Source: Mangrovimonas sp. YM274 (GTDB taxonomy: Bacteria; Bacteroidota; Bacteroidia; Flavobacteriales; Flavobacteriaceae). From it: a stretch of DNA of 64,000 nt. Where the stretch lies: positions 1,322,501-1,386,500 of the forward strand of contig NZ_CP133091.1 of the NCBI RefSeq assembly GCF_030908385.1, given 5' to 3'. Under the pieces are notes generated by a model. It saw nothing but the letters and a program-made list of their open reading frames with translations, did no database searches and was not told where the DNA came from. The translations under genes were made by a program, and so were the position numbers. Shown here in pieces: positions 1-64,000 of this stretch (position 1 is its first letter; every line of letters starts with the position of its first letter).

Positions 1-749
1 TCAATTTTAAGAATCCCCTTTTACGATATTCTATTCAGAAGTCTTTGGGTTTTATGGGACAAATAATTTCAGTGTCGAAATTTACAAAGAGATTGCTACC
101 TGGGTATTTACAGCGGCGAACCACTGTAATTCCTAATGGGATTGAAAAGGCTTGGGGACGTGAAGCTAGCAAAGTTAAAGAGTTTAAGGGAAGTCCAAAA
201 CTTATAACCGTGGGACATGTTTCTGAACGGAAAGGACAGTTACATGTGATACGGGCTTTGCCTAGGTTGTTGGCATCGTTTCCTAATTTACATTATCACT
301 GTGTTGGATTGGCAACCGCGCAGGAACCATTTGAACAGGAAGCAAAAGCCTTGGGAGTTTTGGAGCATGTTAGTTTTCATGGAAGGGTGTCTGAAGAGGA
401 ACTACAGGGGATGCTCAAAACATCAAATGTATTTGTAATGTTAAGCGGCATGACCCAAAGTGGGGATGTTGAGGGCTTTGGAATCGCCATTTTAGAGGCC
501 AATGTCCTAGGAATTCCCGCTATAGGTACAAAAGAATGTGGGATTTCCGATGCCATTGTTTCTGGGCGTACAGGGGAATTGGTGACGCTGGGGGATATGG
601 AGGGTTTGTCGCAAGCTTTGCAACGGGTGTTAGGGGATTATGATGCCTATTCAAAAGCAGCCAAAGGTTGGGCCCTAAAACATGACTGGAACATGATTGT
701 GGAACGCTATATTAGTGTTATAGAACGGGAAATTGGGAATAAGACATGA
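1..749 (+). CDS. Glycosyltransferase family 4/1-like protein, 5'-truncated by the window edge
   Basis: The reading frame is open from base 3 with no stop before the first visible ATG at 45, so the gene begins outside the window. About 249 residues are visible. They contain the C-terminal GT-B domain of a GT4/GT1-type sugar transferase: a linker NGIEKAWG, the strand-loop LITVGHVSERKGQ, and the nucleotide-sugar binding segment VEGFGIAILEANVLGIPAIG, which carries the E-x7-E pattern of retaining GT4 enzymes. It probably adds one sugar of a surface polysaccharide in the cytoplasm, as the first visible member of a + strand cluster with four further polysaccharide genes. Donor and acceptor cannot be read from the sequence. 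Confidence 0.85.
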   Translation, partial: NFKNPLLRYSIQKSLGFMGQIISVSKFTKRLLPGYLQRRTTVIPNGIEKAWGREASKVKEFKGSPKLITVGHVSERKGQLHVIRALPRLLASFPNLHYHCVGLATAQEPFEQEAKALGVLEHVSFHGRVSEEELQGMLKTSNVFVMLSGMTQSGDVEGFGIAILEANVLGIPAIGTKECGISDAIVSGRTGELVTLGDMEGLSQALQRVLGDYDAYSKAAKGWALKHDWNMIVERYISVIEREIGNKT

Positions 750-800
750 TGATGTTGAGACTATTTTTAACAGGGTAATCATGAAAATATTAAGAGCGTA

Positions 801-1937
801 TTGAAACTAGCTATTATTTCGCATACTGAACATTATACAGCAGACGACGGCCGTATTGTTGGTTGGGGACCTACGGTAACAGAACTCAATCATTTATTAG
901 AAGTTTTTGAAGAAATTTGGCATGTGGCTATGTGGCACGATGGGAGCGCTCCTAAGAGTGCGTTGCCTTATGAGCCCTACAAGATCCATTTTGTACCCAT
1001 ACCAACGGTAGGAGGCTACGGGCTTGGAGCTAAATTGAGCATCTTATGGCAAGCCCCAAAAACATTGGCTATCATACGGCAAACACTCAAACAGGTAGAT
1101 TGTTTCCAGTTTCGGGCACCTACGGGTATTGGTGTATATGTTTTGCCTTTCCTAAGTTGGTATCGCCAAAAACCTGGTTGGTTTAAATATGCAGGAAACT
1201 GGAATCAAGACAAACCACCGTTGGGGTATCGATGGCAGCGTTGGTGGCTCAAACAACAGACGAGGACAGTAACGGTTAACGGTCATTGGCCGAAACAACC
1301 AAAGCATTGTTTAAGCTTTGAAAACCCGTGTTTGACACAAGAGGAATTGAAGGAGGGACTTTTATGGAGTGGTAATCGGAGCATACCAAGACGTTGGACT
1401 TTTTGTTATGTAGGACGAATTGAAGACGCTAAAGGCGTTGGACGTATCCTTGAGGCTTTAAAAACTTTAGAACCCAACTATCGATCACGGATAGCATGTG
1501 TGCATTTGGTTGGAGAAGGTAAGTCTTTGGATGCATATAGGTTGCAAGCAAATGATTGCGAAATTCCTATACTATTTCACGGCGCTTTGAGCCGAAAGGA
1601 GGTTTTCGGCATATATAAGGAGAGTGATGTATTTTTAATGCCTACGACCGCATCTGAAGGGTTTCCTAAAGTAATTGCTGAAGCTATGAATTTTGGGTGT
1701 ATACCCATGGTATCTCAAGTTTCGGCCATCACCCAATATGTGGAAGACCAAAAACATGGATGGATTTTGGAGAACGTTGAAATGGCTTCTCTTCATAGCG
1801 CGCTTAAGGATATGATGTCTCTTAGTTCAGAAACTTATCTTGACTATGTTTCCGAATGCCATGAACAGGTAGGTCCTTTTTCCTTTAAATATTATAATGA
1901 TCGAATTCGTTCAATTTCGGCAGGATTTATAAAATAG
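801..1937 (+). CDS. Glycosyltransferase family 4 protein
   Basis: A 378-residue protein with an N-terminal MKLAIISHTEHY Rossmann strand and a C-terminal GT-B domain: FCYVGRIEDAKGVGRILEAL, then SEGFPKVIAEAMNFGCIPMV with the E-x7-E pair. The start is TTG at 801, because the ATG at 781 opens a seven-codon frame that stops at once. It lies 51 bases after the previous glycosyltransferase and 25 bases before the polymerase-like gene, so co-transcription is likely. It is presumably a cytoplasmic sugar transferase assembling a lipid-linked repeat unit; the specificity is not visible. Confidence 0.85.
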   Translation: MKLAIISHTEHYTADDGRIVGWGPTVTELNHLLEVFEEIWHVAMWHDGSAPKSALPYEPYKIHFVPIPTVGGYGLGAKLSILWQAPKTLAIIRQTLKQVDCFQFRAPTGIGVYVLPFLSWYRQKPGWFKYAGNWNQDKPPLGYRWQRWWLKQQTRTVTVNGHWPKQPKHCLSFENPCLTQEELKEGLLWSGNRSIPRRWTFCYVGRIEDAKGVGRILEALKTLEPNYRSRIACVHLVGEGKSLDAYRLQANDCEIPILFHGALSRKEVFGIYKESDVFLMPTTASEGFPKVIAEAMNFGCIPMVSQVSAITQYVEDQKHGWILENVEMASLHSALKDMMSLSSETYLDYVSECHEQVGPFSFKYYNDRIRSISAGFIK

Positions 1938-1962
1938 CTATTTTTAAGACTTAAAGACAACC

Positions 1963-3333
1963 GTGCAACCGAATAGCCAATCCAAATATATCACGCAGAT
2001 CCTGATCCATATGGGAATGGGTGTATTGGTGTTTTTGTTTGAGCCTATCTCTAAGGTGTATTTTATTGGTGCCTTATGCTATCTGACTTGGCAAATTATT
2101 ATGGGCCCAAAAAAGGATACCACTGTAAATGTGTTTTTGGCCTGTTCCTATTTTGTTGGTGCGGAAGTGTTTTTTAGAATGACTAAAGGAGGACTGTCCT
2201 ATGAAGCTTCTAAATATTTAGTGATTGTTTTTACTGTTATGGGCATGTTTTATAAAGGTATTTCAGGAAAAGGCTACCCTTATTTTATGTATTTGATTTT
2301 ATTGGTGCCCGCTATTGTTGTAGCTTCCATAACCTTAACGTTTAATGCAAATTTTCGTACCAATGTAGCTTTTGTGTTAAGTGGCCCAGTTTGTTTGGGC
2401 ATTGCTGCTTTATTCTGTTACGATAGGAAGGTATCCCATAAACAGATACTGGATATGTTACTTTATATGTTATTACCCTTGGTCACTACTACAACCTATC
2501 TGTTTTTATATAACCCAAGTATTAAGGATACGCTATCAGGGACCGCTTCCAATGCTGCCAGCTCAGGGGGATTTGGTCCCAATCAGGTGGCTACCGTTTT
2601 AGGCTTGGGCATGAGTATTTTAGTGGTGCGTTTATTTTTACAATCCCCTAATCTTTTATTAAAGTTCTTAAATATTGGGTTGCTGAGCGCCATGAGTTTT
2701 AGAGCTATTGTGACCTTTAGTCGAGGTGGGATTTTTGCCGCTATTATTGTGGTTGGCGCTTTTTTATGGACCTTATTCTTTAGGTCTTCACTGAAACAAA
2801 AAAATCAAATTTTGGGTTCTTTTGTTCTTTTAGTAGTTGGGATTGGTATTACTTGGATGATTAGTTCGGTGCAAACTTATGGGCTCATTGATAAGCGTTA
2901 TGCAAATCAGGACGCTTTGGGGCGTGAGAAAGGTGATATTTCAACAGGGCGTTTAGATTTATTTATGGAAGAAGTGGATGGTTTTTTGGAGAGCCCTTTT
3001 TTGGGGATTGGAGCCAGTAGAACCAAAAATAAACGTGTGGAAGAAAGCGGTCATCATTTGCCTTCCCATAATGAAGTGGGACGACTCCTAGCGGAGCATG
3101 GTTTTTTGGGGATTATTATATTAATGATATTGAGTTTTACCCCATTAGCCTATCGAGGCAAAAATTCAAGGAATTTGTTTTTTTGGGCTTTTTTGTGCTT
3201 TTGGTTTGCTACCATCAATCATTCTGGGATGCGCATAGCTGCTCCATCCTTTATCTATGCCCTTAGTCTTTTAAATGTGACATATGAGAAACGTCCTTTA
3301 CATAGGAAACAACTTAAGCAATCGACATACTAA
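1963..3333 (+). CDS. O-antigen ligase / polysaccharide polymerase (Wzy-like) membrane protein
   Basis: A 456-residue polytopic membrane protein with about ten or more hydrophobic segments. It has a large loop near residues 310-370 with GHHLPSHNEVGRLLAEHG, the H-N-E signature of the Wzy_C/O-antigen ligase family that joins polysaccharide units in the periplasm. The start is GTG at 1963; no ATG fits better. Its 3' end overlaps the next glycosyltransferase by 50 bases, a strong sign of one operon. Polymerase and ligase cannot be separated by sequence alone; the neighbouring transferases and the initiating sugar transferase favour a polymerase role. Confidence 0.8.
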   Translation: MQPNSQSKYITQILIHMGMGVLVFLFEPISKVYFIGALCYLTWQIIMGPKKDTTVNVFLACSYFVGAEVFFRMTKGGLSYEASKYLVIVFTVMGMFYKGISGKGYPYFMYLILLVPAIVVASITLTFNANFRTNVAFVLSGPVCLGIAALFCYDRKVSHKQILDMLLYMLLPLVTTTTYLFLYNPSIKDTLSGTASNAASSGGFGPNQVATVLGLGMSILVVRLFLQSPNLLLKFLNIGLLSAMSFRAIVTFSRGGIFAAIIVVGAFLWTLFFRSSLKQKNQILGSFVLLVVGIGITWMISSVQTYGLIDKRYANQDALGREKGDISTGRLDLFMEEVDGFLESPFLGIGASRTKNKRVEESGHHLPSHNEVGRLLAEHGFLGIIILMILSFTPLAYRGKNSRNLFFWAFLCFWFATINHSGMRIAAPSFIYALSLLNVTYEKRPLHRKQLKQSTY

Positions 3334-4297
3334 TCTGTCCTCTATTCATGTTTTGGGTAAACTTTTGGAAGAGGAAGGGTATACCCTACGTTATGCATCC
3401 TCCTATAATAACAAATTATTTCGTTTATTAGATATGTTATGGCAATGTGGGCGTCTTGCCAAGCGTATGGATGTGGTTCTTATTGACACCTACAGCACCC
3501 ATAATTTTTATTATGCTTTGTTGGTAAGTCAGCTATGTCGGGTTTTGCAATTGCCATATATACCTAGTTTAAATGGAGGGAATTTACCAGCACGTTTAGC
3601 ACGTAATCCAAAATTATGTGCCATGATCTTTAAAAATGCACATTATAATGTATCTCCTTCCTCATATTTACAAGATGCCTTTGCAAAGCAGGGTTATGAC
3701 AATGTGGTTCATATTCCGAATAGTATTAAGCTAGAGGAGTATCCGGTATCAAAGCGCCGGTATGATACTATTCGTTTGTTATGGGTGCGTTCCTTTTCAA
3801 AAATTTACAATCCGCAATTGGCGGTAAACGTCTTGAAACGGCTAAAGCAAAAGGGCTATGATGCATCGCTCTGTATGGTAGGACCTGATAGTGACGGCAG
3901 TTTAGAGTCCGTAAAGTTGTTAGCCAAAGATTTGAATTTGGATGTCCGGTTTACAGGGAAACTGACTAAGATGGAATGGACGCAATTGGCCAAGGAGTAC
4001 AATGTATTTATCAATACTACTAATTTTGACAATACTCCAGTGAGTGTGATTGAGGCCATGGCCTTAGGACTCCCTATTGTTAGTACTGATGTTGGCGGGA
4101 TGCCTTATCTCATTAACCATGGTGTAAGTGGTTTGTTGGTGCCGCCAAACGATGTTTATGCTATGGTAGGAGCTATAGAACAGGTTTATGGGCATAGTAC
4201 ACTTCGAGAAGATTTGGTAAGAAATGCCCGGACTGTGGTGGCAGAATTTGACTGGGAAATGGTCAAACAACGGTGGAATGCCGTATTACAACCCTAA
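3284..4297 (+). CDS. Glycosyltransferase family 4 protein
   Basis: A 337-residue GT-B protein. The N-terminal domain starts MRNVLYIGNNLSNRHTN. The C-terminal domain shows IRLLWVRSFSKIYNPQLAV and NTTNFDNTPVSVIEAMALGLPIVSTDVGGMPYLI, the donor-binding region of GT4 enzymes. The acidic position of the E-x7-E pair is shifted (FDNTPVSVIEA), as in several GT4 subfamilies. The ATG at 3284 lies inside the end of the preceding gene, giving translational overlap. It probably acts in surface polysaccharide repeat-unit synthesis; substrates are unknown. Confidence 0.85.
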   Translation: MRNVLYIGNNLSNRHTNLSSIHVLGKLLEEEGYTLRYASSYNNKLFRLLDMLWQCGRLAKRMDVVLIDTYSTHNFYYALLVSQLCRVLQLPYIPSLNGGNLPARLARNPKLCAMIFKNAHYNVSPSSYLQDAFAKQGYDNVVHIPNSIKLEEYPVSKRRYDTIRLLWVRSFSKIYNPQLAVNVLKRLKQKGYDASLCMVGPDSDGSLESVKLLAKDLNLDVRFTGKLTKMEWTQLAKEYNVFINTTNFDNTPVSVIEAMALGLPIVSTDVGGMPYLINHGVSGLLVPPNDVYAMVGAIEQVYGHSTLREDLVRNARTVVAEFDWEMVKQRWNAVLQP

Positions 4298-4353
4298 GCC
4301 CTTTGTTCTGAGAAATATCTTTATATATTTACCACAAAATTCCAACTAACGCT

Positions 4354-5754
4354 ATGGGGGGGCCAACCAAGGATATACATTTTGAGATTTCAGAGCGTAA
4401 GGTATTGTTGCGCTTAATGGATTTAGGGATGGTCCTATTGGGACTTTGTGTGTTGGAATATGGTTTTGGTTTTAAGTATCTTACCATTGACCAAGAACAT
4501 ACCGTTGCCTTGGTAGTGTTAGGCTTGTATATCATGGTGTTTGGAACCGTTTTTGAAATATACGATTTGCATAAATCCAGCAAGTTGGATACTACCTTCC
4601 GAAATGTTGTATTGACCTCTTCCACAGTGGTGCTTTTTTATCTTTTGACTCCTTTCTTTACGCCATTTTTACCCGAAAAGCGTTTACAGATAGTCTATTT
4701 TTATATAGCCCTAATTGTGGGCATTTTTCTATGGCGGCTTGCGTATACGGCTTTTATAGCTTCTCCAAGGTTTTATAAGAAGGTTTTGTTGGTTGGAGAA
4801 ATTTCCAATATGGAAAATATCATAAAGCCTTTGAGGGATTCCGATCCTAATTACCATATCATCGGTTTTATCAATTGTGAAGCGGTGGCAGATGCCCCTT
4901 TAAAGTTCAAGGGTTTAAAAGAATACCATCCCGAGGAGTTGATTTCTGTAATTGTAGAGGAACGTGTCTCTGAGGTATTGGTAGCTAGTTTTAATGCCGA
5001 GACCATTATGCCGGAAATTTATCATGATTTGATGATGCTTTTGGAGCGTGGTTTTACCATTAGAGAGTATACCCAAGTGTATGAAGAGGTAACCCAAAGG
5101 GTGCCCATTCAATTTATTGGTAAGGACTTCTATAAGTATTTTCCTTTTAGCCGTAGTAACCAAAATGCCTTGTACCTTTTTTTTCATAGAACTTTCGATT
5201 TGGTGTTTTCTTTTTTAGGGTTGTTGGTTGGATCTTGCTTTCTTCCATTTATTTTATTGGGTAATGCAGTGGCCAACAGGGGGCCTTTATTCTACAAACA
5301 AGAACGGGTTGGAAAAAATGGACAGCCCTTCCATATCCTTAAATTGCGAAGTATGGTTGTGGATGCCGAACGCCATTGTGGCGCCAAGTGGGCTGAGCGC
5401 AACGATACCCGTATCACCAGCTTTGGTCGTTTCTTAAGACGGTCTCGTTTAGATGAGATTCCTCAGTTTTTTAACGTATTAAAAGGGGATATGAGTATTA
5501 TTGGTCCACGACCAGAACGTCCCTATTTTGTCAATGAACTTTCCCAGGTGATACCTTTTTATGAAACTAGGCATGTGATACGACCCGGACTTACCGGATG
5601 GGCGCAAATCAATTACCGGTATGGAGCGACTATTGATGATAGCTTAACGAAACTTCAGTATGACTTGTATTATATCAAACACCGTAGTTTCTTTTTGGAT
5701 TTTAGTATTGTTCTTAAAACCTTAAGTGCCATTGTGTATTATAGGGGACAATAG
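4354..5754 (+). CDS. Polyprenyl-phosphate sugar phosphotransferase (initiating exopolysaccharide transferase)
   Basis: A 466-residue protein with WcaJ/PglC-type domain order: four predicted N-terminal membrane segments, a CoA-binding_3-like nucleotide-binding domain (KVLLVGEISNMENI), a fifth membrane segment near 275-300, then the bacterial sugar transferase domain. That domain has FYKQERVGKNGQPFHILKLRSM, the basic/acidic pair in SRLDEIPQFFNVLKGDMSIIGPRPE, and RPGLTGWAQINYR. These enzymes move a sugar-1-phosphate onto undecaprenyl phosphate, the first step of exopolysaccharide assembly. It is the last gene of the cluster and ends directly at a tandem repeat. The sugar is unknown. Confidence 0.9.
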   Translation: MGGPTKDIHFEISERKVLLRLMDLGMVLLGLCVLEYGFGFKYLTIDQEHTVALVVLGLYIMVFGTVFEIYDLHKSSKLDTTFRNVVLTSSTVVLFYLLTPFFTPFLPEKRLQIVYFYIALIVGIFLWRLAYTAFIASPRFYKKVLLVGEISNMENIIKPLRDSDPNYHIIGFINCEAVADAPLKFKGLKEYHPEELISVIVEERVSEVLVASFNAETIMPEIYHDLMMLLERGFTIREYTQVYEEVTQRVPIQFIGKDFYKYFPFSRSNQNALYLFFHRTFDLVFSFLGLLVGSCFLPFILLGNAVANRGPLFYKQERVGKNGQPFHILKLRSMVVDAERHCGAKWAERNDTRITSFGRFLRRSRLDEIPQFFNVLKGDMSIIGPRPERPYFVNELSQVIPFYETRHVIRPGLTGWAQINYRYGATIDDSLTKLQYDLYYIKHRSFFLDFSIVLKTLSAIVYYRGQ

Positions 5755-5782
5755 GTAGTGAGTAGTGAGTAGTGAGTAGTGA
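5755..5782 (+). repeat. Four perfect tandem copies of GTAGTGA
   Basis: Four exact 7-bp units GTAGTGA start on the base after the TAG stop of the sugar transferase gene and break down into GTGGGACG. The unit puts TAG and TGA stops in more than one frame. A weaker relative, with AGTGAATAGTGAAAAGTAAATAG-like spacing, follows recQ near 15759-15787. The function is unknown; the copy number may vary between strains. Confidence 0.85.
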
Positions 5783-5840
5783 GTGGGACGATAAAGAAAT
5801 GCTACATTCCTTAAAGGCTTTTATTCCATATAGTATCCAA

Positions 5841-7424
5841 CTATATTCTAGGTCTTCTGAACATAGTGATCAAAAACAATCCAATCATCACAAACAAACT
5901 GATACGTGCAATAAAATCGCCAGCTTTGGTGTAAAAGGTTTGTGTTTCGTTTGTGGTAATGGTACCAGTGAGTGCGCCTTGTGTATTATATGCCAAGGTT
6001 TCCATAATATCTCCCTTCGCATTAATAATGGCCGAAATCCCTGTATTGGCACTGCGCACCACCGGACGTCGCGTTTCGATGGCCCGAAGTCGGGCATAGC
6101 TTAAATGCTGCTTATGTCCTTGTGTTTCTCCCCACCAGGCATCGTTGGTGATAATGGCCAAGAGGTTGGCTCCATTTCGAACATAGCCTGTGACAAATTC
6201 ACCATAGACCGATTCGTAGCAAATGATGGGGGCCGCTTTGGTGGTTCCATCTGAAGTGGTGAATACCGAACGTTCCTTTTGAGTGGTTTTCATGGCTACG
6301 GTACCTCCCAAATCAATCATGACATCTCCGATTAAAGGTTTTAGGATTTCCTGATACGGAAAGTTTTCAATACCTACTACCAATTTTGATTTATTGTAGA
6401 ATTGTACACTGTCTGATGCATTGAGCATGATGGCCGAATTATAATCATCGTACCAAAGGTCATCCCTGAGTTGGTTAGTTTCTGAACGGACCTTTTTAGG
6501 ATTGCCAAACACATCTATGAAGGAAATACCTGTTAAGAAATTGACCTGAGGGTGCCTTTTTATATAGCCTTCCATAAAGGATTTAAAACGCGCATTGGGA
6601 AATTGTTTTAGGCGTACATTATCTGCAAAAACGGTTTCAGGTGCCAATATCAAGGTTGTGTTGTCGGTAATGGTTTGGTCCGTTAACCTTAAAAGCATTT
6701 GGGCAATACTGTCATTTGATGTATGGTATTTTTCACTGTAGGGATCGATATTGGGTTGGAGTGCCATTACCTCTACCTGAGTCCCTTCATGTGAAAACGT
6801 ATGGTAGCGTACTAAGGATATTGTGATGGGAGAAAGCAATAGTACTCCGAGACCAATTAAAGGCTTTTTGAGAGCTATTCTCCCTTTTTCTTTAAAGGCT
6901 AAATAGGCTTTAAAGCCTATGATGTTGCCTAGCCATACCCAAAGGGTGCCTCCAAAAGTTCCTGTATATTCATACCATTGGATCCATGTGGGATGTTCGG
7001 AAAAGGCATTTCCTAGATTTAACCAAGGCCAGGAGAATTCCCAACCCAAATGCAGTTTTTCAAAACAGATCCATAAAGTAACCAAAAACAATAGTGCTTT
7101 GTTTTGGGAACTGCGCTTGGCAATTGTGTGGTAGAGCAGGATGACAAAAGTCATTAATAAGGAGTTGACCAAAATGGCAAAACTGGCTCCAAATACATCC
7201 GCAAAACGCAACCAATTGGTAGTAATAAAATTCCAAATAACAAAGCCTATATAGGCATAGCCCATAAGTTTTAAGCGCTTTCCTTTTGAAGCGGAGTGCC
7301 GTAACTGATGTTCTAAAACCAAAAGCGGTATAAAAGCCACAAATAGAAGCAACGGCATACCATAGGTTGGCCATGAGAGGGCCAGCAATAGTCCGGAGCT
7401 TATGGCTAGAATTGGTTTTTGCAC
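5841..7424 (-). CDS. lnt: Apolipoprotein N-acyltransferase
   Basis: A 527-residue inner-membrane enzyme that adds the third acyl chain to the N-terminal cysteine of lipoproteins. The N-terminal half (1-205) has several membrane helices. The periplasmic nitrilase-type domain (about 215-500) shows the expected Glu-Lys-Cys triad: E263 in LAPETVF, K345 in YNKSKLVVG and C402 in PIICYESVYGE. A final helix follows at the C-terminus. The start is GTG at 7424, sharing one base with the TAG stop of the PorV/PorQ-like gene, so the two are translationally linked. The many lipoproteins in this window are its likely clients. Confidence 0.93.
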   Translation of the reverse strand: MQKPILAISSGLLLALSWPTYGMPLLLFVAFIPLLVLEHQLRHSASKGKRLKLMGYAYIGFVIWNFITTNWLRFADVFGASFAILVNSLLMTFVILLYHTIAKRSSQNKALLFLVTLWICFEKLHLGWEFSWPWLNLGNAFSEHPTWIQWYEYTGTFGGTLWVWLGNIIGFKAYLAFKEKGRIALKKPLIGLGVLLLSPITISLVRYHTFSHEGTQVEVMALQPNIDPYSEKYHTSNDSIAQMLLRLTDQTITDNTTLILAPETVFADNVRLKQFPNARFKSFMEGYIKRHPQVNFLTGISFIDVFGNPKKVRSETNQLRDDLWYDDYNSAIMLNASDSVQFYNKSKLVVGIENFPYQEILKPLIGDVMIDLGGTVAMKTTQKERSVFTTSDGTTKAAPIICYESVYGEFVTGYVRNGANLLAIITNDAWWGETQGHKQHLSYARLRAIETRRPVVRSANTGISAIINAKGDIMETLAYNTQGALTGTITTNETQTFYTKAGDFIARISLFVMIGLFLITMFRRPRI

Positions 7425-8494
7425 TATCTAAAGATACTAAAATCGAGTTTTAGAGAAAAGACATTGGAGTATAGGGCGGCACTTTGGTCGCCTATATCTG
7501 TAAAGGCATAATCTATTTGAATACCACGGTATTTAAATCCTACCCCAAAATTGGGTTGAAAGGTCGTGGTTTGAGAATCGTCAAACTGAGTTTCATTTTG
7601 AAAATTACCTAGTCCCCCTCTTAAGAACACCAAATTGGTATAGCCAAATTCAAAGCCAAAGGCAGGATTGATGCTTGCAAAGGAAGTGGATATGATATCA
7701 TTGTTTTCGGCAAAACGTACGTTTAAATCCAAAGCCGTTACCAAGGAATAATCATAATGGAAAATAAACTTTTTGGAAAGTCCAACTTGTAGTTTTGGTA
7801 TGGTAATTTCGGTAGTTTCAGGAAGGCTTTGGTTTTGGCCTTCAACGGCATCGCTAATATAATTAAACTTATCCTCATCGATAGCCCAAGCGTTATAGGT
7901 GGTTGTAATATCTCGCGCCATAATCCCAAACTTCCAATCGTTATCAGTTTGAAATTGTAAACCGGCATCCAGACCAAAGCCCCAAGAGGATGCAAAGTCC
8001 CCAATGATACGCCTTATGACTTTAGCATTGATACCATAACTAAAGCCTTGAAGTTTAAGGTTTCTGGCATAGGAAAATGTCAAACCATAATCGGCCGTTG
8101 AAAAGCGTTTAATACGATCATAATTAATGTTGCCCTGATCATCTATAAGTTGGGTGGTATCCAAAATATCATCCACTCCAAAGCGGATCAATGAAATTCC
8201 CAAAGCACTTTCGGTGTCCAAAGGCATGGCAAAGGCCATATAATTATAATTGGCAATATTGGCAAAATAACTAGAGTGCATCAAAGCCAATTGGTTATCT
8301 TCTATAGCCGTTAGTCCTGCTGGATTCCAATAGCCAGAATTCACATCGGAGGTTAGGGATACCACGGCATTGCTCATTCCTAGCGCTGCAGCATCGACTC
8401 CAATATTCATAAATTCATTAGAGTATTTTCTAGCGGTTTGCCCGAGGGTTCCTAAGGAAACCAACATAAAAAGAAGCCCTACATATTTTTTCAA
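7424..8494 (-). CDS. PorV/PorQ family outer-membrane beta-barrel protein
   Basis: The protein has a signal peptide, then KYSNEFMNIGVDAAALGMSNAVV and SGYWNPAGL near the N-terminus and repeated amphipathic strands ending in an aromatic residue (FSIFR). This is typical of FadL-like PorV/PorQ barrels linked to type IX secretion in Bacteroidota. The frame is open to a GTG at 8521. I prefer the TTG at 8494, because it gives a clean signal peptide MKKYVGLLFMLVSLGTLG and because GCATCTTTG, resembling a -7 box, lies on the upstream extension. It is co-transcribed with lnt. Which Por paralogue this is cannot be decided without alignment. Confidence 0.75.
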   Translation of the reverse strand: MKKYVGLLFMLVSLGTLGQTARKYSNEFMNIGVDAAALGMSNAVVSLTSDVNSGYWNPAGLTAIEDNQLALMHSSYFANIANYNYMAFAMPLDTESALGISLIRFGVDDILDTTQLIDDQGNINYDRIKRFSTADYGLTFSYARNLKLQGFSYGINAKVIRRIIGDFASSWGFGLDAGLQFQTDNDWKFGIMARDITTTYNAWAIDEDKFNYISDAVEGQNQSLPETTEITIPKLQVGLSKKFIFHYDYSLVTALDLNVRFAENNDIISTSFASINPAFGFEFGYTNLVFLRGGLGNFQNETQFDDSQTTTFQPNFGVGFKYRGIQIDYAFTDIGDQSAALYSNVFSLKLDFSIFR

Positions 8495-8821
8495 TAGCAA
8501 AAAATTTTTACAAAGATGCACATTATTTTTAATCTATTAAACAACAAATGTCTTCACTTATTGTGTGTAATGTCATGACCAAGATTCTTTTTTATCGGTA
8601 AGCGTTTCTCATGGCGTTAAGGCGTAGAAAAGAATACAGACTGCGATTCTACCAATGGGATTGATTTTTGATAATGATATGATTTTATAATGTTGATATA
8701 ATGCTATTTAATTATTGTATCCTGATGACATTTATATGGGAATTGAGAAAATACCTGAGGACAACGAGTTTTTACTCATAAACATTTCAAAATTGTTACT
8801 ATTTTTACACAAAACGAACCT
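8495..8821. other. Intergenic divergent region, no gene seen
   Basis: This AT-rich stretch of about 327 bases lies between the divergent PorV/PorQ-like gene and pssA. It should hold both promoters. A -7-like GCATCTTTG (read on the minus strand) is near 8512-8520, and an AT-rich block TTACTATTTTTAC lies about 20 bases before pssA. No stable hairpin, RNA gene or credible reading frame was found. Confidence 0.5.
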
Positions 8822-9562
8822 ATGAGCATCAAGCGGCATATTCCCAATTTATTTACTTTATTAAATTTGTTTAGTGGCTGTATAGCCGTACTTTTTGTAG
8901 TGCATGGCAATTTTGTGGCAGGAGCCTTTTGTGTGTTTTTGGGGATTTTCTTCGATTTTTTTGATGGATTCCTCGCCCGAAAACTAGGGGTGCCCAGTGA
9001 ATTGGGGCTTCAGTTAGATTCCTTGGCCGATATGGTAACCAGCGGATTGGTTCCAGGGCTAGTGATGTTTAAATTATTGACCATGGCCTTAGCAACAGAA
9101 CCCTTAAAAGAGTGGAATGCCATAGCCGATTTTAATGGTGGGGCTTTTAAGCCTTTAGCTTTGGTTGGGCTATTGATAACATTGGCGTCGGCTTACAGGT
9201 TGGCAAAATTCAATATTGATACCGAACAACAAACCGCTTTTAAAGGTTTACCAACCCCAGCCAATGCTTTGCTAGTGTTGTCTTTGCCTTTGATATTGGA
9301 ATATCAAAGCACCACTTGGCTTAGTCAATTTATACTAAATCCATGGTTTTTAATCCTATTTACCATTTTTAGCTGTTCTATGCTCAATGCCAGTATTAGA
9401 TTGTTTGCCCTGAAAACCAAAGATTGGAGCTTTCAAGCCAACAAGGTGCGCTATGGATTTTTGTTGGTAAGCTTGGTATTATTGCTATTGCTTCAGTTTG
9501 TGGCAATTCCTATTGTAATTGCTCTTTATATCCTATTATCGTTGTTCGCTAAAAACGCTTAA
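8822..9562 (+). CDS. pssA: CDP-diacylglycerol--serine O-phosphatidyltransferase
   Basis: A 246-residue integral membrane enzyme that makes phosphatidylserine, the precursor of phosphatidylethanolamine. The CDP-alcohol phosphatidyltransferase signature DG-x2-AR-x8-G-x3-D-x3-D is complete around residues 48-71 (DGFLARKLG through LDSLAD). N-terminal SIKRHIPNLFTLLNLFSGC is typical of type II PssA. About seven hydrophobic segments follow. It lies 20 bases before the DUF808 gene on the same strand. PssA is favoured over PgsA by the N-terminus and length. Confidence 0.9.
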   Translation: MSIKRHIPNLFTLLNLFSGCIAVLFVVHGNFVAGAFCVFLGIFFDFFDGFLARKLGVPSELGLQLDSLADMVTSGLVPGLVMFKLLTMALATEPLKEWNAIADFNGGAFKPLALVGLLITLASAYRLAKFNIDTEQQTAFKGLPTPANALLVLSLPLILEYQSTTWLSQFILNPWFLILFTIFSCSMLNASIRLFALKTKDWSFQANKVRYGFLLVSLVLLLLLQFVAIPIVIALYILLSLFAKNA

Positions 9563-9582
9563 ATTTCTAAAGACTTAAATGT

Positions 9583-10461
9583 ATGGCCTCAGGTTTCTTT
9601 GCCTTATTAGATGATATTTCTGCCCTAATGGATGATGTGGTGGTCATGAGTAAAATCACCACCAAAAAAACTGCTGGAATTTTAGGGGATGACTTAGCTG
9701 TAAATGCCGAAAAGGCTTCGGGTTTTGTGTCCTCTAGGGAGTTACCCGTGTTGTGGGCTATAATGAAGGGTTCTTTTTTGAATAAAGTCATTATTTTACC
9801 CATAGCCTTTTTGCTTAGTGCTTTTGTGCCCGTGGCTATTACGGTTATTTTGATTTTAGGAGGCTTGTATTTGGCCTATGAAGGAGCTGAAAAGGTTTAT
9901 GAATTTTTTGTACCCCATGCCCCTCATAATGAAGAATCTCATGAGGCTGTATCTAAATCTCCTGCTGAAATCTTGGCTCAGGAACAGAAAAAAGTAAAAT
10001 CAGCCATATTAACAGACTTTATATTGTCTATTGAAATTGTGATTATTGCTTTAGGCAATGTAATGGAATCTGAATTGATGGTGCAAATTGCTGTGGTTTC
10101 GGTGGTGGCCATCATTGCTACCGTTGGGGTGTACGGTATTGTGGCCTTGATTGTGAGAATGGATGATTTTGGTTTGAAATTGATTTCCTTGAGTGAAGGA
10201 GAAACCAATATGACCTATCATATGGGGCGTGGTTTGGTAAAGGCCTTGCCGCTTGTAGTTAAGGGCCTTTCCTTTGTTGGAACTTTAGCGCTATTATTGG
10301 TGTCTGGAGGGATTTTTGCCCATAACATCGACTGGTTCCATGAGCATCATGTGTTGGCATCTTGGCCAAGTCTGATCCGTGAATTTTTATTTGGGCTTAG
10401 TATTGGGGCCTTAGTCCTTTTGCTAGTGCTACTATTTAAACGCTTGTTTAAGAAAAAATAG
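9583..10461 (+). CDS. DUF808 family membrane protein (YedI-like)
   Basis: A 292-residue protein opening MASGFFALLDDISALMDDVVVMSK and continuing KTAGILGDDLAVNAEKASGF, the strongly conserved start of DUF808/YedI proteins. Several hydrophobic helices follow, including a C-terminal one with a KRLFKKK tail. The family is an inner-membrane protein group of unknown function. It is probably co-transcribed with pssA (20-base gap) and converges with lptB, whose stop lies 4 bases away. Confidence 0.88.
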   Translation: MASGFFALLDDISALMDDVVVMSKITTKKTAGILGDDLAVNAEKASGFVSSRELPVLWAIMKGSFLNKVIILPIAFLLSAFVPVAITVILILGGLYLAYEGAEKVYEFFVPHAPHNEESHEAVSKSPAEILAQEQKKVKSAILTDFILSIEIVIIALGNVMESELMVQIAVVSVVAIIATVGVYGIVALIVRMDDFGLKLISLSEGETNMTYHMGRGLVKALPLVVKGLSFVGTLALLLVSGGIFAHNIDWFHEHHVLASWPSLIREFLFGLSIGALVLLLVLLFKRLFKKK

Positions 10462-10464
10462 AAA

Positions 10465-11205
10465 TTAGAATTCCAATTTCTTTTTACGCAGCTCGAAGTT
10501 CTGCCCTAAGTATACTTTACGTACCATTTCATCGGCGGCTAATTCTTCTGGTTCTCCAGCTTTAAGTATGCTTCCTTCAAACATTAAATAGGTGCGGTCT
10601 GTAATGGCTAAAGTTTCCTGTACGTTATGGTCTGTAATAAGGATTCCAATATTCTTTTTGGTTAATTGGGCCACAATACGCTGAATGTCTTCAACAGCCA
10701 CTGGGTCTACCCCTGCAAAGGGTTCATCCAATAGAATGAAATTAGGATTTGTGGCCAAGGCTCTTGCAATTTCGGTACGGCGGCGTTCCCCTCCAGAGAG
10801 CAGGTCACCACGGTTTTTACGGATATGCCCCAAACTGAATTCTTCAATAAGCGATTCCATTTTATGCAATTGTTCCTTTTTGCTCATTTTGGTCAATTGC
10901 AGTACGCTTAAGATGTTTTCCTCAATACTCAATTTGCGAAATACAGAGGCTTCCTGTGCCAAATATCCAATCCCATTTTGAGCTCTTTTGTACATAGGGT
11001 AGTGGGTAATTTCAGTATTTTCTAAATAAATGGAGCCTCCATTAGGTTTGATAAGCCCAACAATCATATAAAAGGAAGTGGTTTTACCAGCACCGTTAGG
11101 TCCTAATAATCCAACAATTTCCCCTTGGTTAACTTCCAAGGAAACATCTTTTACGACCTTACGTCCACTATAGGACTTCATTAAATGTTCGGCTCTTAAC
11201 TTCAC
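10465..11205 (-). CDS. lptB: LPS export ABC transporter ATP-binding protein
   Basis: A 246-residue ATPase of the LptB2FG complex that extracts lipopolysaccharide from the inner membrane. Walker A is GPNGAGKTT, the Q-loop segment [13 protein letters not shown] is typical of LptB, the signature is [15 protein letters not shown], Walker B is [13 protein letters not shown], and the switch histidine lies in ITDHNV. Its length matches the family. LptB is usually beside kdsD-type isomerases; here such a gene lies about 1.3 kb upstream on the same strand. Confidence 0.95.
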
Positions 11206-11323
11206 AGATTTTATTTTGAGTAATGGTTGCTATAACGGCAAACTTACAATTTTTATTTTATTCTCAATGGGCGCACTAAGTGCTGCCATAGGAGGTGCCT
11301 ATGACTTTAAAAAAAGGGGATTT

Positions 11324-11671
11324 TTATTCCTGATTTTCCAGAGCTTCCCAAAATTCATAGGCGCGGCGTAAATGTGGTATGACAATCGTACCACCAACCA
11401 AAGTGGCAATGCCTAAAGCTTCACTGACTTCTTCTTTACTTAAACCTTCTTGATAAGCCGTTTGCAAATGGTATTTTATGCAGTCGTCGCAGCGCAACAC
11501 GGCCGAGGCTACCAAGCCTAAAAGTTCTTTGGTTTTCACATCTAAAGCCCCCTCTGCATAGGCATTGGTGTCTAGATTAAAAATGCGTTTAATGACCTTG
11601 TTATTGTCGGCCAAGATCTTATCGTTCATCCTACTTCTGTAGTCGTTGAACTCGTTTACTAAATCAGCCAT
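11324..11671 (-). CDS. Carboxymuconolactone decarboxylase family protein (AhpD-like)
   Basis: A 115-residue all-helical protein with the segment ASAVLRCDDCIKYHLQTAYQEG. CDDC followed by H seven residues after the first Cys matches the redox-active CxxC...H of AhpD/CMD proteins, which act as alkylhydroperoxidases or thiol oxidoreductases. The stop-to-start distance to tatC is one base, so it is translated with tatC. The specific substrate is unknown. Confidence 0.88.
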   Translation of the reverse strand: MADLVNEFNDYRSRMNDKILADNNKVIKRIFNLDTNAYAEGALDVKTKELLGLVASAVLRCDDCIKYHLQTAYQEGLSKEEVSEALGIATLVGGTIVIPHLRRAYEFWEALENQE

Positions 11672-11672
11672 T

Positions 11673-12488
11673 TTACTTTGTTTGTCGTTTTTGTTTTTTA
11701 ATAACTATTGCCGAAATATAGATGCTAACCTGGTAAAGAAGCAAAATAGGGATGGCCACAATAACTTGACTAGCAATGTCTGGAGGCGTAATGATAGCCG
11801 AAAGAATCAACACCAAAACTAGGGCGAACTTGCGATATTTTTTTAGGAACTGTGGCGTTACCAAACCAACTTTTGTTAAAAAATAAATGATAATAGGCAA
11901 CTCAAATACAAAACCAGAGGCTAAGGAGGAGGATCTTACCAAAGCCACATAGGAGCTGATGTCTATTTCATTGGAAATTTCTGTACTCACGTTATAGGTT
12001 CCTAAGAAATTGATGGATAATGGTGTTACCACATAATAACCAAACAACACGCCTAAAAAGAACAGTAATGAGGTAATGACAATAAAACCACGGGAATGTT
12101 TTCTTTCGCTAGGGTGTAATCCCGGGCTAATAAAATGCCATAGTTGATAGACCACATATGGGAATGCTATGATGAGGCCAGCATAGATGGAGGTCCAAAT
12201 ATGGGCAGAAAACTGTCCTCCCATGGTACGGTTTTGAATTCTAAAGGGAAGCTCTTCTGCACAAAACGTTGTATCAATACCAATAAATTGAGAAATTTGA
12301 CAGAGGTATTTATAAGTTGGGAAACTCATTTTTTTAGGTCCAAAAATGATGGTGTCAAAAATAAAGTCGCTCATTAAAAAAGCGACCACACCTCCCAAAA
12401 GTATGGCCAAGGTAGCCCGTATTAAATGCCATCTTAAATCTTCTAAGTGATCTAAGAAAGACATTTCGTTTACATTCTTTTTTGTCAT
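11673..12488 (-). CDS. tatC: Sec-independent protein translocase TatC
   Basis: A 271-residue inner-membrane protein that binds the twin-arginine signal of folded exported proteins. The N-terminus has MSFLDHLEDLRWHLIRA, matching the conserved F-x2-HL-x-ELR cytoplasmic motif, and later FPYVVYQLWHFISPGLHPSERK, the conserved first cytoplasmic loop. Six membrane helices are evident. A long insert between helices 1 and 2 (about residues 50-92, with two cysteines) is larger than in E. coli TatC. The start ATG overlaps the stop of the preceding isomerase gene by one base (TAATG arrangement). No tatA is in the window. Confidence 0.95.
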   Translation of the reverse strand: MTKKNVNEMSFLDHLEDLRWHLIRATLAILLGGVVAFLMSDFIFDTIIFGPKKMSFPTYKYLCQISQFIGIDTTFCAEELPFRIQNRTMGGQFSAHIWTSIYAGLIIAFPYVVYQLWHFISPGLHPSERKHSRGFIVITSLLFFLGVLFGYYVVTPLSINFLGTYNVSTEISNEIDISSYVALVRSSSLASGFVFELPIIIYFLTKVGLVTPQFLKKYRKFALVLVLILSAIITPPDIASQVIVAIPILLLYQVSIYISAIVIKKQKRQTK

Positions 12489-13453
12489 TAGATAATTCCT
12501 TCTTTTATCAGGTCATGTAAATGTACCACGCCGGCGTACTTGCCATGCTCTTCTACTAACAATTGGGAAATGCCATTGGCTTCCATAAGCTCCATAGCAT
12601 CTACCGCCATAGCGTTGGCTTTGATGTGTTTAGGGTTGTGACTCATAATGTCCTTAGCTGTAAGATGTATAAATGAGTCATTTTTGGATAGCATACGTCT
12701 CAAGTCTCCGTCGGTAATGATTCCTATGATTTGGTCGTCTTCAACCACGGCAGTAACTCCCAACATTTTTTCGGATATTTCAATGATGACTTCTTTTACA
12801 TTGGTATCTGGAGTTACTTGCGGCTTTTGGTTTAAAGAGGAAAGATCACTAACTCTTAGGTACAACCGTTTGCCCAAAGCACCTCCTGGGTGGTATTTGG
12901 CGAAGTCCTTACTAGTAAATTCTCGAAGTTCCAACAAGCAGATGGCCAAGGCATCACCAATAACCAATTGGGCCGTGGTACTGGTAGTAGGGGCCAAATT
13001 GTTAGGGCAGGCTTCATGTTCTACATAGGCATTTAAAATGTAATCCGCCTGTTGGCCCAAAAAGGAACTCTCATTACCGGTAATAGCGATCATTTTGTTT
13101 TTGGCATTTTTAATAAGAGGCACCAAAACCTTAATCTCCGGTGTGTTTCCACTTTTGGAAATACATATCACAATATCATCTTCCAATATCAAACCCAAAT
13201 CACCATGAATGGCATCGGCAGCATGCATAAATACAGCCGGAGTTCCGGTAGAATTTAGTGTTGCTACAATTTTATTGGCAATAATGGCACTTTTTCCTAT
13301 TCCGGTAATAATAACACGTCCTTTGGAGTTATATATTAAAGACACAGCATCGGCAAAATCGTCATTGAGCAATTTACCTAGGTTGTCTATGGCATCCCGC
13401 TCTAAATCAATGGTTCTTTTCGCCGTTTTGAGGATGTCGCTTTTTATGTTCAA
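12488..13453 (-). CDS. KpsF/GutQ/KdsD-type arabinose-5-phosphate isomerase
   Basis: A 321-residue sugar isomerase converting ribulose-5-phosphate to arabinose-5-phosphate, the first step of Kdo synthesis for LPS. The N-terminal SIS domain shows GRVIITGIGKSAIIANKIVATLNSTG and GDLGLI; ISKSGNTPEI is the phosphosugar loop. The C-terminal half holds two CBS domains (from about 205). The start is TTG at 13453; two in-frame stops lie just upstream and no ATG is available. It sits first in a minus-strand run with tatC and the CMD gene, divergent from recQ. Confidence 0.92.
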   Translation of the reverse strand: MNIKSDILKTAKRTIDLERDAIDNLGKLLNDDFADAVSLIYNSKGRVIITGIGKSAIIANKIVATLNSTGTPAVFMHAADAIHGDLGLILEDDIVICISKSGNTPEIKVLVPLIKNAKNKMIAITGNESSFLGQQADYILNAYVEHEACPNNLAPTTSTTAQLVIGDALAICLLELREFTSKDFAKYHPGGALGKRLYLRVSDLSSLNQKPQVTPDTNVKEVIIEISEKMLGVTAVVEDDQIIGIITDGDLRRMLSKNDSFIHLTAKDIMSHNPKHIKANAMAVDAMELMEANGISQLLVEEHGKYAGVVHLHDLIKEGII

Positions 13454-13540
13454 AATTTATTAATTTTATGGTTTGAAGCGGTTAAAGAAATTCATATCTT
13501 TAATCAAATGCAAATGTATATAAAATACTAATAGGGATTA

Positions 13541-15742
13541 ATGAGTATCAAAGAAATTGACTTGCATTCAGCACTTAAGCAGTACTTTGGGTTTTCAAAA
13601 TTCAAGGGGTTGCAAGAGCCTGTAATTCAAAGTATTGTTGATGGCCATAATACCTTTGTGATTATGCCTACGGGTGGCGGGAAGTCGTTATGCTATCAAC
13701 TTCCAGCTTTGATCAAGGAGGGAACAGCTATTATTGTATCGCCATTAATTGCGTTAATGAAGAACCAAGTTGACGCTATTAGGGGGATTTCGGATAATGA
13801 AGGCATCGCACATGTGTTGAATTCATCACTTAACAAAACAGAAGTTCGCCGCGTAAAATCGGATATTTCAAGCGGTATTACCAAATTATTATATGTAGCG
13901 CCAGAGTCGTTGACCAAGGAAGATAACGTAGAGTTTTTACGCTCGGTACCTATTTCCTTTATGGCGGTAGATGAAGCCCACTGTATCAGTGAGTGGGGAC
14001 ATGACTTTAGACCTGAATACCGTAATTTAAGGCACATTATTAAACGTATTGGGGAAAATATTCCCATTATAGGGTTGACCGCTACGGCTACACCAAAGGT
14101 TCAGGAAGATATCCTGAAAAGTTTAGACATTACGGATGCTAATTTATTTAAAGCTTCCTTTAATCGTCCAAACTTGTATTATGAAGTACGCCCCAAGACC
14201 AAACAAGTGGATGCGGATATCATTCGGTTTATCAAACAGAACGAAGGTAAATCGGGGATTGTGTATTGTTTGAGTAGAAAGCGTGTGGAAGAATTGGCCC
14301 AGGTGCTTCAGGTAAATGGTATTAAAGCGGTGCCGTATCATGCGGGGCTTGATCCTAAGACAAGGGTAAAACACCAGGACATGTTCTTGATGGAAGATGT
14401 GGATGTGGTTGTGGCTACCATTGCTTTTGGAATGGGGATTGACAAACCAGATGTGCGTTTTGTGATCCACCATGACATGCCAAAAAGTATTGAAAGTTAT
14501 TATCAGGAAACTGGTAGGGCAGGACGTGATGGTGGCGAAGGTCATTGTTTGGCGTTTTATGCCTATAAGGATATTGAAAAACTAGAAAAGTTCATGGCCG
14601 GAAAGCCGGTGGCTGAACAGGAAATTGGACACGCTCTATTGCAAGAGGTCGTTGCCTTTGCGGAAAGTTCGGTGTCGCGCCGTAAATTCATTCTACATTA
14701 TTTTGGTGAAGAATTTGATAATGCCACGGGTGAGGGAGGTGATATGGATGATAATGTACGCCATCCGAAGAAACAACACGAAGCCCAAGATGATGTGGTG
14801 ACCATTTTGGAAACGGTTCAAAAAACTAATGAAAAATATAAGGCCAAGGATTTAGTTCAAGTTTTGTTAGGGCGTTCCAATGCCTTGATTGCTTCGCATA
14901 AAACGGATGAACAGCCCTTTTTTGGAATTGGTAGCCATCACGATAAACGCTATTGGATGGCTTTGATACGTCAGTTGTTGGTGGCAGGATATTTAAAGAA
15001 AGACATCGAAACTTATGGGGTAATGCGTTTGTCAAAAGAAGGGAAGGCGTATTTAAAGGACCCTATCTCCTTTATGATGACTGAAGACCATGTGTTTGAT
15101 GAGACTACCGATGATAGCATTGTAACTACGGCTAAATCGAGTGCCGCTGTTGCTGATGCCAATTTAATGGGAATGCTTAAGGACTTGCGTAAGCGCAACG
15201 CAAAGAAATTGGGCGTGCCGCCTTTTGTGATTTTCCAAGATCCTTCTTTGGAGGATATGGCCCTTAAATATCCTATGACTATTGAAGAGCTGAGCTATGT
15301 TCATGGGGTAGGAGAAGGAAAGGCTAAAAAATATGGGAAAGATTTTATCGAGTTGATTGCCCGTTATGTGGAGGAAAACGATATCATCCGTCCTGACGAT
15401 ATGGTGGTGAAAAGTACAGGAACCAATTCAGCCTTAAAACTTTTTATCATTCAAAACGTGGATAGAAAGTTGCCATTGGATGACATTGCGGCTTCCAAAG
15501 GCATGAATATGGGGGAGTTTATCAAGGAGATGGAAGCCATTGTGTATTCGGGGACGAAACTGAACATCGACTATTGGATTGATGAAATTTTGGATGAAGA
15601 CCAGCAGGAGGAAATCCATGAGTACTTTATGGATTCTGAAACCGATAAAATCTCCGACGCCATCGAGGAGTTTGATGGAGATTACGACGATGAGGAATTA
15701 CGACTGTATCGTATTAAGTTTATCAGTGAGGTAGCTAATTAA
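13541..15742 (+). CDS. recQ: ATP-dependent DNA helicase RecQ, apparently without the zinc-binding cysteines
   Basis: A 733-residue 3'-5' DNA helicase for recombination and repair. The helicase core has Walker A PTGGGKS (43-49), DEAH (144-147), SAT-like LTATATPKV and motif VI YYQETGRAGRDG. An RQC-like region, an HRDC domain (near 545-615) and a C-terminal HTH_40-like extension with an acidic tail follow, making it longer than E. coli RecQ. The segment after SRRKFILHYFGEEF, where E. coli RecQ has four zinc-ligand cysteines, contains no cysteine (GEGGDMDDNVRHPKKQHEAQ instead). A rho-independent terminator follows. Confidence 0.94.
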   Translation: MSIKEIDLHSALKQYFGFSKFKGLQEPVIQSIVDGHNTFVIMPTGGGKSLCYQLPALIKEGTAIIVSPLIALMKNQVDAIRGISDNEGIAHVLNSSLNKTEVRRVKSDISSGITKLLYVAPESLTKEDNVEFLRSVPISFMAVDEAHCISEWGHDFRPEYRNLRHIIKRIGENIPIIGLTATATPKVQEDILKSLDITDANLFKASFNRPNLYYEVRPKTKQVDADIIRFIKQNEGKSGIVYCLSRKRVEELAQVLQVNGIKAVPYHAGLDPKTRVKHQDMFLMEDVDVVVATIAFGMGIDKPDVRFVIHHDMPKSIESYYQETGRAGRDGGEGHCLAFYAYKDIEKLEKFMAGKPVAEQEIGHALLQEVVAFAESSVSRRKFILHYFGEEFDNATGEGGDMDDNVRHPKKQHEAQDDVVTILETVQKTNEKYKAKDLVQVLLGRSNALIASHKTDEQPFFGIGSHHDKRYWMALIRQLLVAGYLKKDIETYGVMRLSKEGKAYLKDPISFMMTEDHVFDETTDDSIVTTAKSSAAVADANLMGMLKDLRKRNAKKLGVPPFVIFQDPSLEDMALKYPMTIEELSYVHGVGEGKAKKYGKDFIELIARYVEENDIIRPDDMVVKSTGTNSALKLFIIQNVDRKLPLDDIAASKGMNMGEFIKEMEAIVYSGTKLNIDYWIDEILDEDQQEEIHEYFMDSETDKISDAIEEFDGDYDDEELRLYRIKFISEVAN

Positions 15743-15790
15743 ATAGTGTTCCTTAATAGTAAACAGTGAATAGTGAAAAGTAAATAGAAA

Positions 15791-15813
15791 AGGGAGCTAA
15801 GAGCTCCCTTTTT
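15791..15813 (+). terminator. Rho-independent terminator after recQ
   Basis: AGGGAGCT (15791-15798), a three-base loop AAG, then AGCTCCCT (15802-15809) followed by a run of T. The 8-bp stem is perfect and lies about 50 bases after the recQ stop. Confidence 0.9.
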
Positions 15814-15930
15814 GTTGCATTTATGTCATTCCCTTAAAGGAGAAATCCCATTAAAGGTAAATGGATTCTTCATTTCGTTTCACTCCATTCTGAAGCCGAA
15901 GATTCGGTGCGGTCAATGACGATATTGTTT

Positions 15931-16386
15931 TTAAGCTTCTTTTGAAGGCTTATAGATATCAAAAGGAATGCGGTGTTTTTTGGCTTCCAACAACAAACTT
16001 TTGATGTTCGATTTTTTGAATTTAGCCATATCTTCTTTTTCAATGGCAAAATCGATGCGTGTGATGCTTCGGTTGGAAACGTTGGAATGTTCAGATTCCA
16101 ATTCTTCCATATCCGAAGTCATGACCATTTTGAAATCTTTCCCATTAATGGTCAATCGTGCTCCTTTAATGGTTTTGATATGAAAACTTCCAACGATAAT
16201 GGTCTGAAAAAAATGGTAGCCTCCCAATTCATTGAACCCTGCATAGCAAACATTCTCAGTTCCTAAGGCAAAAGGTTCATCCTCGATATCGTTGATAATG
16301 TTTTGGGTATAATCGTCAGCGTGCAATTTTTCCATGTTTTTGGAGTCTCCAAAGGCCGCTTTTAGTTTGGTAAGTGAAAATTTCAT
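15931..16386 (-). CDS. Conserved-looking hypothetical protein, 151 aa
   Basis: A 151-residue cytoplasmic-looking protein with no signal peptide or membrane segment, starting MKFSLTKLKAAFGDSKNMEKLH. Alternating hydrophobic strands (FFQTIIVGSFHIKTIKGARLTINGKDFKMVMTSDM) suggest a beta-rich fold, and the C-terminus is helical and basic (FKKSNIKSLLLEAKKHRIPFDIY). I do not recognise a family. The ATG start and ordinary codon use support a real gene. It stands alone, divergent from the cyclophilin-FKBP gene. No function is proposed. Confidence 0.7.
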   Translation of the reverse strand: MKFSLTKLKAAFGDSKNMEKLHADDYTQNIINDIEDEPFALGTENVCYAGFNELGGYHFFQTIIVGSFHIKTIKGARLTINGKDFKMVMTSDMEELESEHSNVSNRSITRIDFAIEKEDMAKFKKSNIKSLLLEAKKHRIPFDIYKPSKEA

Positions 16387-16539
16387 AGGTATCTGTTAGA
16401 TCATTGCAAATCTAGGTTTTCAAACAGGCCTTTCCAAAAAGTATTAGTGCTAAATGCCGTCTGTTTTTCTAAAGCGTTTTTTCATCTTTTAGACAATGCA
16501 TCTTCTTCAGGGAAGCTTTCTGCTTCAACCATAGTTTAG

Positions 16540-16547
16540 TATCTTTG
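16540..16547 (+). promoter_or_regulatory. -7 promoter element TATCTTTG before the PPIase gene
   Basis: TATCTTTG matches the Bacteroidota -7 consensus TAnnTTTG exactly and lies 25 bases before the ATG at 16573. A clear -33 TTTG is not seen at the ideal spacing. Confidence 0.6.
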
Positions 16548-16572
16548 CGCATCGAAACAAAATACAAAGACA

Positions 16573-17505
16573 ATGCAAGACGGTTTATACGCAAAATTTA
16601 ATACAAGCAAAGGCGACATTTTGGTTGCTTTAGAATTTGAAAAAGTACCGGGAACGGTAGGGAACTTTGTAGCCTTGGCAGAAGGAAATTTGGAAAATTC
16701 GGCAAAGCCACAAGGGAATCCTTATTATAATGGTCTAAAATTCCACAGGGTAATTCCAGACTTTATGATTCAAGGAGGATGTCCTCAAGGAACAGGAACT
16801 GGAAGTCCAGGATATAAATTTGACGATGAATTCCACCCAGACTTGAAGCACGATGGTCCTGGTGTATTGTCTATGGCCAATGCCGGTCCTGGAACCAATG
16901 GTAGCCAGTTTTTCATTACGCATGTAGAGACGCCTTGGTTGGACAATATGCATACCGTATTTGGAAAAGTGGTAGAAGGCCAGGATGTGGTTGATGCTAT
17001 TGCTCAAGGTGACGTTATGGATGCGGTTGAAATTATCCGTGTAGGTGCAGCTGCTGAAAACTTTAATGCTATTGAAGCTTTTAGAACTTTTGAAGGTGCT
17101 CGTGAAGAGCGTATTGCTGCCGAGCGCGAAGCCAAGAGAGCTGAGTTGGATAAATTGGCTGCGGGGTTTGAAGAAACTGCTAGCGGTTTGCGTTACCAAA
17201 TCATTCAAAAAGGAGCTGGTAAAAAAGCCGAAAAAGGAAAAACTGTTGCCGTACACTATAAAGGTCAATTGGCCGATGGGACTGTATTCGATTCTTCCTA
17301 TAAGCGCAACCAACCTTTGGAATTTACCGTTGGTGTTGGTCAGGTGATTGCTGGATGGGACGAAGGTATTGGTCTGTTGCAAGTAGGTGACAAAGCACGT
17401 TTTGTAATCCCTAGTGATTTAGGGTATGGAAGTCGTGGTGCTGGAGGTGTGATTCCTGGTGACGCTACTTTGGTATTCGACGTAGAATTGATGGATGTAA
17501 AGTAA
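16573..17505 (+). CDS. Dual-family peptidyl-prolyl isomerase: cyclophilin fused to FKBP
   Basis: A 310-residue protein carrying two unrelated prolyl isomerases. Residues 1 to about 160 are a cyclophilin: [34 protein letters not shown], with the catalytic Arg in FHRVI, then [21 protein letters not shown] charged helical linker (about 165-198) follows, rich in E, R and A. Residues about 200-310 are a complete [31 protein letters not shown] and [28 protein letters not shown]. No signal peptide is seen, so it is probably cytoplasmic. Such cyclophilin-FKBP fusions are known from flavobacteria. It has its own promoter and terminator. Confidence 0.93.
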
Positions 17506-17525
17506 TCCAGCCTTATATAAAATGG

Positions 17526-17552
17526 AAAGCACCTCATTGAGGTGCTTTTTTT
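17526..17552. terminator. Rho-independent terminator between converging genes
   Basis: AGCACCTCA, one T, TGAGGTGCT, then seven T. The stem is perfect, 9 bp, and lies 20 bases after the PPIase stop; its T-tract reaches the stop of the converging PrcB-like gene at 17551. It clearly serves the + strand gene and may slow polymerase from the other side. Confidence 0.9.
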
Positions 17553-18006
17553 ATTGGAATATTATGGGGGTGTCCATTCGTGGAATGGCCATTATTTTAA
17601 AGGGTTGGGTCATGACGGTGGTAGCTATTCCTTCCGGCGCTTTGGTATTTACGGTAATGGTGCGCTGGGTTTTGGAAGTTTCTAATGCCATATCTATATG
17701 GTACCCTCCTGTGGTCTTCACATTTTCAAATACTGCAATGACTTGATGGGTTTTAAAATCAATGTCCTTAGGTGTGAATTGCTCCGATACGGGATTTACA
17801 CGATCCATTTGCTTTTTTAAAGCATGCCATTCTGCTTCGGTATCAATAATGATCTGTTGCTTGGGAATGCCTTCGTCTCCATTTCCATAGAGGCTACCTT
17901 CCCCAATTGTAAAAGGTTCCATGTTCTGGGTTGTTTTATTTGGTTTTGCACCACAGTTCACTAAGGTAAACACGATGGTACATATTAGGAAGCATATATT
18001 TTTCAT
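17551..18006 (-). CDS. PrcB C-terminal-domain lipoprotein
   Basis: About 151 residues from the ATG at 18006. The frame stays open further upstream, but MKNICFLICTIVFTLVNCGAKP is a clear lipoprotein signal with lipobox VNC, which decides the start. The C-terminal half has TTGGYHIDM, a beta-rich stretch, and TQPFKIMAIPR, the pattern of the PrcB_C domain. That domain is named after a spirochaete protease-complex subunit and has no settled biochemical role. The gene starts 4 bases after the DUF1684 lipoprotein gene, so they form an operon. Confidence 0.8.
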   Translation of the reverse strand: MKNICFLICTIVFTLVNCGAKPNKTTQNMEPFTIGEGSLYGNGDEGIPKQQIIIDTEAEWHALKKQMDRVNPVSEQFTPKDIDFKTHQVIAVFENVKTTGGYHIDMALETSKTQRTITVNTKAPEGIATTVMTQPFKIMAIPRMDTPIIFQ

Positions 18007-18010
18007 GGTA

Positions 18011-18889
18011 TTATAATCTAGTGGTTGTTTCTCCAGCCAAAATTTCGAATGGCAATTGGTTTTGACTTGGTGGTAGTAAGCAAGTGGTAAAGGCACAATA
18101 GGCGCAAGGCGGATTGTATAATCTATTGAAATCTATGGTAACCGGTCCATTGGTACTCGGTATTTCCAAGACATAGTAGCGTCCGCCACCATAAGTGGTA
18201 TTACCGGAAGTGGCATCGCCTAACATGATAAAACCATCGGCTTCGGTGTCGAGTTTGTATTCTTTACCTTTAAATTCAAAACTTACAAAACCGGCAAAAT
18301 CTGTGGCATGCATATAGCCTAATTTGGATGCTACATCTTTAGTTTGGGTTTGGTCGTAATAGGTAAATTGCCCTTCTAGGATAAAATTTGGATTTAAAGG
18401 GAAGGTTTCAAATCCTTTAAAAGCGTCTATGGCCGTATTCTTTGCATCCCAAACCCTAATATAGCGGTTATCCCCTCGGGTAATAATTTGCCATTTCATA
18501 TGCTGTTGATGTAGCATTTGTGAGCTTCCGTAGCTATCAAAAACCATGGGGAGTCTAGCTGATATGGTATCGGCTTCTACCGTAATAATTTTGTTTTCAG
18601 CTGGAGTGAATACAAGGCTATCGCCTTGTTGGGTATAATTGCCAAAGATGGTTTGCAGGTCTTCCTTTTTTGTGGAAGGTTGATTGCTTGCATTCAGTCC
18701 AAAAACAGTACTACTGTCGGCAAGTTTTAACAAGCCGGATAATTGTAGATAATTGTCCTTTCTTACCTCATTTTTAGACTTCCAAAACGCTTCAATGTCA
18801 TCTTTATATGTTTGATCAATTTTCTTTTCTGAGGAAGCATTTCCGCAGGACATTAAAGCTATACATAAAAGGAAGAGAAGGATTCGCAT
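18011..18889 (-). CDS. DUF1684 lipoprotein
   Basis: A 292-residue protein with lipoprotein signal MRILLFLLCIALMSCGNAS (lipobox MSC). The DUF1684 hallmarks are present: an N-terminal FWKSKNEVRKDNYLQLSGLLKL segment, central GGRYYVLEIP, and C-terminal FNRLYNPPCAYCAFTTCLLPP then NQLPFEILAGE, with clustered cysteines. The family's function is unknown; it is predicted to be membrane-anchored on the periplasmic side. It is first in a two-gene operon with the PrcB-like protein. TATCTTTA (minus strand, 18924-18931) is a likely -7 box. Confidence 0.88.
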   Translation of the reverse strand: MRILLFLLCIALMSCGNASSEKKIDQTYKDDIEAFWKSKNEVRKDNYLQLSGLLKLADSSTVFGLNASNQPSTKKEDLQTIFGNYTQQGDSLVFTPAENKIITVEADTISARLPMVFDSYGSSQMLHQQHMKWQIITRGDNRYIRVWDAKNTAIDAFKGFETFPLNPNFILEGQFTYYDQTQTKDVASKLGYMHATDFAGFVSFEFKGKEYKLDTEADGFIMLGDATSGNTTYGGGRYYVLEIPSTNGPVTIDFNRLYNPPCAYCAFTTCLLPPSQNQLPFEILAGETTTRL

Positions 18890-18923
18890 GAATTGAGATT
18901 TTAGATTTGAAAGTTATGAAATT

Positions 18924-18931
18924 TAAAGATA
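18924..18931 (-). promoter_or_regulatory. Putative -7 element TATCTTTA for the DUF1684 operon
   Basis: Read on the minus strand, TATCTTTA differs from TAnnTTTG only at the last base and lies 35 bases before the start at 18889. The same octamer occurs before the LETM1-like gene and before the beta-propeller gene in this window. Confidence 0.45.
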
Positions 18932-19050
18932 CTCACTTTTGGGAAATTGGAAGGTTCACACAATTCATCCTTAAAAACTAACAGCTCAGAGGGTTTGAAT
19001 TTTAAGAGGGCCATCAGGAGATGATATTTGTACTCATAAACGAACCTATC

Positions 19051-21201
19051 ATGAAATCACTTCTCTATTTATTGGTAATGCTAACCGTGGGCAACACATT
19101 TTCGCAGCAATTAATTTCAGGTACTGTTGTAGACTCTAAAGGGCTGCCTGTTGTAGGGGCCAACATTTATATTGATGGCACTTATGATGGTGCTACCAGT
19201 AATGAGGAGGGCCATTTTGAGTTCGAAACCCTTGAAGAAGGGCAGGTGCATTTGATAGTCTCCTATGTCTCATATGAAACCCATGATGTCACCAAAGCCG
19301 TTACAGACTTGCAAAACCTGAAAGTGGTATTGCGAGACGCCGTAAATGCTTTGGATGCCGTGGTGATTTCGGCGGGGACTTTTGAGGCCGGTGATAATTC
19401 CAAGGTGTCAGTTTTAAAACCTTTGGATGTGGTAACTACGGCGAGCGCCTTGGGCGATTTTGTAGGAGCGCTGCAAACCTTACCAGGAACCTCCACGGTG
19501 GCTGAAGATGGACGTTTGTTTGTAAGAGGTGGGAGTGCTGATGAAACTCAAATTTTTATTGATGGCATTAGAGTGTTTACACCCTATACCCCCAGTACCA
19601 ACAATACGCCTTCTCGAGGGCGTTATTCCCCCTTTTTGTTTGATGGCATTACGTTTTCTACAGGCGGTTATTCTGCGGAATATGGTCAAGCTTTGTCCAG
19701 TGTTTTGTTACTAAACACTATTGATGAACCCGATCAAGAAAAAACGGATATTGGTTTGATGACGGTTGGAGGTACCTTAGGCCACACTGAAAAATGGAAA
19801 CGTCGATCCCTAAGTGTGAACGCCAGTTATATCAACTTGGCTCCCTATACGGCAATTTTTCCCGATAGAAATGATTGGGACATTCCTTTTAGGGGAGGAC
19901 AGGGAGAGGCAGTTTTTAGACAAAAGTTTGATAGTGGTCTGTTGAAATTTTACACCGCCTTTGATGCCGGTAGTTTTGCTTTGACCCAAGAGGATATCAA
20001 TTTTGAGGAAGGGTTGTATGTACATTTAAAAAATAGAAATTGGTATACCAATCTGTCTTATCAAGGAACTTTGGGAAACGGATGGTCTGTACATTCGGGG
20101 ATGAGCTATACCTTGGGTAAAAATGAGATTGAGCTTATGGAAAGCAAAATTGACAATCGAGAGCAATCGGCACATTTTAAGTTGAAACTGAAAAAGCATT
20201 TCAGCAATAGATTGAAGTTAAGTTTCGGAGGTGAAACTTTTGTAACGAATTTTGATGAAGACTTTAAGGAAGATGTACTGGCAGTGAGTTATGGATTTAG
20301 TAACAGCATTTCGGCAGCCTATACTGAAGCAGACATTATTTTCAGTAAGCAATTGGCTTTAAAGGCCGGACTAAGGGCCGATTATCATCATTTGTTCCAA
20401 AGTATGGAAGTAGCGCCCAGAATGTCCTTGGCTTTTAAAACCTCAAAGAATGGGCAGCTTTCTTTGGCATATGGGCAATTCTATCAAACGCCTTCCAACG
20501 ATTATTTAAAGTTTAATCAGACTTTGGAGGCTGCACATACGTCCCATTATATTTTAAACTATCAGTATGTAAAGGATGGCAAGATTTTTAGAGCCGAAGC
20601 TTATAGAAAGGATTATAACGATTTACTGACCTATGATGGCCAACAGCCCACTTTTGATAGTGATTTTGGAACCGATGGTGATGGCTATGCCCAAGGGGTG
20701 GATGTATTTTGGCGTGATAACAGAAGCCTCAAAAATATGGATTATTGGTTGAGCTATTCTTATTTGGACACCAAGCGAAACTATTTGAATTTTCCAGAGG
20801 CAGCCACACCTAATTATGCCAATGCCCATAACCTTTCTGTAGTAGGGAAATATTGGATTGAGGCTTGGAAAAGTCAGTTGGGATTGAGTTATACCTTCGC
20901 TTCAGGAAGACCTTACGACAATCCAAACCAAACTGAGTTCATGGCCGCTCGAACCAAAACTTACAACAGTTTAAGTGTGAATTGGGCCTATTTAATAAGC
21001 CCGCAAAAAATCTTGTATCTATCCGTGAACAATGTTTTGGGCGTTAAAAATGTGAACGGCTACCAATACGCCAATACCCCGGATGTAAATGGACAGTATC
21101 ATAGACGAGCTTTGTTGCCTGGAGCAGATCAGTTTTTCTTCATTGGATTTTTCTGGACCATTAGCGACGATGGTAAATCCAACCAATTGGATAACCTATA
21201 A
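19051..21201 (+). CDS. TonB-dependent receptor with N-terminal carboxypeptidase-like (CarboxypepD_reg) domain
   Basis: The frame is open from 19021, but the ATG at 19051 starts a clean signal peptide (MKSLLYLLVMLTVGNTFSQ), giving 716 residues. Next comes a CarboxypepD_reg-like domain (ISGTVVDSKGLPVVGANIYIDGT), then a plug domain with VRGGSADETQIFIDGIRV, then a beta-barrel rich in aromatic strands (GYAQGVDVFWRD). It is an outer-membrane active transporter energised by TonB. No SusD partner is adjacent and the C-terminus is not a typical terminal aromatic strand, so the substrate cannot be guessed. It stands alone between convergent and divergent lipoprotein genes. Confidence 0.9.
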   Translation: MKSLLYLLVMLTVGNTFSQQLISGTVVDSKGLPVVGANIYIDGTYDGATSNEEGHFEFETLEEGQVHLIVSYVSYETHDVTKAVTDLQNLKVVLRDAVNALDAVVISAGTFEAGDNSKVSVLKPLDVVTTASALGDFVGALQTLPGTSTVAEDGRLFVRGGSADETQIFIDGIRVFTPYTPSTNNTPSRGRYSPFLFDGITFSTGGYSAEYGQALSSVLLLNTIDEPDQEKTDIGLMTVGGTLGHTEKWKRRSLSVNASYINLAPYTAIFPDRNDWDIPFRGGQGEAVFRQKFDSGLLKFYTAFDAGSFALTQEDINFEEGLYVHLKNRNWYTNLSYQGTLGNGWSVHSGMSYTLGKNEIELMESKIDNREQSAHFKLKLKKHFSNRLKLSFGGETFVTNFDEDFKEDVLAVSYGFSNSISAAYTEADIIFSKQLALKAGLRADYHHLFQSMEVAPRMSLAFKTSKNGQLSLAYGQFYQTPSNDYLKFNQTLEAAHTSHYILNYQYVKDGKIFRAEAYRKDYNDLLTYDGQQPTFDSDFGTDGDGYAQGVDVFWRDNRSLKNMDYWLSYSYLDTKRNYLNFPEAATPNYANAHNLSVVGKYWIEAWKSQLGLSYTFASGRPYDNPNQTEFMAARTKTYNSLSVNWAYLISPQKILYLSVNNVLGVKNVNGYQYANTPDVNGQYHRRALLPGADQFFFIGFFWTISDDGKSNQLDNL

Positions 21202-21215
21202 TTCAAGGCGAAGTC

Positions 21216-21785
21216 TTAACTCAAGTTTCGTAATATCTTTTTTAAACTGGAAATTATCAGCCCATTGGAGCTCTTTCCAAAGGCTAGTGAATTATCATTT
21301 TCTTCTACAGTCAAGTTGCCCTGTACTGTTTTTGAATATATTTTTTGCTGTAAGTTGAGGTCGTAAATCTCTAAAGTCACCAATCCAGAATTGAGTTTCT
21401 CGCTGTAGTTTTTTCCTATTTGTAGACCGCCCATGTCGTTGCTCAAGCGTTTGGCGCGTACGGTTATAAAGAAATCGAAACCCGTTCCATTTTTGATATC
21501 CAAGAGGGTGGATTTACTCAATGTTTCTGGAAGTTCTTTGGGCAGCATTAATTGTTTTGTTTCATAAACGGTTGAGAAGCGATTGCCAAGTAAGCTGGAA
21601 AATTCATTTACGGTGATGTCGGTCAAGCTGCTCACTAGGCTGGAAGGGGCTTCAATTTTGTTGAGAAGCCATTTGCCATCCTCGAAATTTAAAGTACCAT
21701 GAGTATCCCCATAGCTGGTGTATTTTGGAGCATGGCAGGCGTGAAATAATGCTATGAAGCATAGTAGGGTGATAAGTCGGTTCAT
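21216..21785 (-). CDS. Hypothetical lipoprotein, 189 aa
   Basis: A protein with lipobox LFHAC after a hydrophobic signal (MNRLITLLCFIALFHACHAP). The mature part is strand-rich: LLDIKNGTGFDFFITVRAKRLSN and LVTLEIYDLNLQQKIYSKTVQGNLTVEE. It resembles small periplasmic lipoproteins that sense or bind in the envelope, but I recognise no family. It lies 40 bases downstream of another small lipoprotein gene on the same strand, and both have similar size and layout, so they may be an operon. Confidence 0.7.
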   Translation of the reverse strand: MNRLITLLCFIALFHACHAPKYTSYGDTHGTLNFEDGKWLLNKIEAPSSLVSSLTDITVNEFSSLLGNRFSTVYETKQLMLPKELPETLSKSTLLDIKNGTGFDFFITVRAKRLSNDMGGLQIGKNYSEKLNSGLVTLEIYDLNLQQKIYSKTVQGNLTVEENDNSLAFGKSSNGLIISSLKKILRNLS

Positions 21786-21825
21786 AGGTTTGGTTGGTTA
21801 AGGGCGAAAGTTGAAAGGTTAGATC

Positions 21826-22242
21826 TTAAAGTTCTAAAATGATGTTTTGAATTTGTTTGTTATGAGAAATGAGCTGAAAGTCGATGGCATCAAAATTTGA
21901 TAAGGTTGTCATTTCCTGATCCAAAACGTTTTTTATTTCAGAGCTTCTTGTTTGTAAATAGGTACTCGATGTGTATTCGGAATCTTCAAAGGGAAACAAT
22001 TTCACTATTAGGGTGTGGTTGCTGGAAGAACCTCCTAAAATACTGGTTGAAATTTTCGATTGGTAGCTAAAGTTGACCAAGCTATCTTTTCCTGTTATTT
22101 TAGACATCACCTCTTTATTGGAGTTTATCTTGATGGCTTCTCCTAAATCGGCTGTTTTCGGTTGTGTTTTGGTAACCAAAAGGTTGCAGCTAACAAGTTG
22201 ACAAAAAACAGAAAATAGAAACAGCGATTTTATAAAGTTCAT
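21826..22242 (-). CDS. Hypothetical lipoprotein, 138 aa
   Basis: The signal MNFIKSLFLFSVFCQLVSCNLL carries lipobox VSC. The mature part is polar, with DSLVNFSYQSKISTSILGGSSSNHTLIVKLFPFEDSEYTS, and no known domain is recognised. It is first in a probable two-gene unit with the 189-residue lipoprotein, divergent from the TPR/two-component operon 176 bases away. Confidence 0.68.
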   Translation of the reverse strand: MNFIKSLFLFSVFCQLVSCNLLVTKTQPKTADLGEAIKINSNKEVMSKITGKDSLVNFSYQSKISTSILGGSSSNHTLIVKLFPFEDSEYTSSTYLQTRSSEIKNVLDQEMTTLSNFDAIDFQLISHNKQIQNIILEL

Positions 22243-22418
22243 GCAGTTGAAAGTGGTGGTTATGACTTTTCAAATCTAATAAAGTTTTTCTATTTGGAGA
22301 ACAGTACTGGTAAAAATAGAGATTACAATTCAGCTTTTAAAAGTTACAGTTCGGTAAGCTTCTTTTTAAAAGATCCCCAAAGGGTAGGATATTTGTTTCA
22401 ACATTAAAACTTAGCATT

Positions 22419-23051
22419 ATGAAACATTTTATCTACATCATTTTGTTGCTTTTGGGAAGTCTCACCCAAGCACAATCTAATTTTGAAAAAGGCATGCAGA
22501 AAGCCTTTAATTTATGGGAAGCCAATAATTGGACTGAAGCCGAAAACCTGTTTGAGCGCATAGCCAATGCCGAACCGGACCAATGGTTGCCCCATTATTA
22601 TATCGCCCAGATGAACAGCTTGAAAAGTTGGGAGGAAAAGGATGCCGCTGTATTAAAGGCGCAATTGGACAAGGCTCAAGAGCACTTGAATACAGCCAAG
22701 AGTATCAGTAAAGACAATCCAGAGATTTTAGTGCTTCAGGCTCATGTATTAACCAATTGGATCGTGTTTGATGGGATGTCTTATGGCATGAAATACTCAG
22801 CAAAAATTAGTGAATTGTATGCCAAAGCCAAGCAATTGGCACCCAACAATCCTAGGGCGGTTTATGGAAAGGCAGATTGGGAGATAGGCAGTGCCAAATA
22901 TTTTGGGCAGGACACCTCACCATTTTGTAAGGACTTAAACCATGCCTTGGAACTTTTTGCTACCTTTAAGCCTGAGACACCTTTTCATCCCACTTGGGGG
23001 CAGCAAAGGGTTGAACAATTGTTGGCAGAATCCTGTCAGGAAAAACACTAG
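22419..23051 (+). CDS. Secreted TPR-like protein
   Basis: A 210-residue protein with a signal peptide MKHFIYIILLLLGSLTQAQS. Helical repeat signatures follow: FNLWEANNWTEAENLFERIANAEPDQWLPHYYIAQM, then AQEHLNTAKSISKDNPEILVLQAHV and AKQLAPNNPRAVYGKADWEIG, which are tetratricopeptide-like. It is probably a periplasmic scaffold. It is the first gene of a run with the LytS-type kinase (9-base gap), so it may report an envelope state to that system; this is inference. Confidence 0.85.
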   Translation: MKHFIYIILLLLGSLTQAQSNFEKGMQKAFNLWEANNWTEAENLFERIANAEPDQWLPHYYIAQMNSLKSWEEKDAAVLKAQLDKAQEHLNTAKSISKDNPEILVLQAHVLTNWIVFDGMSYGMKYSAKISELYAKAKQLAPNNPRAVYGKADWEIGSAKYFGQDTSPFCKDLNHALELFATFKPETPFHPTWGQQRVEQLLAESCQEKH

Positions 23052-23060
23052 CATAAGATC

Positions 23061-24404
23061 ATGAACAAGTCAATGAAATCAGTTTTTATCGCCTTTGGTA
23101 TTGGCTGTGCCGTATTTATTTTTGGCAATTTGCTTTACGGCGGTTTTACCAACAAAAGTGGCACCGATTATGTCATTGACTTTGTGTTTTACCAATTGTA
23201 CGCCTTTGTATTGGGCTACTCCAATATGTATTATTTTCAATATTTGGAGCGTTTTCAATGGAAGCATTATCTCAAGCGTATTGTAGTAGGTGTATTGGGA
23301 GCCACCATCATCACCTTAATTGGTTTGTTTGTGTTAAGAGCCTTGACGGCCATGGTATTCAATGGACATTCCTTTGGAAGTTTTTTGGAACAGGAGACAA
23401 CTGAGGCCTATAAGTTTGGACTTTGGATCACCTTGACCATTGTGGCTATTTTCCATGTAATCTTTTTCTACAATAGATATCAAAAGAATAAAATCAAGGA
23501 ACAGCAGGTCATTGCCGGAACGGCCAGTGCCAAGTTCGATGCGCTTAAAAACCAGTTGGATCCCCATTTTTTGTTCAATAGTTTGAATGTACTCACTAGT
23601 TTGATTGAAGAAAACCCAGAGAGTGCCCAACAGTTTACGACCTCGTTATCCAAAGTGTATCGTTATGTACTGGAACAAAAAAACAAAGATTTGGTAACCG
23701 TTGACGAAGAGTTGGATTTTGCCAAGACCTATATGACCTTATTGAAAATGCGCTTTGAAGACAGTATTGTGTTTGATATTCCGGAAAGGGCTTCCAATCC
23801 AGACTATAAAGTAGTGCCATTGTCTTTGCAATTATTGTTGGAAAATGCTGTGAAGCACAATATGGTCACCAGTTCAAAACCACTTTATATAACTATCTAT
23901 GAGCGTGAAGGAGCGCTTGTCGTGGAAAATAATTTACAGCCCAAACAAATAGTTAAGCGTGGTAGCGGTGTAGGGCTTGAAAACATAAAACAACGCTACG
24001 AATTGCTTACCAATAAAACCGTTAGTATTCACCAACAGCAGGGAAAGTTCTCAGTGGCCATCCCCATGCTGTCCAAAAAAATATCCGTTATGAGACCATC
24101 ATTACAACCCGCTTCGCAATTTGACGATAGCTATTTGCGAGCTAGAAAACATGTAGATAACCTAAAGGGATTTTATTATAGTTTAATCTCTTACCTACTC
24201 GTGATTCCGTTTTTAGTTTTTATTAATTACAAGACCTATTGGGGTTTTCATTGGTTTTGGTTCCCGCTTTTGGGGTGGGGCATGGGCCTTATTTTTCAAG
24301 CATACAATGTCTTTGTTAACGACGGCATTTTGGGACAAAGTTGGGAAAAACGCAAGATTGAGCAGTTTATGAAAGAAGAGGAGAATCAACAAAAATGGAG
24401 TTAA
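23061..24404 (+). CDS. LytS/YehU-type sensor histidine kinase with C-terminal 2TM domain
   Basis: A 447-residue protein. Four membrane helices (about 8-136) carry no extracellular sensor domain. The His_kinase domain has phosphoacceptor H169 in QLDPHFLFNSLNVL, N-box ENAVKH (261-266) and G-box GSGVGLENI (301-309). Unusually, a 2TM domain follows (about 357-440: YLRARKHVDNLKGFYYSLIS, two helices, then GQSWEKRKIEQFMKEE). The same 2TM module is encoded alone in the next gene. The next gene but one is the cognate LytTR response regulator. Genes overlap by 10 bases, so this is one operon. Confidence 0.92.
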   Translation: MNKSMKSVFIAFGIGCAVFIFGNLLYGGFTNKSGTDYVIDFVFYQLYAFVLGYSNMYYFQYLERFQWKHYLKRIVVGVLGATIITLIGLFVLRALTAMVFNGHSFGSFLEQETTEAYKFGLWITLTIVAIFHVIFFYNRYQKNKIKEQQVIAGTASAKFDALKNQLDPHFLFNSLNVLTSLIEENPESAQQFTTSLSKVYRYVLEQKNKDLVTVDEELDFAKTYMTLLKMRFEDSIVFDIPERASNPDYKVVPLSLQLLLENAVKHNMVTSSKPLYITIYEREGALVVENNLQPKQIVKRGSGVGLENIKQRYELLTNKTVSIHQQQGKFSVAIPMLSKKISVMRPSLQPASQFDDSYLRARKHVDNLKGFYYSLISYLLVIPFLVFINYKTYWGFHWFWFPLLGWGMGLIFQAYNVFVNDGILGQSWEKRKIEQFMKEEENQQKWS

Positions 24405-24754
24405 TCATGGAACCATATCAAACCAAAGATACCTATCCGTCACGTTTGGAAGATAGTTATATTTATAAAGAGGAAGCTTATTTGAGAGCTAAGAAAAAGG
24501 TTGAAAAACTGGTTGGCTTTTATTGGCATTTGGCGTCGTATGTGATTGTCAATTTATTTATCATCATTACTATTGCTGTGGCCAACCATGGTAATATCTG
24601 GAATTTTGGCACTTTTGCCACCGCCATTTTTTGGGGTGTGGGGCTAGGGTTTCATGCTTTGGGAGTGTTTGGTCCTGATCTCTTATTTGGGAAGCATTGG
24701 GAAGAACGTAAAATAAAAGAGTTTATGGAAAAAGATCAACAGAAATGGCAATGA
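24395..24754 (+). CDS. Stand-alone 2TM domain protein
   Basis: A 119-residue protein with AYLRAKKKVEKLVGFYWHLASYVIVN, a second helix FATAIFWGVGLGFHALGVF and the closing GKHWEERKIKEFMEKDQQKWQ, the full 2TM domain. It repeats the C-terminal domain of the kinase encoded just before. ATG at 24395 overlaps the kinase end by 10 bases; ATG at 24407 is an alternative start. It overlaps the response regulator gene likewise by 10 bases. It is probably a membrane partner of the kinase; no biochemical role is known to me. Confidence 0.88.
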   Translation: MELIMEPYQTKDTYPSRLEDSYIYKEEAYLRAKKKVEKLVGFYWHLASYVIVNLFIIITIAVANHGNIWNFGTFATAIFWGVGLGFHALGVFGPDLLFGKHWEERKIKEFMEKDQQKWQ

Positions 24755-25506
24755 ACGTATTGATTATTGAGGATGAAAAACCTTCAGCAAGACGATTGCA
24801 ACGCATGTTGGACAACATAGGGGTGAAGGCAGATACTCTGTTGCATTCGGTGGAAGAGAGCATTACGTGGTTCCAGTCCAATCCCCATCCGGATTTGATT
24901 TTTTTGGATATTCAGTTAAGCGATGGCTTGTCGTTTGAAATATTTGAAGCCGTGACCATTACTTCTCCTGTTATTTTTACAACGGCCTACGATGCATATG
25001 CCTTACAGGCTTTTAAGCTGAACAGTATTGATTACCTCTTAAAACCTATCGATACCGCAGAACTAAAAATAGCCGTAGAAAAATACCAACAACGTCTGCC
25101 GCAAGTAGGAATTGGAAGTTTGGATTTTGAGGCCATCAAAAAACTGTTAGTGAATCCTATAGAACGCGATTACAAAAAGCGCTTTTCGGTGAAGGTTGGA
25201 CAACATTTAAAATTGATAACCATCGATAGCATTGAATGTTTTTACAGTGAAAACAAAGGCACCTACGCGCATACGGTAGAAGGGAGAAATTATTTGTTGG
25301 ATGCCACTTTGGAACAGTTGGAGCAGGAACTGGATCCCGATCTGTTTTTCAGGATCAATCGTAAGTTTTTCGTCAATATCAATGCCATTGAAGACATGAT
25401 TAGTTATACCAATTCTAGGTTGCAGATAAAATTGGGCAATTTTAAGGAGCAGGAGGTAATTGTAGCAAGGGAGCGGGTTAAGGACTTCAAACAGTGGTTG
25501 GAATAA
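24745..25506 (+). CDS. LytTR family response regulator
   Basis: A 253-residue cytoplasmic DNA-binding regulator. The receiver domain has acidic pocket IIEDEKPS, phosphoacceptor Asp in DLIFLDIQLSDG, and Lys in YLLKPID. The C-terminal LytTR domain is KRFSVKVGQHLKLITIDSIECFYSENKGTYAHT through FRINRKFFVNINAIEDM. It pairs with the LytS-type kinase two genes upstream; the 10-base overlaps suggest coupled translation. The start may be the ATG at 24745 or 24751. Target promoters cannot be read here. Confidence 0.93.
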   Translation: MAMNVLIIEDEKPSARRLQRMLDNIGVKADTLLHSVEESITWFQSNPHPDLIFLDIQLSDGLSFEIFEAVTITSPVIFTTAYDAYALQAFKLNSIDYLLKPIDTAELKIAVEKYQQRLPQVGIGSLDFEAIKKLLVNPIERDYKKRFSVKVGQHLKLITIDSIECFYSENKGTYAHTVEGRNYLLDATLEQLEQELDPDLFFRINRKFFVNINAIEDMISYTNSRLQIKLGNFKEQEVIVARERVKDFKQWLE

Positions 25507-25511
25507 AAGAA

Positions 25512-26687
25512 TTATTCATCTTCCAATCTGTTGTCGTCAAAAGCCGAAGGGAGTAGTTTTGGAATAAACTTTATGAAGATAGGTAATAGCAACATGCCCC
25601 CGGGCAACAAGAAGATTGCTAAACTTGGAATGGATTTAATGATGTCCAACAGTTGGTCTGTTACTTTTTTTTGTTCTTCATCGGTAAGGGGGCGAGTAGT
25701 GGATTTGGTGAGTAGTACCATTAGTTCCTTACTTTGTCTCAACTCCTTCAAAAGGCGTTTGCTATTGCGTTTTATTAGCTTACTCACCATTCTACTGGAA
25801 TTGTCGTAAAAACTTTGCACCATGTTTTTGGAATTCAACAGGGCTATTTTGTCTTTATTAGCTTTGTAAAACAGATCAATATCCTCAACAGATTGTTGGA
25901 CGACTTCTTTCGGTAATTGCAAGTCGTTGCCAAAACGTTTTAAAAACTGCTGCTCTTCAGAGTCAATAATCTTATCACTCCAAAAAGCCATACAAACTAC
26001 ATCTGTAATATAGAATTTGGCCAGCGGTGCTTGCATGCAATTAATGACATCGTCATAACTCAATGATTCCTTATTTTGATAGCGTAAGGATGCTTTGAGT
26101 AGCTTGATCAAGCTTTTGTCGTATTGTGATTTTTCAGCTTTATAATCAAATACGGTCACCACTATGGTTTCTACGCAGGCTTCTAATTGTTTAATATAGG
26201 CTTCTGTAATGTTTTGTGTGCTGAGGTATTTTTGATAGGCCAAAACATCAACAAACAGCAGAGCGTTGGTAATAAAATAGTTGAAGTTTTTGGTAATGAT
26301 ATTATCATCAATATGCACCCGTTTATCAATAATATTTTCCAAAAGTTCAGGAGCTGATTTTTCTCCAAGTAAATCTTCAAAAAACGACCGTTTATAAGCT
26401 GCTATGGTATTGTAAAAAGAAACCAGGCTATCGATAAAGCTCTCAGGTTCTTTTTGAAGGTGATGTACATAGTAGAACGCCAATAGCAAATTAACTTTTC
26501 CAAGTTCTTTGTGGGAGAAATCCCTGTTAACAACACCATCCATCACCACTTCCACGTTACTGCCATAAATGAATCCACATTGTTTTAAGGATTCATAAAA
26601 TGGATAGATATCATGACTAAGAAAGCTGTCATTTTTGGAGACTTCCTTAAGGCATTTCTTGATCCAACCGTTGGCCGAAGGGTTCAT
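25512..26687 (-). CDS. LETM1-related protein
   Basis: A 391-residue protein. The C-terminal part has SIPSLAIFLLPGGMLLLPIFIKFIPKLLPSAF, closely resembling the LETM1 membrane segment with its PG-x-x-LLP and P-x-LLPS-x-F pattern. Upstream helical sequence includes a TerB-like acidic stretch (VCMAFWSDKIIDSEEQQFLKRFGNDL). Mitochondrial LETM1 takes part in cation/proton exchange; the bacterial homologues are not characterised as far as I know. Only one strong membrane segment is seen. It converges with the LytTR gene (5-base gap) and has its own -7-like TATCTTTA upstream. Confidence 0.75.
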   Translation of the reverse strand: MNPSANGWIKKCLKEVSKNDSFLSHDIYPFYESLKQCGFIYGSNVEVVMDGVVNRDFSHKELGKVNLLLAFYYVHHLQKEPESFIDSLVSFYNTIAAYKRSFFEDLLGEKSAPELLENIIDKRVHIDDNIITKNFNYFITNALLFVDVLAYQKYLSTQNITEAYIKQLEACVETIVVTVFDYKAEKSQYDKSLIKLLKASLRYQNKESLSYDDVINCMQAPLAKFYITDVVCMAFWSDKIIDSEEQQFLKRFGNDLQLPKEVVQQSVEDIDLFYKANKDKIALLNSKNMVQSFYDNSSRMVSKLIKRNSKRLLKELRQSKELMVLLTKSTTRPLTDEEQKKVTDQLLDIIKSIPSLAIFLLPGGMLLLPIFIKFIPKLLPSAFDDNRLEDE

Positions 26688-26710
26688 AGGCTATTGAAAG
26701 ATTTAGGGTG

Positions 26711-26718
26711 TAAAGATA
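26711..26718 (-). promoter_or_regulatory. Putative -7 element TATCTTTA before the LETM1-like gene
   Basis: On the minus strand TATCTTTA lies 23 bases before the ATG at 26687. It differs from TAnnTTTG at one base and is identical to elements before two other minus-strand genes in the window. Confidence 0.45.
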
Positions 26719-26792
26719 CTTTTTAATCTGAAATCCTAAATCTTTCAATATTATATTAGTTCATTTGTGTTATTGCTTTGGAAGTAAGTTGG

Positions 26793-27785
26793 TTATTCCA
26801 TCATGCCGTCCAAGGTTTCTATTGTACCATCTGGTCTATGATGTAATTCAACCATTTTAATGCTCCTTAAGTGGGTCACACCCTCCGATAATTTGCTGTC
26901 GTGGTGGAAAAGGTACCATTTGTCTTCAAATTTACAGATGCTATGGTGAGTGGTCCAACCCACTACAGGTGTTAGAATAACTCCAGCGTAGGTAAAAGGC
27001 CCGTAAGGATTATCACCAATAGCATAGCATAATAGGTGGGTGTCTCCAGTGGAATAGGAGAAGTAGTATTTTCCATTGTGGTAGTGCATCCAAGCGGCTT
27101 CAAAAAATCGACGGTTATGATCGCCTGCTTTTAAGGGCTCGCCAAATTTGTCCAAGATGACCAAATCCTTAGGTTTCTCGGCAAATTCCAAAAGGTCGTC
27201 CGTTAGTTTGGCTACTTTAGGGCAAAGAGCCGGTTCGTGGTCTTGCGGGATATGGGCAAAGGGGCTCTCAGGTTCACTTGCATTAAATTGTTCGGTTCTC
27301 CAACGCTGTAATTGGCCTCCCCACAATCCTCCAAAATATATATAGTGCGCCCCATCATTATCTTTAAACACCGCAGGGTCTATGGAAAAACTTCCTTTAA
27401 TAGCTTCTGGTTGGGGGGTGAAAGGACCTGTAGGTGAATTGCTCACAGCCACTCCAATTCTAAAAATACCTTCGTAATCCTTAGCGGGAAAGAATAGGTA
27501 ATAGGTGCCGTTTTTTTCTGCTGCATCTGGAGCCCACATTTGTTTTTCGGCCCACTGTACGTCTTTCACATCCAAAGCAATACCATGGTCTACAGCCTCA
27601 CTGTTTGGTGAGTCCATAGAAAAGACATGGTAATCCTGCATATCGAAGTGGCTACCCAAATCGTCAAAGGCTTCACCCGCATCGATATCGTGGGAAGGGT
27701 AGATGTATAATTTTCCATTGAATACGTGAGCCGAGGGATCGGCTGTGTAAATGTGTTTTATGAGGTGTCTAGCTATTTTATTCAT
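26793..27785 (-). CDS. Glycoside hydrolase family 43 enzyme (beta-xylosidase/arabinofuranosidase type)
   Basis: A 330-residue five-bladed propeller enzyme without signal peptide, so probably cytoplasmic. GH43 catalytic carboxylates are placed in TADPSAHVFNGKLYIYPSHD (general base Asp), FSIDPAVFKDNDGAHYIYFGG (pKa-modulating Asp) and RRFFEAAWMHYHNGKYYFSYST (general acid Glu). It likely removes xylose or arabinose from xylo-oligosaccharides brought in by the adjacent symporter. Its start overlaps the stop of the GH10 gene by 8 bases. Xylosidase and arabinofuranosidase activity cannot be told apart from sequence alone. Confidence 0.9.
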   Translation of the reverse strand: MNKIARHLIKHIYTADPSAHVFNGKLYIYPSHDIDAGEAFDDLGSHFDMQDYHVFSMDSPNSEAVDHGIALDVKDVQWAEKQMWAPDAAEKNGTYYLFFPAKDYEGIFRIGVAVSNSPTGPFTPQPEAIKGSFSIDPAVFKDNDGAHYIYFGGLWGGQLQRWRTEQFNASEPESPFAHIPQDHEPALCPKVAKLTDDLLEFAEKPKDLVILDKFGEPLKAGDHNRRFFEAAWMHYHNGKYYFSYSTGDTHLLCYAIGDNPYGPFTYAGVILTPVVGWTTHHSICKFEDKWYLFHHDSKLSEGVTHLRSIKMVELHHRPDGTIETLDGMME

Positions 27786-28932
27786 GGGAAGTGTTGTTTT
27801 GATTGTTGGCCTCTTCTATTAGTTGGTTGACAATAGGTTTGGCCTTGTTGTTTCTGTCAAACAGTAAAGGGTAATCGGTTCTTCCTGGAATTGGGAAATC
27901 ATTTTTCCAGGAGTTTCCATCGTTAACGCCCCAAGTAGTAACTCTTGTAATACTCTTGCTGTGTTTTTTCCAAATATTGAATACTTTTTGAAAACGTTCA
28001 TGCTGAGCCATGGCCATAGAATCTGTCAATCCTGCTTTAAAAGGATCCATTTTTTCCATATAGGCAGCTCGTTCGGAAATGTCTGCAGTCATTTGTTTGT
28101 TGGGCCATTTTAACACAGAAAGATCAAATTCGGTTATCATTACAGTGCCCAGTTTCGAAAACGCTTCAATACTTTCTTCGTATACTTTTAGGTCTGGATT
28201 GTCCATGGACACATGACTTTGCATTCCGATGCCTGTTACTTTAATACCTTTCTCCTGAATGGATTTTACAAGGTTGATAGCGCCTTGACGTTTTTCTGGA
28301 TTTGAAAGGTTATAGTCGTTATAGTATAGTTCTGCATTCGGATCTACTTTTTGAGCAATGTCAAACATAATCTCCACCCAATCCGGACCAATGATGTTAT
28401 AAAACTTACTCTCTCTCATAGAGCCATCTTCATTTAAGGCCTCGTTAACTACATCCCAACCTTTTACTTTGTCTTTGTAGCGGGTCATAACCGTGGTAAT
28501 ATGGTTGGTCATACGTGCAATCAATTCTTCTCTATTAATGTCCTTGCCCTTGTCATCTACAAATAGCCAAGAGGGTGTTTGTGAATGCCATGCCAAGGTA
28601 TGCCCTGTTATGAACATGTTATTCCTAATGCCGTAATTAACAAAGGCGTCTGCATCTTTCCAATAATAGCGATCTTTTTCGGGGTGTATTAATCCCGATT
28701 TCATACAGTTTTCGGCAACAATGGCATTAAAATGAGTTTTTATAACGCTGTCTGTAACCGCATCCCGCTTATGGATTTGATTCACATTAAGGGCTGTCCC
28801 AATATAGAAATCATCTTTTAAGGCTTCTTTAAGAGCAGTTGTTTTTGGACTGGTTTCCTCTGTGCTTGCCTGAGGTTCTTTGGATTTACAAGCCACAATC
28901 AATAGAGAAAAAACAAGATATTTAAGTTTCAT
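27778..28932 (-). CDS. Endo-1,4-beta-xylanase, GH10, lipoprotein
   Basis: About 384 residues from the ATG at 28932, which starts the lipoprotein signal MKLKYLVFSLLIVACKSKE (lipobox VAC); an upstream TTG at 28947 is less likely. GH10 features are clear: HTLAWHSQTPSWLF, the acid/base Glu in GWDVVNEALNEDG, TGIGMQSHVSMDNP, and the nucleophile Glu in VMITEFDLSVL. It cleaves xylan backbones at the cell surface or in the periplasm. It lies between the symporter and GH43 genes in a compact xylan-use operon. Confidence 0.94.
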   Translation of the reverse strand: MKLKYLVFSLLIVACKSKEPQASTEETSPKTTALKEALKDDFYIGTALNVNQIHKRDAVTDSVIKTHFNAIVAENCMKSGLIHPEKDRYYWKDADAFVNYGIRNNMFITGHTLAWHSQTPSWLFVDDKGKDINREELIARMTNHITTVMTRYKDKVKGWDVVNEALNEDGSMRESKFYNIIGPDWVEIMFDIAQKVDPNAELYYNDYNLSNPEKRQGAINLVKSIQEKGIKVTGIGMQSHVSMDNPDLKVYEESIEAFSKLGTVMITEFDLSVLKWPNKQMTADISERAAYMEKMDPFKAGLTDSMAMAQHERFQKVFNIWKKHSKSITRVTTWGVNDGNSWKNDFPIPGRTDYPLLFDRNNKAKPIVNQLIEEANNQNNTSHE

Positions 28933-28950
28933 ATAAAAAAGTTTCAATAG

Positions 28951-30405
28951 TTAAAATCGTCGTGCTTTTAGGTCGTTTTCAATTTGGGTTTCCATTTGTT
29001 TGTTAATGACATAGAAAAACAAGATAGCGGCTCCAATTAGAAAGGGAATGGCAGGATAAATACTTATCAACATTTTGGCGCCTTGCGCCACACTATCTGG
29101 TTGTACAATGGCTTGTCCTTCACTAACCATGTCCTTGGTAACGTATCCATAGCGGCCCAAAATCCAGGTGACTAAAGCACCACCTATACTCAATCCTGCT
29201 TTAAGGCCAACCATCATGGCCGAAAAGATGATCGCTGTAGCACGTCTATTAGTACGCCATTCTGAATAATCGGCAACATCGGCAATCATGGCCCAAAGAA
29301 TAGGGATTGTGATACCATAGAAAAAACCGTGAAGGATTTGTGACCAAAACATCAAGCCAACACTTTTTGATTGAAAAAAGTAAAAGGCAATAATAAACAG
29401 GGTGGATATAAATAGGGCAATGCCAAAAACATCCCGTTTGCCATATTTGTCGGCCAATTTTTTGGAAATAGTAATTCCTATTATCATAAAAATAATGCCC
29501 CCTGCATTAAATAACCCAAACCCCGCCGAGACAGGATCTGAGCCAAAAAAGTTTATGCCCATATTGGACATGCTATCCAGAATAGGACTGATGTATTCGG
29601 TCAATGCTGTTTGGTCAACATAATTGTTGAAATAATATACATAGGACCCACCTTTCATGGCAAGGGTGATAAAAATCAAAATGGTTAATGTGAGCATGAT
29701 TACCCAAGGACGATTTTTAAACAGATCGGATAAATCTTCTTTTAAGCTTGATTGCTGTTCTGGTTTAGGAACTATACGCTCTTTGGTAGAGGCAAAGGTA
29801 ATAAGTAGCATAATGGTACCAATAATGGCCAACCAAGTCATGACAGTTTCTATCCCAGCTGCTTTGTCACCATCACCGGCGTACATAATGATGGGTAACA
29901 TGAGCACTTGAACAAAAAACTGAGCAAACATTACAGCTACAAAGCGGTAGGCGGACATACTGTTACGTTCCTTCATATCTCCAGTTATCACCCCACTCAA
30001 TGCGGAATAGGGAAGGTTGTTGGCTGCGTACAGCAAAAGGAGTAGGGTATAGGTTACCACAGCCCAAATAACTTTGCCTTTATAGGAGAAGTCCGGAGTA
30101 GTAAAAGCCAAAAGCGCTATCACGCCCAAAGGGACTGCGGTATACAGGATCCAGGGTCTAAATTTTCCCCAACGCGATTGGGTTCTATCAGCAAGGACTC
30201 CAATGATTGGGTTAAAAATAAATGCAGCCACAAGCCCAACCGAGAGCATAATGGCCGAAGCATGATTGTTTTCCAAACCATAAATGTCGGTATAGAAAAA
30301 TGCTAAATAGGTAATTAAGGTTTGAAATACTAGGTTAGCTGCCAAATCTCCCAAGGCGTAGCCTACCTTTTCCACTACGGAGAGTTGTTGTGAATCTGAA
30401 GTCAT
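28951..30405 (-). CDS. GPH-family sugar:cation symporter (MFS), probably for xylosides
   Basis: A 484-residue inner-membrane transporter with about twelve helices. It opens SVVEKVGYALGDLAANLVFQTL and has NPIIGVLADRTQSRWGKFRPWIL, the glycoside-pentoside-hexuronide symporter signature, with a matching DKYGKRDVFG loop between helices 8 and 9. It is the first gene of the xylan operon (symporter, GH10, GH43), so xylobiose or short xylo-oligosaccharides are the likely cargo. No SusC/SusD pair or regulator lies nearby. Confidence 0.92.
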   Translation of the reverse strand: MTSDSQQLSVVEKVGYALGDLAANLVFQTLITYLAFFYTDIYGLENNHASAIMLSVGLVAAFIFNPIIGVLADRTQSRWGKFRPWILYTAVPLGVIALLAFTTPDFSYKGKVIWAVVTYTLLLLLYAANNLPYSALSGVITGDMKERNSMSAYRFVAVMFAQFFVQVLMLPIIMYAGDGDKAAGIETVMTWLAIIGTIMLLITFASTKERIVPKPEQQSSLKEDLSDLFKNRPWVIMLTLTILIFITLAMKGGSYVYYFNNYVDQTALTEYISPILDSMSNMGINFFGSDPVSAGFGLFNAGGIIFMIIGITISKKLADKYGKRDVFGIALFISTLFIIAFYFFQSKSVGLMFWSQILHGFFYGITIPILWAMIADVADYSEWRTNRRATAIIFSAMMVGLKAGLSIGGALVTWILGRYGYVTKDMVSEGQAIVQPDSVAQGAKMLISIYPAIPFLIGAAILFFYVINKQMETQIENDLKARRF

Positions 30406-30740
30406 CTACAAGTAGTTTAATGTATGGGTTAGAAGTTAGTTTTTTAGGATTATTACTTCAGCACATCTCTCCCCAGACTGTAAATAATTCAGTCGTTTTG
30501 CCTTTTCAGTTTTCGGCTTGCAGAAATAATCTCTTTGCAATCTACGAAAAATATAGGCTAATTTTAAGGAAAAACGCAATCGATTGTGAAAAAAATACGG
30601 ATAATGAAATTTGTGAGTGAAATTGCGGGTTTTGAAAGGATTTTTTAATTCAAACAGGAACAAAAAAAAGATGCCCAAATGGACATCTTTATATTGTTAG
30701 GTTCAGAGAAGTTCAGATTCTCTATTTCTACTTGATTAAG
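30406..30740. other. Intergenic region between the xylan operon and sod
   Basis: About 335 bases hold the upstream region of the symporter gene and the 3' end of sod. A sod terminator hairpin lies at 30662-30690. A 10-bp palindrome CAATCGATTG occurs near 30578-30587. No exact TAnnTTTG box was found for the xylan operon. A minus-strand 80-codon frame here looks like chance. Confidence 0.5.
30662..30690 (-). terminator. Probable rho-independent terminator of sod
   Basis: Read on the minus strand, AAAGATGTCC, a short loop, then GGGCATCTTT runs into a T-tract of eight. One bulged base interrupts the stem. It lies about 50 bases after the sod stop. Confidence 0.75.
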
Positions 30741-31349
30741 TTATTCAATTATACCTCCACAGCTCACACGAGTTCCGGCTGCCCCAGATGGTTGGGACGT
30801 GAAATCGTCTGTTCCTTCATGAACAATAACTGCCTTTCCTAAAATGTCTTTTGCAGGGTCTCCACAACCAATACACCATTCATCCGTACTAAAGTTAATG
30901 GCTCCATTTCCTTTGGCGTCGGCAGTAAAGTTGCCAATATCACCTTTGTGGTACCCCTCTGGGCTTCCCCATTTTCCGTGAGGTTGTGCCGTTGGGTTCC
31001 AGTGGCCTCCAGAAGATTTACCGTCATCAGAAGAGCAATCTGCTTTTTCATGTAAGTGGATTGCATGGTCGCCTTCGCTTAAACCTTCAAACACAGCCGT
31101 CATGGATACAATGCCCTTAGATTCTTTAAACAGAACACTTCCTGAAACATTACTGTTGCTTTTGGGATCCAATGTTATCTTAATCTTTTTTGTTTCTACA
31201 GGAGTGCTCTCCACTGTTTTAGCAGGAGTAGCCACAGTTTCTGTAGTTTCCTGTTCAGTGCTCTCGCTTGTTTTTTTATTGTCGTTTTTACATCCCCATA
31301 GAAGGCCCAAAGCCACCATAGGAACTATTAAATAAGATTTTTTCATCAT
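30741..31349 (-). CDS. Cu/Zn superoxide dismutase family lipoprotein
   Basis: A 202-residue protein with signal MKKSYLIVPMVALGLLWGCK (lipobox LWGC), a Thr/Glu-rich linker (25-55), then a SodC domain. Metal ligands are visible in GDHAIHLHEKADCSSDDGKSSGGHWNP and PHG, and the C-terminal motif VIVHEGTDDFTSQPSGAAGTRVSCGGI has the last Cu ligand His and the active-site Arg. It converts superoxide to peroxide in the periplasm. Its start is ATG at 31349 (or 31346). A -7-like TAACTTTC lies 22 bases upstream on the minus strand. Confidence 0.93.
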   Translation of the reverse strand: MMKKSYLIVPMVALGLLWGCKNDNKKTSESTEQETTETVATPAKTVESTPVETKKIKITLDPKSNSNVSGSVLFKESKGIVSMTAVFEGLSEGDHAIHLHEKADCSSDDGKSSGGHWNPTAQPHGKWGSPEGYHKGDIGNFTADAKGNGAINFSTDEWCIGCGDPAKDILGKAVIVHEGTDDFTSQPSGAAGTRVSCGGIIE

Positions 31350-31545
31350 TAATTTGGTTTGAATTTTATCGAAAGTTACATATTAAAAGAGGAAAACTAA
31401 AATTTATTTTGAAGCTGTTAGAGCATTTATTTGATTTATAGCTGTTAAGATTTTCGATGTTAATTTCATGTTGATTGTACGTAAAAGCTGAATAAAAATC
31501 GTAATTTTATGCTTGGAAAAAACATAACCTAAACTACTTATTACA

Positions 31546-32379
31546 ATGAAAAAAATTATTGTACCCGTTGATTTCTCTGAATATTCTGAATATGCATTGG
31601 AAGTAGCGGCAGCCATAGCCAAAGAGCACAATAGCGAATTAATGGTTATGCACATGCTTGAAATCTCTGATGCAGTGCTTAACACAGGCGATTTAGAGCA
31701 GGGAGAAAAAGCTGTATTTTTATTAAAAATTGCAGAGCAAAAATTTGAAACCTTTTTAGATAAGCCTTATTTGGAGGGATTAACAGTAACTCCAGTGGTA
31801 AAACATTTTAAGGTATTTAGCGAATTGGCAGAAGTAGCAGCCAACCACAGTGTAGATTTAATTGTGATGGGCTCTCAGGGAGCAAGTGGCTTCTCTGAAA
31901 TCTTTGTAGGATCCAATACCGAAAAAGTGGTACGACATTCCGAAGTGCCAGTATTGGTGGTTAAGGAAAAATTGACCAGCGTAGAGTTTAATAACGTGGT
32001 ATTCGCCAATGATTTCTCGGGAAAATCTATCAAGGCTTACAAGAAAGCAATGAAGCTTTTTAAGGGGATGAATGTAACACCTCATGTGCTATATGTGAAC
32101 TTGCCTTCAGACCACTTTAGAAACTCTGATGAGATCGAAGAAAAAATTACGACATTTTTAGAAAAGGCCGATGGCAATTTAGACCAAAAGGAGAATGTAT
32201 CGGTAGTAAACGATTATACCGTAGAAGGCGGAGTATTCAATTATGCTAATAAAATTGATGCCGATTTAATAGCCGTTGCTACTCATGGTAGAACTGGTTT
32301 CTTGCATTTCTTTGAGGGAAGTATTTCTGAAGATATTGCGAACCATGCATCATTACCTGTGTTGACATTTAAGATGTAA
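31546..32379 (+). CDS. Universal stress protein with two Usp domains
   Basis: A 277-residue tandem UspA protein. The first domain starts MKKIIVPVDFSEYSEYALEVAAAIAKEH and ends with DLIVMGSQGASGFSEIFVGSNTEKVVRHSEVPVLVVK, the G-2x-G-9x-G(S/T) ATP-binding pattern. The second half begins NNVVFANDFSG and ends DLIAVATHGRTGFLHFFEGSISEDIANHASLPVLTF. Single-gene transcript with a strong terminator, next to the cbb3 oxidase operon. Usp genes of this type are often oxygen-responsive, which would fit the neighbourhood, but no site was identified. Confidence 0.92.
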   Translation: MKKIIVPVDFSEYSEYALEVAAAIAKEHNSELMVMHMLEISDAVLNTGDLEQGEKAVFLLKIAEQKFETFLDKPYLEGLTVTPVVKHFKVFSELAEVAANHSVDLIVMGSQGASGFSEIFVGSNTEKVVRHSEVPVLVVKEKLTSVEFNNVVFANDFSGKSIKAYKKAMKLFKGMNVTPHVLYVNLPSDHFRNSDEIEEKITTFLEKADGNLDQKENVSVVNDYTVEGGVFNYANKIDADLIAVATHGRTGFLHFFEGSISEDIANHASLPVLTFKM

Positions 32380-32400
32380 CCTTGTTTAAGTTGATAATAA

Positions 32401-32428
32401 AAAAGGGTTGGAAACTCCAACCCTTTTT
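32401..32428. terminator. Bidirectional rho-independent terminator between usp and the cco operon end
   Basis: AAAAGGGTTGG, loop AAACT, CCAACCCTTTTT. The 11-bp stem has A-runs on one side and T-runs on the other, so it can end transcription of the universal stress gene and of the converging cco operon. Confidence 0.92.
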
Positions 32429-32435
32429 TATTTGA

Positions 32436-33137
32436 TCAATGACACTCTATTTGGCTATTGGCCATTGGAGTAGAAGGTGCTGGAGAAAGGTAAGGAATGC
32501 CCAATCCCAATCCGCGTAGTATGAAGAGTAGACCAATTATTACTACAAATACGGGAATGGCTTTTTGGATGCGCTGTTTTACGGTGGTATTTAAAAACTT
32601 GCCTAAGTATATGGCAGAGGTCATTAAAGGCACCGTCCCCAGTCCAAAAAGTACCATATATAAGCTACCTTCTAACATATTATGGTTGGCTATGGCTCCA
32701 AATATGGCCATGTAGACTAGGCCACATGGTAAAAAGCCATTTAAAAAGCCAATGGTTAAAAAGGTATCGGCAGTCCTCTTTTGTAATGCTTTGCCTAAGC
32801 CTTGTTTGATTTTGGATATTCCTTTAAAGATAGGAGTTGTTACACGTGATGTTGCCCAATTACCTTGGGGTAAGAGGATTGCCAAAATCATAAGTACCCC
32901 AATGGCAATTGATAATTGTTGCTGGATTCCAAAAAGGTATAGGCTTTTTCCAATAAGGCCAAAAACAAAGCCCATTATGCTATAGGCCAAAATGCGCCCA
33001 AAGTGGTAAATGGCAATTTGTCCTACTTTTTTGAAACTGTTGGAACGGTCTACAGGCAGCATAAAGGCTATAGGCCCGCACATGCCTACGCAGTGCAAAC
33101 TTCCCAATAATCCCAATATAAATGCTGTCCAAAGCAT
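32436..33137 (-). CDS. Sulfite exporter TauE/SafE-type membrane protein of the cbb3 operon
   Basis: A 233-residue protein with six to seven membrane helices. It begins with LGLLGSLHCVGMCGPIAFML, the Cys-x3-Cys-containing helix typical of the SafE/UreH-like family found next to cco genes, and has NGFLPCGLVYMAIFGA. Members next to cbb3 oxidase genes are thought to help copper delivery or cytochrome maturation. It is the last gene of the eight-gene cco operon, 3 bases after ccoH. The exact ligand is not known. Confidence 0.88.
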   Translation of the reverse strand: MLWTAFILGLLGSLHCVGMCGPIAFMLPVDRSNSFKKVGQIAIYHFGRILAYSIMGFVFGLIGKSLYLFGIQQQLSIAIGVLMILAILLPQGNWATSRVTTPIFKGISKIKQGLGKALQKRTADTFLTIGFLNGFLPCGLVYMAIFGAIANHNMLEGSLYMVLFGLGTVPLMTSAIYLGKFLNTTVKQRIQKAIPVFVVIIGLLFILRGLGLGIPYLSPAPSTPMANSQIECH

Positions 33138-33140
33138 AGT

Positions 33141-33584
33141 TTAGTAAACAATTTGTTGTTTGTATAAATAGGCATTGTCCTCGTAAGACCAATCCACCCT
33201 AATATCCCAACGTCCTTCCAAAAGGTGGTCATTAGGTATTAAAAGACTGTGATTGGTTAACTTGATAGGAGCCTTGTAGTCCAAATGCTTGTTGGATGGG
33301 CGGTACAATTCAATATTGCCTGTAATTTTTTGAGCTTGTAAATTCTCAGGAAAGCTTATCAACATACCGCTATCTGTTTTTTGCCAACGTAGATTGCTCT
33401 CTAAACTTTTGGCATTATTTAGTTTATCAATATCATTTTGGAATTGCAATTCCTGCTGATAGTAATCCTCGGTTACCAAATGATGGTCGTTACGATCCTT
33501 ACTCATCATAATTACAAAATAGAGGATAAAGCTCATAAAGGCTATAAAGGCAATCACAATTCCGGTTCCCCAATTAAATTTCAT
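33141..33584 (-). CDS. ccoH: CcoH/FixH family cbb3 oxidase assembly protein
   Basis: A 147-residue protein with one N-terminal membrane helix (GIVIAFIAFMSFILYFVIMM), then DRNDHHLVTEDYYQQELQFQNDIDKLNNAKSL, typical of FixH/CcoH, and a periplasmic beta-rich part with EGRWDIRVDW. It helps assemble or stabilise the cbb3 oxidase. It lies between ccoG and the SafE gene with short gaps. Confidence 0.9.
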   Translation of the reverse strand: MKFNWGTGIVIAFIAFMSFILYFVIMMSKDRNDHHLVTEDYYQQELQFQNDIDKLNNAKSLESNLRWQKTDSGMLISFPENLQAQKITGNIELYRPSNKHLDYKAPIKLTNHSLLIPNDHLLEGRWDIRVDWSYEDNAYLYKQQIVY

Positions 33585-33604
33585 ATCGCAATAGTTGTTT
33601 TTAA

Positions 33605-35029
33605 TTATTTATAACTTCTCGGGCCTAAAAAATTAACCGTGGTGGTTTCAATCAGTTCTTCGTTACTATACACGTCGATGGTTAATTTATTTTTATCACC
33701 CCTTAAATCTCCTTGTTTTATTTCAATAAATAAAGTCCCTTCTGAAAGGCCTTGGCCTGGCACATCAAATTTTTCATTGGCAGACACCAAATTAATGATG
33801 CCTTCATAGTTTCTTAGTTTGAAACCAATATTTTCAATGTCCTTGGATGTTTTGTTGACCAATTTATAGGTGAAGACATTGCTGATAACATTGTCTTCTT
33901 TGTGTTCGTACAGTTGCCCCGGTAATCTTAATATCGTTGCTTCAACATCACTTCGTAATGCCAAAAGGCCGATCAAAAATCCTATCAATATGGTAAGAAC
34001 AGCAATGTAACCTTTCATGCGAAGGGTAAGTTTGAATTTCTCCTTCTTTTCAATTTCATTCTCACTGGCATATCGAATCAATCCTTTTGGAAGATTGATG
34101 CTTTCCATGATATGGTCGCATTCATCTATACAAGCTGTACAGTTCACACATTCCAACTGGGTCCCGTTTCTAATGTCGATACCGGTAGGGCAAACGTTTA
34201 CACATTGCAGGCAGTCAATACAATCACCATGGCCAAGGGCTTGACGGTCTTCATTTTTTCTGAATTTTTTACGTCCATTTTCTCCCTCGCCACGTTTGTG
34301 GTCATAGGCTACCACAATGGATTTGGTATCCAAGAGTACTCCTTGTAACCTTCCGTAAGGGCAGGCGATAATACACACTTGTTCCCTAAACCAGGCAAAC
34401 ACAAAATAGAATACACCAGTAAATATGAGCAGCGGAAATAAAGTGCCCAAATGATCTAACGGGCCATCTTTGATATGGGAAATCAAAGTGTCGCTACCAA
34501 TTAGGTAGGCTAAAAACACATTGGCAATAAGAAAGGAGATCAATAAAAAGATACTCCATTTTATAACTCGCTTTCTAATTTTTTCTGCATTCCAAGGTTG
34601 CCTGTCCAAGCGCATTTGTTTGCCACGATCACCATCAATCCAATATTCGATACGACGAAAGACCATTTCCATAAAAATGGTCTGTGGACAAATCCATCCA
34701 CAAAAGATACGTCCGAAACCCACAGTGAACAAAGTGATGAACAAGATGCCAATCACCATGGCAATCACAAACAAATAGAAGTCCTGTGGCCAAAATGGGA
34801 ATCCAAAAATGTTAAAGCGCCTTTCCAGCACATTGAACAGTAAAAATTGGTTGCCATTAATTTTGATAAAAGGAGCCAAAACCAAAAACGCCAACAACGC
34901 ATAGCTTACCAACTTCCGTTTGTCGTAGTAGGGGCCACTAGGTTTTTTGGGGTATACCCAAGCGCGATTTCCTTCTTTGGTAACGGTGCCAATAGAATCT
35001 CTAAAGGTTTCTTGTTCCGGAGTATCCAT
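33605..35029 (-). CDS. ccoG: Cytochrome c oxidase accessory protein CcoG (FixG-like)
   Basis: A 474-residue membrane ferredoxin-type protein. Several helices are combined with cysteine motifs CGWICPQTIFMEM and CIIACPYGRLQG, and two 4Fe-4S clusters' worth of Cys in CIDCLQCVNVCPTG and CVNCTACIDECD. The C-terminal domain (after about 345) is an Ig-like periplasmic part (IG-FixG_C). CcoG is a cupric reductase in copper loading of cbb3 oxidases. It lies 9 bases after ccoP. Confidence 0.95.
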   Translation of the reverse strand: MDTPEQETFRDSIGTVTKEGNRAWVYPKKPSGPYYDKRKLVSYALLAFLVLAPFIKINGNQFLLFNVLERRFNIFGFPFWPQDFYLFVIAMVIGILFITLFTVGFGRIFCGWICPQTIFMEMVFRRIEYWIDGDRGKQMRLDRQPWNAEKIRKRVIKWSIFLLISFLIANVFLAYLIGSDTLISHIKDGPLDHLGTLFPLLIFTGVFYFVFAWFREQVCIIACPYGRLQGVLLDTKSIVVAYDHKRGEGENGRKKFRKNEDRQALGHGDCIDCLQCVNVCPTGIDIRNGTQLECVNCTACIDECDHIMESINLPKGLIRYASENEIEKKEKFKLTLRMKGYIAVLTILIGFLIGLLALRSDVEATILRLPGQLYEHKEDNVISNVFTYKLVNKTSKDIENIGFKLRNYEGIINLVSANEKFDVPGQGLSEGTLFIEIKQGDLRGDKNKLTIDVYSNEELIETTTVNFLGPRSYK

Positions 35030-35038
35030 AGTTTAAGT

Positions 35039-36016
35039 TTATTGTACTGGGGCAGTGGCGGTAGAGTCTACCATTGTTTCTGCTTCAGTTTCGTCTGGGG
35101 TTGCTGGTGCTTCAGGCGTTTCGGCTGGAGCGGTTTGACCTTCTGGAGCCCATAAGTCACCTTGAGGTTCTTTAGGTTCGGCAGGCGTAGTGCCTTGGAA
35201 CTCTAAAACATAGCTGGCAACCTGAGCAATTTCAGAAGGTTTTAGACTTTGTTTCCAAGCAATCATCCCTTTTCCGTTACGCCCTCCTTCTGAAATGGTA
35301 TGGAATACATTTTTGATGCCACCACCCAAAATCCAATAATTATCGGTTAGGTTAGGACCAATTCCTCCACCACCATCGGCTTTGTGACAAGCTACACAGT
35401 TGGTGTCGAATATGACCTTTCCAGCGCTAAGATCTTTAGCATCAGTTAGCACTTCAACGGTATTGGCATCAACCAAGTCTTTGGCTGTTCTTTTGTATTC
35501 CTCAATGGCTTCTTTAGCTTCCGCATATTCTGTTTTCAGTTCGTCATACTGTCCGTCGGCATCAAATACTTCATATTTTACCAAATACACAAAGGCGAAA
35601 ATTATGGTAGCATAAAAACCGTATAACCACCAAGGAGGTAGGTCGTTGTCAAGCTCTTTTATGCCATCGTAATTGTGGTCCAGAATAATCTCGTGCTCCA
35701 ATTCTATTGGTTTAGAACCTAAAAGTTTTAGGTAGGTACGTTTTATCCAGGACACAAATTTTGGGTCTTTAGCCTGGGCTGCATCATAACGTTTTTTACC
35801 TTCTTCGTCAAGACTTTGGTATAGGATATTGTCCATAGAGCTTACAATACCCTCAATACCTATTAATAATAGCAGTACAAAGATGACAAATAGCAATAAT
35901 GCAGGCTGTTCTAAAATGGCAGGCTTGCCATGGGATTCTATATTATATTCTATGAGTCCTACTATGACAAAGAATATTAGCGGTACTCGTATCCAAGATG
36001 GAATTAATTTTCTCAT
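35039..36016 (-). CDS. ccoP: cbb3-type cytochrome c oxidase, CcoP-like subunit with a single heme c site
   Basis: About 325 residues from the ATG at 36016; an open frame continues upstream to 36097 but overlaps ccoQ, so the shorter start is right. Two N-terminal helices, a third near 132-150, then a periplasmic cytochrome c domain with CVACH (207-211) and a likely axial Met in GKGMIAWK (251). Proteobacterial CcoP has two CxxCH motifs; only one is present here. A Pro/Glu/Thr-rich tail ends the protein. It carries electrons to CcoNO at the cytoplasmic membrane. Confidence 0.9.
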   Translation of the reverse strand: MRKLIPSWIRVPLIFFVIVGLIEYNIESHGKPAILEQPALLLFVIFVLLLLIGIEGIVSSMDNILYQSLDEEGKKRYDAAQAKDPKFVSWIKRTYLKLLGSKPIELEHEIILDHNYDGIKELDNDLPPWWLYGFYATIIFAFVYLVKYEVFDADGQYDELKTEYAEAKEAIEEYKRTAKDLVDANTVEVLTDAKDLSAGKVIFDTNCVACHKADGGGGIGPNLTDNYWILGGGIKNVFHTISEGGRNGKGMIAWKQSLKPSEIAQVASYVLEFQGTTPAEPKEPQGDLWAPEGQTAPAETPEAPATPDETEAETMVDSTATAPVQ

Positions 36017-36018
36017 GA

Positions 36019-36198
36019 TTAATCGATATTTTGGTTGTCTAATGGAAGGTTGCTCATTCTTGATATGTACTCTTTTTTGGCGGTAAATACCCACCAAAAA
36101 AGAAGTACAAAAAAGATGAAGAATATCATAAGGGAAATAATAGGGTAGACCTCTATCCCTTCAATACTGTCCATGTGATGTTTTATAAATTTTAACAT
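36019..36198 (-). CDS. ccoQ: CcoQ-like cbb3 oxidase small subunit, 59 aa
   Basis: A 59-residue frame from ATG 36198 to TAA 36019: N-terminal MLKFIKHHMDSIEGIEVYP, one membrane helix IISLMIFFIFFVLLFWWVF, then TAKKEYISRMSNLPL and an acidic end. The layout matches CcoQ/FixQ subunits, which are short and poorly conserved. It sits exactly between ccoNO (6 bases upstream) and ccoP (2 bases downstream), the usual CcoQ position. The flavobacterial form with MDSIEGIEVYPI before the helix supports the call. Confidence 0.88.
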   Translation of the reverse strand: MLKFIKHHMDSIEGIEVYPIISLMIFFIFFVLLFWWVFTAKKEYISRMSNLPLDNQNID

Positions 36199-36204
36199 AA
36201 GGCC

Positions 36205-38394
36205 TTAGTTTGAACTGGATGATACATCCTGTTTTACTTTAATGTCTGTTCCTAGACGTTGCAGGTAGGCAATTAATGCTACAATTTCACGATTGCGCAT
36301 TTCTACAAAATCAGCGCCTCCAGATTTTTTATCGGCTTCATAGCTTTCGGCAAAATCGGGATCGGAATACAGGTTCTTTTCAATCTGAGTTCCTTGCTCT
36401 AGCATTTGCTGTTGGGCATTGGCAATATCCTCATCGGTATATGGTACCCCCAATTTCACCATGGTTCGCATTTTGGCTTCCGTTTGGGATTTGTCCAATT
36501 CATCTCTAATCAACCAAGGGTATCTTGGCATAATGGACCCAGATGAGGTACTCTGTGGATCGTACATATGGTTTAAATGCCAGTTGTCTGAGTATTTTTG
36601 GCCCAAACGGTGTAAGTCTGGCCCGGTACGCTTACTTCCCCATAAAAATGGATGGTCGTACACAAATTCTCCGGCTTTGGAGTACTCTCCATAACGTTCT
36701 ACCTCACTTCTAAAAGGACGCACCATTTGGGAGTGGCAGCTCACACAACCTTCACGGATGTATATGTCGCGACCTTCCAATTCTAGAGGTGTGTAAGGTT
36801 GAATGCTACTAATGGTTGGAATATTGGATTTAACCATAATAGTAGGGACTATCTGGACAATACCTCCAATAAGGATAGCAATCGTTGCGTAGATGGTCAA
36901 TTTTACAGGTTTACGCTCCAACCATGTATGGTAACCTTCACCTGCAACGCGGTGTTTAGAAACAGGTTGAAGGGCTGGTGCCTCTGCCAATTCATCGGTA
37001 ACCGAAGCTTTGGAGTTTACAATAGTGGCAATAATATTTACAACCAGAATCAAGATTCCAATAACATAAAGGCTTCCTCCAATGGCACGCATTAAGTACA
37101 TGGGCATGATTTCGGTTACAGTTTCCAAAAAGTTACCGTATACCAAAGTACCATCTGGATTAAATTGTTTCCACATACTGGCTTGGGTAAATCCAGCCAC
37201 ATACATTGGAAGGGCGTAGATGATGATTCCTAAGGTTCCAATCCAGAAATGGAAATTGGCTAATCCAACAGAATATAATTTGGTTTTGTACAAACGCGGT
37301 ATAAGCCAATAAATCATTCCATAGGCCATAAACCCGTTCCAAGCCAAAGCTCCTACGTGTACGTGAGCAATAATCCAGTCTGTAAAGTGAGCAATGGCAT
37401 TGACACTTTTAAGGGAAAGTGTAGGCCCTTCAAAAGTTGCCATCCCGTAACCTGTAATGGCTACCACCATAAATTTCAATACAGGGTCAATACGTACTTT
37501 GTCCCAAGCGCCTCTCAATGTAAGTAGCCCGTTGATCATCCCTCCCCAAGAAGGCATGATAAGCATTACTGAAAAGGCAACCCCTAGGTTTTGCGCCCAT
37601 TCTGGCAACGCTGTATATAACAAGTGGTGAGGACCAGCCCAGATATAAATAAAAATCAAGGACCAGAAGTGGATGATGGACAAACGGTACGAGTAAATTG
37701 GTCTGTCGGCAGCTTTTGGTACAAAATAATACATCAATCCTAAAAACGGCGTGGTTAAGAAAAAGGCAACAGCATTGTGCCCATACCACCATTGTACCAA
37801 GGCATCCTGCACTCCGGCATATACTGAGTAACTTTTTAGCCCACTAACTGGTAATTCCAAACTGTTAAAGATGTGTAGTACTGCAACCGTTACAAAGGTG
37901 GCCAAGTAGAACCAAATGGCTACGTACATATGGCGTTGTCTACGTTTTAGAATGGTTCCGATAAGGTTCCATCCAAAAACTACCCATACTACGGCAATGG
38001 CAATGTCGATAGGCCATTCCAATTCAGCATATTCTTTGGAAGTGGTGAAACCTAAAGGTAGTGAGATGGCGGCCGAAACAATGATTAACTGCCAGCCCCA
38101 AAAGTTAATATTACTTAGGGTGTCACTGAACATTCGTGCCTTAAGAAGTCGTTGCGAAGAGTAGTATACCCCAGCAAAAATGGCGTTTCCTACAAAGGCG
38201 AAAATTACGGCATTGGTATGCAATGGACGCAAACGTCCAAAACTCAACCAAGAGATGCCATCGGTTAGGTTTGGGAAAATAAACATGAATGCCAGCAAGA
38301 GGCCTACAAGCATTCCAACAACACCCCAGAGCATGGTTGCTGTGAGGAATTTTTTAACGATTTTATTATCGTAATAAAATTGTTCTACTTCCAT
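36205..38394 (-). CDS. ccoNO: cbb3-type cytochrome c oxidase, fused subunits I and II (CcoN-CcoO)
   Basis: A 729-residue fusion. Residues 1 to about 480 are CcoN, with twelve or so helices and heme/CuB histidines in RPLHTNAVIF, WWYGHNAVAF, WAGPHHLLYTALP and DWIIAHVHVGALAWNG. A further helix (about 500-520) leads to a CcoO cytochrome c domain with GCVSCHSQMVRPF (CxxCH at 550-554) and IMPRYPWLI (axial Met). It reduces O2 to water with high affinity and pumps protons. Separate ccoN and ccoO are the rule in Proteobacteria; the fusion is usual in Bacteroidota. Confidence 0.96.
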   Translation of the reverse strand: MEVEQFYYDNKIVKKFLTATMLWGVVGMLVGLLLAFMFIFPNLTDGISWLSFGRLRPLHTNAVIFAFVGNAIFAGVYYSSQRLLKARMFSDTLSNINFWGWQLIIVSAAISLPLGFTTSKEYAELEWPIDIAIAVVWVVFGWNLIGTILKRRQRHMYVAIWFYLATFVTVAVLHIFNSLELPVSGLKSYSVYAGVQDALVQWWYGHNAVAFFLTTPFLGLMYYFVPKAADRPIYSYRLSIIHFWSLIFIYIWAGPHHLLYTALPEWAQNLGVAFSVMLIMPSWGGMINGLLTLRGAWDKVRIDPVLKFMVVAITGYGMATFEGPTLSLKSVNAIAHFTDWIIAHVHVGALAWNGFMAYGMIYWLIPRLYKTKLYSVGLANFHFWIGTLGIIIYALPMYVAGFTQASMWKQFNPDGTLVYGNFLETVTEIMPMYLMRAIGGSLYVIGILILVVNIIATIVNSKASVTDELAEAPALQPVSKHRVAGEGYHTWLERKPVKLTIYATIAILIGGIVQIVPTIMVKSNIPTISSIQPYTPLELEGRDIYIREGCVSCHSQMVRPFRSEVERYGEYSKAGEFVYDHPFLWGSKRTGPDLHRLGQKYSDNWHLNHMYDPQSTSSGSIMPRYPWLIRDELDKSQTEAKMRTMVKLGVPYTDEDIANAQQQMLEQGTQIEKNLYSDPDFAESYEADKKSGGADFVEMRNREIVALIAYLQRLGTDIKVKQDVSSSSN

Positions 38395-38397
38395 AAT

Positions 38398-38586
38398 TTA
38401 ATTGGTCTTTTTTTGTTTAACTGAAGGTTTTTGTACATCTTTTACAAGCTCGTCTTCAAAGAGCATGCGTATGGAGGGTGTATAGCTGTCGTCGTATTGT
38501 CCTTTTCTAACCGCCATAATAAAGGCGAAGAAAAACACAACAGCAACCACAATGCTGATACTTAATAGTAGGTATAAAACACTCAT
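38398..38586 (-). CDS. ccoS: cbb3-type oxidase assembly protein CcoS
   Basis: A 62-residue protein with one helix, MSVLYLLLSISIVVAVVFFFAFIMAV, followed by RKGQYDDSYTPSIRMLFEDE, the family pattern GQ(F/Y)DD. It is needed for cofactor insertion into cbb3 oxidase. It lies 3 bases before ccoNO and 62 bases after ccoI. Confidence 0.93.
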   Translation of the reverse strand: MSVLYLLLSISIVVAVVFFFAFIMAVRKGQYDDSYTPSIRMLFEDELVKDVQKPSVKQKKTN

Positions 38587-38648
38587 AACGTGGTGAATTG
38601 ATACTTAAATTTAGGGTTTAATTTGCTTAGTTTCATAATCCTGTAATT

Positions 38649-41021
38649 TTAATTTAGTTTTTTGCCCAGCATATTGGTGGCAATAGTGGTAAACACTACT
38701 ATGCTAATAGAACTTAAAGGCATTAATATGGCCGCAATAACAGGAGACAGCTGTCCGGTTACCGCAAAAAAGAGTCCTATAAGGTTATATACCAAGGATA
38801 GCATAAAGCTCCACTTGATGATTTGTATTGCTTTTTTAGATGTTTGGATGTACTGGTACAAATGCTTGAATTTCGAGGCATCCAAAATAGCATCGCAGGC
38901 AGGAGAGAATACATTGACATTTTCTGAAATGGCTATTCCCACATTACTTTGGGCCAAGGCTCCAGCATCGTTCAAACCGTCACCTACCATTAATACTTTG
39001 GCACCTTCACTTTGGTGGTGTTTGATATATTCCAGTTTGTCGTCTGGCTTTTGGTTAAAGATCAATTTTGTTTTGGCTGGTAAAAGCTTTTTGAGGTTGT
39101 CGCTTTCTCCATCATTATCTCCCGACAGTATAACTAAATCGTTTTCTTTTTTTAACAGATTAAAAAGTTGCGTGAGTCCTTTCCGGTAATTGTTGTAAAA
39201 CGTGTATTTACCCTTGTACACATTGTTAGAACTTATGTGGACACTCGTTTCCAAAACCGGAGAATTTTCTGTTTTGCCAACAAAATTGGCAGAGCCTATT
39301 TTAATAAGGTCACTTTTAAAGCCCCCTTCAAGCCCCTGTCCCGGGTGTTCTTCAAAATGCCCTAGAGGTAAGATATTGTGTTCTTTTAATAATTGATACA
39401 GGTTACGGCTCAAGGGATGGTTGGAATTGCGAACCGTACTTTTTAGAAGGCCTTCTTCCTGTGCAGTTAAGGGCATGCCATCATATACAGCTTGCGTATG
39501 TTTCCCCGAAGTGATGGTTCCTGTTTTGTCAAAAATAATCAGGTTGATGTCTGCCAGCTGCTCAATAACCGACGCATTTTTAAGGTAAAATTTTTGCTTG
39601 CCAAAAATTCGCAGAATATTGCCTAAGGTAAAAGGGGCGGCCAATGCAATGGCACAGGGGCAGGCAATGATAAGGACTGCCGTAAAAACATTCATGGCTT
39701 TGCTTGGGTTGACGACTAACCAAATCAAGGTAGCAATAAAGGCAATGCTTAATACGGCAATGGTAAAATGTTTACTAATGGTGTTGGTTAAAGTGGTAAA
39801 GCGGTGTTCTTTGTCTTGTTGAAACACCTCATTGCTCCACAATTGGGTAAGGTAACTCTGTTCTACGGGCTTTACGGCTTCCATTTCAATAAGTCCTGAG
39901 GTTTGTTTGCCTCCCGCAAAGAGTTTGTCTCCAGAAACTTTTTTTACTTTTTTGGACTCGCCCGTTACAAAACTATAGTCGATGGCGGCATCGCCTTTTA
40001 AAAGAATACCGTCAACCGGAATCAACTCTTCATTTCTTATGAGTAGACGGTCTCCTTTTTTGATGTCGTATACCTGAATGTTGGTTTCCAAACCGTTTTC
40101 AACTTTGGTCACGGCTATAGGGAAATAAGATTTGTAGTCGCGTTCAAAAGACAGGAAAGAGTAGGTTTTCTGTTGAAAAAACTTCCCCACCAATAAAAAG
40201 AACACCAAACCGGTAAGACTGTCGAAAAAGCCACTGCCCCAATCAAATGTTATTTCAATGGTACTTCTAAGGAAAAGGACGGCTATCCCCAAGGCTATGG
40301 GCACGTCAATATTTAGAAGCTTAGATCGTAAGCCTTTATAGGCGGAAATAAAATAGTCTTGAGCTGCATAAAATACCACTGGAAGGGAGAAAGCGAACAT
40401 GAGCCATCTAAACACTACTTTGTATTGCTCCAGCCAATATTCACCTACTTCAAAGTATTCTGGGAATGATAAAAACATCACATTCCCAAAGGCAAATCCG
40501 GCAATCCCTAACTTATAGATTAAGGTACGGTCTGTCTGCTTTTTATTGTTTTTAAAATCCTCAAGACTTATATAAGGTTCATAACCAATGCTGCTTAAAA
40601 GCAATACCAATTCCTTAAGCGAACAGGCCTCGCTATTATAGGTGACCGTTACCGTTTTTTTACCAAAATTAACTTGGGAACTGCTAATGTGACTGTTGAG
40701 CTTGTTGAGGTTTTCCAATATCCATATACAGGAACTACAATGGATATGTGGTATGTATAAGGTGGTAATCTGTACATCTTCATCATTAAAGTCGGTAAGC
40801 TCTTCTATAATGGCCGCTTCCGAAAGGAAATCGTATTTGTGCTGTTGGATTTTTGGAGTGGCCCCTGGAGCCGATTGAAAATCGTAGTAACAGGTCAATC
40901 CGTTATCCGAGAAAATCTCGTAAACCGTCTTACAGCCATTACAACAGAATACTTTTTGGTCTAAAGTAATTGTGTTGGAATTGCAATAATCGCCACAATG
41001 ATAGCAGGTTAAGCCCTCCAT
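38649..41021 (-). CDS. ccoI: Copper-exporting P1B-type ATPase CcoI for cbb3 oxidase assembly
   Basis: A 790-residue heavy-metal ATPase. The N-terminal Cys cluster (TCYHCGDYC, CCNGCKTVYEIF) is typical of CcoI/FixI, then an HMA domain with HIHCSSCIWILENL. Eight membrane helices include the CPC motif in LIIACPCAIALAAP. Phosphorylation Asp is in IFDKTGTITSG, and the hinge is MVGDGLNDAGAL. It delivers copper for the CuB site. It is the first gene of the operon; the upstream region carries a TGAT-N4-ATCA palindrome. Confidence 0.94.
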   Translation of the reverse strand: MEGLTCYHCGDYCNSNTITLDQKVFCCNGCKTVYEIFSDNGLTCYYDFQSAPGATPKIQQHKYDFLSEAAIIEELTDFNDEDVQITTLYIPHIHCSSCIWILENLNKLNSHISSSQVNFGKKTVTVTYNSEACSLKELVLLLSSIGYEPYISLEDFKNNKKQTDRTLIYKLGIAGFAFGNVMFLSFPEYFEVGEYWLEQYKVVFRWLMFAFSLPVVFYAAQDYFISAYKGLRSKLLNIDVPIALGIAVLFLRSTIEITFDWGSGFFDSLTGLVFFLLVGKFFQQKTYSFLSFERDYKSYFPIAVTKVENGLETNIQVYDIKKGDRLLIRNEELIPVDGILLKGDAAIDYSFVTGESKKVKKVSGDKLFAGGKQTSGLIEMEAVKPVEQSYLTQLWSNEVFQQDKEHRFTTLTNTISKHFTIAVLSIAFIATLIWLVVNPSKAMNVFTAVLIIACPCAIALAAPFTLGNILRIFGKQKFYLKNASVIEQLADINLIIFDKTGTITSGKHTQAVYDGMPLTAQEEGLLKSTVRNSNHPLSRNLYQLLKEHNILPLGHFEEHPGQGLEGGFKSDLIKIGSANFVGKTENSPVLETSVHISSNNVYKGKYTFYNNYRKGLTQLFNLLKKENDLVILSGDNDGESDNLKKLLPAKTKLIFNQKPDDKLEYIKHHQSEGAKVLMVGDGLNDAGALAQSNVGIAISENVNVFSPACDAILDASKFKHLYQYIQTSKKAIQIIKWSFMLSLVYNLIGLFFAVTGQLSPVIAAILMPLSSISIVVFTTIATNMLGKKLN

Positions 41022-41074
41022 GAATTTTTGTTTAATCTGTTAAACAAAGGTTAAAAGATAAGGAAAAATATAAT

Positions 41075-41088
41075 ATGATAATTATCAT
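41075..41088. promoter_or_regulatory. Candidate FNR/CRP-family operator upstream of ccoI
   Basis: The perfect 14-bp palindrome ATGATAATTATCAT contains TGAT-N4-ATCA. This equals the FNR consensus TTGAT-N4-ATCAA apart from the outermost base on each side. Its centre is about 60 bases before the ccoI start. A -7-like TTAACCTTTG (minus strand) lies between it and the gene, which would place the site near an activator position. The regulator gene is not in the window. Confidence 0.55.
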
Positions 41089-41242
41089 GTTTGATTCTGT
41101 AGTGCTTGTTGAAAGGTGTATTTGTTTGTATATCAGTTGGTTTTGATGGCCTTTTTGAGCAGGGGAAGCCATGCCGTGTTTATAGAGAACCGATGGCTGG
41201 AAATTCGGATGGCATGTCAAAAAATTGTAATTTTATAGGGCT

Positions 41243-42370
41243 ATGAAAACAAACAGTTACATTTTTAAGGGCTTTGTCTTTAAAAGCTATGAGGCACCGG
41301 AGCAATCTATATTTGATAAGCTCCTAGAGATTTTTATGGAATTGATAACCCATACTTCAGGTGATTTTGATGAGGCTATCGATTGGTTGAGGCAATTGGA
41401 TAAGGAATACAATCTAACTTCCGAGGATTACAACATCGATGATTTTATTGAAGACCTTAAAAAGAAGGGCTATATCAGGGAAGAACTGCGCCCTGACGGA
41501 GAAGGAGGTATGGGGATTACATCAAAGACAGAACAAGCCATAAGAAAAGCTGCCTTGGACCAAATTTTTGGAAAGATCAAGCGTAGCGGCCAGGGTAACC
41601 ATAGAAGTAAAAGTCCGGGAATAGGCGATGAGCACACTGGCGATTATCGGGAATACCAGTTTGGAGATGCTTTGGACCGTGTTTCTATGACTGAAAGTCT
41701 TAAGAATGCTCAAATTAACCATGGGCTGGGAAATTTTAGCCTGTCGGAGGACGATTTGGTTGTGGAGGAAACCCTTCACAAATCCCAAATGAGTACGGTT
41801 TTAATGATTGATATCAGCCACAGTATGATTCTCTATGGGGAAGATCGTATTACCCCAGCCAAAAAAGTAGCTATGGCATTGGCCGAATTAATTACTACGA
41901 GGTACCCAAAAGACACTTTGGATATTTTAGTATTTGGTAATGATGCATGGCAAATTCAAATTAAGGATTTACCTTATTTGCAAGTTGGACCCTATCACAC
42001 CAATACCGTAGCAGGGTTGCAATTGGCAATGGATTTGTTGAGACGTAAGCGAAATACAAACAAACAGATTTTCATGATTACCGATGGAAAGCCTAGTTGT
42101 TTGCATTTACCAAATGGAGAATATTACAAAAATAGCTACGGATTGGACGAGGTCATTGTTAACAAGTGTTATGCTATGGCGCAACAAGCTAGAAAACTGC
42201 ATATTCCTATCACCACATTTATGATTGCTCAAGACAATTACTTAATGCAATTTGTAAGAGAGTTTACCTATGCCAACCAAGGAAAGGCCTTTTATACAGG
42301 TTTAAAAGGTTTAGGTGAAATGATCTTTGAGGATTATGAAACCAATAGAAAGAAAAGAATTAGGGGGTAG
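41243..42370 (+). CDS. von Willebrand factor A domain protein partnered with a MoxR-type ATPase
   Basis: A 375-residue protein. Residues 1-160 are charged and helical (GDFDEAIDWLRQLDKEYNL). The VWA domain begins near 183 with MIDIS, the MIDAS motif DxSxS being D190-I-S192-H-S194, and continues with IFMITDGKPSCLH. No signal peptide or membrane helix is seen, so it is cytoplasmic. It precedes the AAA+ gene by 38 bases. Such VWA/AAA+ pairs act as metal-insertion or protein-complex remodelling machines, as in Mg-chelatase and MoxR systems. Its client is unknown. Confidence 0.9.
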   Translation: MKTNSYIFKGFVFKSYEAPEQSIFDKLLEIFMELITHTSGDFDEAIDWLRQLDKEYNLTSEDYNIDDFIEDLKKKGYIREELRPDGEGGMGITSKTEQAIRKAALDQIFGKIKRSGQGNHRSKSPGIGDEHTGDYREYQFGDALDRVSMTESLKNAQINHGLGNFSLSEDDLVVEETLHKSQMSTVLMIDISHSMILYGEDRITPAKKVAMALAELITTRYPKDTLDILVFGNDAWQIQIKDLPYLQVGPYHTNTVAGLQLAMDLLRRKRNTNKQIFMITDGKPSCLHLPNGEYYKNSYGLDEVIVNKCYAMAQQARKLHIPITTFMIAQDNYLMQFVREFTYANQGKAFYTGLKGLGEMIFEDYETNRKKRIRG

Positions 42371-42408
42371 CATTACTTCTAAGATAAACCAATACTAGAC
42401 ACCAATAT

Positions 42409-43875
42409 ATGAACAGAACAGAGATTACCACTTTGGGGGCTTTAAAAAAAGCAGGTTACAAATACCAATCCATTAAAGATGAGCTGCGGAATAACCTTAT
42501 TGAAAAGCTTAAAGGGGATGAACCTACTTTTGAAGGTGTACACGGCTATGAGCATACGGTCATTCCAGAATTGGAGCGGGCCATTTTATCTCGACACAAT
42601 ATTAATTTATTGGGGTTAAGGGGGCAGGCAAAAACACGATTGACTCGTTTGATGGTTAATTTATTGGACGAATATATTCCAGTGGTAAAAGGTTCAGAAA
42701 TCAATGACGACCCTCAAAGGCCCTTGTCTAGGTATGCCCATGAACTTATTAAGGAGAAAGGCGATGATACCCCTATTGTATGGTTGCATCGCAGTGAACG
42801 TTTTGCTGAAAAATTGGCAACACCAGATGTTACGGTAGCTGATATTATTGGGGATGTAGACCCAATTAAAGCAGCTAACCTTAAATTGAGTTATGCCGAT
42901 GACCGCGTCATCCATTATGGGATGATTCCAAGAGCCAATCGCTGTATTTTTGTCATTAACGAGCTACCGGATTTGCAGGCAAGGATTCAAGTAGCCTTAT
43001 TTAATATTCTTCAGGAAGGGGACATTCAAATACGTGGTTTTAAACTGCGTTTGCCTTTGGATATCCAATTCGTTTTTACGGCAAATCCGGAGGATTATAC
43101 CAACAGAGGAAGTATTGTGACTCCACTCAAAGACCGTATAGGTTCACAAATATTAACGCATTACCCTCAAGATATTGAGACCGCAAAGTTAATTACCCAA
43201 CAGGAAGCCAAATTGGATTCCAGACAGTCCAAAAACATTTTAATTCCAGAATTGGCAAAGGATTTATTGGAGCAGGTTGCTTTTGCAGCTAGGGATAGTG
43301 AATATATAGATGCCAAAAGTGGTGTAAGTGCCCGTTTAGGAATTACGGCCTATGAGAATTTATTGAGTACAGCCGAGCGCCGAGCATTGCAATGTGAGGA
43401 TGCCACAACAACCGTGCGCATGGGTGATTTTATGGGTATCATTCCTTCTATAACAGGAAAGGTAGAATTGGTGTATGAAGGAGAGCAGGAAGGGGCTTCG
43501 GTAGTGGCCTACAACCTAATAGGTGACGCCGTAAAATCATTGTTTGTTGAAATCTTTCCAAAGATTGAAAAATTGAAAAAGGAGACCGATGTTACTCCTT
43601 ATGATGATATTGTATCTTGGTTTTTCAATCAAAAGGAAGGTTTTGAATTGTTGGACGATGTACCTGATAGAGATTATAAAGCCATGTTGGATAGCATAGC
43701 CCCATTGGACACTTTATTGAACGCCTATGTACCAGATATAGAACCTTCCGAAAAATATTTTGTAAAGGAGTTTGTGCTATGGGCCTTGGTAGAGTTTAAG
43801 CAGTTGAGCAAATTTCGATTTACCGAGGGGATTCAGTTTAAGGATCCTTACGGTAGTTTTTTTGGGGGCATTTAA
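42409..43875 (+). CDS. MoxR/Mg-chelatase-type AAA+ ATPase
   Basis: A 488-residue ATPase. Walker A is GLRGQAKT (69-76). The Walker B strand is CIFVINELPDL, with Asn184-Glu185 where most AAA+ proteins have Asp-Glu. Sensor 1 is FVFTANPEDYTNRGSIVTPLKDRIGSQI. The C-terminal third (after about 300) is helical with no recognised domain. It is paired with the VWA gene just upstream. It ends overlapping the convergent YdeI-like gene by four bases. Target and reaction are unknown. Confidence 0.9.
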   Translation: MNRTEITTLGALKKAGYKYQSIKDELRNNLIEKLKGDEPTFEGVHGYEHTVIPELERAILSRHNINLLGLRGQAKTRLTRLMVNLLDEYIPVVKGSEINDDPQRPLSRYAHELIKEKGDDTPIVWLHRSERFAEKLATPDVTVADIIGDVDPIKAANLKLSYADDRVIHYGMIPRANRCIFVINELPDLQARIQVALFNILQEGDIQIRGFKLRLPLDIQFVFTANPEDYTNRGSIVTPLKDRIGSQILTHYPQDIETAKLITQQEAKLDSRQSKNILIPELAKDLLEQVAFAARDSEYIDAKSGVSARLGITAYENLLSTAERRALQCEDATTTVRMGDFMGIIPSITGKVELVYEGEQEGASVVAYNLIGDAVKSLFVEIFPKIEKLKKETDVTPYDDIVSWFFNQKEGFELLDDVPDRDYKAMLDSIAPLDTLLNAYVPDIEPSEKYFVKEFVLWALVEFKQLSKFRFTEGIQFKDPYGSFFGGI

Positions 43876-44447
43876 TAGCCCCCTCTAGTTTTAATATTGT
43901 TGGCGCAAAGGTGTACAATTTCAGAAATGCGCTTGATCCTAGTAGTTTCACGCTTGGCTTGGTTCAACCAATATAAATATCCTTTTCTATAGGACGGCGC
44001 AAAGTTTTGGTAGTTTTCAAAGGCTAGTGGATGCTGTTCAAAGGCTTGTTGAAGATCTTTGGGGATGATGCCGTTTTCCACATCGTCCAAACTTGTCCAA
44101 CTGCCGTTGTTCTTCGCAATTTTTATTGTTTTTAGACCACTTTCATGCATTAGGTTGGATTCCATAAGTTCTTCAATGTATCGTTTGTTCAAAGCGCTCC
44201 ATACACTTTTAGGGTTCCTTGGCGTAAAATATTGTTTCCGTTTACCATCTCCCAAGCTTTTTACGGTGGAGTCAATCCATCCAAAACAGAGTGCTACTTT
44301 AACGGCTTCTTCCCAACGCATACTGTCCATGTCATGGTTTACTTTATAGAAAATTAAATGTACACCTTCATACTGGGTGTGGTTAGCCATGAGCCATTCT
44401 CGCCATGCAATATGGGTTTTAAAATATAATTCGGGAATGTTGGACAT
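43872..44447 (-). CDS. YdeI/OmpD-associated family protein
   Basis: A 191-residue protein with W-x-EAVKVALCFGWIDSTVKSL, YFTPRNPKSVWSALNKRYIEELMES and the C-terminal LNQAKRETTRIKRISEIVHL, hallmarks of the YdeI family. Members have been linked to bacteriocin or peptide resistance in some bacteria, but the molecular function is unclear. It lies 11 bases after the fused trehalose gene on the same strand, so it is probably its operon partner. Confidence 0.87.
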   Translation of the reverse strand: MSNIPELYFKTHIAWREWLMANHTQYEGVHLIFYKVNHDMDSMRWEEAVKVALCFGWIDSTVKSLGDGKRKQYFTPRNPKSVWSALNKRYIEELMESNLMHESGLKTIKIAKNNGSWTSLDDVENGIIPKDLQQAFEQHPLAFENYQNFAPSYRKGYLYWLNQAKRETTRIKRISEIVHLCANNIKTRGGY

Positions 44448-44458
44448 GTTCCAAAGCT

Positions 44459-46669
44459 TTAAGCATTGACAAATTTTTCAAGTAACTGTCTAACCTCATT
44501 GGTGTCCTTAATGTAATATTTGGCTTTGGTGGTTTTGGAAGCTACTTTAACGGTATAGGCCGATTCAGGTAATTCCTCAAACATATATTCATCGGTCCAA
44601 TCATCACCAATGGCAAAAATAAAGTCATAGGTATCGTCTGGTATTAATCTCAAGCAAGCTCGGCCTTTGTTGACATTACTGTTTTTGATTTCAATAACCT
44701 TATTACCCGAAAGAACGCTTAAGTTATCATTGGAAATTAATCCGGTTAGTACGGTGTTTAACTCGATGGTTCTAATTTGTGCCAGCTCGGGATCTGCTTT
44801 GCGGTAGTGCCAAGCCAAGGAGTATTGTTTGGTCTCAATGAATGTACCTGGTGTGCGATCCACAAATGTTTCCAAAATAGGCCTTACATTTTCCATCCAG
44901 TCATTTTTGAGATGTTCCAGTGCTTCCCAATTGGTTTCGGGACGTTTTAGCCACACGCCATGGTCGGTGATAAGGTTGTAGTTTTTATTGTTAAACCATT
45001 TTTTGAAGGTGCCTTGATCTCTACCGCTAATGATGACCAAATCAGTGTTTTCCTGTTCACTTAATTTATCTAAAAGGGCAAAGAGCTCATTGTCTGGACT
45101 AGCATCTTTAGGGTTGTCTTTAAAGCCAACTAAGGTACCGTCATAGTCCAAGAACAGAAGTTTTCTTTTGGCCTTTTTGTAATTGGCAAACATATCCGTT
45201 TGAGCAGCATCGTCCAAGCGCTTCGCCACGGCAACAGATTCTGTTACTTTAGTGGCGTTAAGAGATTTCATGAACTCATCGGCCCATTTTTCAACGGTAT
45301 AGCGCTTGAGTCGCTTTTGAAGAATTTTAATGCGTTTGTGCTGCTCTTCCATAGGCATTTCCAAAGCCTGTTTTAAGGTGTTGGCAATGTCTTCAAAATT
45401 GTTTGGATTGATAAGCAAGGCTTCATTCATTTCTTTGGAAGCTCCTGCCATTTCACTTAAAATCAACACGCCATCACCATTAACTCTAGTAGCAATATAT
45501 TCCTTGGCAACCAAGTTCATTCCATCTCGAAGTGGTGTAATAATGGCAACATCAGAAGAGGTATATAAGTCTATTAGGTTTTCAAAGGGCATGGCTCTAT
45601 AAAAATACCATATAGGAGTCCAGCTGACGGTAGAAAATTCACCATTAATACGTCCTACAAGCTCATCGGTCTCTCGTTTTAGGCGTTGGTACTGTGGGAC
45701 ATTGGAGCGTGAAGGAACGGCCAACATGATCAACCTTACTTTTTCTTTAAATTCTGGGTATTTGTTCAAGAAATATTCAAAAGCCCTAAGCCTGTTGGGG
45801 ATACCTTTGGTATAATCTAAACGGTCTATGGAGAGTATCATTTTAGCGTCATTGGTAGACTGGATATGGTCGTCCAAGCGGCGTTGCAATTCCGATTTTT
45901 CCGTGGGAACCATTTGGTTGTGGCGTAAAGCTGCATCGTGAAATTTGGTATAGTCAATCCCCATTGGGAAGGAGTCTACTTTTACAGTGCGATCGCCATA
46001 TGTAATTTTATTAAACTTAACATCCAATCGCAATATGCGTTTTACCGAACTTAAAAAATGGCGTTCGTAATCGTAGGTATGGAAACCTAAAAGGTCGGCA
46101 CCTAACATACCTGTTAAAAGTTCCTCACGCCATGGAAAGGTTCTGAATATTTCATAGGAAGGGTATGGGATGTGCAAGAAGAATCCAATAGTAGTATTGG
46201 GCTTTTTATCTCTAATCAATTGCGGCAACAGTAACAATTGGTAGTCATGAACCCAAACGGTGTCTCCATCTTCAAGGTTTTCCACCACTACATCTGCAAA
46301 CTTTTGGTTCACTTCAATATAGGAATCCCATTGATCCTTTTCAAATTCAGTGTATTCCATGAAGTAATGAAATAGCGGCCAAAGGGTTTTATTGCTAAAG
46401 CCATAATAGAAATTTTCCACATCCTGTTCCGTAAGAGGAACCGCGACACATTTTTCTTTTTTGATGGCATTGTCCACCTTTTTGGAAAGCGCCTCGTCCA
46501 AAGCTTCTTCGGTTAAACCAGACCATCCTATCCAGATGCCATTGCCATCAGCATGAACCGATTTCATTCCCGTGGCAAGGCCCCCAACACTAGGGACAAT
46601 ATTTAAGGAATTCTGTTCTATTTTAACCTGTAATGGTAGTCTATTGGATACAATGATGGTTTTACTCAT
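44459..46669 (-). CDS. Bifunctional trehalose-6-phosphate synthase / trehalose-6-phosphatase
   Basis: A 736-residue OtsA-OtsB fusion. Residues 1 to about 470 are a GT20 synthase: IIVSNRLPLQ, VGGLATGMKS, VWVHDYQLLLLPQ, GFFLHIPYPSYEIFRTFPWRE, LSIDRLDYTKGIPNRL, and DGMNLVAKEYIA. From about 500 a HAD phosphatase follows: LLFLDYDGTLVGF (nucleophile Asp), IISGRD and IGDDWTDEYMFE. Together they make trehalose from UDP-glucose and glucose-6-phosphate, for osmotic or desiccation stress. The divergent gene is a GH15 enzyme. ATG start at 46669. Confidence 0.96.
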   Translation of the reverse strand: MSKTIIVSNRLPLQVKIEQNSLNIVPSVGGLATGMKSVHADGNGIWIGWSGLTEEALDEALSKKVDNAIKKEKCVAVPLTEQDVENFYYGFSNKTLWPLFHYFMEYTEFEKDQWDSYIEVNQKFADVVVENLEDGDTVWVHDYQLLLLPQLIRDKKPNTTIGFFLHIPYPSYEIFRTFPWREELLTGMLGADLLGFHTYDYERHFLSSVKRILRLDVKFNKITYGDRTVKVDSFPMGIDYTKFHDAALRHNQMVPTEKSELQRRLDDHIQSTNDAKMILSIDRLDYTKGIPNRLRAFEYFLNKYPEFKEKVRLIMLAVPSRSNVPQYQRLKRETDELVGRINGEFSTVSWTPIWYFYRAMPFENLIDLYTSSDVAIITPLRDGMNLVAKEYIATRVNGDGVLILSEMAGASKEMNEALLINPNNFEDIANTLKQALEMPMEEQHKRIKILQKRLKRYTVEKWADEFMKSLNATKVTESVAVAKRLDDAAQTDMFANYKKAKRKLLFLDYDGTLVGFKDNPKDASPDNELFALLDKLSEQENTDLVIISGRDQGTFKKWFNNKNYNLITDHGVWLKRPETNWEALEHLKNDWMENVRPILETFVDRTPGTFIETKQYSLAWHYRKADPELAQIRTIELNTVLTGLISNDNLSVLSGNKVIEIKNSNVNKGRACLRLIPDDTYDFIFAIGDDWTDEYMFEELPESAYTVKVASKTTKAKYYIKDTNEVRQLLEKFVNA

Positions 46670-46759
46670 GAAATTTTATTTATAAAATTGTTTATACTGC
46701 GAATTTTGTTAATTTAATGAAAAATTGAACGTTTTCCATATCAAAAAGAAAAAGAATTA

Positions 46760-48559
46760 ATGAACAACTTAGATTACGGGATTATAGGGAATTGCAGAAG
46801 TGCTGCATTGATTTCAAAAACAGGTGCTATAGAGTGGTGTTGCCTACCAGAATTCGATTCGTCATCGGTATTTGCTAAACTACTGGATGAGAATATTGGG
46901 GGGAGCTTTGAGATTTTGGTGGACGAAACTTACACCATTACCCAAGACTATATAGAGAATACTACAATTTTAGTGACTAGATTTAGTCAGGGCAACGATG
47001 TTTTTGAAGTCCACGATTTTATGCCGCGTTATTATAAGGCGAATGGAGGGTATCAAGCGCCTCCCGAGATTATTCGCTATATCCATCATATATCAGGAAA
47101 ACCTACCTTTAGGGTAAAGTACAATCCTAAACTAGAATACGCCAAAGGTGTCACGGAAATCTATATTAAGGAACACTTCATTGTGAGTTTGACCTACGGG
47201 GAGAGATTTGATACTTTATTTCTGTATACCAATTTTGATAAAGAAAAGGTTGTTAATGGCGACACTATAGAACTTACAGAGGATGGCTATTTTTTGGTGG
47301 GATATAATGAGAAGGTATTCGAAACTACGGTAGAAAGCGTATATCTGGAACACCAGAGAACCAAGGTATATTGGTTGAATTGGATGGATAGGACTCCTAA
47401 ATATAAACGTTACCAAAAACAGATTTCCAGAAGTGCCTTGACCCTCAAGTTACTAACATACGACAAGACCGGAGCTGTTTTGGCTGCGGCTACAACCTCC
47501 TTGCCTGAAACCATTGGGGAAGTACGTAATTGGGACTATAGGTTTTGTTGGATAAGGGATGCCTCTATGGTGATTAAAGTGGTATCTCAGTTAGGACATA
47601 AAAACATTGCTAAACGCTATCTTAAGTTCATCATGGATTTGATTCCGGATAAGGATGAGAAACTGCAGATTATGTATGGAATCAATAAAGAAAAGCGTCT
47701 GAGCGAAACAACTTTGGACCATTTAAGTGGTTATAAAAATTCCAGTCCTGTACGTGTGGGCAATGCAGCTTATAAGCAAAAGCAAAATGATATTTATGGA
47801 ATTTTAATGGATGTCATTCACCAACAGTTTATCAACTTTTCTATGGATATTGAACATACCGAAGAGATTTGGACCATAACAAAAGGAATTGTTTGGGTAG
47901 TCAATAAGCACTGGAAAGAAGCCGATAAAGGTATTTGGGAATTTAGAACGGAGGATAGACATTTCACCTTTTCAAAGGTGTTATGTTGGGTTGCCGTTGA
48001 TAAAGCTATAAAAGTGGCCGAAATATTGAATAAACAAGGGAAAGTAACCAAATGGAAACAAATTGCAGCAGAGATTAAAGAGGACATAATGAGCAAGGCC
48101 TGGAGCGATGAAGCTAAAGCGTTTACACAATCCTATGGCTCTCACGATTTGGATGCTTCGGTGTTGTTGATGGAGCCCTATGGTTTTATTGAAGCAAGGG
48201 ATCCTAAATACATTAGTACCGTAAATGCTATAGAACGCGATTTAAGTAATGACGGTCTCCTTTATCGTTATAAAAATAGAGACGATTTTGGTTTGCCGTC
48301 TTCATCTTTTACCATCTGTACGTTTTGGTTCATTAATAGTCTATATAAAATAGGAGAGGTGCAAAAAGCAAAACAATGGTTTGATAGATTGTTGTCCTAT
48401 AGCAATCATTTAGGTTTGTTTAGTGAGGATATCGATTTTAAAACCAAACGTTTGTTGGGCAATTTTCCTCAGGCCTATTCCCATTTGGCTTTGATAGAAA
48501 CTGCTATCAACTTGTCTAATGTTACAGATGATGAACGTGTATTGGATAAGATGCGTTAA
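46760..48559 (+). CDS. Glycoside hydrolase family 15 protein (glucoamylase/trehalase type)
   Basis: A 599-residue cytoplasmic enzyme. The N-terminal beta-sandwich starts NNLDYGIIGNCRSAALISKTGAIEWCCLPEFDSSSVFAKLLD, typical of bacterial GH15. The (alpha/alpha)6 domain includes GEVRNWDYRFCWIRDASMVI, and CWVAVDKAIKVAE. It is divergent from the OtsA-OtsB gene, 90 bases apart. Some GH15 enzymes are trehalases, so a trehalose-turnover role is plausible; glucoamylase or isomaltose activity is also possible. Confidence 0.9.
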   Translation: MNNLDYGIIGNCRSAALISKTGAIEWCCLPEFDSSSVFAKLLDENIGGSFEILVDETYTITQDYIENTTILVTRFSQGNDVFEVHDFMPRYYKANGGYQAPPEIIRYIHHISGKPTFRVKYNPKLEYAKGVTEIYIKEHFIVSLTYGERFDTLFLYTNFDKEKVVNGDTIELTEDGYFLVGYNEKVFETTVESVYLEHQRTKVYWLNWMDRTPKYKRYQKQISRSALTLKLLTYDKTGAVLAAATTSLPETIGEVRNWDYRFCWIRDASMVIKVVSQLGHKNIAKRYLKFIMDLIPDKDEKLQIMYGINKEKRLSETTLDHLSGYKNSSPVRVGNAAYKQKQNDIYGILMDVIHQQFINFSMDIEHTEEIWTITKGIVWVVNKHWKEADKGIWEFRTEDRHFTFSKVLCWVAVDKAIKVAEILNKQGKVTKWKQIAAEIKEDIMSKAWSDEAKAFTQSYGSHDLDASVLLMEPYGFIEARDPKYISTVNAIERDLSNDGLLYRYKNRDDFGLPSSSFTICTFWFINSLYKIGEVQKAKQWFDRLLSYSNHLGLFSEDIDFKTKRLLGNFPQAYSHLALIETAINLSNVTDDERVLDKMR

Positions 48560-48562
48560 GCC

Positions 48563-49042
48563 TTAATTTGATTTTTTATAATTGAATTTCACAGTGTCCA
48601 CTTCACCCGATTTGTTGTGGATATCCACGTAGACATTCATTTCGGTGTCGCTAATTTTTTCAAAGGTCATCCCTTCAAAAACAACTTTTGTAGGGGTGAT
48701 TTCTTTTAAGGGAAAATCTACCGTTTCGTCTTTGTCTTCCCAGCCAGTTAAGTCATTTTTAAAATGTTTTAGTTGAAGAATCAGGGTATTATTGACTTCG
48801 CGTATGATTTCAATTTCATAAAAAGAGACTTTACCATCGTTGATAAGTTTGAAAGTGGCCATCATGGAGCCTCCCGAAGGTTCGCTCCAGTTTTCTTCAG
48901 TTTGTCCTCCAAAGGCTTCGCCTTTCCAATTACCTGCTATCCAAGAAATATTATCCAGTTTGGGTTCTAAAGCCATTGTTTGTGAGATGCCTAGAAAGGG
49001 AATAATTAACATTACCAGAAATAAGGATAATTTTGAAATCAT
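48563..49042 (-). CDS. Secreted DUF6265-like protein
   Basis: A 159-residue protein with a signal peptide MISKLSLFLVMLIIPFLGISQT. The mature part has ISWIAGNWKGEAFGGQTEENWSEPSGGSMMATFKLINDGKVSFYEIE, the WxxGxWxGxxxGxxxEExWxxPxGGxMxGxF pattern of DUF6265, a lipocalin-like beta-barrel family of unknown function. It converges with the GH15 gene, 3 bases apart. Confidence 0.83.
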   Translation of the reverse strand: MISKLSLFLVMLIIPFLGISQTMALEPKLDNISWIAGNWKGEAFGGQTEENWSEPSGGSMMATFKLINDGKVSFYEIEIIREVNNTLILQLKHFKNDLTGWEDKDETVDFPLKEITPTKVVFEGMTFEKISDTEMNVYVDIHNKSGEVDTVKFNYKKSN

Positions 49043-49248
49043 AGATCTTATTTTATAAAGGAAGTTAGTGAGAATAGATTGGATTTGGTTCTTTTTTTGT
49101 TTTGTAATTAATTTAATTTCAAGTGGTTAGTGTGAAATACACTTTTTTTTATAAATTTAACACTCTTCCTTAATAGCGTTTCCCACGGCTGTATTTAACC
49201 TGCGCTTATTTATGCAATTTTATTTACTAACCAAAAAATCATTTTAAA

Positions 49249-50274
49249 ATGAAAAAACTAGTTGCATGCTTTTGTGTGGTGTCTATTATGTTCACTGCAT
49301 GTCAAGAAGGAGAATTTTTGGAAGCTAAAGATGTGGAGGCCGCTACTTCATTAGAAGATCAAATTATTAGGGTAAACCTAAGTTCTAATGTGAGAAATCA
49401 AACAGCCCGTTCGGGAAACAATAATGATGATCCTGCTCGGGAATTTATGTCTGCTATTAATACAGCACTTTCTGGACAGGGAATACTATTGGAGAAGATT
49501 GAGTTTCTGGGTATGGGGGAAGAAGGAAGAACTTTAACTTTTTTTAGTGATAGGGGCAATAAGCAATTAACATCCGATTTTGTTCCTAATGATTTTAGAA
49601 ATGTTGGAGGAACAGCAGTTCCCTATTGGATTGATGATATGGAATTGGGCACCTCTTCAGGTATGACAGAACAAGAAACTTTTGATGCCATTGTGGATTG
49701 TATGGCCATTTGGGATGCTGAGACCTGTTCTCAAGGCCTTGATATTCCATTTTTAGGAACATCTGGAATGGATGTTGGATTGATACAGCTTTTTATGGGA
49801 TATGGGGGATTTGATGGCATTATTCCAGGGACTATTTTGCACGGGGGAATCTTGCCGCCCAGTTTTTTTGAAGATATCAACGGGCTAGGTGGAGGTAGTG
49901 GAACTATTGGCGCGACTTTCACTTTTATTTGGCTTAATTTTGAAGATGGACAACCTTCAGATATTGATGGTAATGGAAAGGATGATGTTGCATTTAGGGA
50001 AATTTATATCAATGATAATTTTAATTTTCAGGATGCACCAAATCATGAATTGTTTGAGGGGGTTGTAGATTTTGAAACTATAGTTCTGCATGAAGTAGGC
50101 CATGGTTTGTCTCAAGGACACTTTGGGATGGCCTTTCCTGATAATGGACATTTTAATATACACTTTGCTCCGGCAGCACTTATGAACGCTGTGTATTCGG
50201 TTCCTAGAAGAGAGGTGACTCAAACAGATCAAGCTGGACATTGCAGTATTTGGGCAGATTGGCCAAACAATTAG
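49249..50274 (+). CDS. Zincin-type metalloprotease-like lipoprotein
   Basis: A 341-residue protein with lipoprotein signal MKKLVACFCVVSIMFTACQEG (lipobox TAC). Near the C-terminus, LHEVGHGLSQGHFG (HEVGH at 281-285, third His at 291) matches the metzincin metal site HExxHxxxxxH, with Ser in place of the usual Gly at position 8. A Met-turn candidate follows in AALMNAVY (Met 312). The rest matches nothing I know; it includes DIDGNGKDD, resembling a calcium loop. It is a likely surface or periplasmic protease, with its own terminator. Confidence 0.75.
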   Translation: MKKLVACFCVVSIMFTACQEGEFLEAKDVEAATSLEDQIIRVNLSSNVRNQTARSGNNNDDPAREFMSAINTALSGQGILLEKIEFLGMGEEGRTLTFFSDRGNKQLTSDFVPNDFRNVGGTAVPYWIDDMELGTSSGMTEQETFDAIVDCMAIWDAETCSQGLDIPFLGTSGMDVGLIQLFMGYGGFDGIIPGTILHGGILPPSFFEDINGLGGGSGTIGATFTFIWLNFEDGQPSDIDGNGKDDVAFREIYINDNFNFQDAPNHELFEGVVDFETIVLHEVGHGLSQGHFGMAFPDNGHFNIHFAPAALMNAVYSVPRREVTQTDQAGHCSIWADWPNN

Positions 50275-50297
50275 AGTGCCATTCTTTATAAAAAATC

Positions 50298-50329
50298 AAA
50301 GCCCATTCAATAATTTGAATGGGCTTTTT
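50298..50329 (+). terminator. Rho-independent terminator after the zincin gene
   Basis: GCCCATTCAA, loop TAAT, TTGAATGGGC, then TTTTT. The perfect 10-bp stem lies 27 bases after the stop. Confidence 0.92.
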
Positions 50330-50374
50330 CCAATTTATATTAGAATTCTGATTTAGTCAATAAATTTAAAAAAT

Positions 50375-51235
50375 TCAACGCTCCGCAACAAGCGCTAGTT
50401 TTGTACCATCTGGACTAACCGCCATTCTAGTAATGTTGTGAAGGTTTAACTCTTTTAAACTTGCAATTTGAACCCATTCTTTTCCTTGTGTAGGATTTAG
50501 GTGATAGATGTAGTCATCCTTCGCCATTAGGATAGTACCGTCATTTAACCAGACGAGATCTTCACTATCTGTTAGTGTATTGGCAATAAATGTGAATTTT
50601 TGCGTTTTTTGGTTAAAAGAATGGATTTCCCATTGTGGTTTCTCTTTGGAAACATAGCTAATTAAATTGCTGTTTGGAATGTTGAGAAGGGAGCGCCCAA
50701 TATTTCTTTGGATGGTATCTGCTTTGTGATGTTTTAGGTTGTATTCCACCAAGGAAAGCATGTCTGGTTCCAAAACGGCCAAAAACAAGGTGTTTTTATC
50801 TTTCCATGCATGATAGCCAATCAGTAAATTATCTATAAGAACTTCCGAGGAGTCATCATTCAAACTGTAGCTGTATAATTTTTGGCTGCTATCCAATCCT
50901 AAATTGATTGAAGAAACAGCTTTTTTACCAGGGATTTTAATGGGGGAGTATTCACTGCCTTCGGTGTTACAAAGCCAAGTTGTCTCACCTGTTTTCAAAT
51001 TGTATTGGGCTATATCGGTTTGACCATTTCTAGTGGAAGAAAAGACTAGGGTGTAGTTATCTAGAAACGACGGTTGGTTGTCATAACCTTCCTTATTAGA
51101 AATATTTTGGATATTGGAAAGTTCCAATTTACCCGAGGAATGGTCAATATCGAACAGAAATACATCGGTATTGGGTTGGGCATAAATTACGGTTGTAATG
51201 CACAATAAAATGGGTAATAGAGAATAGCGCTTCAT
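50375..51235 (-). CDS. Secreted TolB/WD40-like beta-propeller protein
   Basis: A 286-residue protein with signal MKRYSLLPILLCITTVIYAQ. It has repeated propeller-blade patterns: GYDNQPSFLDNYTLVFSSTRNGQTDIAQYNLKTGETTWL, SEYSPIKIPGKKAVSSI, and MAVSPDGTKLALVAE. The family binds ligands or proteins in the periplasm; no enzyme motif is seen. It is divergent from the BlaI-type regulator, whose operator lies 73-88 bases upstream, so joint control is possible. TATCTTTA (minus strand, 51252-51259) is a likely -7 box. Confidence 0.85.
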   Translation of the reverse strand: MKRYSLLPILLCITTVIYAQPNTDVFLFDIDHSSGKLELSNIQNISNKEGYDNQPSFLDNYTLVFSSTRNGQTDIAQYNLKTGETTWLCNTEGSEYSPIKIPGKKAVSSINLGLDSSQKLYSYSLNDDSSEVLIDNLLIGYHAWKDKNTLFLAVLEPDMLSLVEYNLKHHKADTIQRNIGRSLLNIPNSNLISYVSKEKPQWEIHSFNQKTQKFTFIANTLTDSEDLVWLNDGTILMAKDDYIYHLNPTQGKEWVQIASLKELNLHNITRMAVSPDGTKLALVAER

Positions 51236-51251
51236 GATTTTGTATTTAGGC

Positions 51252-51259
51252 TAAAGATA
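51252..51259 (-). promoter_or_regulatory. Putative -7 element TATCTTTA for the beta-propeller gene
   Basis: It lies 17 bases before the start at 51235 on the minus strand and is one base off TAnnTTTG. It is divergent from the blaI-type promoter. Confidence 0.45.
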
Positions 51260-51288
51260 TAAAGTTTATGAATTAAGTAGGTGAAAAC

Positions 51289-51318
51289 TTGCATGTGCAA
51301 ATTATATTACTACATTTG
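51289..51318 (+). promoter_or_regulatory. Promoter of the BlaI-type regulator (TTG, 19 bp, TACATTTG)
   Basis: TTG at 51289-51291 (-33) and TACATTTG at 51311-51318 (-7) fit the Bacteroidota promoter consensus exactly, with a 19-base spacer. A transcript starting about 7 bases later would leave a leader of roughly a dozen bases before the GTG at 51338. Confidence 0.72.
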
Positions 51319-51323
51319 TAGTA
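51308..51323. promoter_or_regulatory. BlaI/MecI-type operator overlapping the -7 box
   Basis: TACTACATTTGTAGTA is an inverted repeat with 7-bp arms TACTACA/TGTAGTA and a TT centre. It contains TACA-N2-TGTA, the core recognised by BlaI and MecI repressors. It covers the -7 element, so a bound repressor would block transcription. It lies 15 bases before the proposed GTG start of the regulator gene, indicating autoregulation. Confidence 0.8.
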
Positions 51324-51337
51324 TCAAAACTATAATT

Positions 51338-51718
51338 GTGGATATAAAACAACTGAACAAATCGGAATTGCAAATCATGAAATATCTATGGAGCCTCAAA
51401 AAGGGCTTCATGAAAGATATCGTAGAGCAATTTCCAGAACCTCGCCCTGCCTACACCACCATTTCAACCTTGTTGAAACGTATGTGCGATAAGGATTATA
51501 TAGGTTTCAATAGGTTGGGACGTGATAAGGAGTATTATCCCATACTTCAAAAGAACGACTATTTTTCCGGGCAAATGAAAGGCATGATCAAGCACTTTTT
51601 TAATAATTCTTCTTCGCAGTTTGCTTCGTTCTTTACAAAAAATACTGATTTGAGTATTCAGGAATTAGAAGAGTTGCAAGAGATGCTTCAAGAGAAAATC
51701 AATCAAAAAAAACAATAG
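51338..51718 (+). CDS. BlaI/MecI/CopY-family transcriptional repressor
   Basis: About 126 residues from the GTG at 51338. The frame is open back to another GTG at 51281, but that would place promoter and operator inside the gene. The winged-helix domain shows LNKSELQIMKYLWSLKKGFMKDIVEQFPEPRPAYTTISTLLKRMCDKDYIGF, matching BlaI with its A-Y-T-T-x-x-T-L recognition helix. The C-terminal dimerisation region includes FFNNSSSQFASFFTKNTDLSIQELEELQEML, where BlaR1-type proteases cut related repressors. It lies one base before the M56 protease gene. Confidence 0.92.
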   Translation: MDIKQLNKSELQIMKYLWSLKKGFMKDIVEQFPEPRPAYTTISTLLKRMCDKDYIGFNRLGRDKEYYPILQKNDYFSGQMKGMIKHFFNNSSSQFASFFTKNTDLSIQELEELQEMLQEKINQKKQ

Positions 51719-51719
51719 G

Positions 51720-53132
51720 ATGTTGCATTATGTACTCTATTCAATATTGGGTTTAGGAGCTTCATTTGGCATTTTTTCATTGTTATTGAAGTATCATAAA
51801 AGCTTTTTGTTTAACCGCTTTTTCCTTTTAGTTTCCTTATCGCTTTGTTTGTTGGCGCCTTTACTTGAAATTGAGATGTTTAATAGTGTGCCTAATTTAG
51901 CTGAGGTTACTTTGGAACCTTCAAATTATAGTTTGCAGACCAACGAAATTCTTTCTGTTCAGACAGTTGAACACATTACGCTAAAACCAAATACGGCTAT
52001 TAAAGGGCTCTTGGTTTTATATATACTCGTTACGGGATGTTTTGTTTTTAGGTTTTTAAAAAATTTAAGGCATATTCTGAAGCTTACAAAACAGCATTCT
52101 GGCCTTATAGAGGATTTAAAGTTGGTGCCCATTGATGGACAGGATGAAGCGTTCAGTTTTTTTAATTATTTGTTTGTTGATACTGAAAGTTTAGAAGATG
52201 CCATTTACAAGAGTAGTGTTGTAAAGCATGAAATGGCCCATTGGAAGCAGCTACACACTTTGGATGTACTCTACACTGAAATTATACTCTGCTTTTTTTG
52301 GTTCAACCCATTTGTATGGTTGTACAAAAAGGCAATTATTCAAAACCACGAATACTTGGCAGATAGGAGTGTAGTTGAATCGGGGATTGATACTCTTAAC
52401 TATTCCCAGGCAATTATTCATTTTAACAGCGCATTGAAAGGACATCCCTTTGCGAGCGGCTTTAATTTTAATCAAACCAAAAATAGACTTCATATGTTAC
52501 ATCAATCAAAATCATCAATCGCAAATCGAACAGTTAAAATTGCTTTAGCCCTGGTGCTATCCACAGGAGTATTTGTGTTCAGTTCATTTACAGAAAGAAA
52601 GGACCAACTAGTAGTTGTTGTAGACGCAGGTCATGGCGGACATGATCTTGGGACTTTAATGGAAAAGGACGTAGTGCTCAAAATTTCACAATTGCTGGCT
52701 TCTAAAAGCAATAGTAAAGTGAAAATTATTGAAACAAGGAATTCAGATGAATTTCTAACGCTAGGGGAGAGAGCCCAATTTATCAATGAACAACAACCAG
52801 ACTTGGTTATCAGCTTACATTGTAATGCTGCTAGTGATCCTTCTAAGAATGGGGTAGGAGTCATTTTTGACCGAAATAGTAAATATGCAGAGGCGTCTCA
52901 TAAATATGGGAAGACCTTATTGGAACATCAATTGGGAGCGTTGTTCGATAAAGGCGATATACAAACAGGGAGTATGGTAATTCTTAAAAATATCAATTGT
53001 CCAGGTGTGCTTTTTGAGTTGGGCTTTTTAAGTAATGAAGGGGATAAGGCTATGTTGTTGGATTCAGATAATCAAGAACACATTGCTGCCTCCTTATATG
53101 AAGGGTTGCTTGAAATTAGGGACGAAAAATAG
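51720..53132 (+). CDS. BlaR1-like M56 membrane metalloprotease fused to an N-acetylmuramoyl-L-alanine amidase domain
   Basis: A 470-residue protein. Residues 1-290 are an M56 peptidase: helices near 5-23, 32-50, 95-112 and 272-290, zinc motif H170-E-M-A-H174 in KHEMAHWKQLH, and a third-ligand candidate E211 in NHEYLADRSV. Residues 296-470 are an Amidase_3 domain: VVVVDAGHGGHD (H305), E315 in LMEKDVVLKIS, H367 in VISLHCNA, and catalytic E433 in LFELGFLSNEGD, so all expected zinc and catalytic residues are present. In BlaR1 this position, outside the membrane, holds a penicillin-binding sensor. It is coupled to the BlaI-type repressor gene and likely cleaves that repressor; this is inferred. 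Confidence 0.9.
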   Translation: MLHYVLYSILGLGASFGIFSLLLKYHKSFLFNRFFLLVSLSLCLLAPLLEIEMFNSVPNLAEVTLEPSNYSLQTNEILSVQTVEHITLKPNTAIKGLLVLYILVTGCFVFRFLKNLRHILKLTKQHSGLIEDLKLVPIDGQDEAFSFFNYLFVDTESLEDAIYKSSVVKHEMAHWKQLHTLDVLYTEIILCFFWFNPFVWLYKKAIIQNHEYLADRSVVESGIDTLNYSQAIIHFNSALKGHPFASGFNFNQTKNRLHMLHQSKSSIANRTVKIALALVLSTGVFVFSSFTERKDQLVVVVDAGHGGHDLGTLMEKDVVLKISQLLASKSNSKVKIIETRNSDEFLTLGERAQFINEQQPDLVISLHCNAASDPSKNGVGVIFDRNSKYAEASHKYGKTLLEHQLGALFDKGDIQTGSMVILKNINCPGVLFELGFLSNEGDKAMLLDSDNQEHIAASLYEGLLEIRDEK

Positions 53133-53153
53133 GTTCTGAACAACAGAGAATAA

Positions 53154-53185
53154 AAAAGCCAATTCAAATTAATGAATTGGCTTTT
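53154..53185 (+). terminator. Rho-independent terminator after the M56-amidase gene
   Basis: AAAAGCCAATTCA, loop AATTAA, TGAATTGGCTTTT. The stem is perfect and symmetric, so it may also end transcription of the converging beta-oxidation operon. Confidence 0.9.
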
Positions 53186-53227
53186 CTGCTTCTGTAAACT
53201 TAAAATTTTGAATTAGTCAGAACATAT

Positions 53228-55030
53228 TTAGAAGCAGTATTTATTTTCGGCAGTTACCTTTTCGGCAATACTATTGCGTAAGGCAACAATGTCTGGGTAG
53301 TTTGCGTATTTGGTGAAACGTTTCAGTCCCATCAACATCATGCGTTGCTCATCTCCTTGTGCAAATGAAATAATACCTTCACGTCCATTTTGCTCTATCG
53401 TGGTTACGGCGTGGTACAAATACAGTTTGGCCATGGCAATTTGTGAAGCTTGCGCGTCTTCTCCAAAGCGTTTGGCATTTTTCTCAGCTCTTAAAATAGC
53501 CGATTCCGCCATGTAGATTTCAATCAAAATATCAGATGCCGCCAACAACAATTGTTGATGTGCTTCCAAATCTGGCCCAAATTTTTGAACCGCAGCTCCA
53601 GCAACCATCAAGAACACCTTTTTCAGTTTGGCAATCATGGCCTTTTCTTCTGAAAGCAATTCTGAATAATCTGGGGTGTCAAACGAAGGAATACCCATAA
53701 GTTCCTCTTGTACCTTCATAGCAGGTCCTAATAAGTCCACATGGCCTTTCATGGCTTTTTTAATCAGCATACCCACCGATAACATTCGGTTGATTTCGTT
53801 GGTTCCTTCATAAATACGGGCAATACGGGCATCTCTCCAAGCAGCTTCCATTGGCGTGTCTTTAGAGAATCCCATACCTCCAAAAATTTGGATCCCTTCA
53901 TCGGCACAGTTTTGTACATCTTCCGATACGGAAACCTTCAAAATAGAACATTCTATGGCATATTCCTCGACACCTTTAAGCTCGGCTTCTTGGTGGGAAT
54001 TTCCGGCTTCCATTCTTAAGGCTATACGATCCTCAATATTTTTAGCAGCTCGGTAACAGGCCGATTCGCCTACATAGGCATTGGTAGCCATTTCTGCTAT
54101 TTTCATTTTAATAGCGCCAAAATTAGCAATAGGCGTTTTGAACTGCTTACGCTCGGTGGCATATTGTACCGCAGTGGTAGTAATGCGTCGCTGTGAATCC
54201 AAACAAGCGGCAGCCAATTTAATACGACCAATGTTTAAGGCATTCATGGCTATTTTAAAACCTTCTCCACGTCCAGCAAGCATATTTTCTACAGGTACTT
54301 CCGTATCACTAAAAAATACTTGACGTGTAGAGGAGGCATGAATGCCCAATTTGTGCTCTTCTTCCCCTAGGGAAATCCCATTATTAGGGTCGTTTTCAAC
54401 AATAAATCCAGTGATGTATTTGTCATCCTCTATTCGCGCAAATACAATGAACATATTACAGAAACCCGCATTAGAGATCCACATTTTTTGTCCGTTGATC
54501 TTATAGCTTTTCCCGTCCTCTGAAAGTTGGGCCGTCGTTTTTCCTGAATTGGCATCACTACCAGCACCAGGTTCCGTAAGGGCATAGGCTCCAAACCATT
54601 CCCCAGTAGCCAACCTAGGAACATATTTTTGTTTTTGTTCTTCGGTTCCATAAAGCGTGATAGGCATGGTACCTATCCCCGTATGTGCTCCAAAGGCCGT
54701 ACTGAAGGAACCTGTTCCACTGGAAATATAATCGCAGGTTAGCATGGTAGAGACAAAGCCCATACCAAGTCCACCATATTCTTCGGGAACGGCCACCCCT
54801 AAAAAGCCAAGTTCTCCAGCTTTTTTCATTACCTCTTCGGTTAGGGCATAATCCTTGGCCTCAAACCTAGGTTTATTGGGGATGATTTCACGGTCGTTGA
54901 ATTCCATAACCGCTTCCTTCATCATTAGTTGTTCCTCTGAAAAATCTTCAGGAGTAAACACGTCGTCACAGTTGGTTTCCTTAACCAAAAACTGTCCGCC
55001 TCTTAAAATATCTTTTTCTGTAGTTTCCAT
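53228..55030 (-). CDS. Acyl-CoA dehydrogenase (beta-oxidation, FadE role)
   Basis: A 600-residue flavoenzyme. The N-terminal domain includes VPEEYGGLGMGFVSTML, the middle domain AYALTEPGAGSDANSGKTTA and KMWISNAGFCNMFIVFARI, and the C-terminal domain IQIFGGMGFSKDTPMEAAWRDARIARIYEGTNEINR, with the catalytic Glu expected in YEGT. An extra C-terminal domain (after about 450) makes it longer than the classical 380-residue type. It oxidises acyl-CoA to trans-2-enoyl-CoA. It is last in the operon, after the four-helix-bundle gene. Confidence 0.94.
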   Translation of the reverse strand: METTEKDILRGGQFLVKETNCDDVFTPEDFSEEQLMMKEAVMEFNDREIIPNKPRFEAKDYALTEEVMKKAGELGFLGVAVPEEYGGLGMGFVSTMLTCDYISSGTGSFSTAFGAHTGIGTMPITLYGTEEQKQKYVPRLATGEWFGAYALTEPGAGSDANSGKTTAQLSEDGKSYKINGQKMWISNAGFCNMFIVFARIEDDKYITGFIVENDPNNGISLGEEEHKLGIHASSTRQVFFSDTEVPVENMLAGRGEGFKIAMNALNIGRIKLAAACLDSQRRITTTAVQYATERKQFKTPIANFGAIKMKIAEMATNAYVGESACYRAAKNIEDRIALRMEAGNSHQEAELKGVEEYAIECSILKVSVSEDVQNCADEGIQIFGGMGFSKDTPMEAAWRDARIARIYEGTNEINRMLSVGMLIKKAMKGHVDLLGPAMKVQEELMGIPSFDTPDYSELLSEEKAMIAKLKKVFLMVAGAAVQKFGPDLEAHQQLLLAASDILIEIYMAESAILRAEKNAKRFGEDAQASQIAMAKLYLYHAVTTIEQNGREGIISFAQGDEQRMMLMGLKRFTKYANYPDIVALRNSIAEKVTAENKYCF

Positions 55031-55048
55031 ATATTTAAAAGATTAAAG

Positions 55049-55072
55049 AAACAAGATTCAAGAGTCAAGACT
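55049..55072. repeat. Direct/inverted repeat copy, left of the four-helix-bundle gene
   Basis: AACAAGATTCAAGAGTCAAG shares the 13-mer TCAAGAGTCAAGA (55058-55070) with a copy at 56697-56709, in front of the thiolase gene. Related sequence, in inverted form, flanks the other end of the four-helix-bundle gene at 55436-55468. Confidence 0.7.
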
Positions 55073-55425
55073 CACTTGTCTAAACCAGATTGAAAACTTG
55101 AAATCATTTTTTGTAATTGTTTAATATTTTGTTCTAATTGATTAAATGTATTTTCCGAAAGATAACCTGCATTAAAAGCAATTATTAATTGAGTTTCCCA
55201 TTCAAATGCAGATCCTAAACTATCTTCCAAATATTTATTGAAATGCTTACCGCTACTTTTACTAGAGCCTTCGGCAATGTTTGAAGGGATAGAAACAGCA
55301 CAACGATTCATTTGAGAGGCAAGTCCAAACTTTTCAAAGTCAGGAAATGTTTTAGTAAGGCTATAGGTTTCAGAAACTAAAGTTATGTTGTCATTCCATA
55401 TTTTTAGCTTTTTGAAGTTGTGCAT
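55072..55425 (-). CDS. Four-helix-bundle protein (S23/IVP family)
   Basis: A 117-residue protein: LKIWNDNITLVSETYSLTKTFPDFEKFGLASQMNRCAVSIPSNIAEGSSKSSGKHFNKYLEDSLGSAFEWETQL. This is the S23 ribosomal-associated family, typically encoded in intervening sequences of 23S rRNA genes but here, as often in Bacteroidota, free-standing. The function is unknown. It interrupts the beta-oxidation operon between the acyl-CoA dehydrogenase and thiolase genes and is bordered on both sides by short repeat copies, which suggests separate arrival. Confidence 0.9.
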   Translation of the reverse strand: MHNFKKLKIWNDNITLVSETYSLTKTFPDFEKFGLASQMNRCAVSIPSNIAEGSSKSSGKHFNKYLEDSLGSAFEWETQLIIAFNAGYLSENTFNQLEQNIKQLQKMISSFQSGLDK

Positions 55426-55435
55426 AAAGTCTTTT

Positions 55436-55468
55436 ATCTAGGTTCTTAGATCTTGATTCTTGGTTCTA
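55436..55468. repeat. Repeat copy, right of the four-helix-bundle gene
   Basis: It contains TCTAGGTTCTTAGATCTTGA, then TTCTTGGTTCTA. The decamer TCTAGGTTCT recurs at 56726-56735. The internal TTCTTG/CAAGA words link it to the left copy at 55049-55072. Confidence 0.65.
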
Positions 55469-55480
55469 TTTACCTCAGTT

Positions 55481-56671
55481 TTAATTAAAAAATTCAAAAA
55501 TTCCACAGGCACCTTGCCCTGTTCCCACACACATGGTTACAGCACCGTACTTGCCTTTCATATCACGTTTGCGCATTTCGTCAAACAATTGCACGGAAAG
55601 TTTGGCTCCTGTACATCCTAGTGGGTGTCCTAGTGCAATGGCTCCACCATTGACATTGACGATGTTTGGGTTCAATTCCAATTCGCGGATTACGGCTATG
55701 GATTGGGACGCAAAGGCTTCGTTAAGCTCTATAAGGCTGAGGTCTTCTTGTTTCAGACCGGCTTGTTTCAAGGCTTTTGGAATGGCTTTTACTGGGCCAA
55801 TTCCCATAATACGTGGTTCAACACCGGCAGCGGCGTAATTTACCAAACGTGCAATAGGCTCCAAGTTGAGTTCTTTTACCAAATCTTCGCTCATCACCAT
55901 TACAAAAGCAGCGCCATCGCTCATTTGTGAAGAGTTCCCTGCTGTTACGCTACCATCGGCAGCAAATACAGGTCTTAACCTAGACAAAGCATCTAGATTG
56001 GTATCCTTTCTTGGTCCTTCATCTTTGGTAACAGTATAGGTTTTTGAGGCCTTTTTACCATGTTCATCGATATAAACCTGTTCTACATTAATAGGGACAA
56101 TTTGATCCTGAAAGCGGTCTTCCGCCTGCGCTTTTAAGGCTTTCATGTGGGAATTAAAAGCAAATTCGTCCTGATCTGTTCTGGAGACTTTAAATTGCTT
56201 TGCAACGGCTTCAGCGGTTAATCCCATACCCCAATAGTAGTCTTCATGTCCAGCTTTGGCGGCAGCATAATCCGGCACCGGTTTGTAGCCACCCATAGGA
56301 ATGTAGCTCATACTTTCGGCCCCACCGGCAATAATACAATCGGCCATCCCAGCTTGGATTTTTGCCGTGGCAATACCAATGGTTTCAATACCAGAGGCAC
56401 AATAGCGGTTGACAGTCACACCCGGTACGTCTTCAATTTTCAATCCCATGAGGGAAATCAAGCGGCCCATATTAAGACCTTGCTCGGCCTCGGGCATGGC
56501 GTTTCCCACAATGACATCGTCAATACGGGTTTTATCAAATTCAGGGAGTTGGTCCATCATGTACTGTATGGTTTCCGCAGCCAATTCATCGGGCCTTTTA
56601 AAACGGAACACTCCTTTAGGGGCTTTCCCTACAGCGGTTCTATATCCTTTTACTATATATGCGGTTTTCAT
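55481..56671 (-). CDS. Acetyl-CoA C-acyltransferase (thiolase, FadA role)
   Basis: 396 residues from ATG 56671, where MKTAYIVKGYRTAVGK begins the thiolase fold; the longer frame to 56707 runs through the repeat and is not used. The nucleophile Cys is in VNRYCASGIETI, and the second-site motifs are GGAIALGHPLGCTGAKL and MCVGTGQGACGIF. It splits 3-ketoacyl-CoA to acetyl-CoA. It follows the HAD/ECH gene after a 69-base gap that holds another repeat copy. Confidence 0.95.
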   Translation of the reverse strand: MKTAYIVKGYRTAVGKAPKGVFRFKRPDELAAETIQYMMDQLPEFDKTRIDDVIVGNAMPEAEQGLNMGRLISLMGLKIEDVPGVTVNRYCASGIETIGIATAKIQAGMADCIIAGGAESMSYIPMGGYKPVPDYAAAKAGHEDYYWGMGLTAEAVAKQFKVSRTDQDEFAFNSHMKALKAQAEDRFQDQIVPINVEQVYIDEHGKKASKTYTVTKDEGPRKDTNLDALSRLRPVFAADGSVTAGNSSQMSDGAAFVMVMSEDLVKELNLEPIARLVNYAAAGVEPRIMGIGPVKAIPKALKQAGLKQEDLSLIELNEAFASQSIAVIRELELNPNIVNVNGGAIALGHPLGCTGAKLSVQLFDEMRKRDMKGKYGAVTMCVGTGQGACGIFEFFN

Positions 56672-56692
56672 GTTTTTTGTATTTAGATTTTT

Positions 56693-56742
56693 AGAATCAA
56701 GAGTCAAGAGATCTTGGTTCTTGTGTCTAGGTTCTATATTCT
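56693..56742. repeat. Repeat copy between thiolase and HAD/ECH genes
   Basis: Contains TCAAGAGTCAAGA (56697-56709), then ATCTTGGTTCTTG and TCTAGGTTCT (56726-56735). It thus combines both half-elements that border the four-helix-bundle gene, and looks like a complete copy of the element. It overlaps the last two bases of the HAD/ECH gene. Confidence 0.7.
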
Positions 56743-59149
56743 AATTGCGCAATGGTTTTCCTGTTTTCAGCATATGTTGAATGCGTTCTAACGTTTTACG
56801 TTCGGTACAGAGACTTAAGAAGGCTTCACGTTCTAGATCCAATAAATATTGTTCGCTAACCAATGACGCTTCTGATAAATCGCCTCCTGCCATCACATAG
56901 GCTAGTTTGGTGGCAATCTTTTTGTCGTGTTCCGAAATGTAATGACCCGCCTGCATAGAGTCAATTCCTACTAAGAACATACCCAAAGCTTGTTTTCCTA
57001 GCACCTTCACATCATTGCGTTTGATAGGTTGCGTATAACCTTGATCTGCCATAAGTCGGGCGTAGGCTTTAGCAGTAGCAATTTGTCGGTCTTTATTAAC
57101 CACTACTACATCTTTACCTTTTTGGAGCACGCCAAAATCAAAGGCTTCATAGGCCGAAGTAGACACTTTTGCCATACCAATAGCCATAAAATATTCTTGT
57201 AGGACATTCAATTCCACATCATTTTTTCTGAAGGTATCCGAAGCTCTCAAAGTCATTTCCTTGGAACCACCACCACCAGGGATGACACCTACACCAAATT
57301 CTACAAGTCCCATATAAGTTTCAGCAGCAGCTACCACTTTATCGGCATGAAGTGACAGCTCACAACCACCACCTAAAGTCATACCATGAGGGGCTGAAAT
57401 GGTTGGAATGGAAGAATAGCGCATGCGCATCATGGTATCCTGGAAATACTTGATGGCCATGTTTAATTCGTCGTATTCCTGTTCTACCGCCATCATAAAA
57501 ATCATACCAATGTTGGCGCCTACAGAGAAATTGGCTCCTTGGTTACCAATTACCAAACCATCAAAATCCTTTTCTGCTAGATCAATAGCCTTGTTGATTC
57601 CTGCCAACACATCACCACCAATGGTGTTCATTTTACTTTGGAATTCACAGTTCAAAATACCGTCACCCAAATCTTCAATCACCACGCCCGAGTTTTTAAA
57701 GACTACATTGGATTTCCGGATGTTATCCAAAATGATAAAGGCATCCTGTCCCGGAACTTTAAGTTGCGTTTTGGATGGAATATCGTAACAATAGGTGGCG
57801 CCATCTTTCACTGTGTAGAAGGAAGTGCTTCCTGAGGAAAGCATGTCACTAACCCAAGATGCAGGTTCCAAACCTTCTTGTTGCATCAATTCAATACCCT
57901 TGGCAAGCCCTATGGCATCCCAAATTTGAAACGGACCATGTTCCCAACCAAAGCCGGCTTTCATGGCGTCATCTATTTTATAGAGTTCATTGGTGATTTC
58001 GGGGATTCTATGGGATACGTAGGCAAACATGGCCGCAAAGTTCTTTCTATAGAATTCACCTGCCTTATCTTTACCAGATACCAGAATAGGGAAGCGGTCA
58101 ATAACTTTATCAACCGTTTTGGTAAGTTCCAAAGTGGCAAATTTTGCCGATTTTTTAGAACGGTATTCCAAAGTGTCCAAGTCCAAGGAAAGGATTTCAC
58201 TCGAGCCATCATCGGCTTTTACTTTTTTGTAGAACCCTTGGCCTGTTTTGCTTCCCAACCATTTGTTTTCCATCATGGTACTGATAAAGCCCGGAAGTTT
58301 AAATAGCTCATGGGCTTCGTCATTTGGACAATTCTCGTAAAGACCATTGGCTACGTGTACCAAGGTATCCAAACCAACCACATCTACCGTACGGAAAGTG
58401 GCCGATTTAGGTCTTCCTATCACGGGTCCGGTAAGTTTATCAACTTCCTCAATCGTCAAACCAAGTTCCTTAACTTGGTGGAACAAACTCATGATGCCAA
58501 AAATCCCGATACGGTTACCTATAAAGGCCGGTGTATCCTTAGCAACTACTGAAGTTTTTCCTAAGTATTGTTCGCCATAACCATTTAGGAATTCCAAGAC
58601 TTCAGGAGAGGTCTTAGGCCCAGGAATGATTTCGAACAATTTTAGGTAGCGTGCCGGGTTAAAGAAGTGCGTTCCACAAAAGTGTTTTTGGAAGTCTTCA
58701 CTTCGGCCTTCACTCATAAAATGGATAGGAATCCCAGAGGTATTGGACGTGATTAAAGTCCCTGGTGTTCTGTACTTTTCAAGGTTTTCAAAAACCGATT
58801 TTTTAATGTCCAAACGTTCTACAACCACTTCAATGATCCAATCGACATTGGCCACTTTGGCAATGTCATCCTCAAGATTTCCAGTTTGGATGCGGTTTGC
58901 AAAACTTTGGTGATATATAGGGGATGGCTTCGATTTTAGGGCCGCCTTTAAGGCATCGTTTACCAAACGGTTGCGCACGACAGCATCGTTTAGTGTGAGG
59001 CCTTTAGCTTTTTCGATGTCGTTAAGTTCTCTGGGAACAATGTCCAATAGTAGGACTTCAACGCCAATGTTGGCGAAGTGGCAAGCAATGCCGCTTCCCA
59101 TAATTCCAGAGCCTATAACGGCCACTTTTTTTATGATACGTTTGCTCAT
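56741..59149 (-). CDS. 3-Hydroxyacyl-CoA dehydrogenase / enoyl-CoA hydratase fusion (FadN type)
   Basis: An 802-residue bifunctional enzyme. The NAD-binding dehydrogenase comes first: VAVIGSGIMGSGIACHFANIGVEVLLLD, with FCGTHFFNPARYL and later DVVGLDTLVHVANGLY. The hydratase follows from about 500: LVIGNQGANFSVGANIGMIF and APHGMTLGGGCELSLHADKVVAAAETYMGLVEFGVGVIPGGGG, with the oxyanion-hole glycine and Glu positions. The domain order matches FadN of Bacillus rather than proteobacterial FadB. It performs hydration and oxidation in beta-oxidation. It lies 5 bases after marR. Confidence 0.94.
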   Translation of the reverse strand: MSKRIIKKVAVIGSGIMGSGIACHFANIGVEVLLLDIVPRELNDIEKAKGLTLNDAVVRNRLVNDALKAALKSKPSPIYHQSFANRIQTGNLEDDIAKVANVDWIIEVVVERLDIKKSVFENLEKYRTPGTLITSNTSGIPIHFMSEGRSEDFQKHFCGTHFFNPARYLKLFEIIPGPKTSPEVLEFLNGYGEQYLGKTSVVAKDTPAFIGNRIGIFGIMSLFHQVKELGLTIEEVDKLTGPVIGRPKSATFRTVDVVGLDTLVHVANGLYENCPNDEAHELFKLPGFISTMMENKWLGSKTGQGFYKKVKADDGSSEILSLDLDTLEYRSKKSAKFATLELTKTVDKVIDRFPILVSGKDKAGEFYRKNFAAMFAYVSHRIPEITNELYKIDDAMKAGFGWEHGPFQIWDAIGLAKGIELMQQEGLEPASWVSDMLSSGSTSFYTVKDGATYCYDIPSKTQLKVPGQDAFIILDNIRKSNVVFKNSGVVIEDLGDGILNCEFQSKMNTIGGDVLAGINKAIDLAEKDFDGLVIGNQGANFSVGANIGMIFMMAVEQEYDELNMAIKYFQDTMMRMRYSSIPTISAPHGMTLGGGCELSLHADKVVAAAETYMGLVEFGVGVIPGGGGSKEMTLRASDTFRKNDVELNVLQEYFMAIGMAKVSTSAYEAFDFGVLQKGKDVVVVNKDRQIATAKAYARLMADQGYTQPIKRNDVKVLGKQALGMFLVGIDSMQAGHYISEHDKKIATKLAYVMAGGDLSEASLVSEQYLLDLEREAFLSLCTERKTLERIQHMLKTGKPLRN

Positions 59150-59154
59150 TTAAT

Positions 59155-59604
59155 TTATGATCTTTCGTTTTGGTTAAATATTTTTTTGTTGGCTATCAAG
59201 TCGTTGATAGTTTCGGCAACTTCGTAGAAATGTGCCATTTTTTCTGCAGAAATATGTCGTTTGACCGTATCGTTAAATGTTAGTACACGGTCTTTGGACA
59301 ATTCCCTCTTTTCCTTTCCAAAAGGAGTGAGATGGATTAATACCCCACGGCCGTCGTTAGGGTTGGGTTTACGTTCAATGAGTCCACGGGTTTCCATGGT
59401 TTTTAAAATTCGAGATAAACTTGTGGCCTCCATACCCATTTTTGGGCCCAATGAGGTAGATGGTGTTCCTTTTTCAGGGTCTATGCTTAATAAGGTAAAA
59501 CCTGTGGCCATAGTTGTCTCAAATTTTGCAGCTTCATCATTATACATTTTGTTAACTGCCAACCAAGTGGTTCTCAGGACGTAGTCTATGGTTTTGTCTT
59601 TCAT
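59155..59604 (-). CDS. MarR family regulator of the beta-oxidation operon
   Basis: A 149-residue winged-helix protein with GTPSTSLGPKMGMEATSLSRILKTMETRGLIERKPNPNDGRGVLIHLT, the MarR DNA-binding helix and wing (NDGRGV). It is first in an operon with HAD/ECH, thiolase, the four-helix-bundle gene and acyl-CoA dehydrogenase. A 24-bp perfect palindrome lies just upstream and probably is its operator. Release by an acyl-CoA is plausible but not shown here. Confidence 0.93.
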   Translation of the reverse strand: MKDKTIDYVLRTTWLAVNKMYNDEAAKFETTMATGFTLLSIDPEKGTPSTSLGPKMGMEATSLSRILKTMETRGLIERKPNPNDGRGVLIHLTPFGKEKRELSKDRVLTFNDTVKRHISAEKMAHFYEVAETINDLIANKKIFNQNERS

Positions 59605-59623
59605 GAATAGTGTTTAGTTCTCT

Positions 59624-59631
59624 CAAATATA
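59624..59631 (-). promoter_or_regulatory. -7 element TATATTTG of the marR operon
   Basis: On the minus strand TATATTTG matches TAnnTTTG exactly and lies 19 bases before the ATG of marR. The palindrome at 59638-59661 begins 6 bases upstream of it, covering the spacer and -33 region. Confidence 0.65.
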
Positions 59632-59637
59632 ATAATT

Positions 59638-59661
59638 ATTTATTATGCATGCATAATAAAT
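59638..59661. promoter_or_regulatory. 24-bp perfect palindrome, probable MarR operator
   Basis: Each half is ATTTATTATGCA, giving a centre ATGCAT and no mismatch over 24 bases. It lies 34-57 bases before marR, overlapping the spacer and -33 region next to the -7 box. This is a standard position for MarR autorepression. Confidence 0.78.
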
Positions 59662-59674
59662 GGAAAAATTAACA

Positions 59675-59701
59675 TAAAAAAACACCTTGTAAAAAGGTGT
59701 T
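59675..59701 (-). terminator. Rho-independent terminator of the LuxR-type gene
   Basis: On the minus strand: AACACCTT, a short loop, AAGGTGTT, then a T-tract. The 8-bp stem lies about 100 bases after the stop at 59798. Confidence 0.85.
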
Positions 59702-59797
59702 CATATTTGTAGGAAATTGATTAAAGTTCTTTCAGTGAATTTTTGGATATCTAGGTTTGATGAGCACTATTTCCATGTATTTATGAAATCAGTGTTT

Positions 59798-60844
59798 TCA
59801 ATTTTGTTGGTAGGGGTAATCTTCTGTACAACCATGTTTCCGAAGTTTCACTCGCAATCTGTAAAAGTTGGTTTCAATGGTTCTTAGAGAAACACTTAAT
59901 AGGTCGGCCAGTTCTTTATGGGCTAAGTTAAAAGGTTGCAGGGCAGCATAAAGCTTTTCTGTTTTCGTTAAAAACTCCAATGATTCTATATTGGAAATAA
60001 CACTTTCATAGTCATTAATATGAGTTTGCTTGAAGTCGTTCCAATTCATAATCCTTTCTCCTTGATTGGAAAGAACGAACGGTTTGTTGTCAATAATTTT
60101 GGTTTCGTCTTGTTGGCTATAATCTTTTTGCCAATTACGCTTAAATCGAGTAATTAAAAACAACCAATTGGTATAAATGGCCAAGGTTATAATTAAAAGG
60201 GTCATTATTAAATTTGAAACCAAGGTTACGTAATACATTTGCTTAAAGACCTTGATGTCGTTGAAATACACCAAAATTGATATGAAAAAGAGGTTGTCTA
60301 AAATGTAATAGACAATAAAAAGAATACTGAACACCTTTTTATACACACCATCAAAGAGCTCGGGCCCTTTATTCACATTGATTTTTCTTAAATAATAAAT
60401 GAAAAGAGACAGCAGTGATATATTGTAGATTAACTGCACTATGGCGTTAATATGCATATTCTTGTTGGTAGGGTAGAAAATTAAATGCTCTGTGTCATCT
60501 TGGGCAATGAGGAGGTGTATGATAGCAAATCCAACCCCAATAAGCATGAGAAGTCCGAAATACTTAAAGATTTTAGATTTAGGAACCGATTTTCCAAAAA
60601 GTGCGGCACAAAATACGGGAGCCAATAAGGCGAAATTTTCATTTATGACCCCATAAAAATCTAAAACCATTAAAGATTGGTCGGTGTAGTAATATTCTAA
60701 ATACAACCACACTCCCAAAGAAGAAAAAAATAGAAACGAAAAGAACGTCAAGAATAATTCAAACGGCTCTTGCTTATTGCTTCTTACAATAAAGAGAATA
60801 AAACCAATGGCACTCAGGAAAAACGTCAAATGACTTAAAAACAT
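59798..60844 (-). CDS. Membrane-bound regulator: 7TM-like region with C-terminal LuxR-type HTH
   Basis: A 348-residue protein with about seven hydrophobic helices (1-235), beginning MFLSHLTFFLSAIGFILFIV. A linker follows, then a GerE/LuxR-type helix-turn-helix: LTKTEKLYAALQPFNLAHKELADLLSVSLRTIETNFYRLRVKLRK, with the recognition helix SLRTIETNFYRLRVKL. The layout, a membrane sensor and DNA-binding domain in one chain without kinase, is known in Bacteroidota. Ligand and targets are unknown. It is divergent from the large secreted protein gene, a candidate target. Confidence 0.85.
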   Translation of the reverse strand: MFLSHLTFFLSAIGFILFIVRSNKQEPFELFLTFFSFLFFSSLGVWLYLEYYYTDQSLMVLDFYGVINENFALLAPVFCAALFGKSVPKSKIFKYFGLLMLIGVGFAIIHLLIAQDDTEHLIFYPTNKNMHINAIVQLIYNISLLSLFIYYLRKINVNKGPELFDGVYKKVFSILFIVYYILDNLFFISILVYFNDIKVFKQMYYVTLVSNLIMTLLIITLAIYTNWLFLITRFKRNWQKDYSQQDETKIIDNKPFVLSNQGERIMNWNDFKQTHINDYESVISNIESLEFLTKTEKLYAALQPFNLAHKELADLLSVSLRTIETNFYRLRVKLRKHGCTEDYPYQQN

Positions 60845-60888
60845 GATTATAGTAGTTTTGTAGTAGTGTTACAGATACCTTCGAGTCC

Positions 60889-61089
60889 TTAAAAAATTAC
60901 ATTTACTTCATGATTTTTGATTGTAGGTTTCATGCTTCTTTTTGAAGGTCTACAAATACTTTTTTTAATCAAAACTGAAAAATACGACTGGCTTTCCAAA
61001 CTCATTTTGAGGTACTTTTTATTGGTTGAATATCGTGTTTTTTTCTGATGTAAGTCAAGAAAATAAATTAAGAGCTCAGTAAACTTCAT
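60889..61089 (-). CDS. Doubtful small gene, 66 aa
   Basis: An open frame from ATG 61089 reads MKFTELLIYFLDLHQKKTRY and stays basic, with no known domain. It lies in the gap between the LuxR-type gene and the secreted protein. No ribosome-binding site or conserved neighbour supports it, and it may be chance. Confidence 0.2.
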   Translation of the reverse strand: MKFTELLIYFLDLHQKKTRYSTNKKYLKMSLESQSYFSVLIKKSICRPSKRSMKPTIKNHEVNVIF

Positions 61090-61137
61090 AGCATGTTGAT
61101 TACTAGCTGAAAAAATAAATAGCAAAAATTAAATACA

Positions 61138-64000
61138 GTGAAACACAATTCCCTTTTGAACCATTTAGATTTAGTAAACTGCAAACATGGTTATTATACA
61201 TTACTATTTTTTTTATTATCAACTCTTTTCTCAAATGTAATTATTGGTCAAACTACGCTGATAGATCCTTTAGGCGATGGTGGTTTTGAAACAGGTGATA
61301 CATTTGCAACAAATGGTTGGTCCAACAATAGTTCTCAAACCAACCAATGGGTTTGTAGTACAGGGGCAACATCGGGCTTCAGTGGAACCAATGCGGCCTA
61401 TATTTCCAATAGTCCCTCGTTAGCGATTCCTCCAAATGTATATGCCAATAATAGTTCAAGTGTTTCCCATATTTATAGAGATATATCCATACCTGCGGGA
61501 GAAACCTTTATTCAGTTGAATTTTGATTGGATCAGTAGGGGAGAGTCAGGTTTTGATTATATGAGAGTTTGGTTGGTTCCTGTATCCTACATCCCAAATA
61601 GTGGCACGCAAATATCCACTACGAATAGTGGAGGGACTAGTATTGGTCAAAATAATTATGGAGGGCAATCTACATGGAATAATGAATCCGTAACACTTCC
61701 ATCTACTTATGCAGGTACTACCTTTAGATTGGTTTTTGAATGGCGAAACGATAGTTCAATTGGAACCAATCCACCAGCGGGAATTGACAATATCTCATTA
61801 ACTTCAACAGCTCCCATACCGCCAGCAAATGATAACTGTGATAGCCCTATTTCCTTAATCGTAAATACAGATAATTCCTGTTCCCTTGCCACACAGGGGC
61901 AATTAACATTTGCCACAGCTTCGGGGATTGGCGATTGTACTACCGGCGTGCCCAATGATGACGTATGGTTTAGTTTTGTTGCCACCTCAACAACACATAC
62001 CATTAGCCTTTTGGATGTTACAGGTACCTATACTGATTTAGTTCATGCCGTTTATAGTAATGCATGTGGTTCCTTAAATATGGTTTCTGGTAGTTGCTCC
62101 AATCCCAATGACAGTATGGTTACAGGGCTTTCTGTTGGGCAAACATATTTTATACAAGTGTATTCCTGGGCAGATTCAAGTACTTTAAGTCAACAGCCAA
62201 CTATTGTCGATTTTGATATTTGTGTTGGAGCTCCGCCATCAAACGACGACCCCTGTAACGCCATTGCATTGGATGTTTCTGGTGACTGTATGAGTGCTTA
62301 TGGAAACACTCTTTTTGCAACAGATTCCAACATCAGCAGTGCAAACTGCAATACGTCTGGAGATGACGATGATATCTGGTTTAGTTTTGTGGCTCAAGAG
62401 ACATCTCACTCTATTAACATTGAAAATGTCTCCGGAAATACAACCAATTTATTCCATGCTGTATACGAAGGTAGTTGCGGAAGTCCTGCCAGTATGCCTT
62501 TGTGTTCATTTCCTAACAATAGTACAGCTACAGGGTTAATCCCTGGGGCTACATATTATGTTCAAGTTATGACTTCTAGCGTTGGTAATTATAATGCGAG
62601 TTTTGAGATTTGTACCATTCCATTGGTATCTCCCTGCTCAAATCCCTCAACCCTTCCTGAGTTATCATGTAGTACAAATGAGACTGCCTTTATAACTGGG
62701 GGGACTGGTTTTTTTGATAATAACCCCTGCGGATCTTGGGATCTTGAGGGGCAAGAAGCTTTGTACACTTTTACCCCTTCCGTTACGGCAGAATACAGTA
62801 TATCACAAATTTCAACCTCTGGGTCGGGGAGTGATGCTCATATTAACTATTTGTATAAGGAAGCCAATGACGGATGTAATGCTAACAACTGGAACTGTAT
62901 AGCGCATTTGGAAGGAAATGATCAAGGGAGCTCTACATTCACGCTTACTGGGGGCGTAACCTATTATATATTATTGGATACTGAAACGACGTCAAGTAAT
63001 AATGTCACCTTTCAAATAAGTTGTCCTCCTCAATGCGGTGATAGTTTTTACGATTCAGGAGGAATTTCTGCAAATTATTCAAATAATGAAAGTCGAAGTA
63101 TTACAATTTGTCCAGAAACTGAAGGCTCTGATGTAACGGTTACTTTTACTAGTTTTCAAGTAGAGGGGGCGGGAGCTAATTATTGTTTCGATAATTTGAG
63201 AGTTTATGATGGACCTGATGACACGTTTCCTCAAATAACCCCAGCAAGCTTGGGCTTGGGACCAGGAACGGATGGGTTCTGTTATCAGTCACCTACAGAT
63301 GGAACTGCCAACCTCGTGGGGCAGTCCATCACAGCAACAAATGCAAATGGGTGTCTTACATTTGTGTTTACTTCCGATGGTACAACAACGCTCAGTGGTT
63401 GGGAAGCTGAGGTAAGTTGCTGTACTGTGTGGAACGGATCTGTCAATACAGATTGGAACGTCGCGGAAAATTGGTCCCCAAGCGAAGTGCCAACTTTGGA
63501 AGACTGTATCGTTATTCCAGACAATATCACTACTCCAAACGATCCAATTTTAGTGTATGCAGAGAATACCATTGCACCTCAGCCAGGGTATGGTTTAAGT
63601 TTAACGTTAAAAGATAATGCCTATTTAGAGCTTGATAGTTCGGAGTTGATAATTGATAAATGGATTGATGTTCAAGGAAGCGCCGTTTTCAATATAAAAA
63701 ACAATGCAAGCCTAATGCAAATTGATGACAACAATCTTAACACCGGAAACATATATGTGCAACGAGCACCAAATTCCAACTTTTCGAGCGTTAATGGTTT
63801 GGAATATGTGTATTGGTCTAGTCCTGTAAATGACTTTAATGTAGGGGATGTTTCTCCTGGAACCGGTTCAGGCTTGATTTTTGAATGGAACCCTACAGTG
63901 TCAGGTTATGGAGTGGGTAATCATGGGTATTGGGAAAATGCCTCAGGCATCATGACAAAGGGGAAAGGGTACGCTATTAGAGGGCTTTCTGGGACATCAG
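61138..64000 (+). CDS. Large secreted multidomain protein with CUB domain, 3'-truncated by the window edge
   Basis: An open frame runs from GTG 61138 to the window end (954 residues visible). The start gives a hydrophobic signal segment YYTLLFFLLSTLFSNVIIGQ; a stop lies five codons upstream. The first 200 residues look like a carbohydrate-binding/MAM-like beta-sandwich (GGFETGDTFATNGWS). Then come repeats with the pattern DDVWFSFVA, HAVY, TGLxxGxTYxxQV, a CUB domain (CGDSFYDSGGISANYSNNESRSITICP to GWEAEVSC, with several Cys) and a final Gly/Asn-rich beta region. It is likely a surface or secreted adhesin or enzyme, of the type exported by type IX secretion; the sorting signal would lie outside the window. 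Confidence 0.85.
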   Translation, partial: MKHNSLLNHLDLVNCKHGYYTLLFFLLSTLFSNVIIGQTTLIDPLGDGGFETGDTFATNGWSNNSSQTNQWVCSTGATSGFSGTNAAYISNSPSLAIPPNVYANNSSSVSHIYRDISIPAGETFIQLNFDWISRGESGFDYMRVWLVPVSYIPNSGTQISTTNSGGTSIGQNNYGGQSTWNNESVTLPSTYAGTTFRLVFEWRNDSSIGTNPPAGIDNISLTSTAPIPPANDNCDSPISLIVNTDNSCSLATQGQLTFATASGIGDCTTGVPNDDVWFSFVATSTTHTISLLDVTGTYTDLVHAVYSNACGSLNMVSGSCSNPNDSMVTGLSVGQTYFIQVYSWADSSTLSQQPTIVDFDICVGAPPSNDDPCNAIALDVSGDCMSAYGNTLFATDSNISSANCNTSGDDDDIWFSFVAQETSHSINIENVSGNTTNLFHAVYEGSCGSPASMPLCSFPNNSTATGLIPGATYYVQVMTSSVGNYNASFEICTIPLVSPCSNPSTLPELSCSTNETAFITGGTGFFDNNPCGSWDLEGQEALYTFTPSVTAEYSISQISTSGSGSDAHINYLYKEANDGCNANNWNCIAHLEGNDQGSSTFTLTGGVTYYILLDTETTSSNNVTFQISCPPQCGDSFYDSGGISANYSNNESRSITICPETEGSDVTVTFTSFQVEGAGANYCFDNLRVYDGPDDTFPQITPASLGLGPGTDGFCYQSPTDGTANLVGQSITATNANGCLTFVFTSDGTTTLSGWEAEVSCCTVWNGSVNTDWNVAENWSPSEVPTLEDCIVIPDNITTPNDPILVYAENTIAPQPGYGLSLTLKDNAYLELDSSELIIDKWIDVQGSAVFNIKNNASLMQIDDNNLNTGNIYVQRAPNSNFSSVNGLEYVYWSSPVNDFNVGDVSPGTGSGLIFEWNPTVSGYGVGNHGYWENASGIMTKGKGYAIRGLSGTS

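Follow-up and report, generated by a model that had tools for sequence, protein, structure and literature searches.

The window, i.e., the whole stretch of 64,000 nucleotides analysed here from the genome of Mangrovimonas sp. YM274 (a single contig of 3.82 Mb), carried a two-gene operon in which a blaI-type repressor gene was followed by a gene for an M56 protease fused to an Amidase_3 domain. The repressor product also matched MecI/BlaI structures. The two genes were separated by exactly one base (51719), the stop of the first ending at 51718 and the second starting at 51720, as the first-pass annotation had claimed; its description of a BlaI/BlaR1-type switch held, with a BlaI-type repressor next to an M56 half bearing an HExxH site. 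The features of the locus were as follows.

51289..51318, plus strand: predicted promoter, with -33 TTG at 51289-51291, a 19-bp spacing and the -7 box TACATTTG at 51311-51318, read from 19 aligned upstream regions
51309..51322, no strand assigned: operator 1, ACTACATTTGTAGT, with perfect palindromic arms, overlapping the -7 box (predicted from sequence)
51329..51342, no strand assigned: second half-site, degenerate, ACTATAATTGTGGA, 20 bp beyond operator 1 and running into the GTG start of blaI
51338..51718, plus strand: blaI-type repressor gene, 126 aa, GTG start (Pfam PF03965 Penicillinase_R, 96.9 bits for a cut-off of 22.6)
51720..53132, plus strand: M56-Amidase_3 fusion gene, 470 aa, one uninterrupted frame (Pfam M56 and Amidase_3)
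51720..52601, plus strand: M56 half, residues 1-294, four membrane helices and a cytoplasmic protease region (Pfam, alignment and hydropathy)
51870..51989, plus strand: loop between helices 2 and 3, residues 51-90, counterpart of BlaR1 EL1, acidic and assumed to be periplasmic
52227..52241, plus strand: HEMAH zinc motif, residues 170-174, with E211 as third ligand (aligned to BlaR1 8exp_A)
52608..53114, plus strand: Amidase_3 domain, residues 297-465, with H305, E315, H367 and E433 (Pfam PF01520, 132.7 bits for a cut-off of 27, match at 299-463)

The M56 half matched Pfam Peptidase_M56 over residues 166-260 (45.4 bits for a cut-off of 31). The HEMAH motif was found at residues 170-174 as first read, and aligned together with E211 with the HEYAH motif and the glutamate of BlaR1 8exp_A (aligned span, residues 166-244). 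H170, E171, H174, E211 and D215 were invariant in 19 of 19 fusions (alignment A1). Hydropathy displayed strong membrane helices at about residues 4-24, 27-55, 91-116 and 270-292, in agreement with the four BlaR1-like helices initially proposed, and a weaker fifth segment at 183-201. A structure prediction built from two near-identical sequences had a mean pLDDT of 36.6. Given that the last helix stands just before the amidase, the latter is predicted to lie on the opposite side of the membrane from the protease. Helix 4 ended with FSSC, LSSC or LSC, presumably lipobox-like, at four loci of the related genus g157 (L058, L062, L065 and L007), whose amidase might be released or lipid-anchored. 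Among the 16 loci of this genus, which belongs to the Flavobacteriaceae, the least conserved segment was that holding the helix 2-3 loop (residues 51-96, 40.5% mean pairwise identity), while mean identity reached 68.0% in the protease region and 55.7% in the amidase. A C-terminal domain outside after the last helix, predicted here from hydropathy, would be a likeness to BlaR1, described as N-out and C-out in the excerpted text of PMC9834060.

An amidase takes the place of the penicillin-binding domain behind the last helix, as the first-pass annotation had stated, and all the expected residues of Amidase_3 stood at the positions it gave. These residues (H305, E315, H367 and E433), which we take to be the zinc ligands and catalytic residues of the domain, were invariant in all 19 fusions (alignment A1). 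The closest solved structure by sequence was CwlV (1jwq, 72.9 bits), with a continuous alignment, while the alignment to the amidase of 8c0j was split between query residues 403 and 404 by some 50 residues that the fusion does not have. This extra segment is presumably the blocking helix of regulated division amidases, and such extra segments in amidases are regulatory. AmiA, AmiB and AmiC differ from the fusion by an extra segment in the amidase domain, and the fusion scored far below the cut-offs of the NCBIfam AmiA, AmiB and AmiC models. The fusion resembles CwlV/CwlD and AmiA/AmiC by its Amidase_3 profile and four active-site residues, but its amidase is anchored to the membrane through the M56 half. 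Amidase dN/dS, at 0.08 between the two fusion-bearing genomes of the window's genus, was below that of the four other segments, and it ranged from 0.08 to 0.15 within the amidase types described below, for pairs where it was computable. Purifying selection thus acts on the amidase within types. A degenerate amidase was ruled out by the invariant residues and dN/dS.

In a survey of 299 genomes of the family, the full fusion was found in at least four: that of the window, G040 (95% identity), G157 (46%) and G117, the last with two matches inside a single 533-aa frame; the true number may be higher, since at most five candidates per genome were scored, among the matches listed. Within genera, the window's genus had the fusion in two of three genomes, g157 in 16 of 60 and a third genus in its single genome. 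Altogether 19 distinct intact fusion loci were collected from three genera of one family, with 35 to 95% identity to the window's protein; besides the latter, one relative stood at 95%, 16 at 41-46% and one at 35%. The identity to the Mangrovimonas xylaniphaga relative was 95% along the whole protein. A blaI gene was immediately upstream of the fusion in 19/19 loci, from an 8-base overlap to a 1-base gap, and kept its GTG start in every one.

The conservation of the four amidase residues and of the BlaI neighbour, which the first-pass annotation had set out for checking, was complete (19/19), and no loss of these residues occurred among the collected relatives. The frameshift or assembly join that it had considered did not occur either, the frame being open in 19 loci, which rules out an artefact of this kind. 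A lone oddity of one genome was ruled out by the further fusions within genera and by the Bacteroidota survey below. BlaI proteins at least 70% identical to that of the window were found in four of the 299 family genomes, the same four as the fusion, and the next BlaI was at 57% identity among the matches listed. In G262, the third genome of the window's genus, neither the fusion nor a BlaI of at least 70% identity was found. The BlaI-fusion pair is a coherent module.

Several other arrangements were considered. A plasmid-borne module was rejected, as none of 23 matching plasmid records spanned 80% of the protein. No amidase match was obtained at the partial-match loci L010, L015, L034, L069 and L070, the first three of which extend into the amidase part. 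Flavobacteriaceae also have small stand-alone amidases whose N-terminus is signal-like; a Rosetta-stone link of stand-alone amidases with BlaI or M56 was rejected, neither being present within about 4 kb at the seven small-amidase loci read (L042-L048).

The five neighbour genes tested by Pfam encoded GH15, DUF6265, a protein without family, PD40 and an acyl-CoA dehydrogenase, and no beta-lactamase or mecA was found among them. An acyl-CoA dehydrogenase lay downstream in all four fusion genomes of the family survey, and GH15 at most about 5 kb upstream in three of them (identified by Pfam for the window and G117 copies and the G157 dehydrogenase, and from ORF sequence for the G040 copies). Further genes separated GH15 from the module in the window and G040, and one gene intervened downstream in G117. 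The PD40 and DUF6265 ORFs of the window (48563-51235) corresponded in G040 to a single 425-aa protein matching both, and were split in the window by an insert of about 1.3 kb with a 341-aa secreted-looking ORF containing HEVGHGLSQGH, without Pfam match. Neither BlaI nor the fusion matched PADLOC defence families. Two further BlaI-M56 pairs with the same gene order were present in the window's genome, and their M56 proteins lacked Amidase_3 (one showed a weak Plug match below cut-off). One of these pairs was followed by an overlapping DUF4407 gene (L050:4230-7232).

The Bacteroidota survey (395 genomes, at most four candidates scored per genome) gave at least four further near-full-length fusions, all from a second family, f4. 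All four carried M56 and Amidase_3 by Pfam, and the catalytic residues were present in each when read by eye. Three of them had additional domains behind the amidase (L104, L106 and L107): one both Plug and TonB_C, another Plug alone and the third TonB_C alone; the remaining fusion had neither. A BlaI-like gene was found by alignment ahead of three of the four, and the fourth fusion begins at a contig end. In the M56 tree, Flavobacteriaceae-type fusions formed one separate clade (support 99/97) and those of f4 another (100/99). In the amidase tree, fusions of g157 and the window's genus formed a clade (99/89) to which that of G117 was not firmly joined (52/17 for all 19), and f4 amidases were nearer to the other, 373-aa amidase of the window's genome (94/87). 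These groupings suggest two independent fusions, the Flavobacteriaceae-type and that of f4; a single fusion clade was not rejected by the AU test (p of 0.591 for M56 and 0.099 for the amidase).

A further group of proteins, 410-416 aa long, combined an HTH at the N-terminus with Amidase_3 at the C-terminus (L049:4206-5456, L167:527-1765 and L169:550-1782), in three genomes of two genera. They displayed one predicted membrane helix near residues 101-123, and HTH_3 was assigned by Pfam for L049, where neither BlaI nor M56 lay within about 4 kb. These proteins may represent another kind of regulator whose outer half is an amidase.

Exchange of the amidase half was analysed over the 16 loci of genus g157 (L054-L068 and L007), for which the amidase and M56 trees conflicted. 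M56 halves 95% identical came with amidases 51% identical, and the reverse was also seen; 15 of the 120 pairs showed such a contrast at the cut-offs used. Between L055 (G340) and L057 (G313), the flanks read 90-100% identical nearly throughout and bases 1-480 of the fusion gene were 100% identical, while identity fell to 43-65% in bases 960-1380 and came back to 93-100% about 80 bases past the stop. For this pair, synonymous divergence rose from 0 in each of the first two segments to 2.2 in the amidase; L054 and L061 showed the opposite, with 0.59 for the protease region and 0.03 for the amidase. The replaced stretch ran from about base 800 of the fusion gene to 50-80 bases beyond its stop. 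Three amidase types, defined after viewing the tree, required seven changes on the M56 tree of the 16 loci for a minimum of two. Exchange of the amidase half between g157 species by recombination is well supported by these identity and synonymous contrasts and by the seven type changes. The switch was thus kept while the outer enzyme was swapped, which suggests a self-regulated system sensing or adjusting the wall, and such a swap on a constant M56 half speaks against close co-evolution of the contact between amidase and protease.

The DNA upstream of the 19 loci was dissimilar up to about 50 bases before blaI, and its final 31 bases were nearly fixed. A TTTG block and TACATTTG stood out among these regions, the latter being, in our reading, a Bacteroidota -7 box of the TAnnTTTG type. 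The core ACTACATTTGTAGT was exact in 18 of 19 loci at a constant distance to blaI, with one change in G117, and TTACTACATTTGTAGTAT was exact in 17. BlaI/MecI operators are of the TACA-N2-TGTA type; the BlaI-type operator announced at the repressor's promoter was borne out as sequence, ACTACATTTGTAGT lying over the predicted -7 box, and operator 1 is the probable binding site of BlaI. The tandem ACTA-N6-TAGT arrangement with 20-bp spacing was also found ahead of another blaI of the window's genome, and the same two-site spacing ahead of blaI in L105 (family f4). With up to two mismatches, this tandem pattern occurred at two sites in the window's genome and three in the control, so its frequency alone is uninformative.

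Other operator targets were searched in the 19 fusion genomes with exact core arms and a free centre (ACTACANNTGTAGT), using a reversed control. This pattern was present at the operon's blaI promoter in 18 of 19 genomes, the exception being G117 with its altered core. Beyond the operon, it occurred at nine sites in total, versus 16 for the reversed control, and 13 genomes had the operon's own site and no other. Of the two other sites in the window's genome, one fell within the gene for an IMP dehydrogenase. The other, at G000:C1:1598280-1598293 (L136 near 1501), repeated ACTACATTTGTAGT exactly and lay outside larger ORFs, about 75 bases ahead of a 143-aa ORF without Pfam family. The shorter core CTACANNTGTAG gave ten sites in the window's genome versus three in the control; seven were within ORFs of at least 171 aa, and the others were the operon's own, the copy at G000:C1:1598280 and one in L141 outside the listed ORFs. 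G117 had a pair of operator-like sites, separated by 2.6 kb and away from its fusion operon (G117:C20:343724, in L144, and 346303). A distal regulon using the same operator core was rejected, as the other ACTACANNTGTAGT sites in the 19 genomes did not exceed the control. No target elsewhere is evident, and the operon itself appears to be the only evident BlaI target, though a looser or second operator could give others.

The module shares with BlaR1/BlaI and MecR1/MecI a BlaI-type repressor and an M56 HExxH...E protease in one operon, along with an operator-like palindrome. It differs from BlaR1/MecR1 by the lack of a penicillin-binding domain: at Pfam E<=1, only Peptidase_M56 and Amidase_3 were found in the fusion, and the NCBIfam blaR1_generic model gave 25.7 bits for 400 needed. 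We take it to work like BlaR1/BlaI but do not class it as a BlaR1 receptor, since it has no penicillin-binding domain and none of the five neighbours tested was recognised as a resistance gene. Other M56 proteins of Bacteroidota share the BlaI-M56 order, while the two in the window's genome are without Amidase_3. The excerpted part of PMC9662197 describes M23 hydrolases as rarely joined to an M56 peptidase, and a role of M56 in peptidoglycan cleavage as not demonstrated. Those fusions similarly join an M56 peptidase to a peptidoglycan hydrolase, but M23 is an endopeptidase rather than an amidase, and the excerpt describes no operon or operator (PMC9662197). This remark was the nearest found in the open-licence PubMed Central literature, where no M56-Amidase_3 switch appeared among the matches listed. 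In the main sections of PMC12578637, M56 occurred as a catalogue number and BlaI was not discussed.

The arrangement is best read as a self-regulated membrane amidase of the BlaR1 type that follows the state of the wall, with an active amidase that would be both probe and effector; judged from sequence, we give this about an even chance. BlaI would repress the operon by occupying the operator over the -7 box, and the receptor would bear an open-site N-acetylmuramoyl-L-alanine amidase on the periplasmic side. When this periplasmic half encounters abnormal or exposed peptidoglycan, or its fragments, the amidase would gate the M56 protease on the inner face, which would then cut or free BlaI, probably by cleavage, and let the operon be expressed. 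With no other target in evidence, the operon would mainly yield more receptor-amidase, and the level of this probe and effector would track the wall state. As the one operator in evidence is that of the operon, the data agree as well with the amidase being the regulated output as with its being the sensor. The amidase would be enzymatically active in this scheme, and the signal would be the wall state itself. An SFF motif, kept in 19 of 19 BlaI proteins, lies near the BlaI cleavage site Asn101-Phe102 reported in the excerpt of PMC9834060; its conservation near that position is suggestive only. A bolder reading, in which the switch is a closed-loop rheostat of the wall whose outer head can be changed, is possible but rather unlikely. 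The receptor-amidase would have itself as sole gene target, and its amidase half would be a cassette that is exchanged from one species to the next as it confronts a varying external agent (an inhibitor, a factor from a phage or competitor, or the chemistry of the wall), with the repressor, operator and protease remaining constant.

Conserved catalytic residues alone do not tell an enzyme from a sensor, and the sensor domain of BlaR1 keeps its active-site serine. The amidase could bind peptidoglycan or stem peptides while hydrolysing little, with binding alone driving the M56 protease in the manner of the acylated penicillin-binding domain of BlaR1. It does occupy the BlaR1 sensor position after the last helix, and a variable EL1-like loop is present, whose BlaR1 counterpart sits in the sensor active site, where this outer loop competes (PMC9834060, in the excerpted text). 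Yet the zinc ligands and E433 are invariant in all 19 fusions, and present by eye in the four of f4, and such a sensor would be without output since it regulates only itself; we hold it unlikely. The reverse case, in which the amidase is a wall-remodelling or recycling enzyme carried as cargo and the M56/BlaI part senses something else through the loop or the membrane part, agrees with the operon being its own only evident target, with amidase halves swapped while M56 stays and with the small stand-alone amidases of the family. However, a membrane-tethered fusion maintained in three genera suggests functional coupling, and nothing indicates another ligand, so that pure cargo is quite improbable.

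MurNAc-L-Ala amidases produce the precursor of gamma-D-Glu-mDAP, which opens a route by product feedback: freed stem peptides would be taken up and trimmed to this dipeptide, which would help to release BlaI, the M56 protease being a second lock. In B. licheniformis, binding of gamma-D-Glu-mDAP releases BlaI from its operator, but the affinity is millimolar (PMC3305447, from the part available). BlaR1, moreover, cuts BlaI directly, with no further components according to the excerpt of PMC9834060, and this route is very unlikely.

Many BlaI and M56 genes were present in the Bacteroidota genomes searched. To our knowledge, BlaR1-type receptors are understood almost solely through beta-lactam sensing. 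Here the outer half belongs to a known class of enzyme whose substrate is also known, which makes the question of what M56 receptors sense directly testable, and amidase exchange on a fixed M56 half provides natural chimaeras for testing amidase gating. If the closed-loop reading is true, the HTH-helix-Amidase_3 proteins would be a second, independent case of an amidase outer half on a transcription regulator. If the amidase gates the protease, as in the preferred reading of a self-regulated membrane amidase, wall hydrolysis would be coupled to transcription within one protein.
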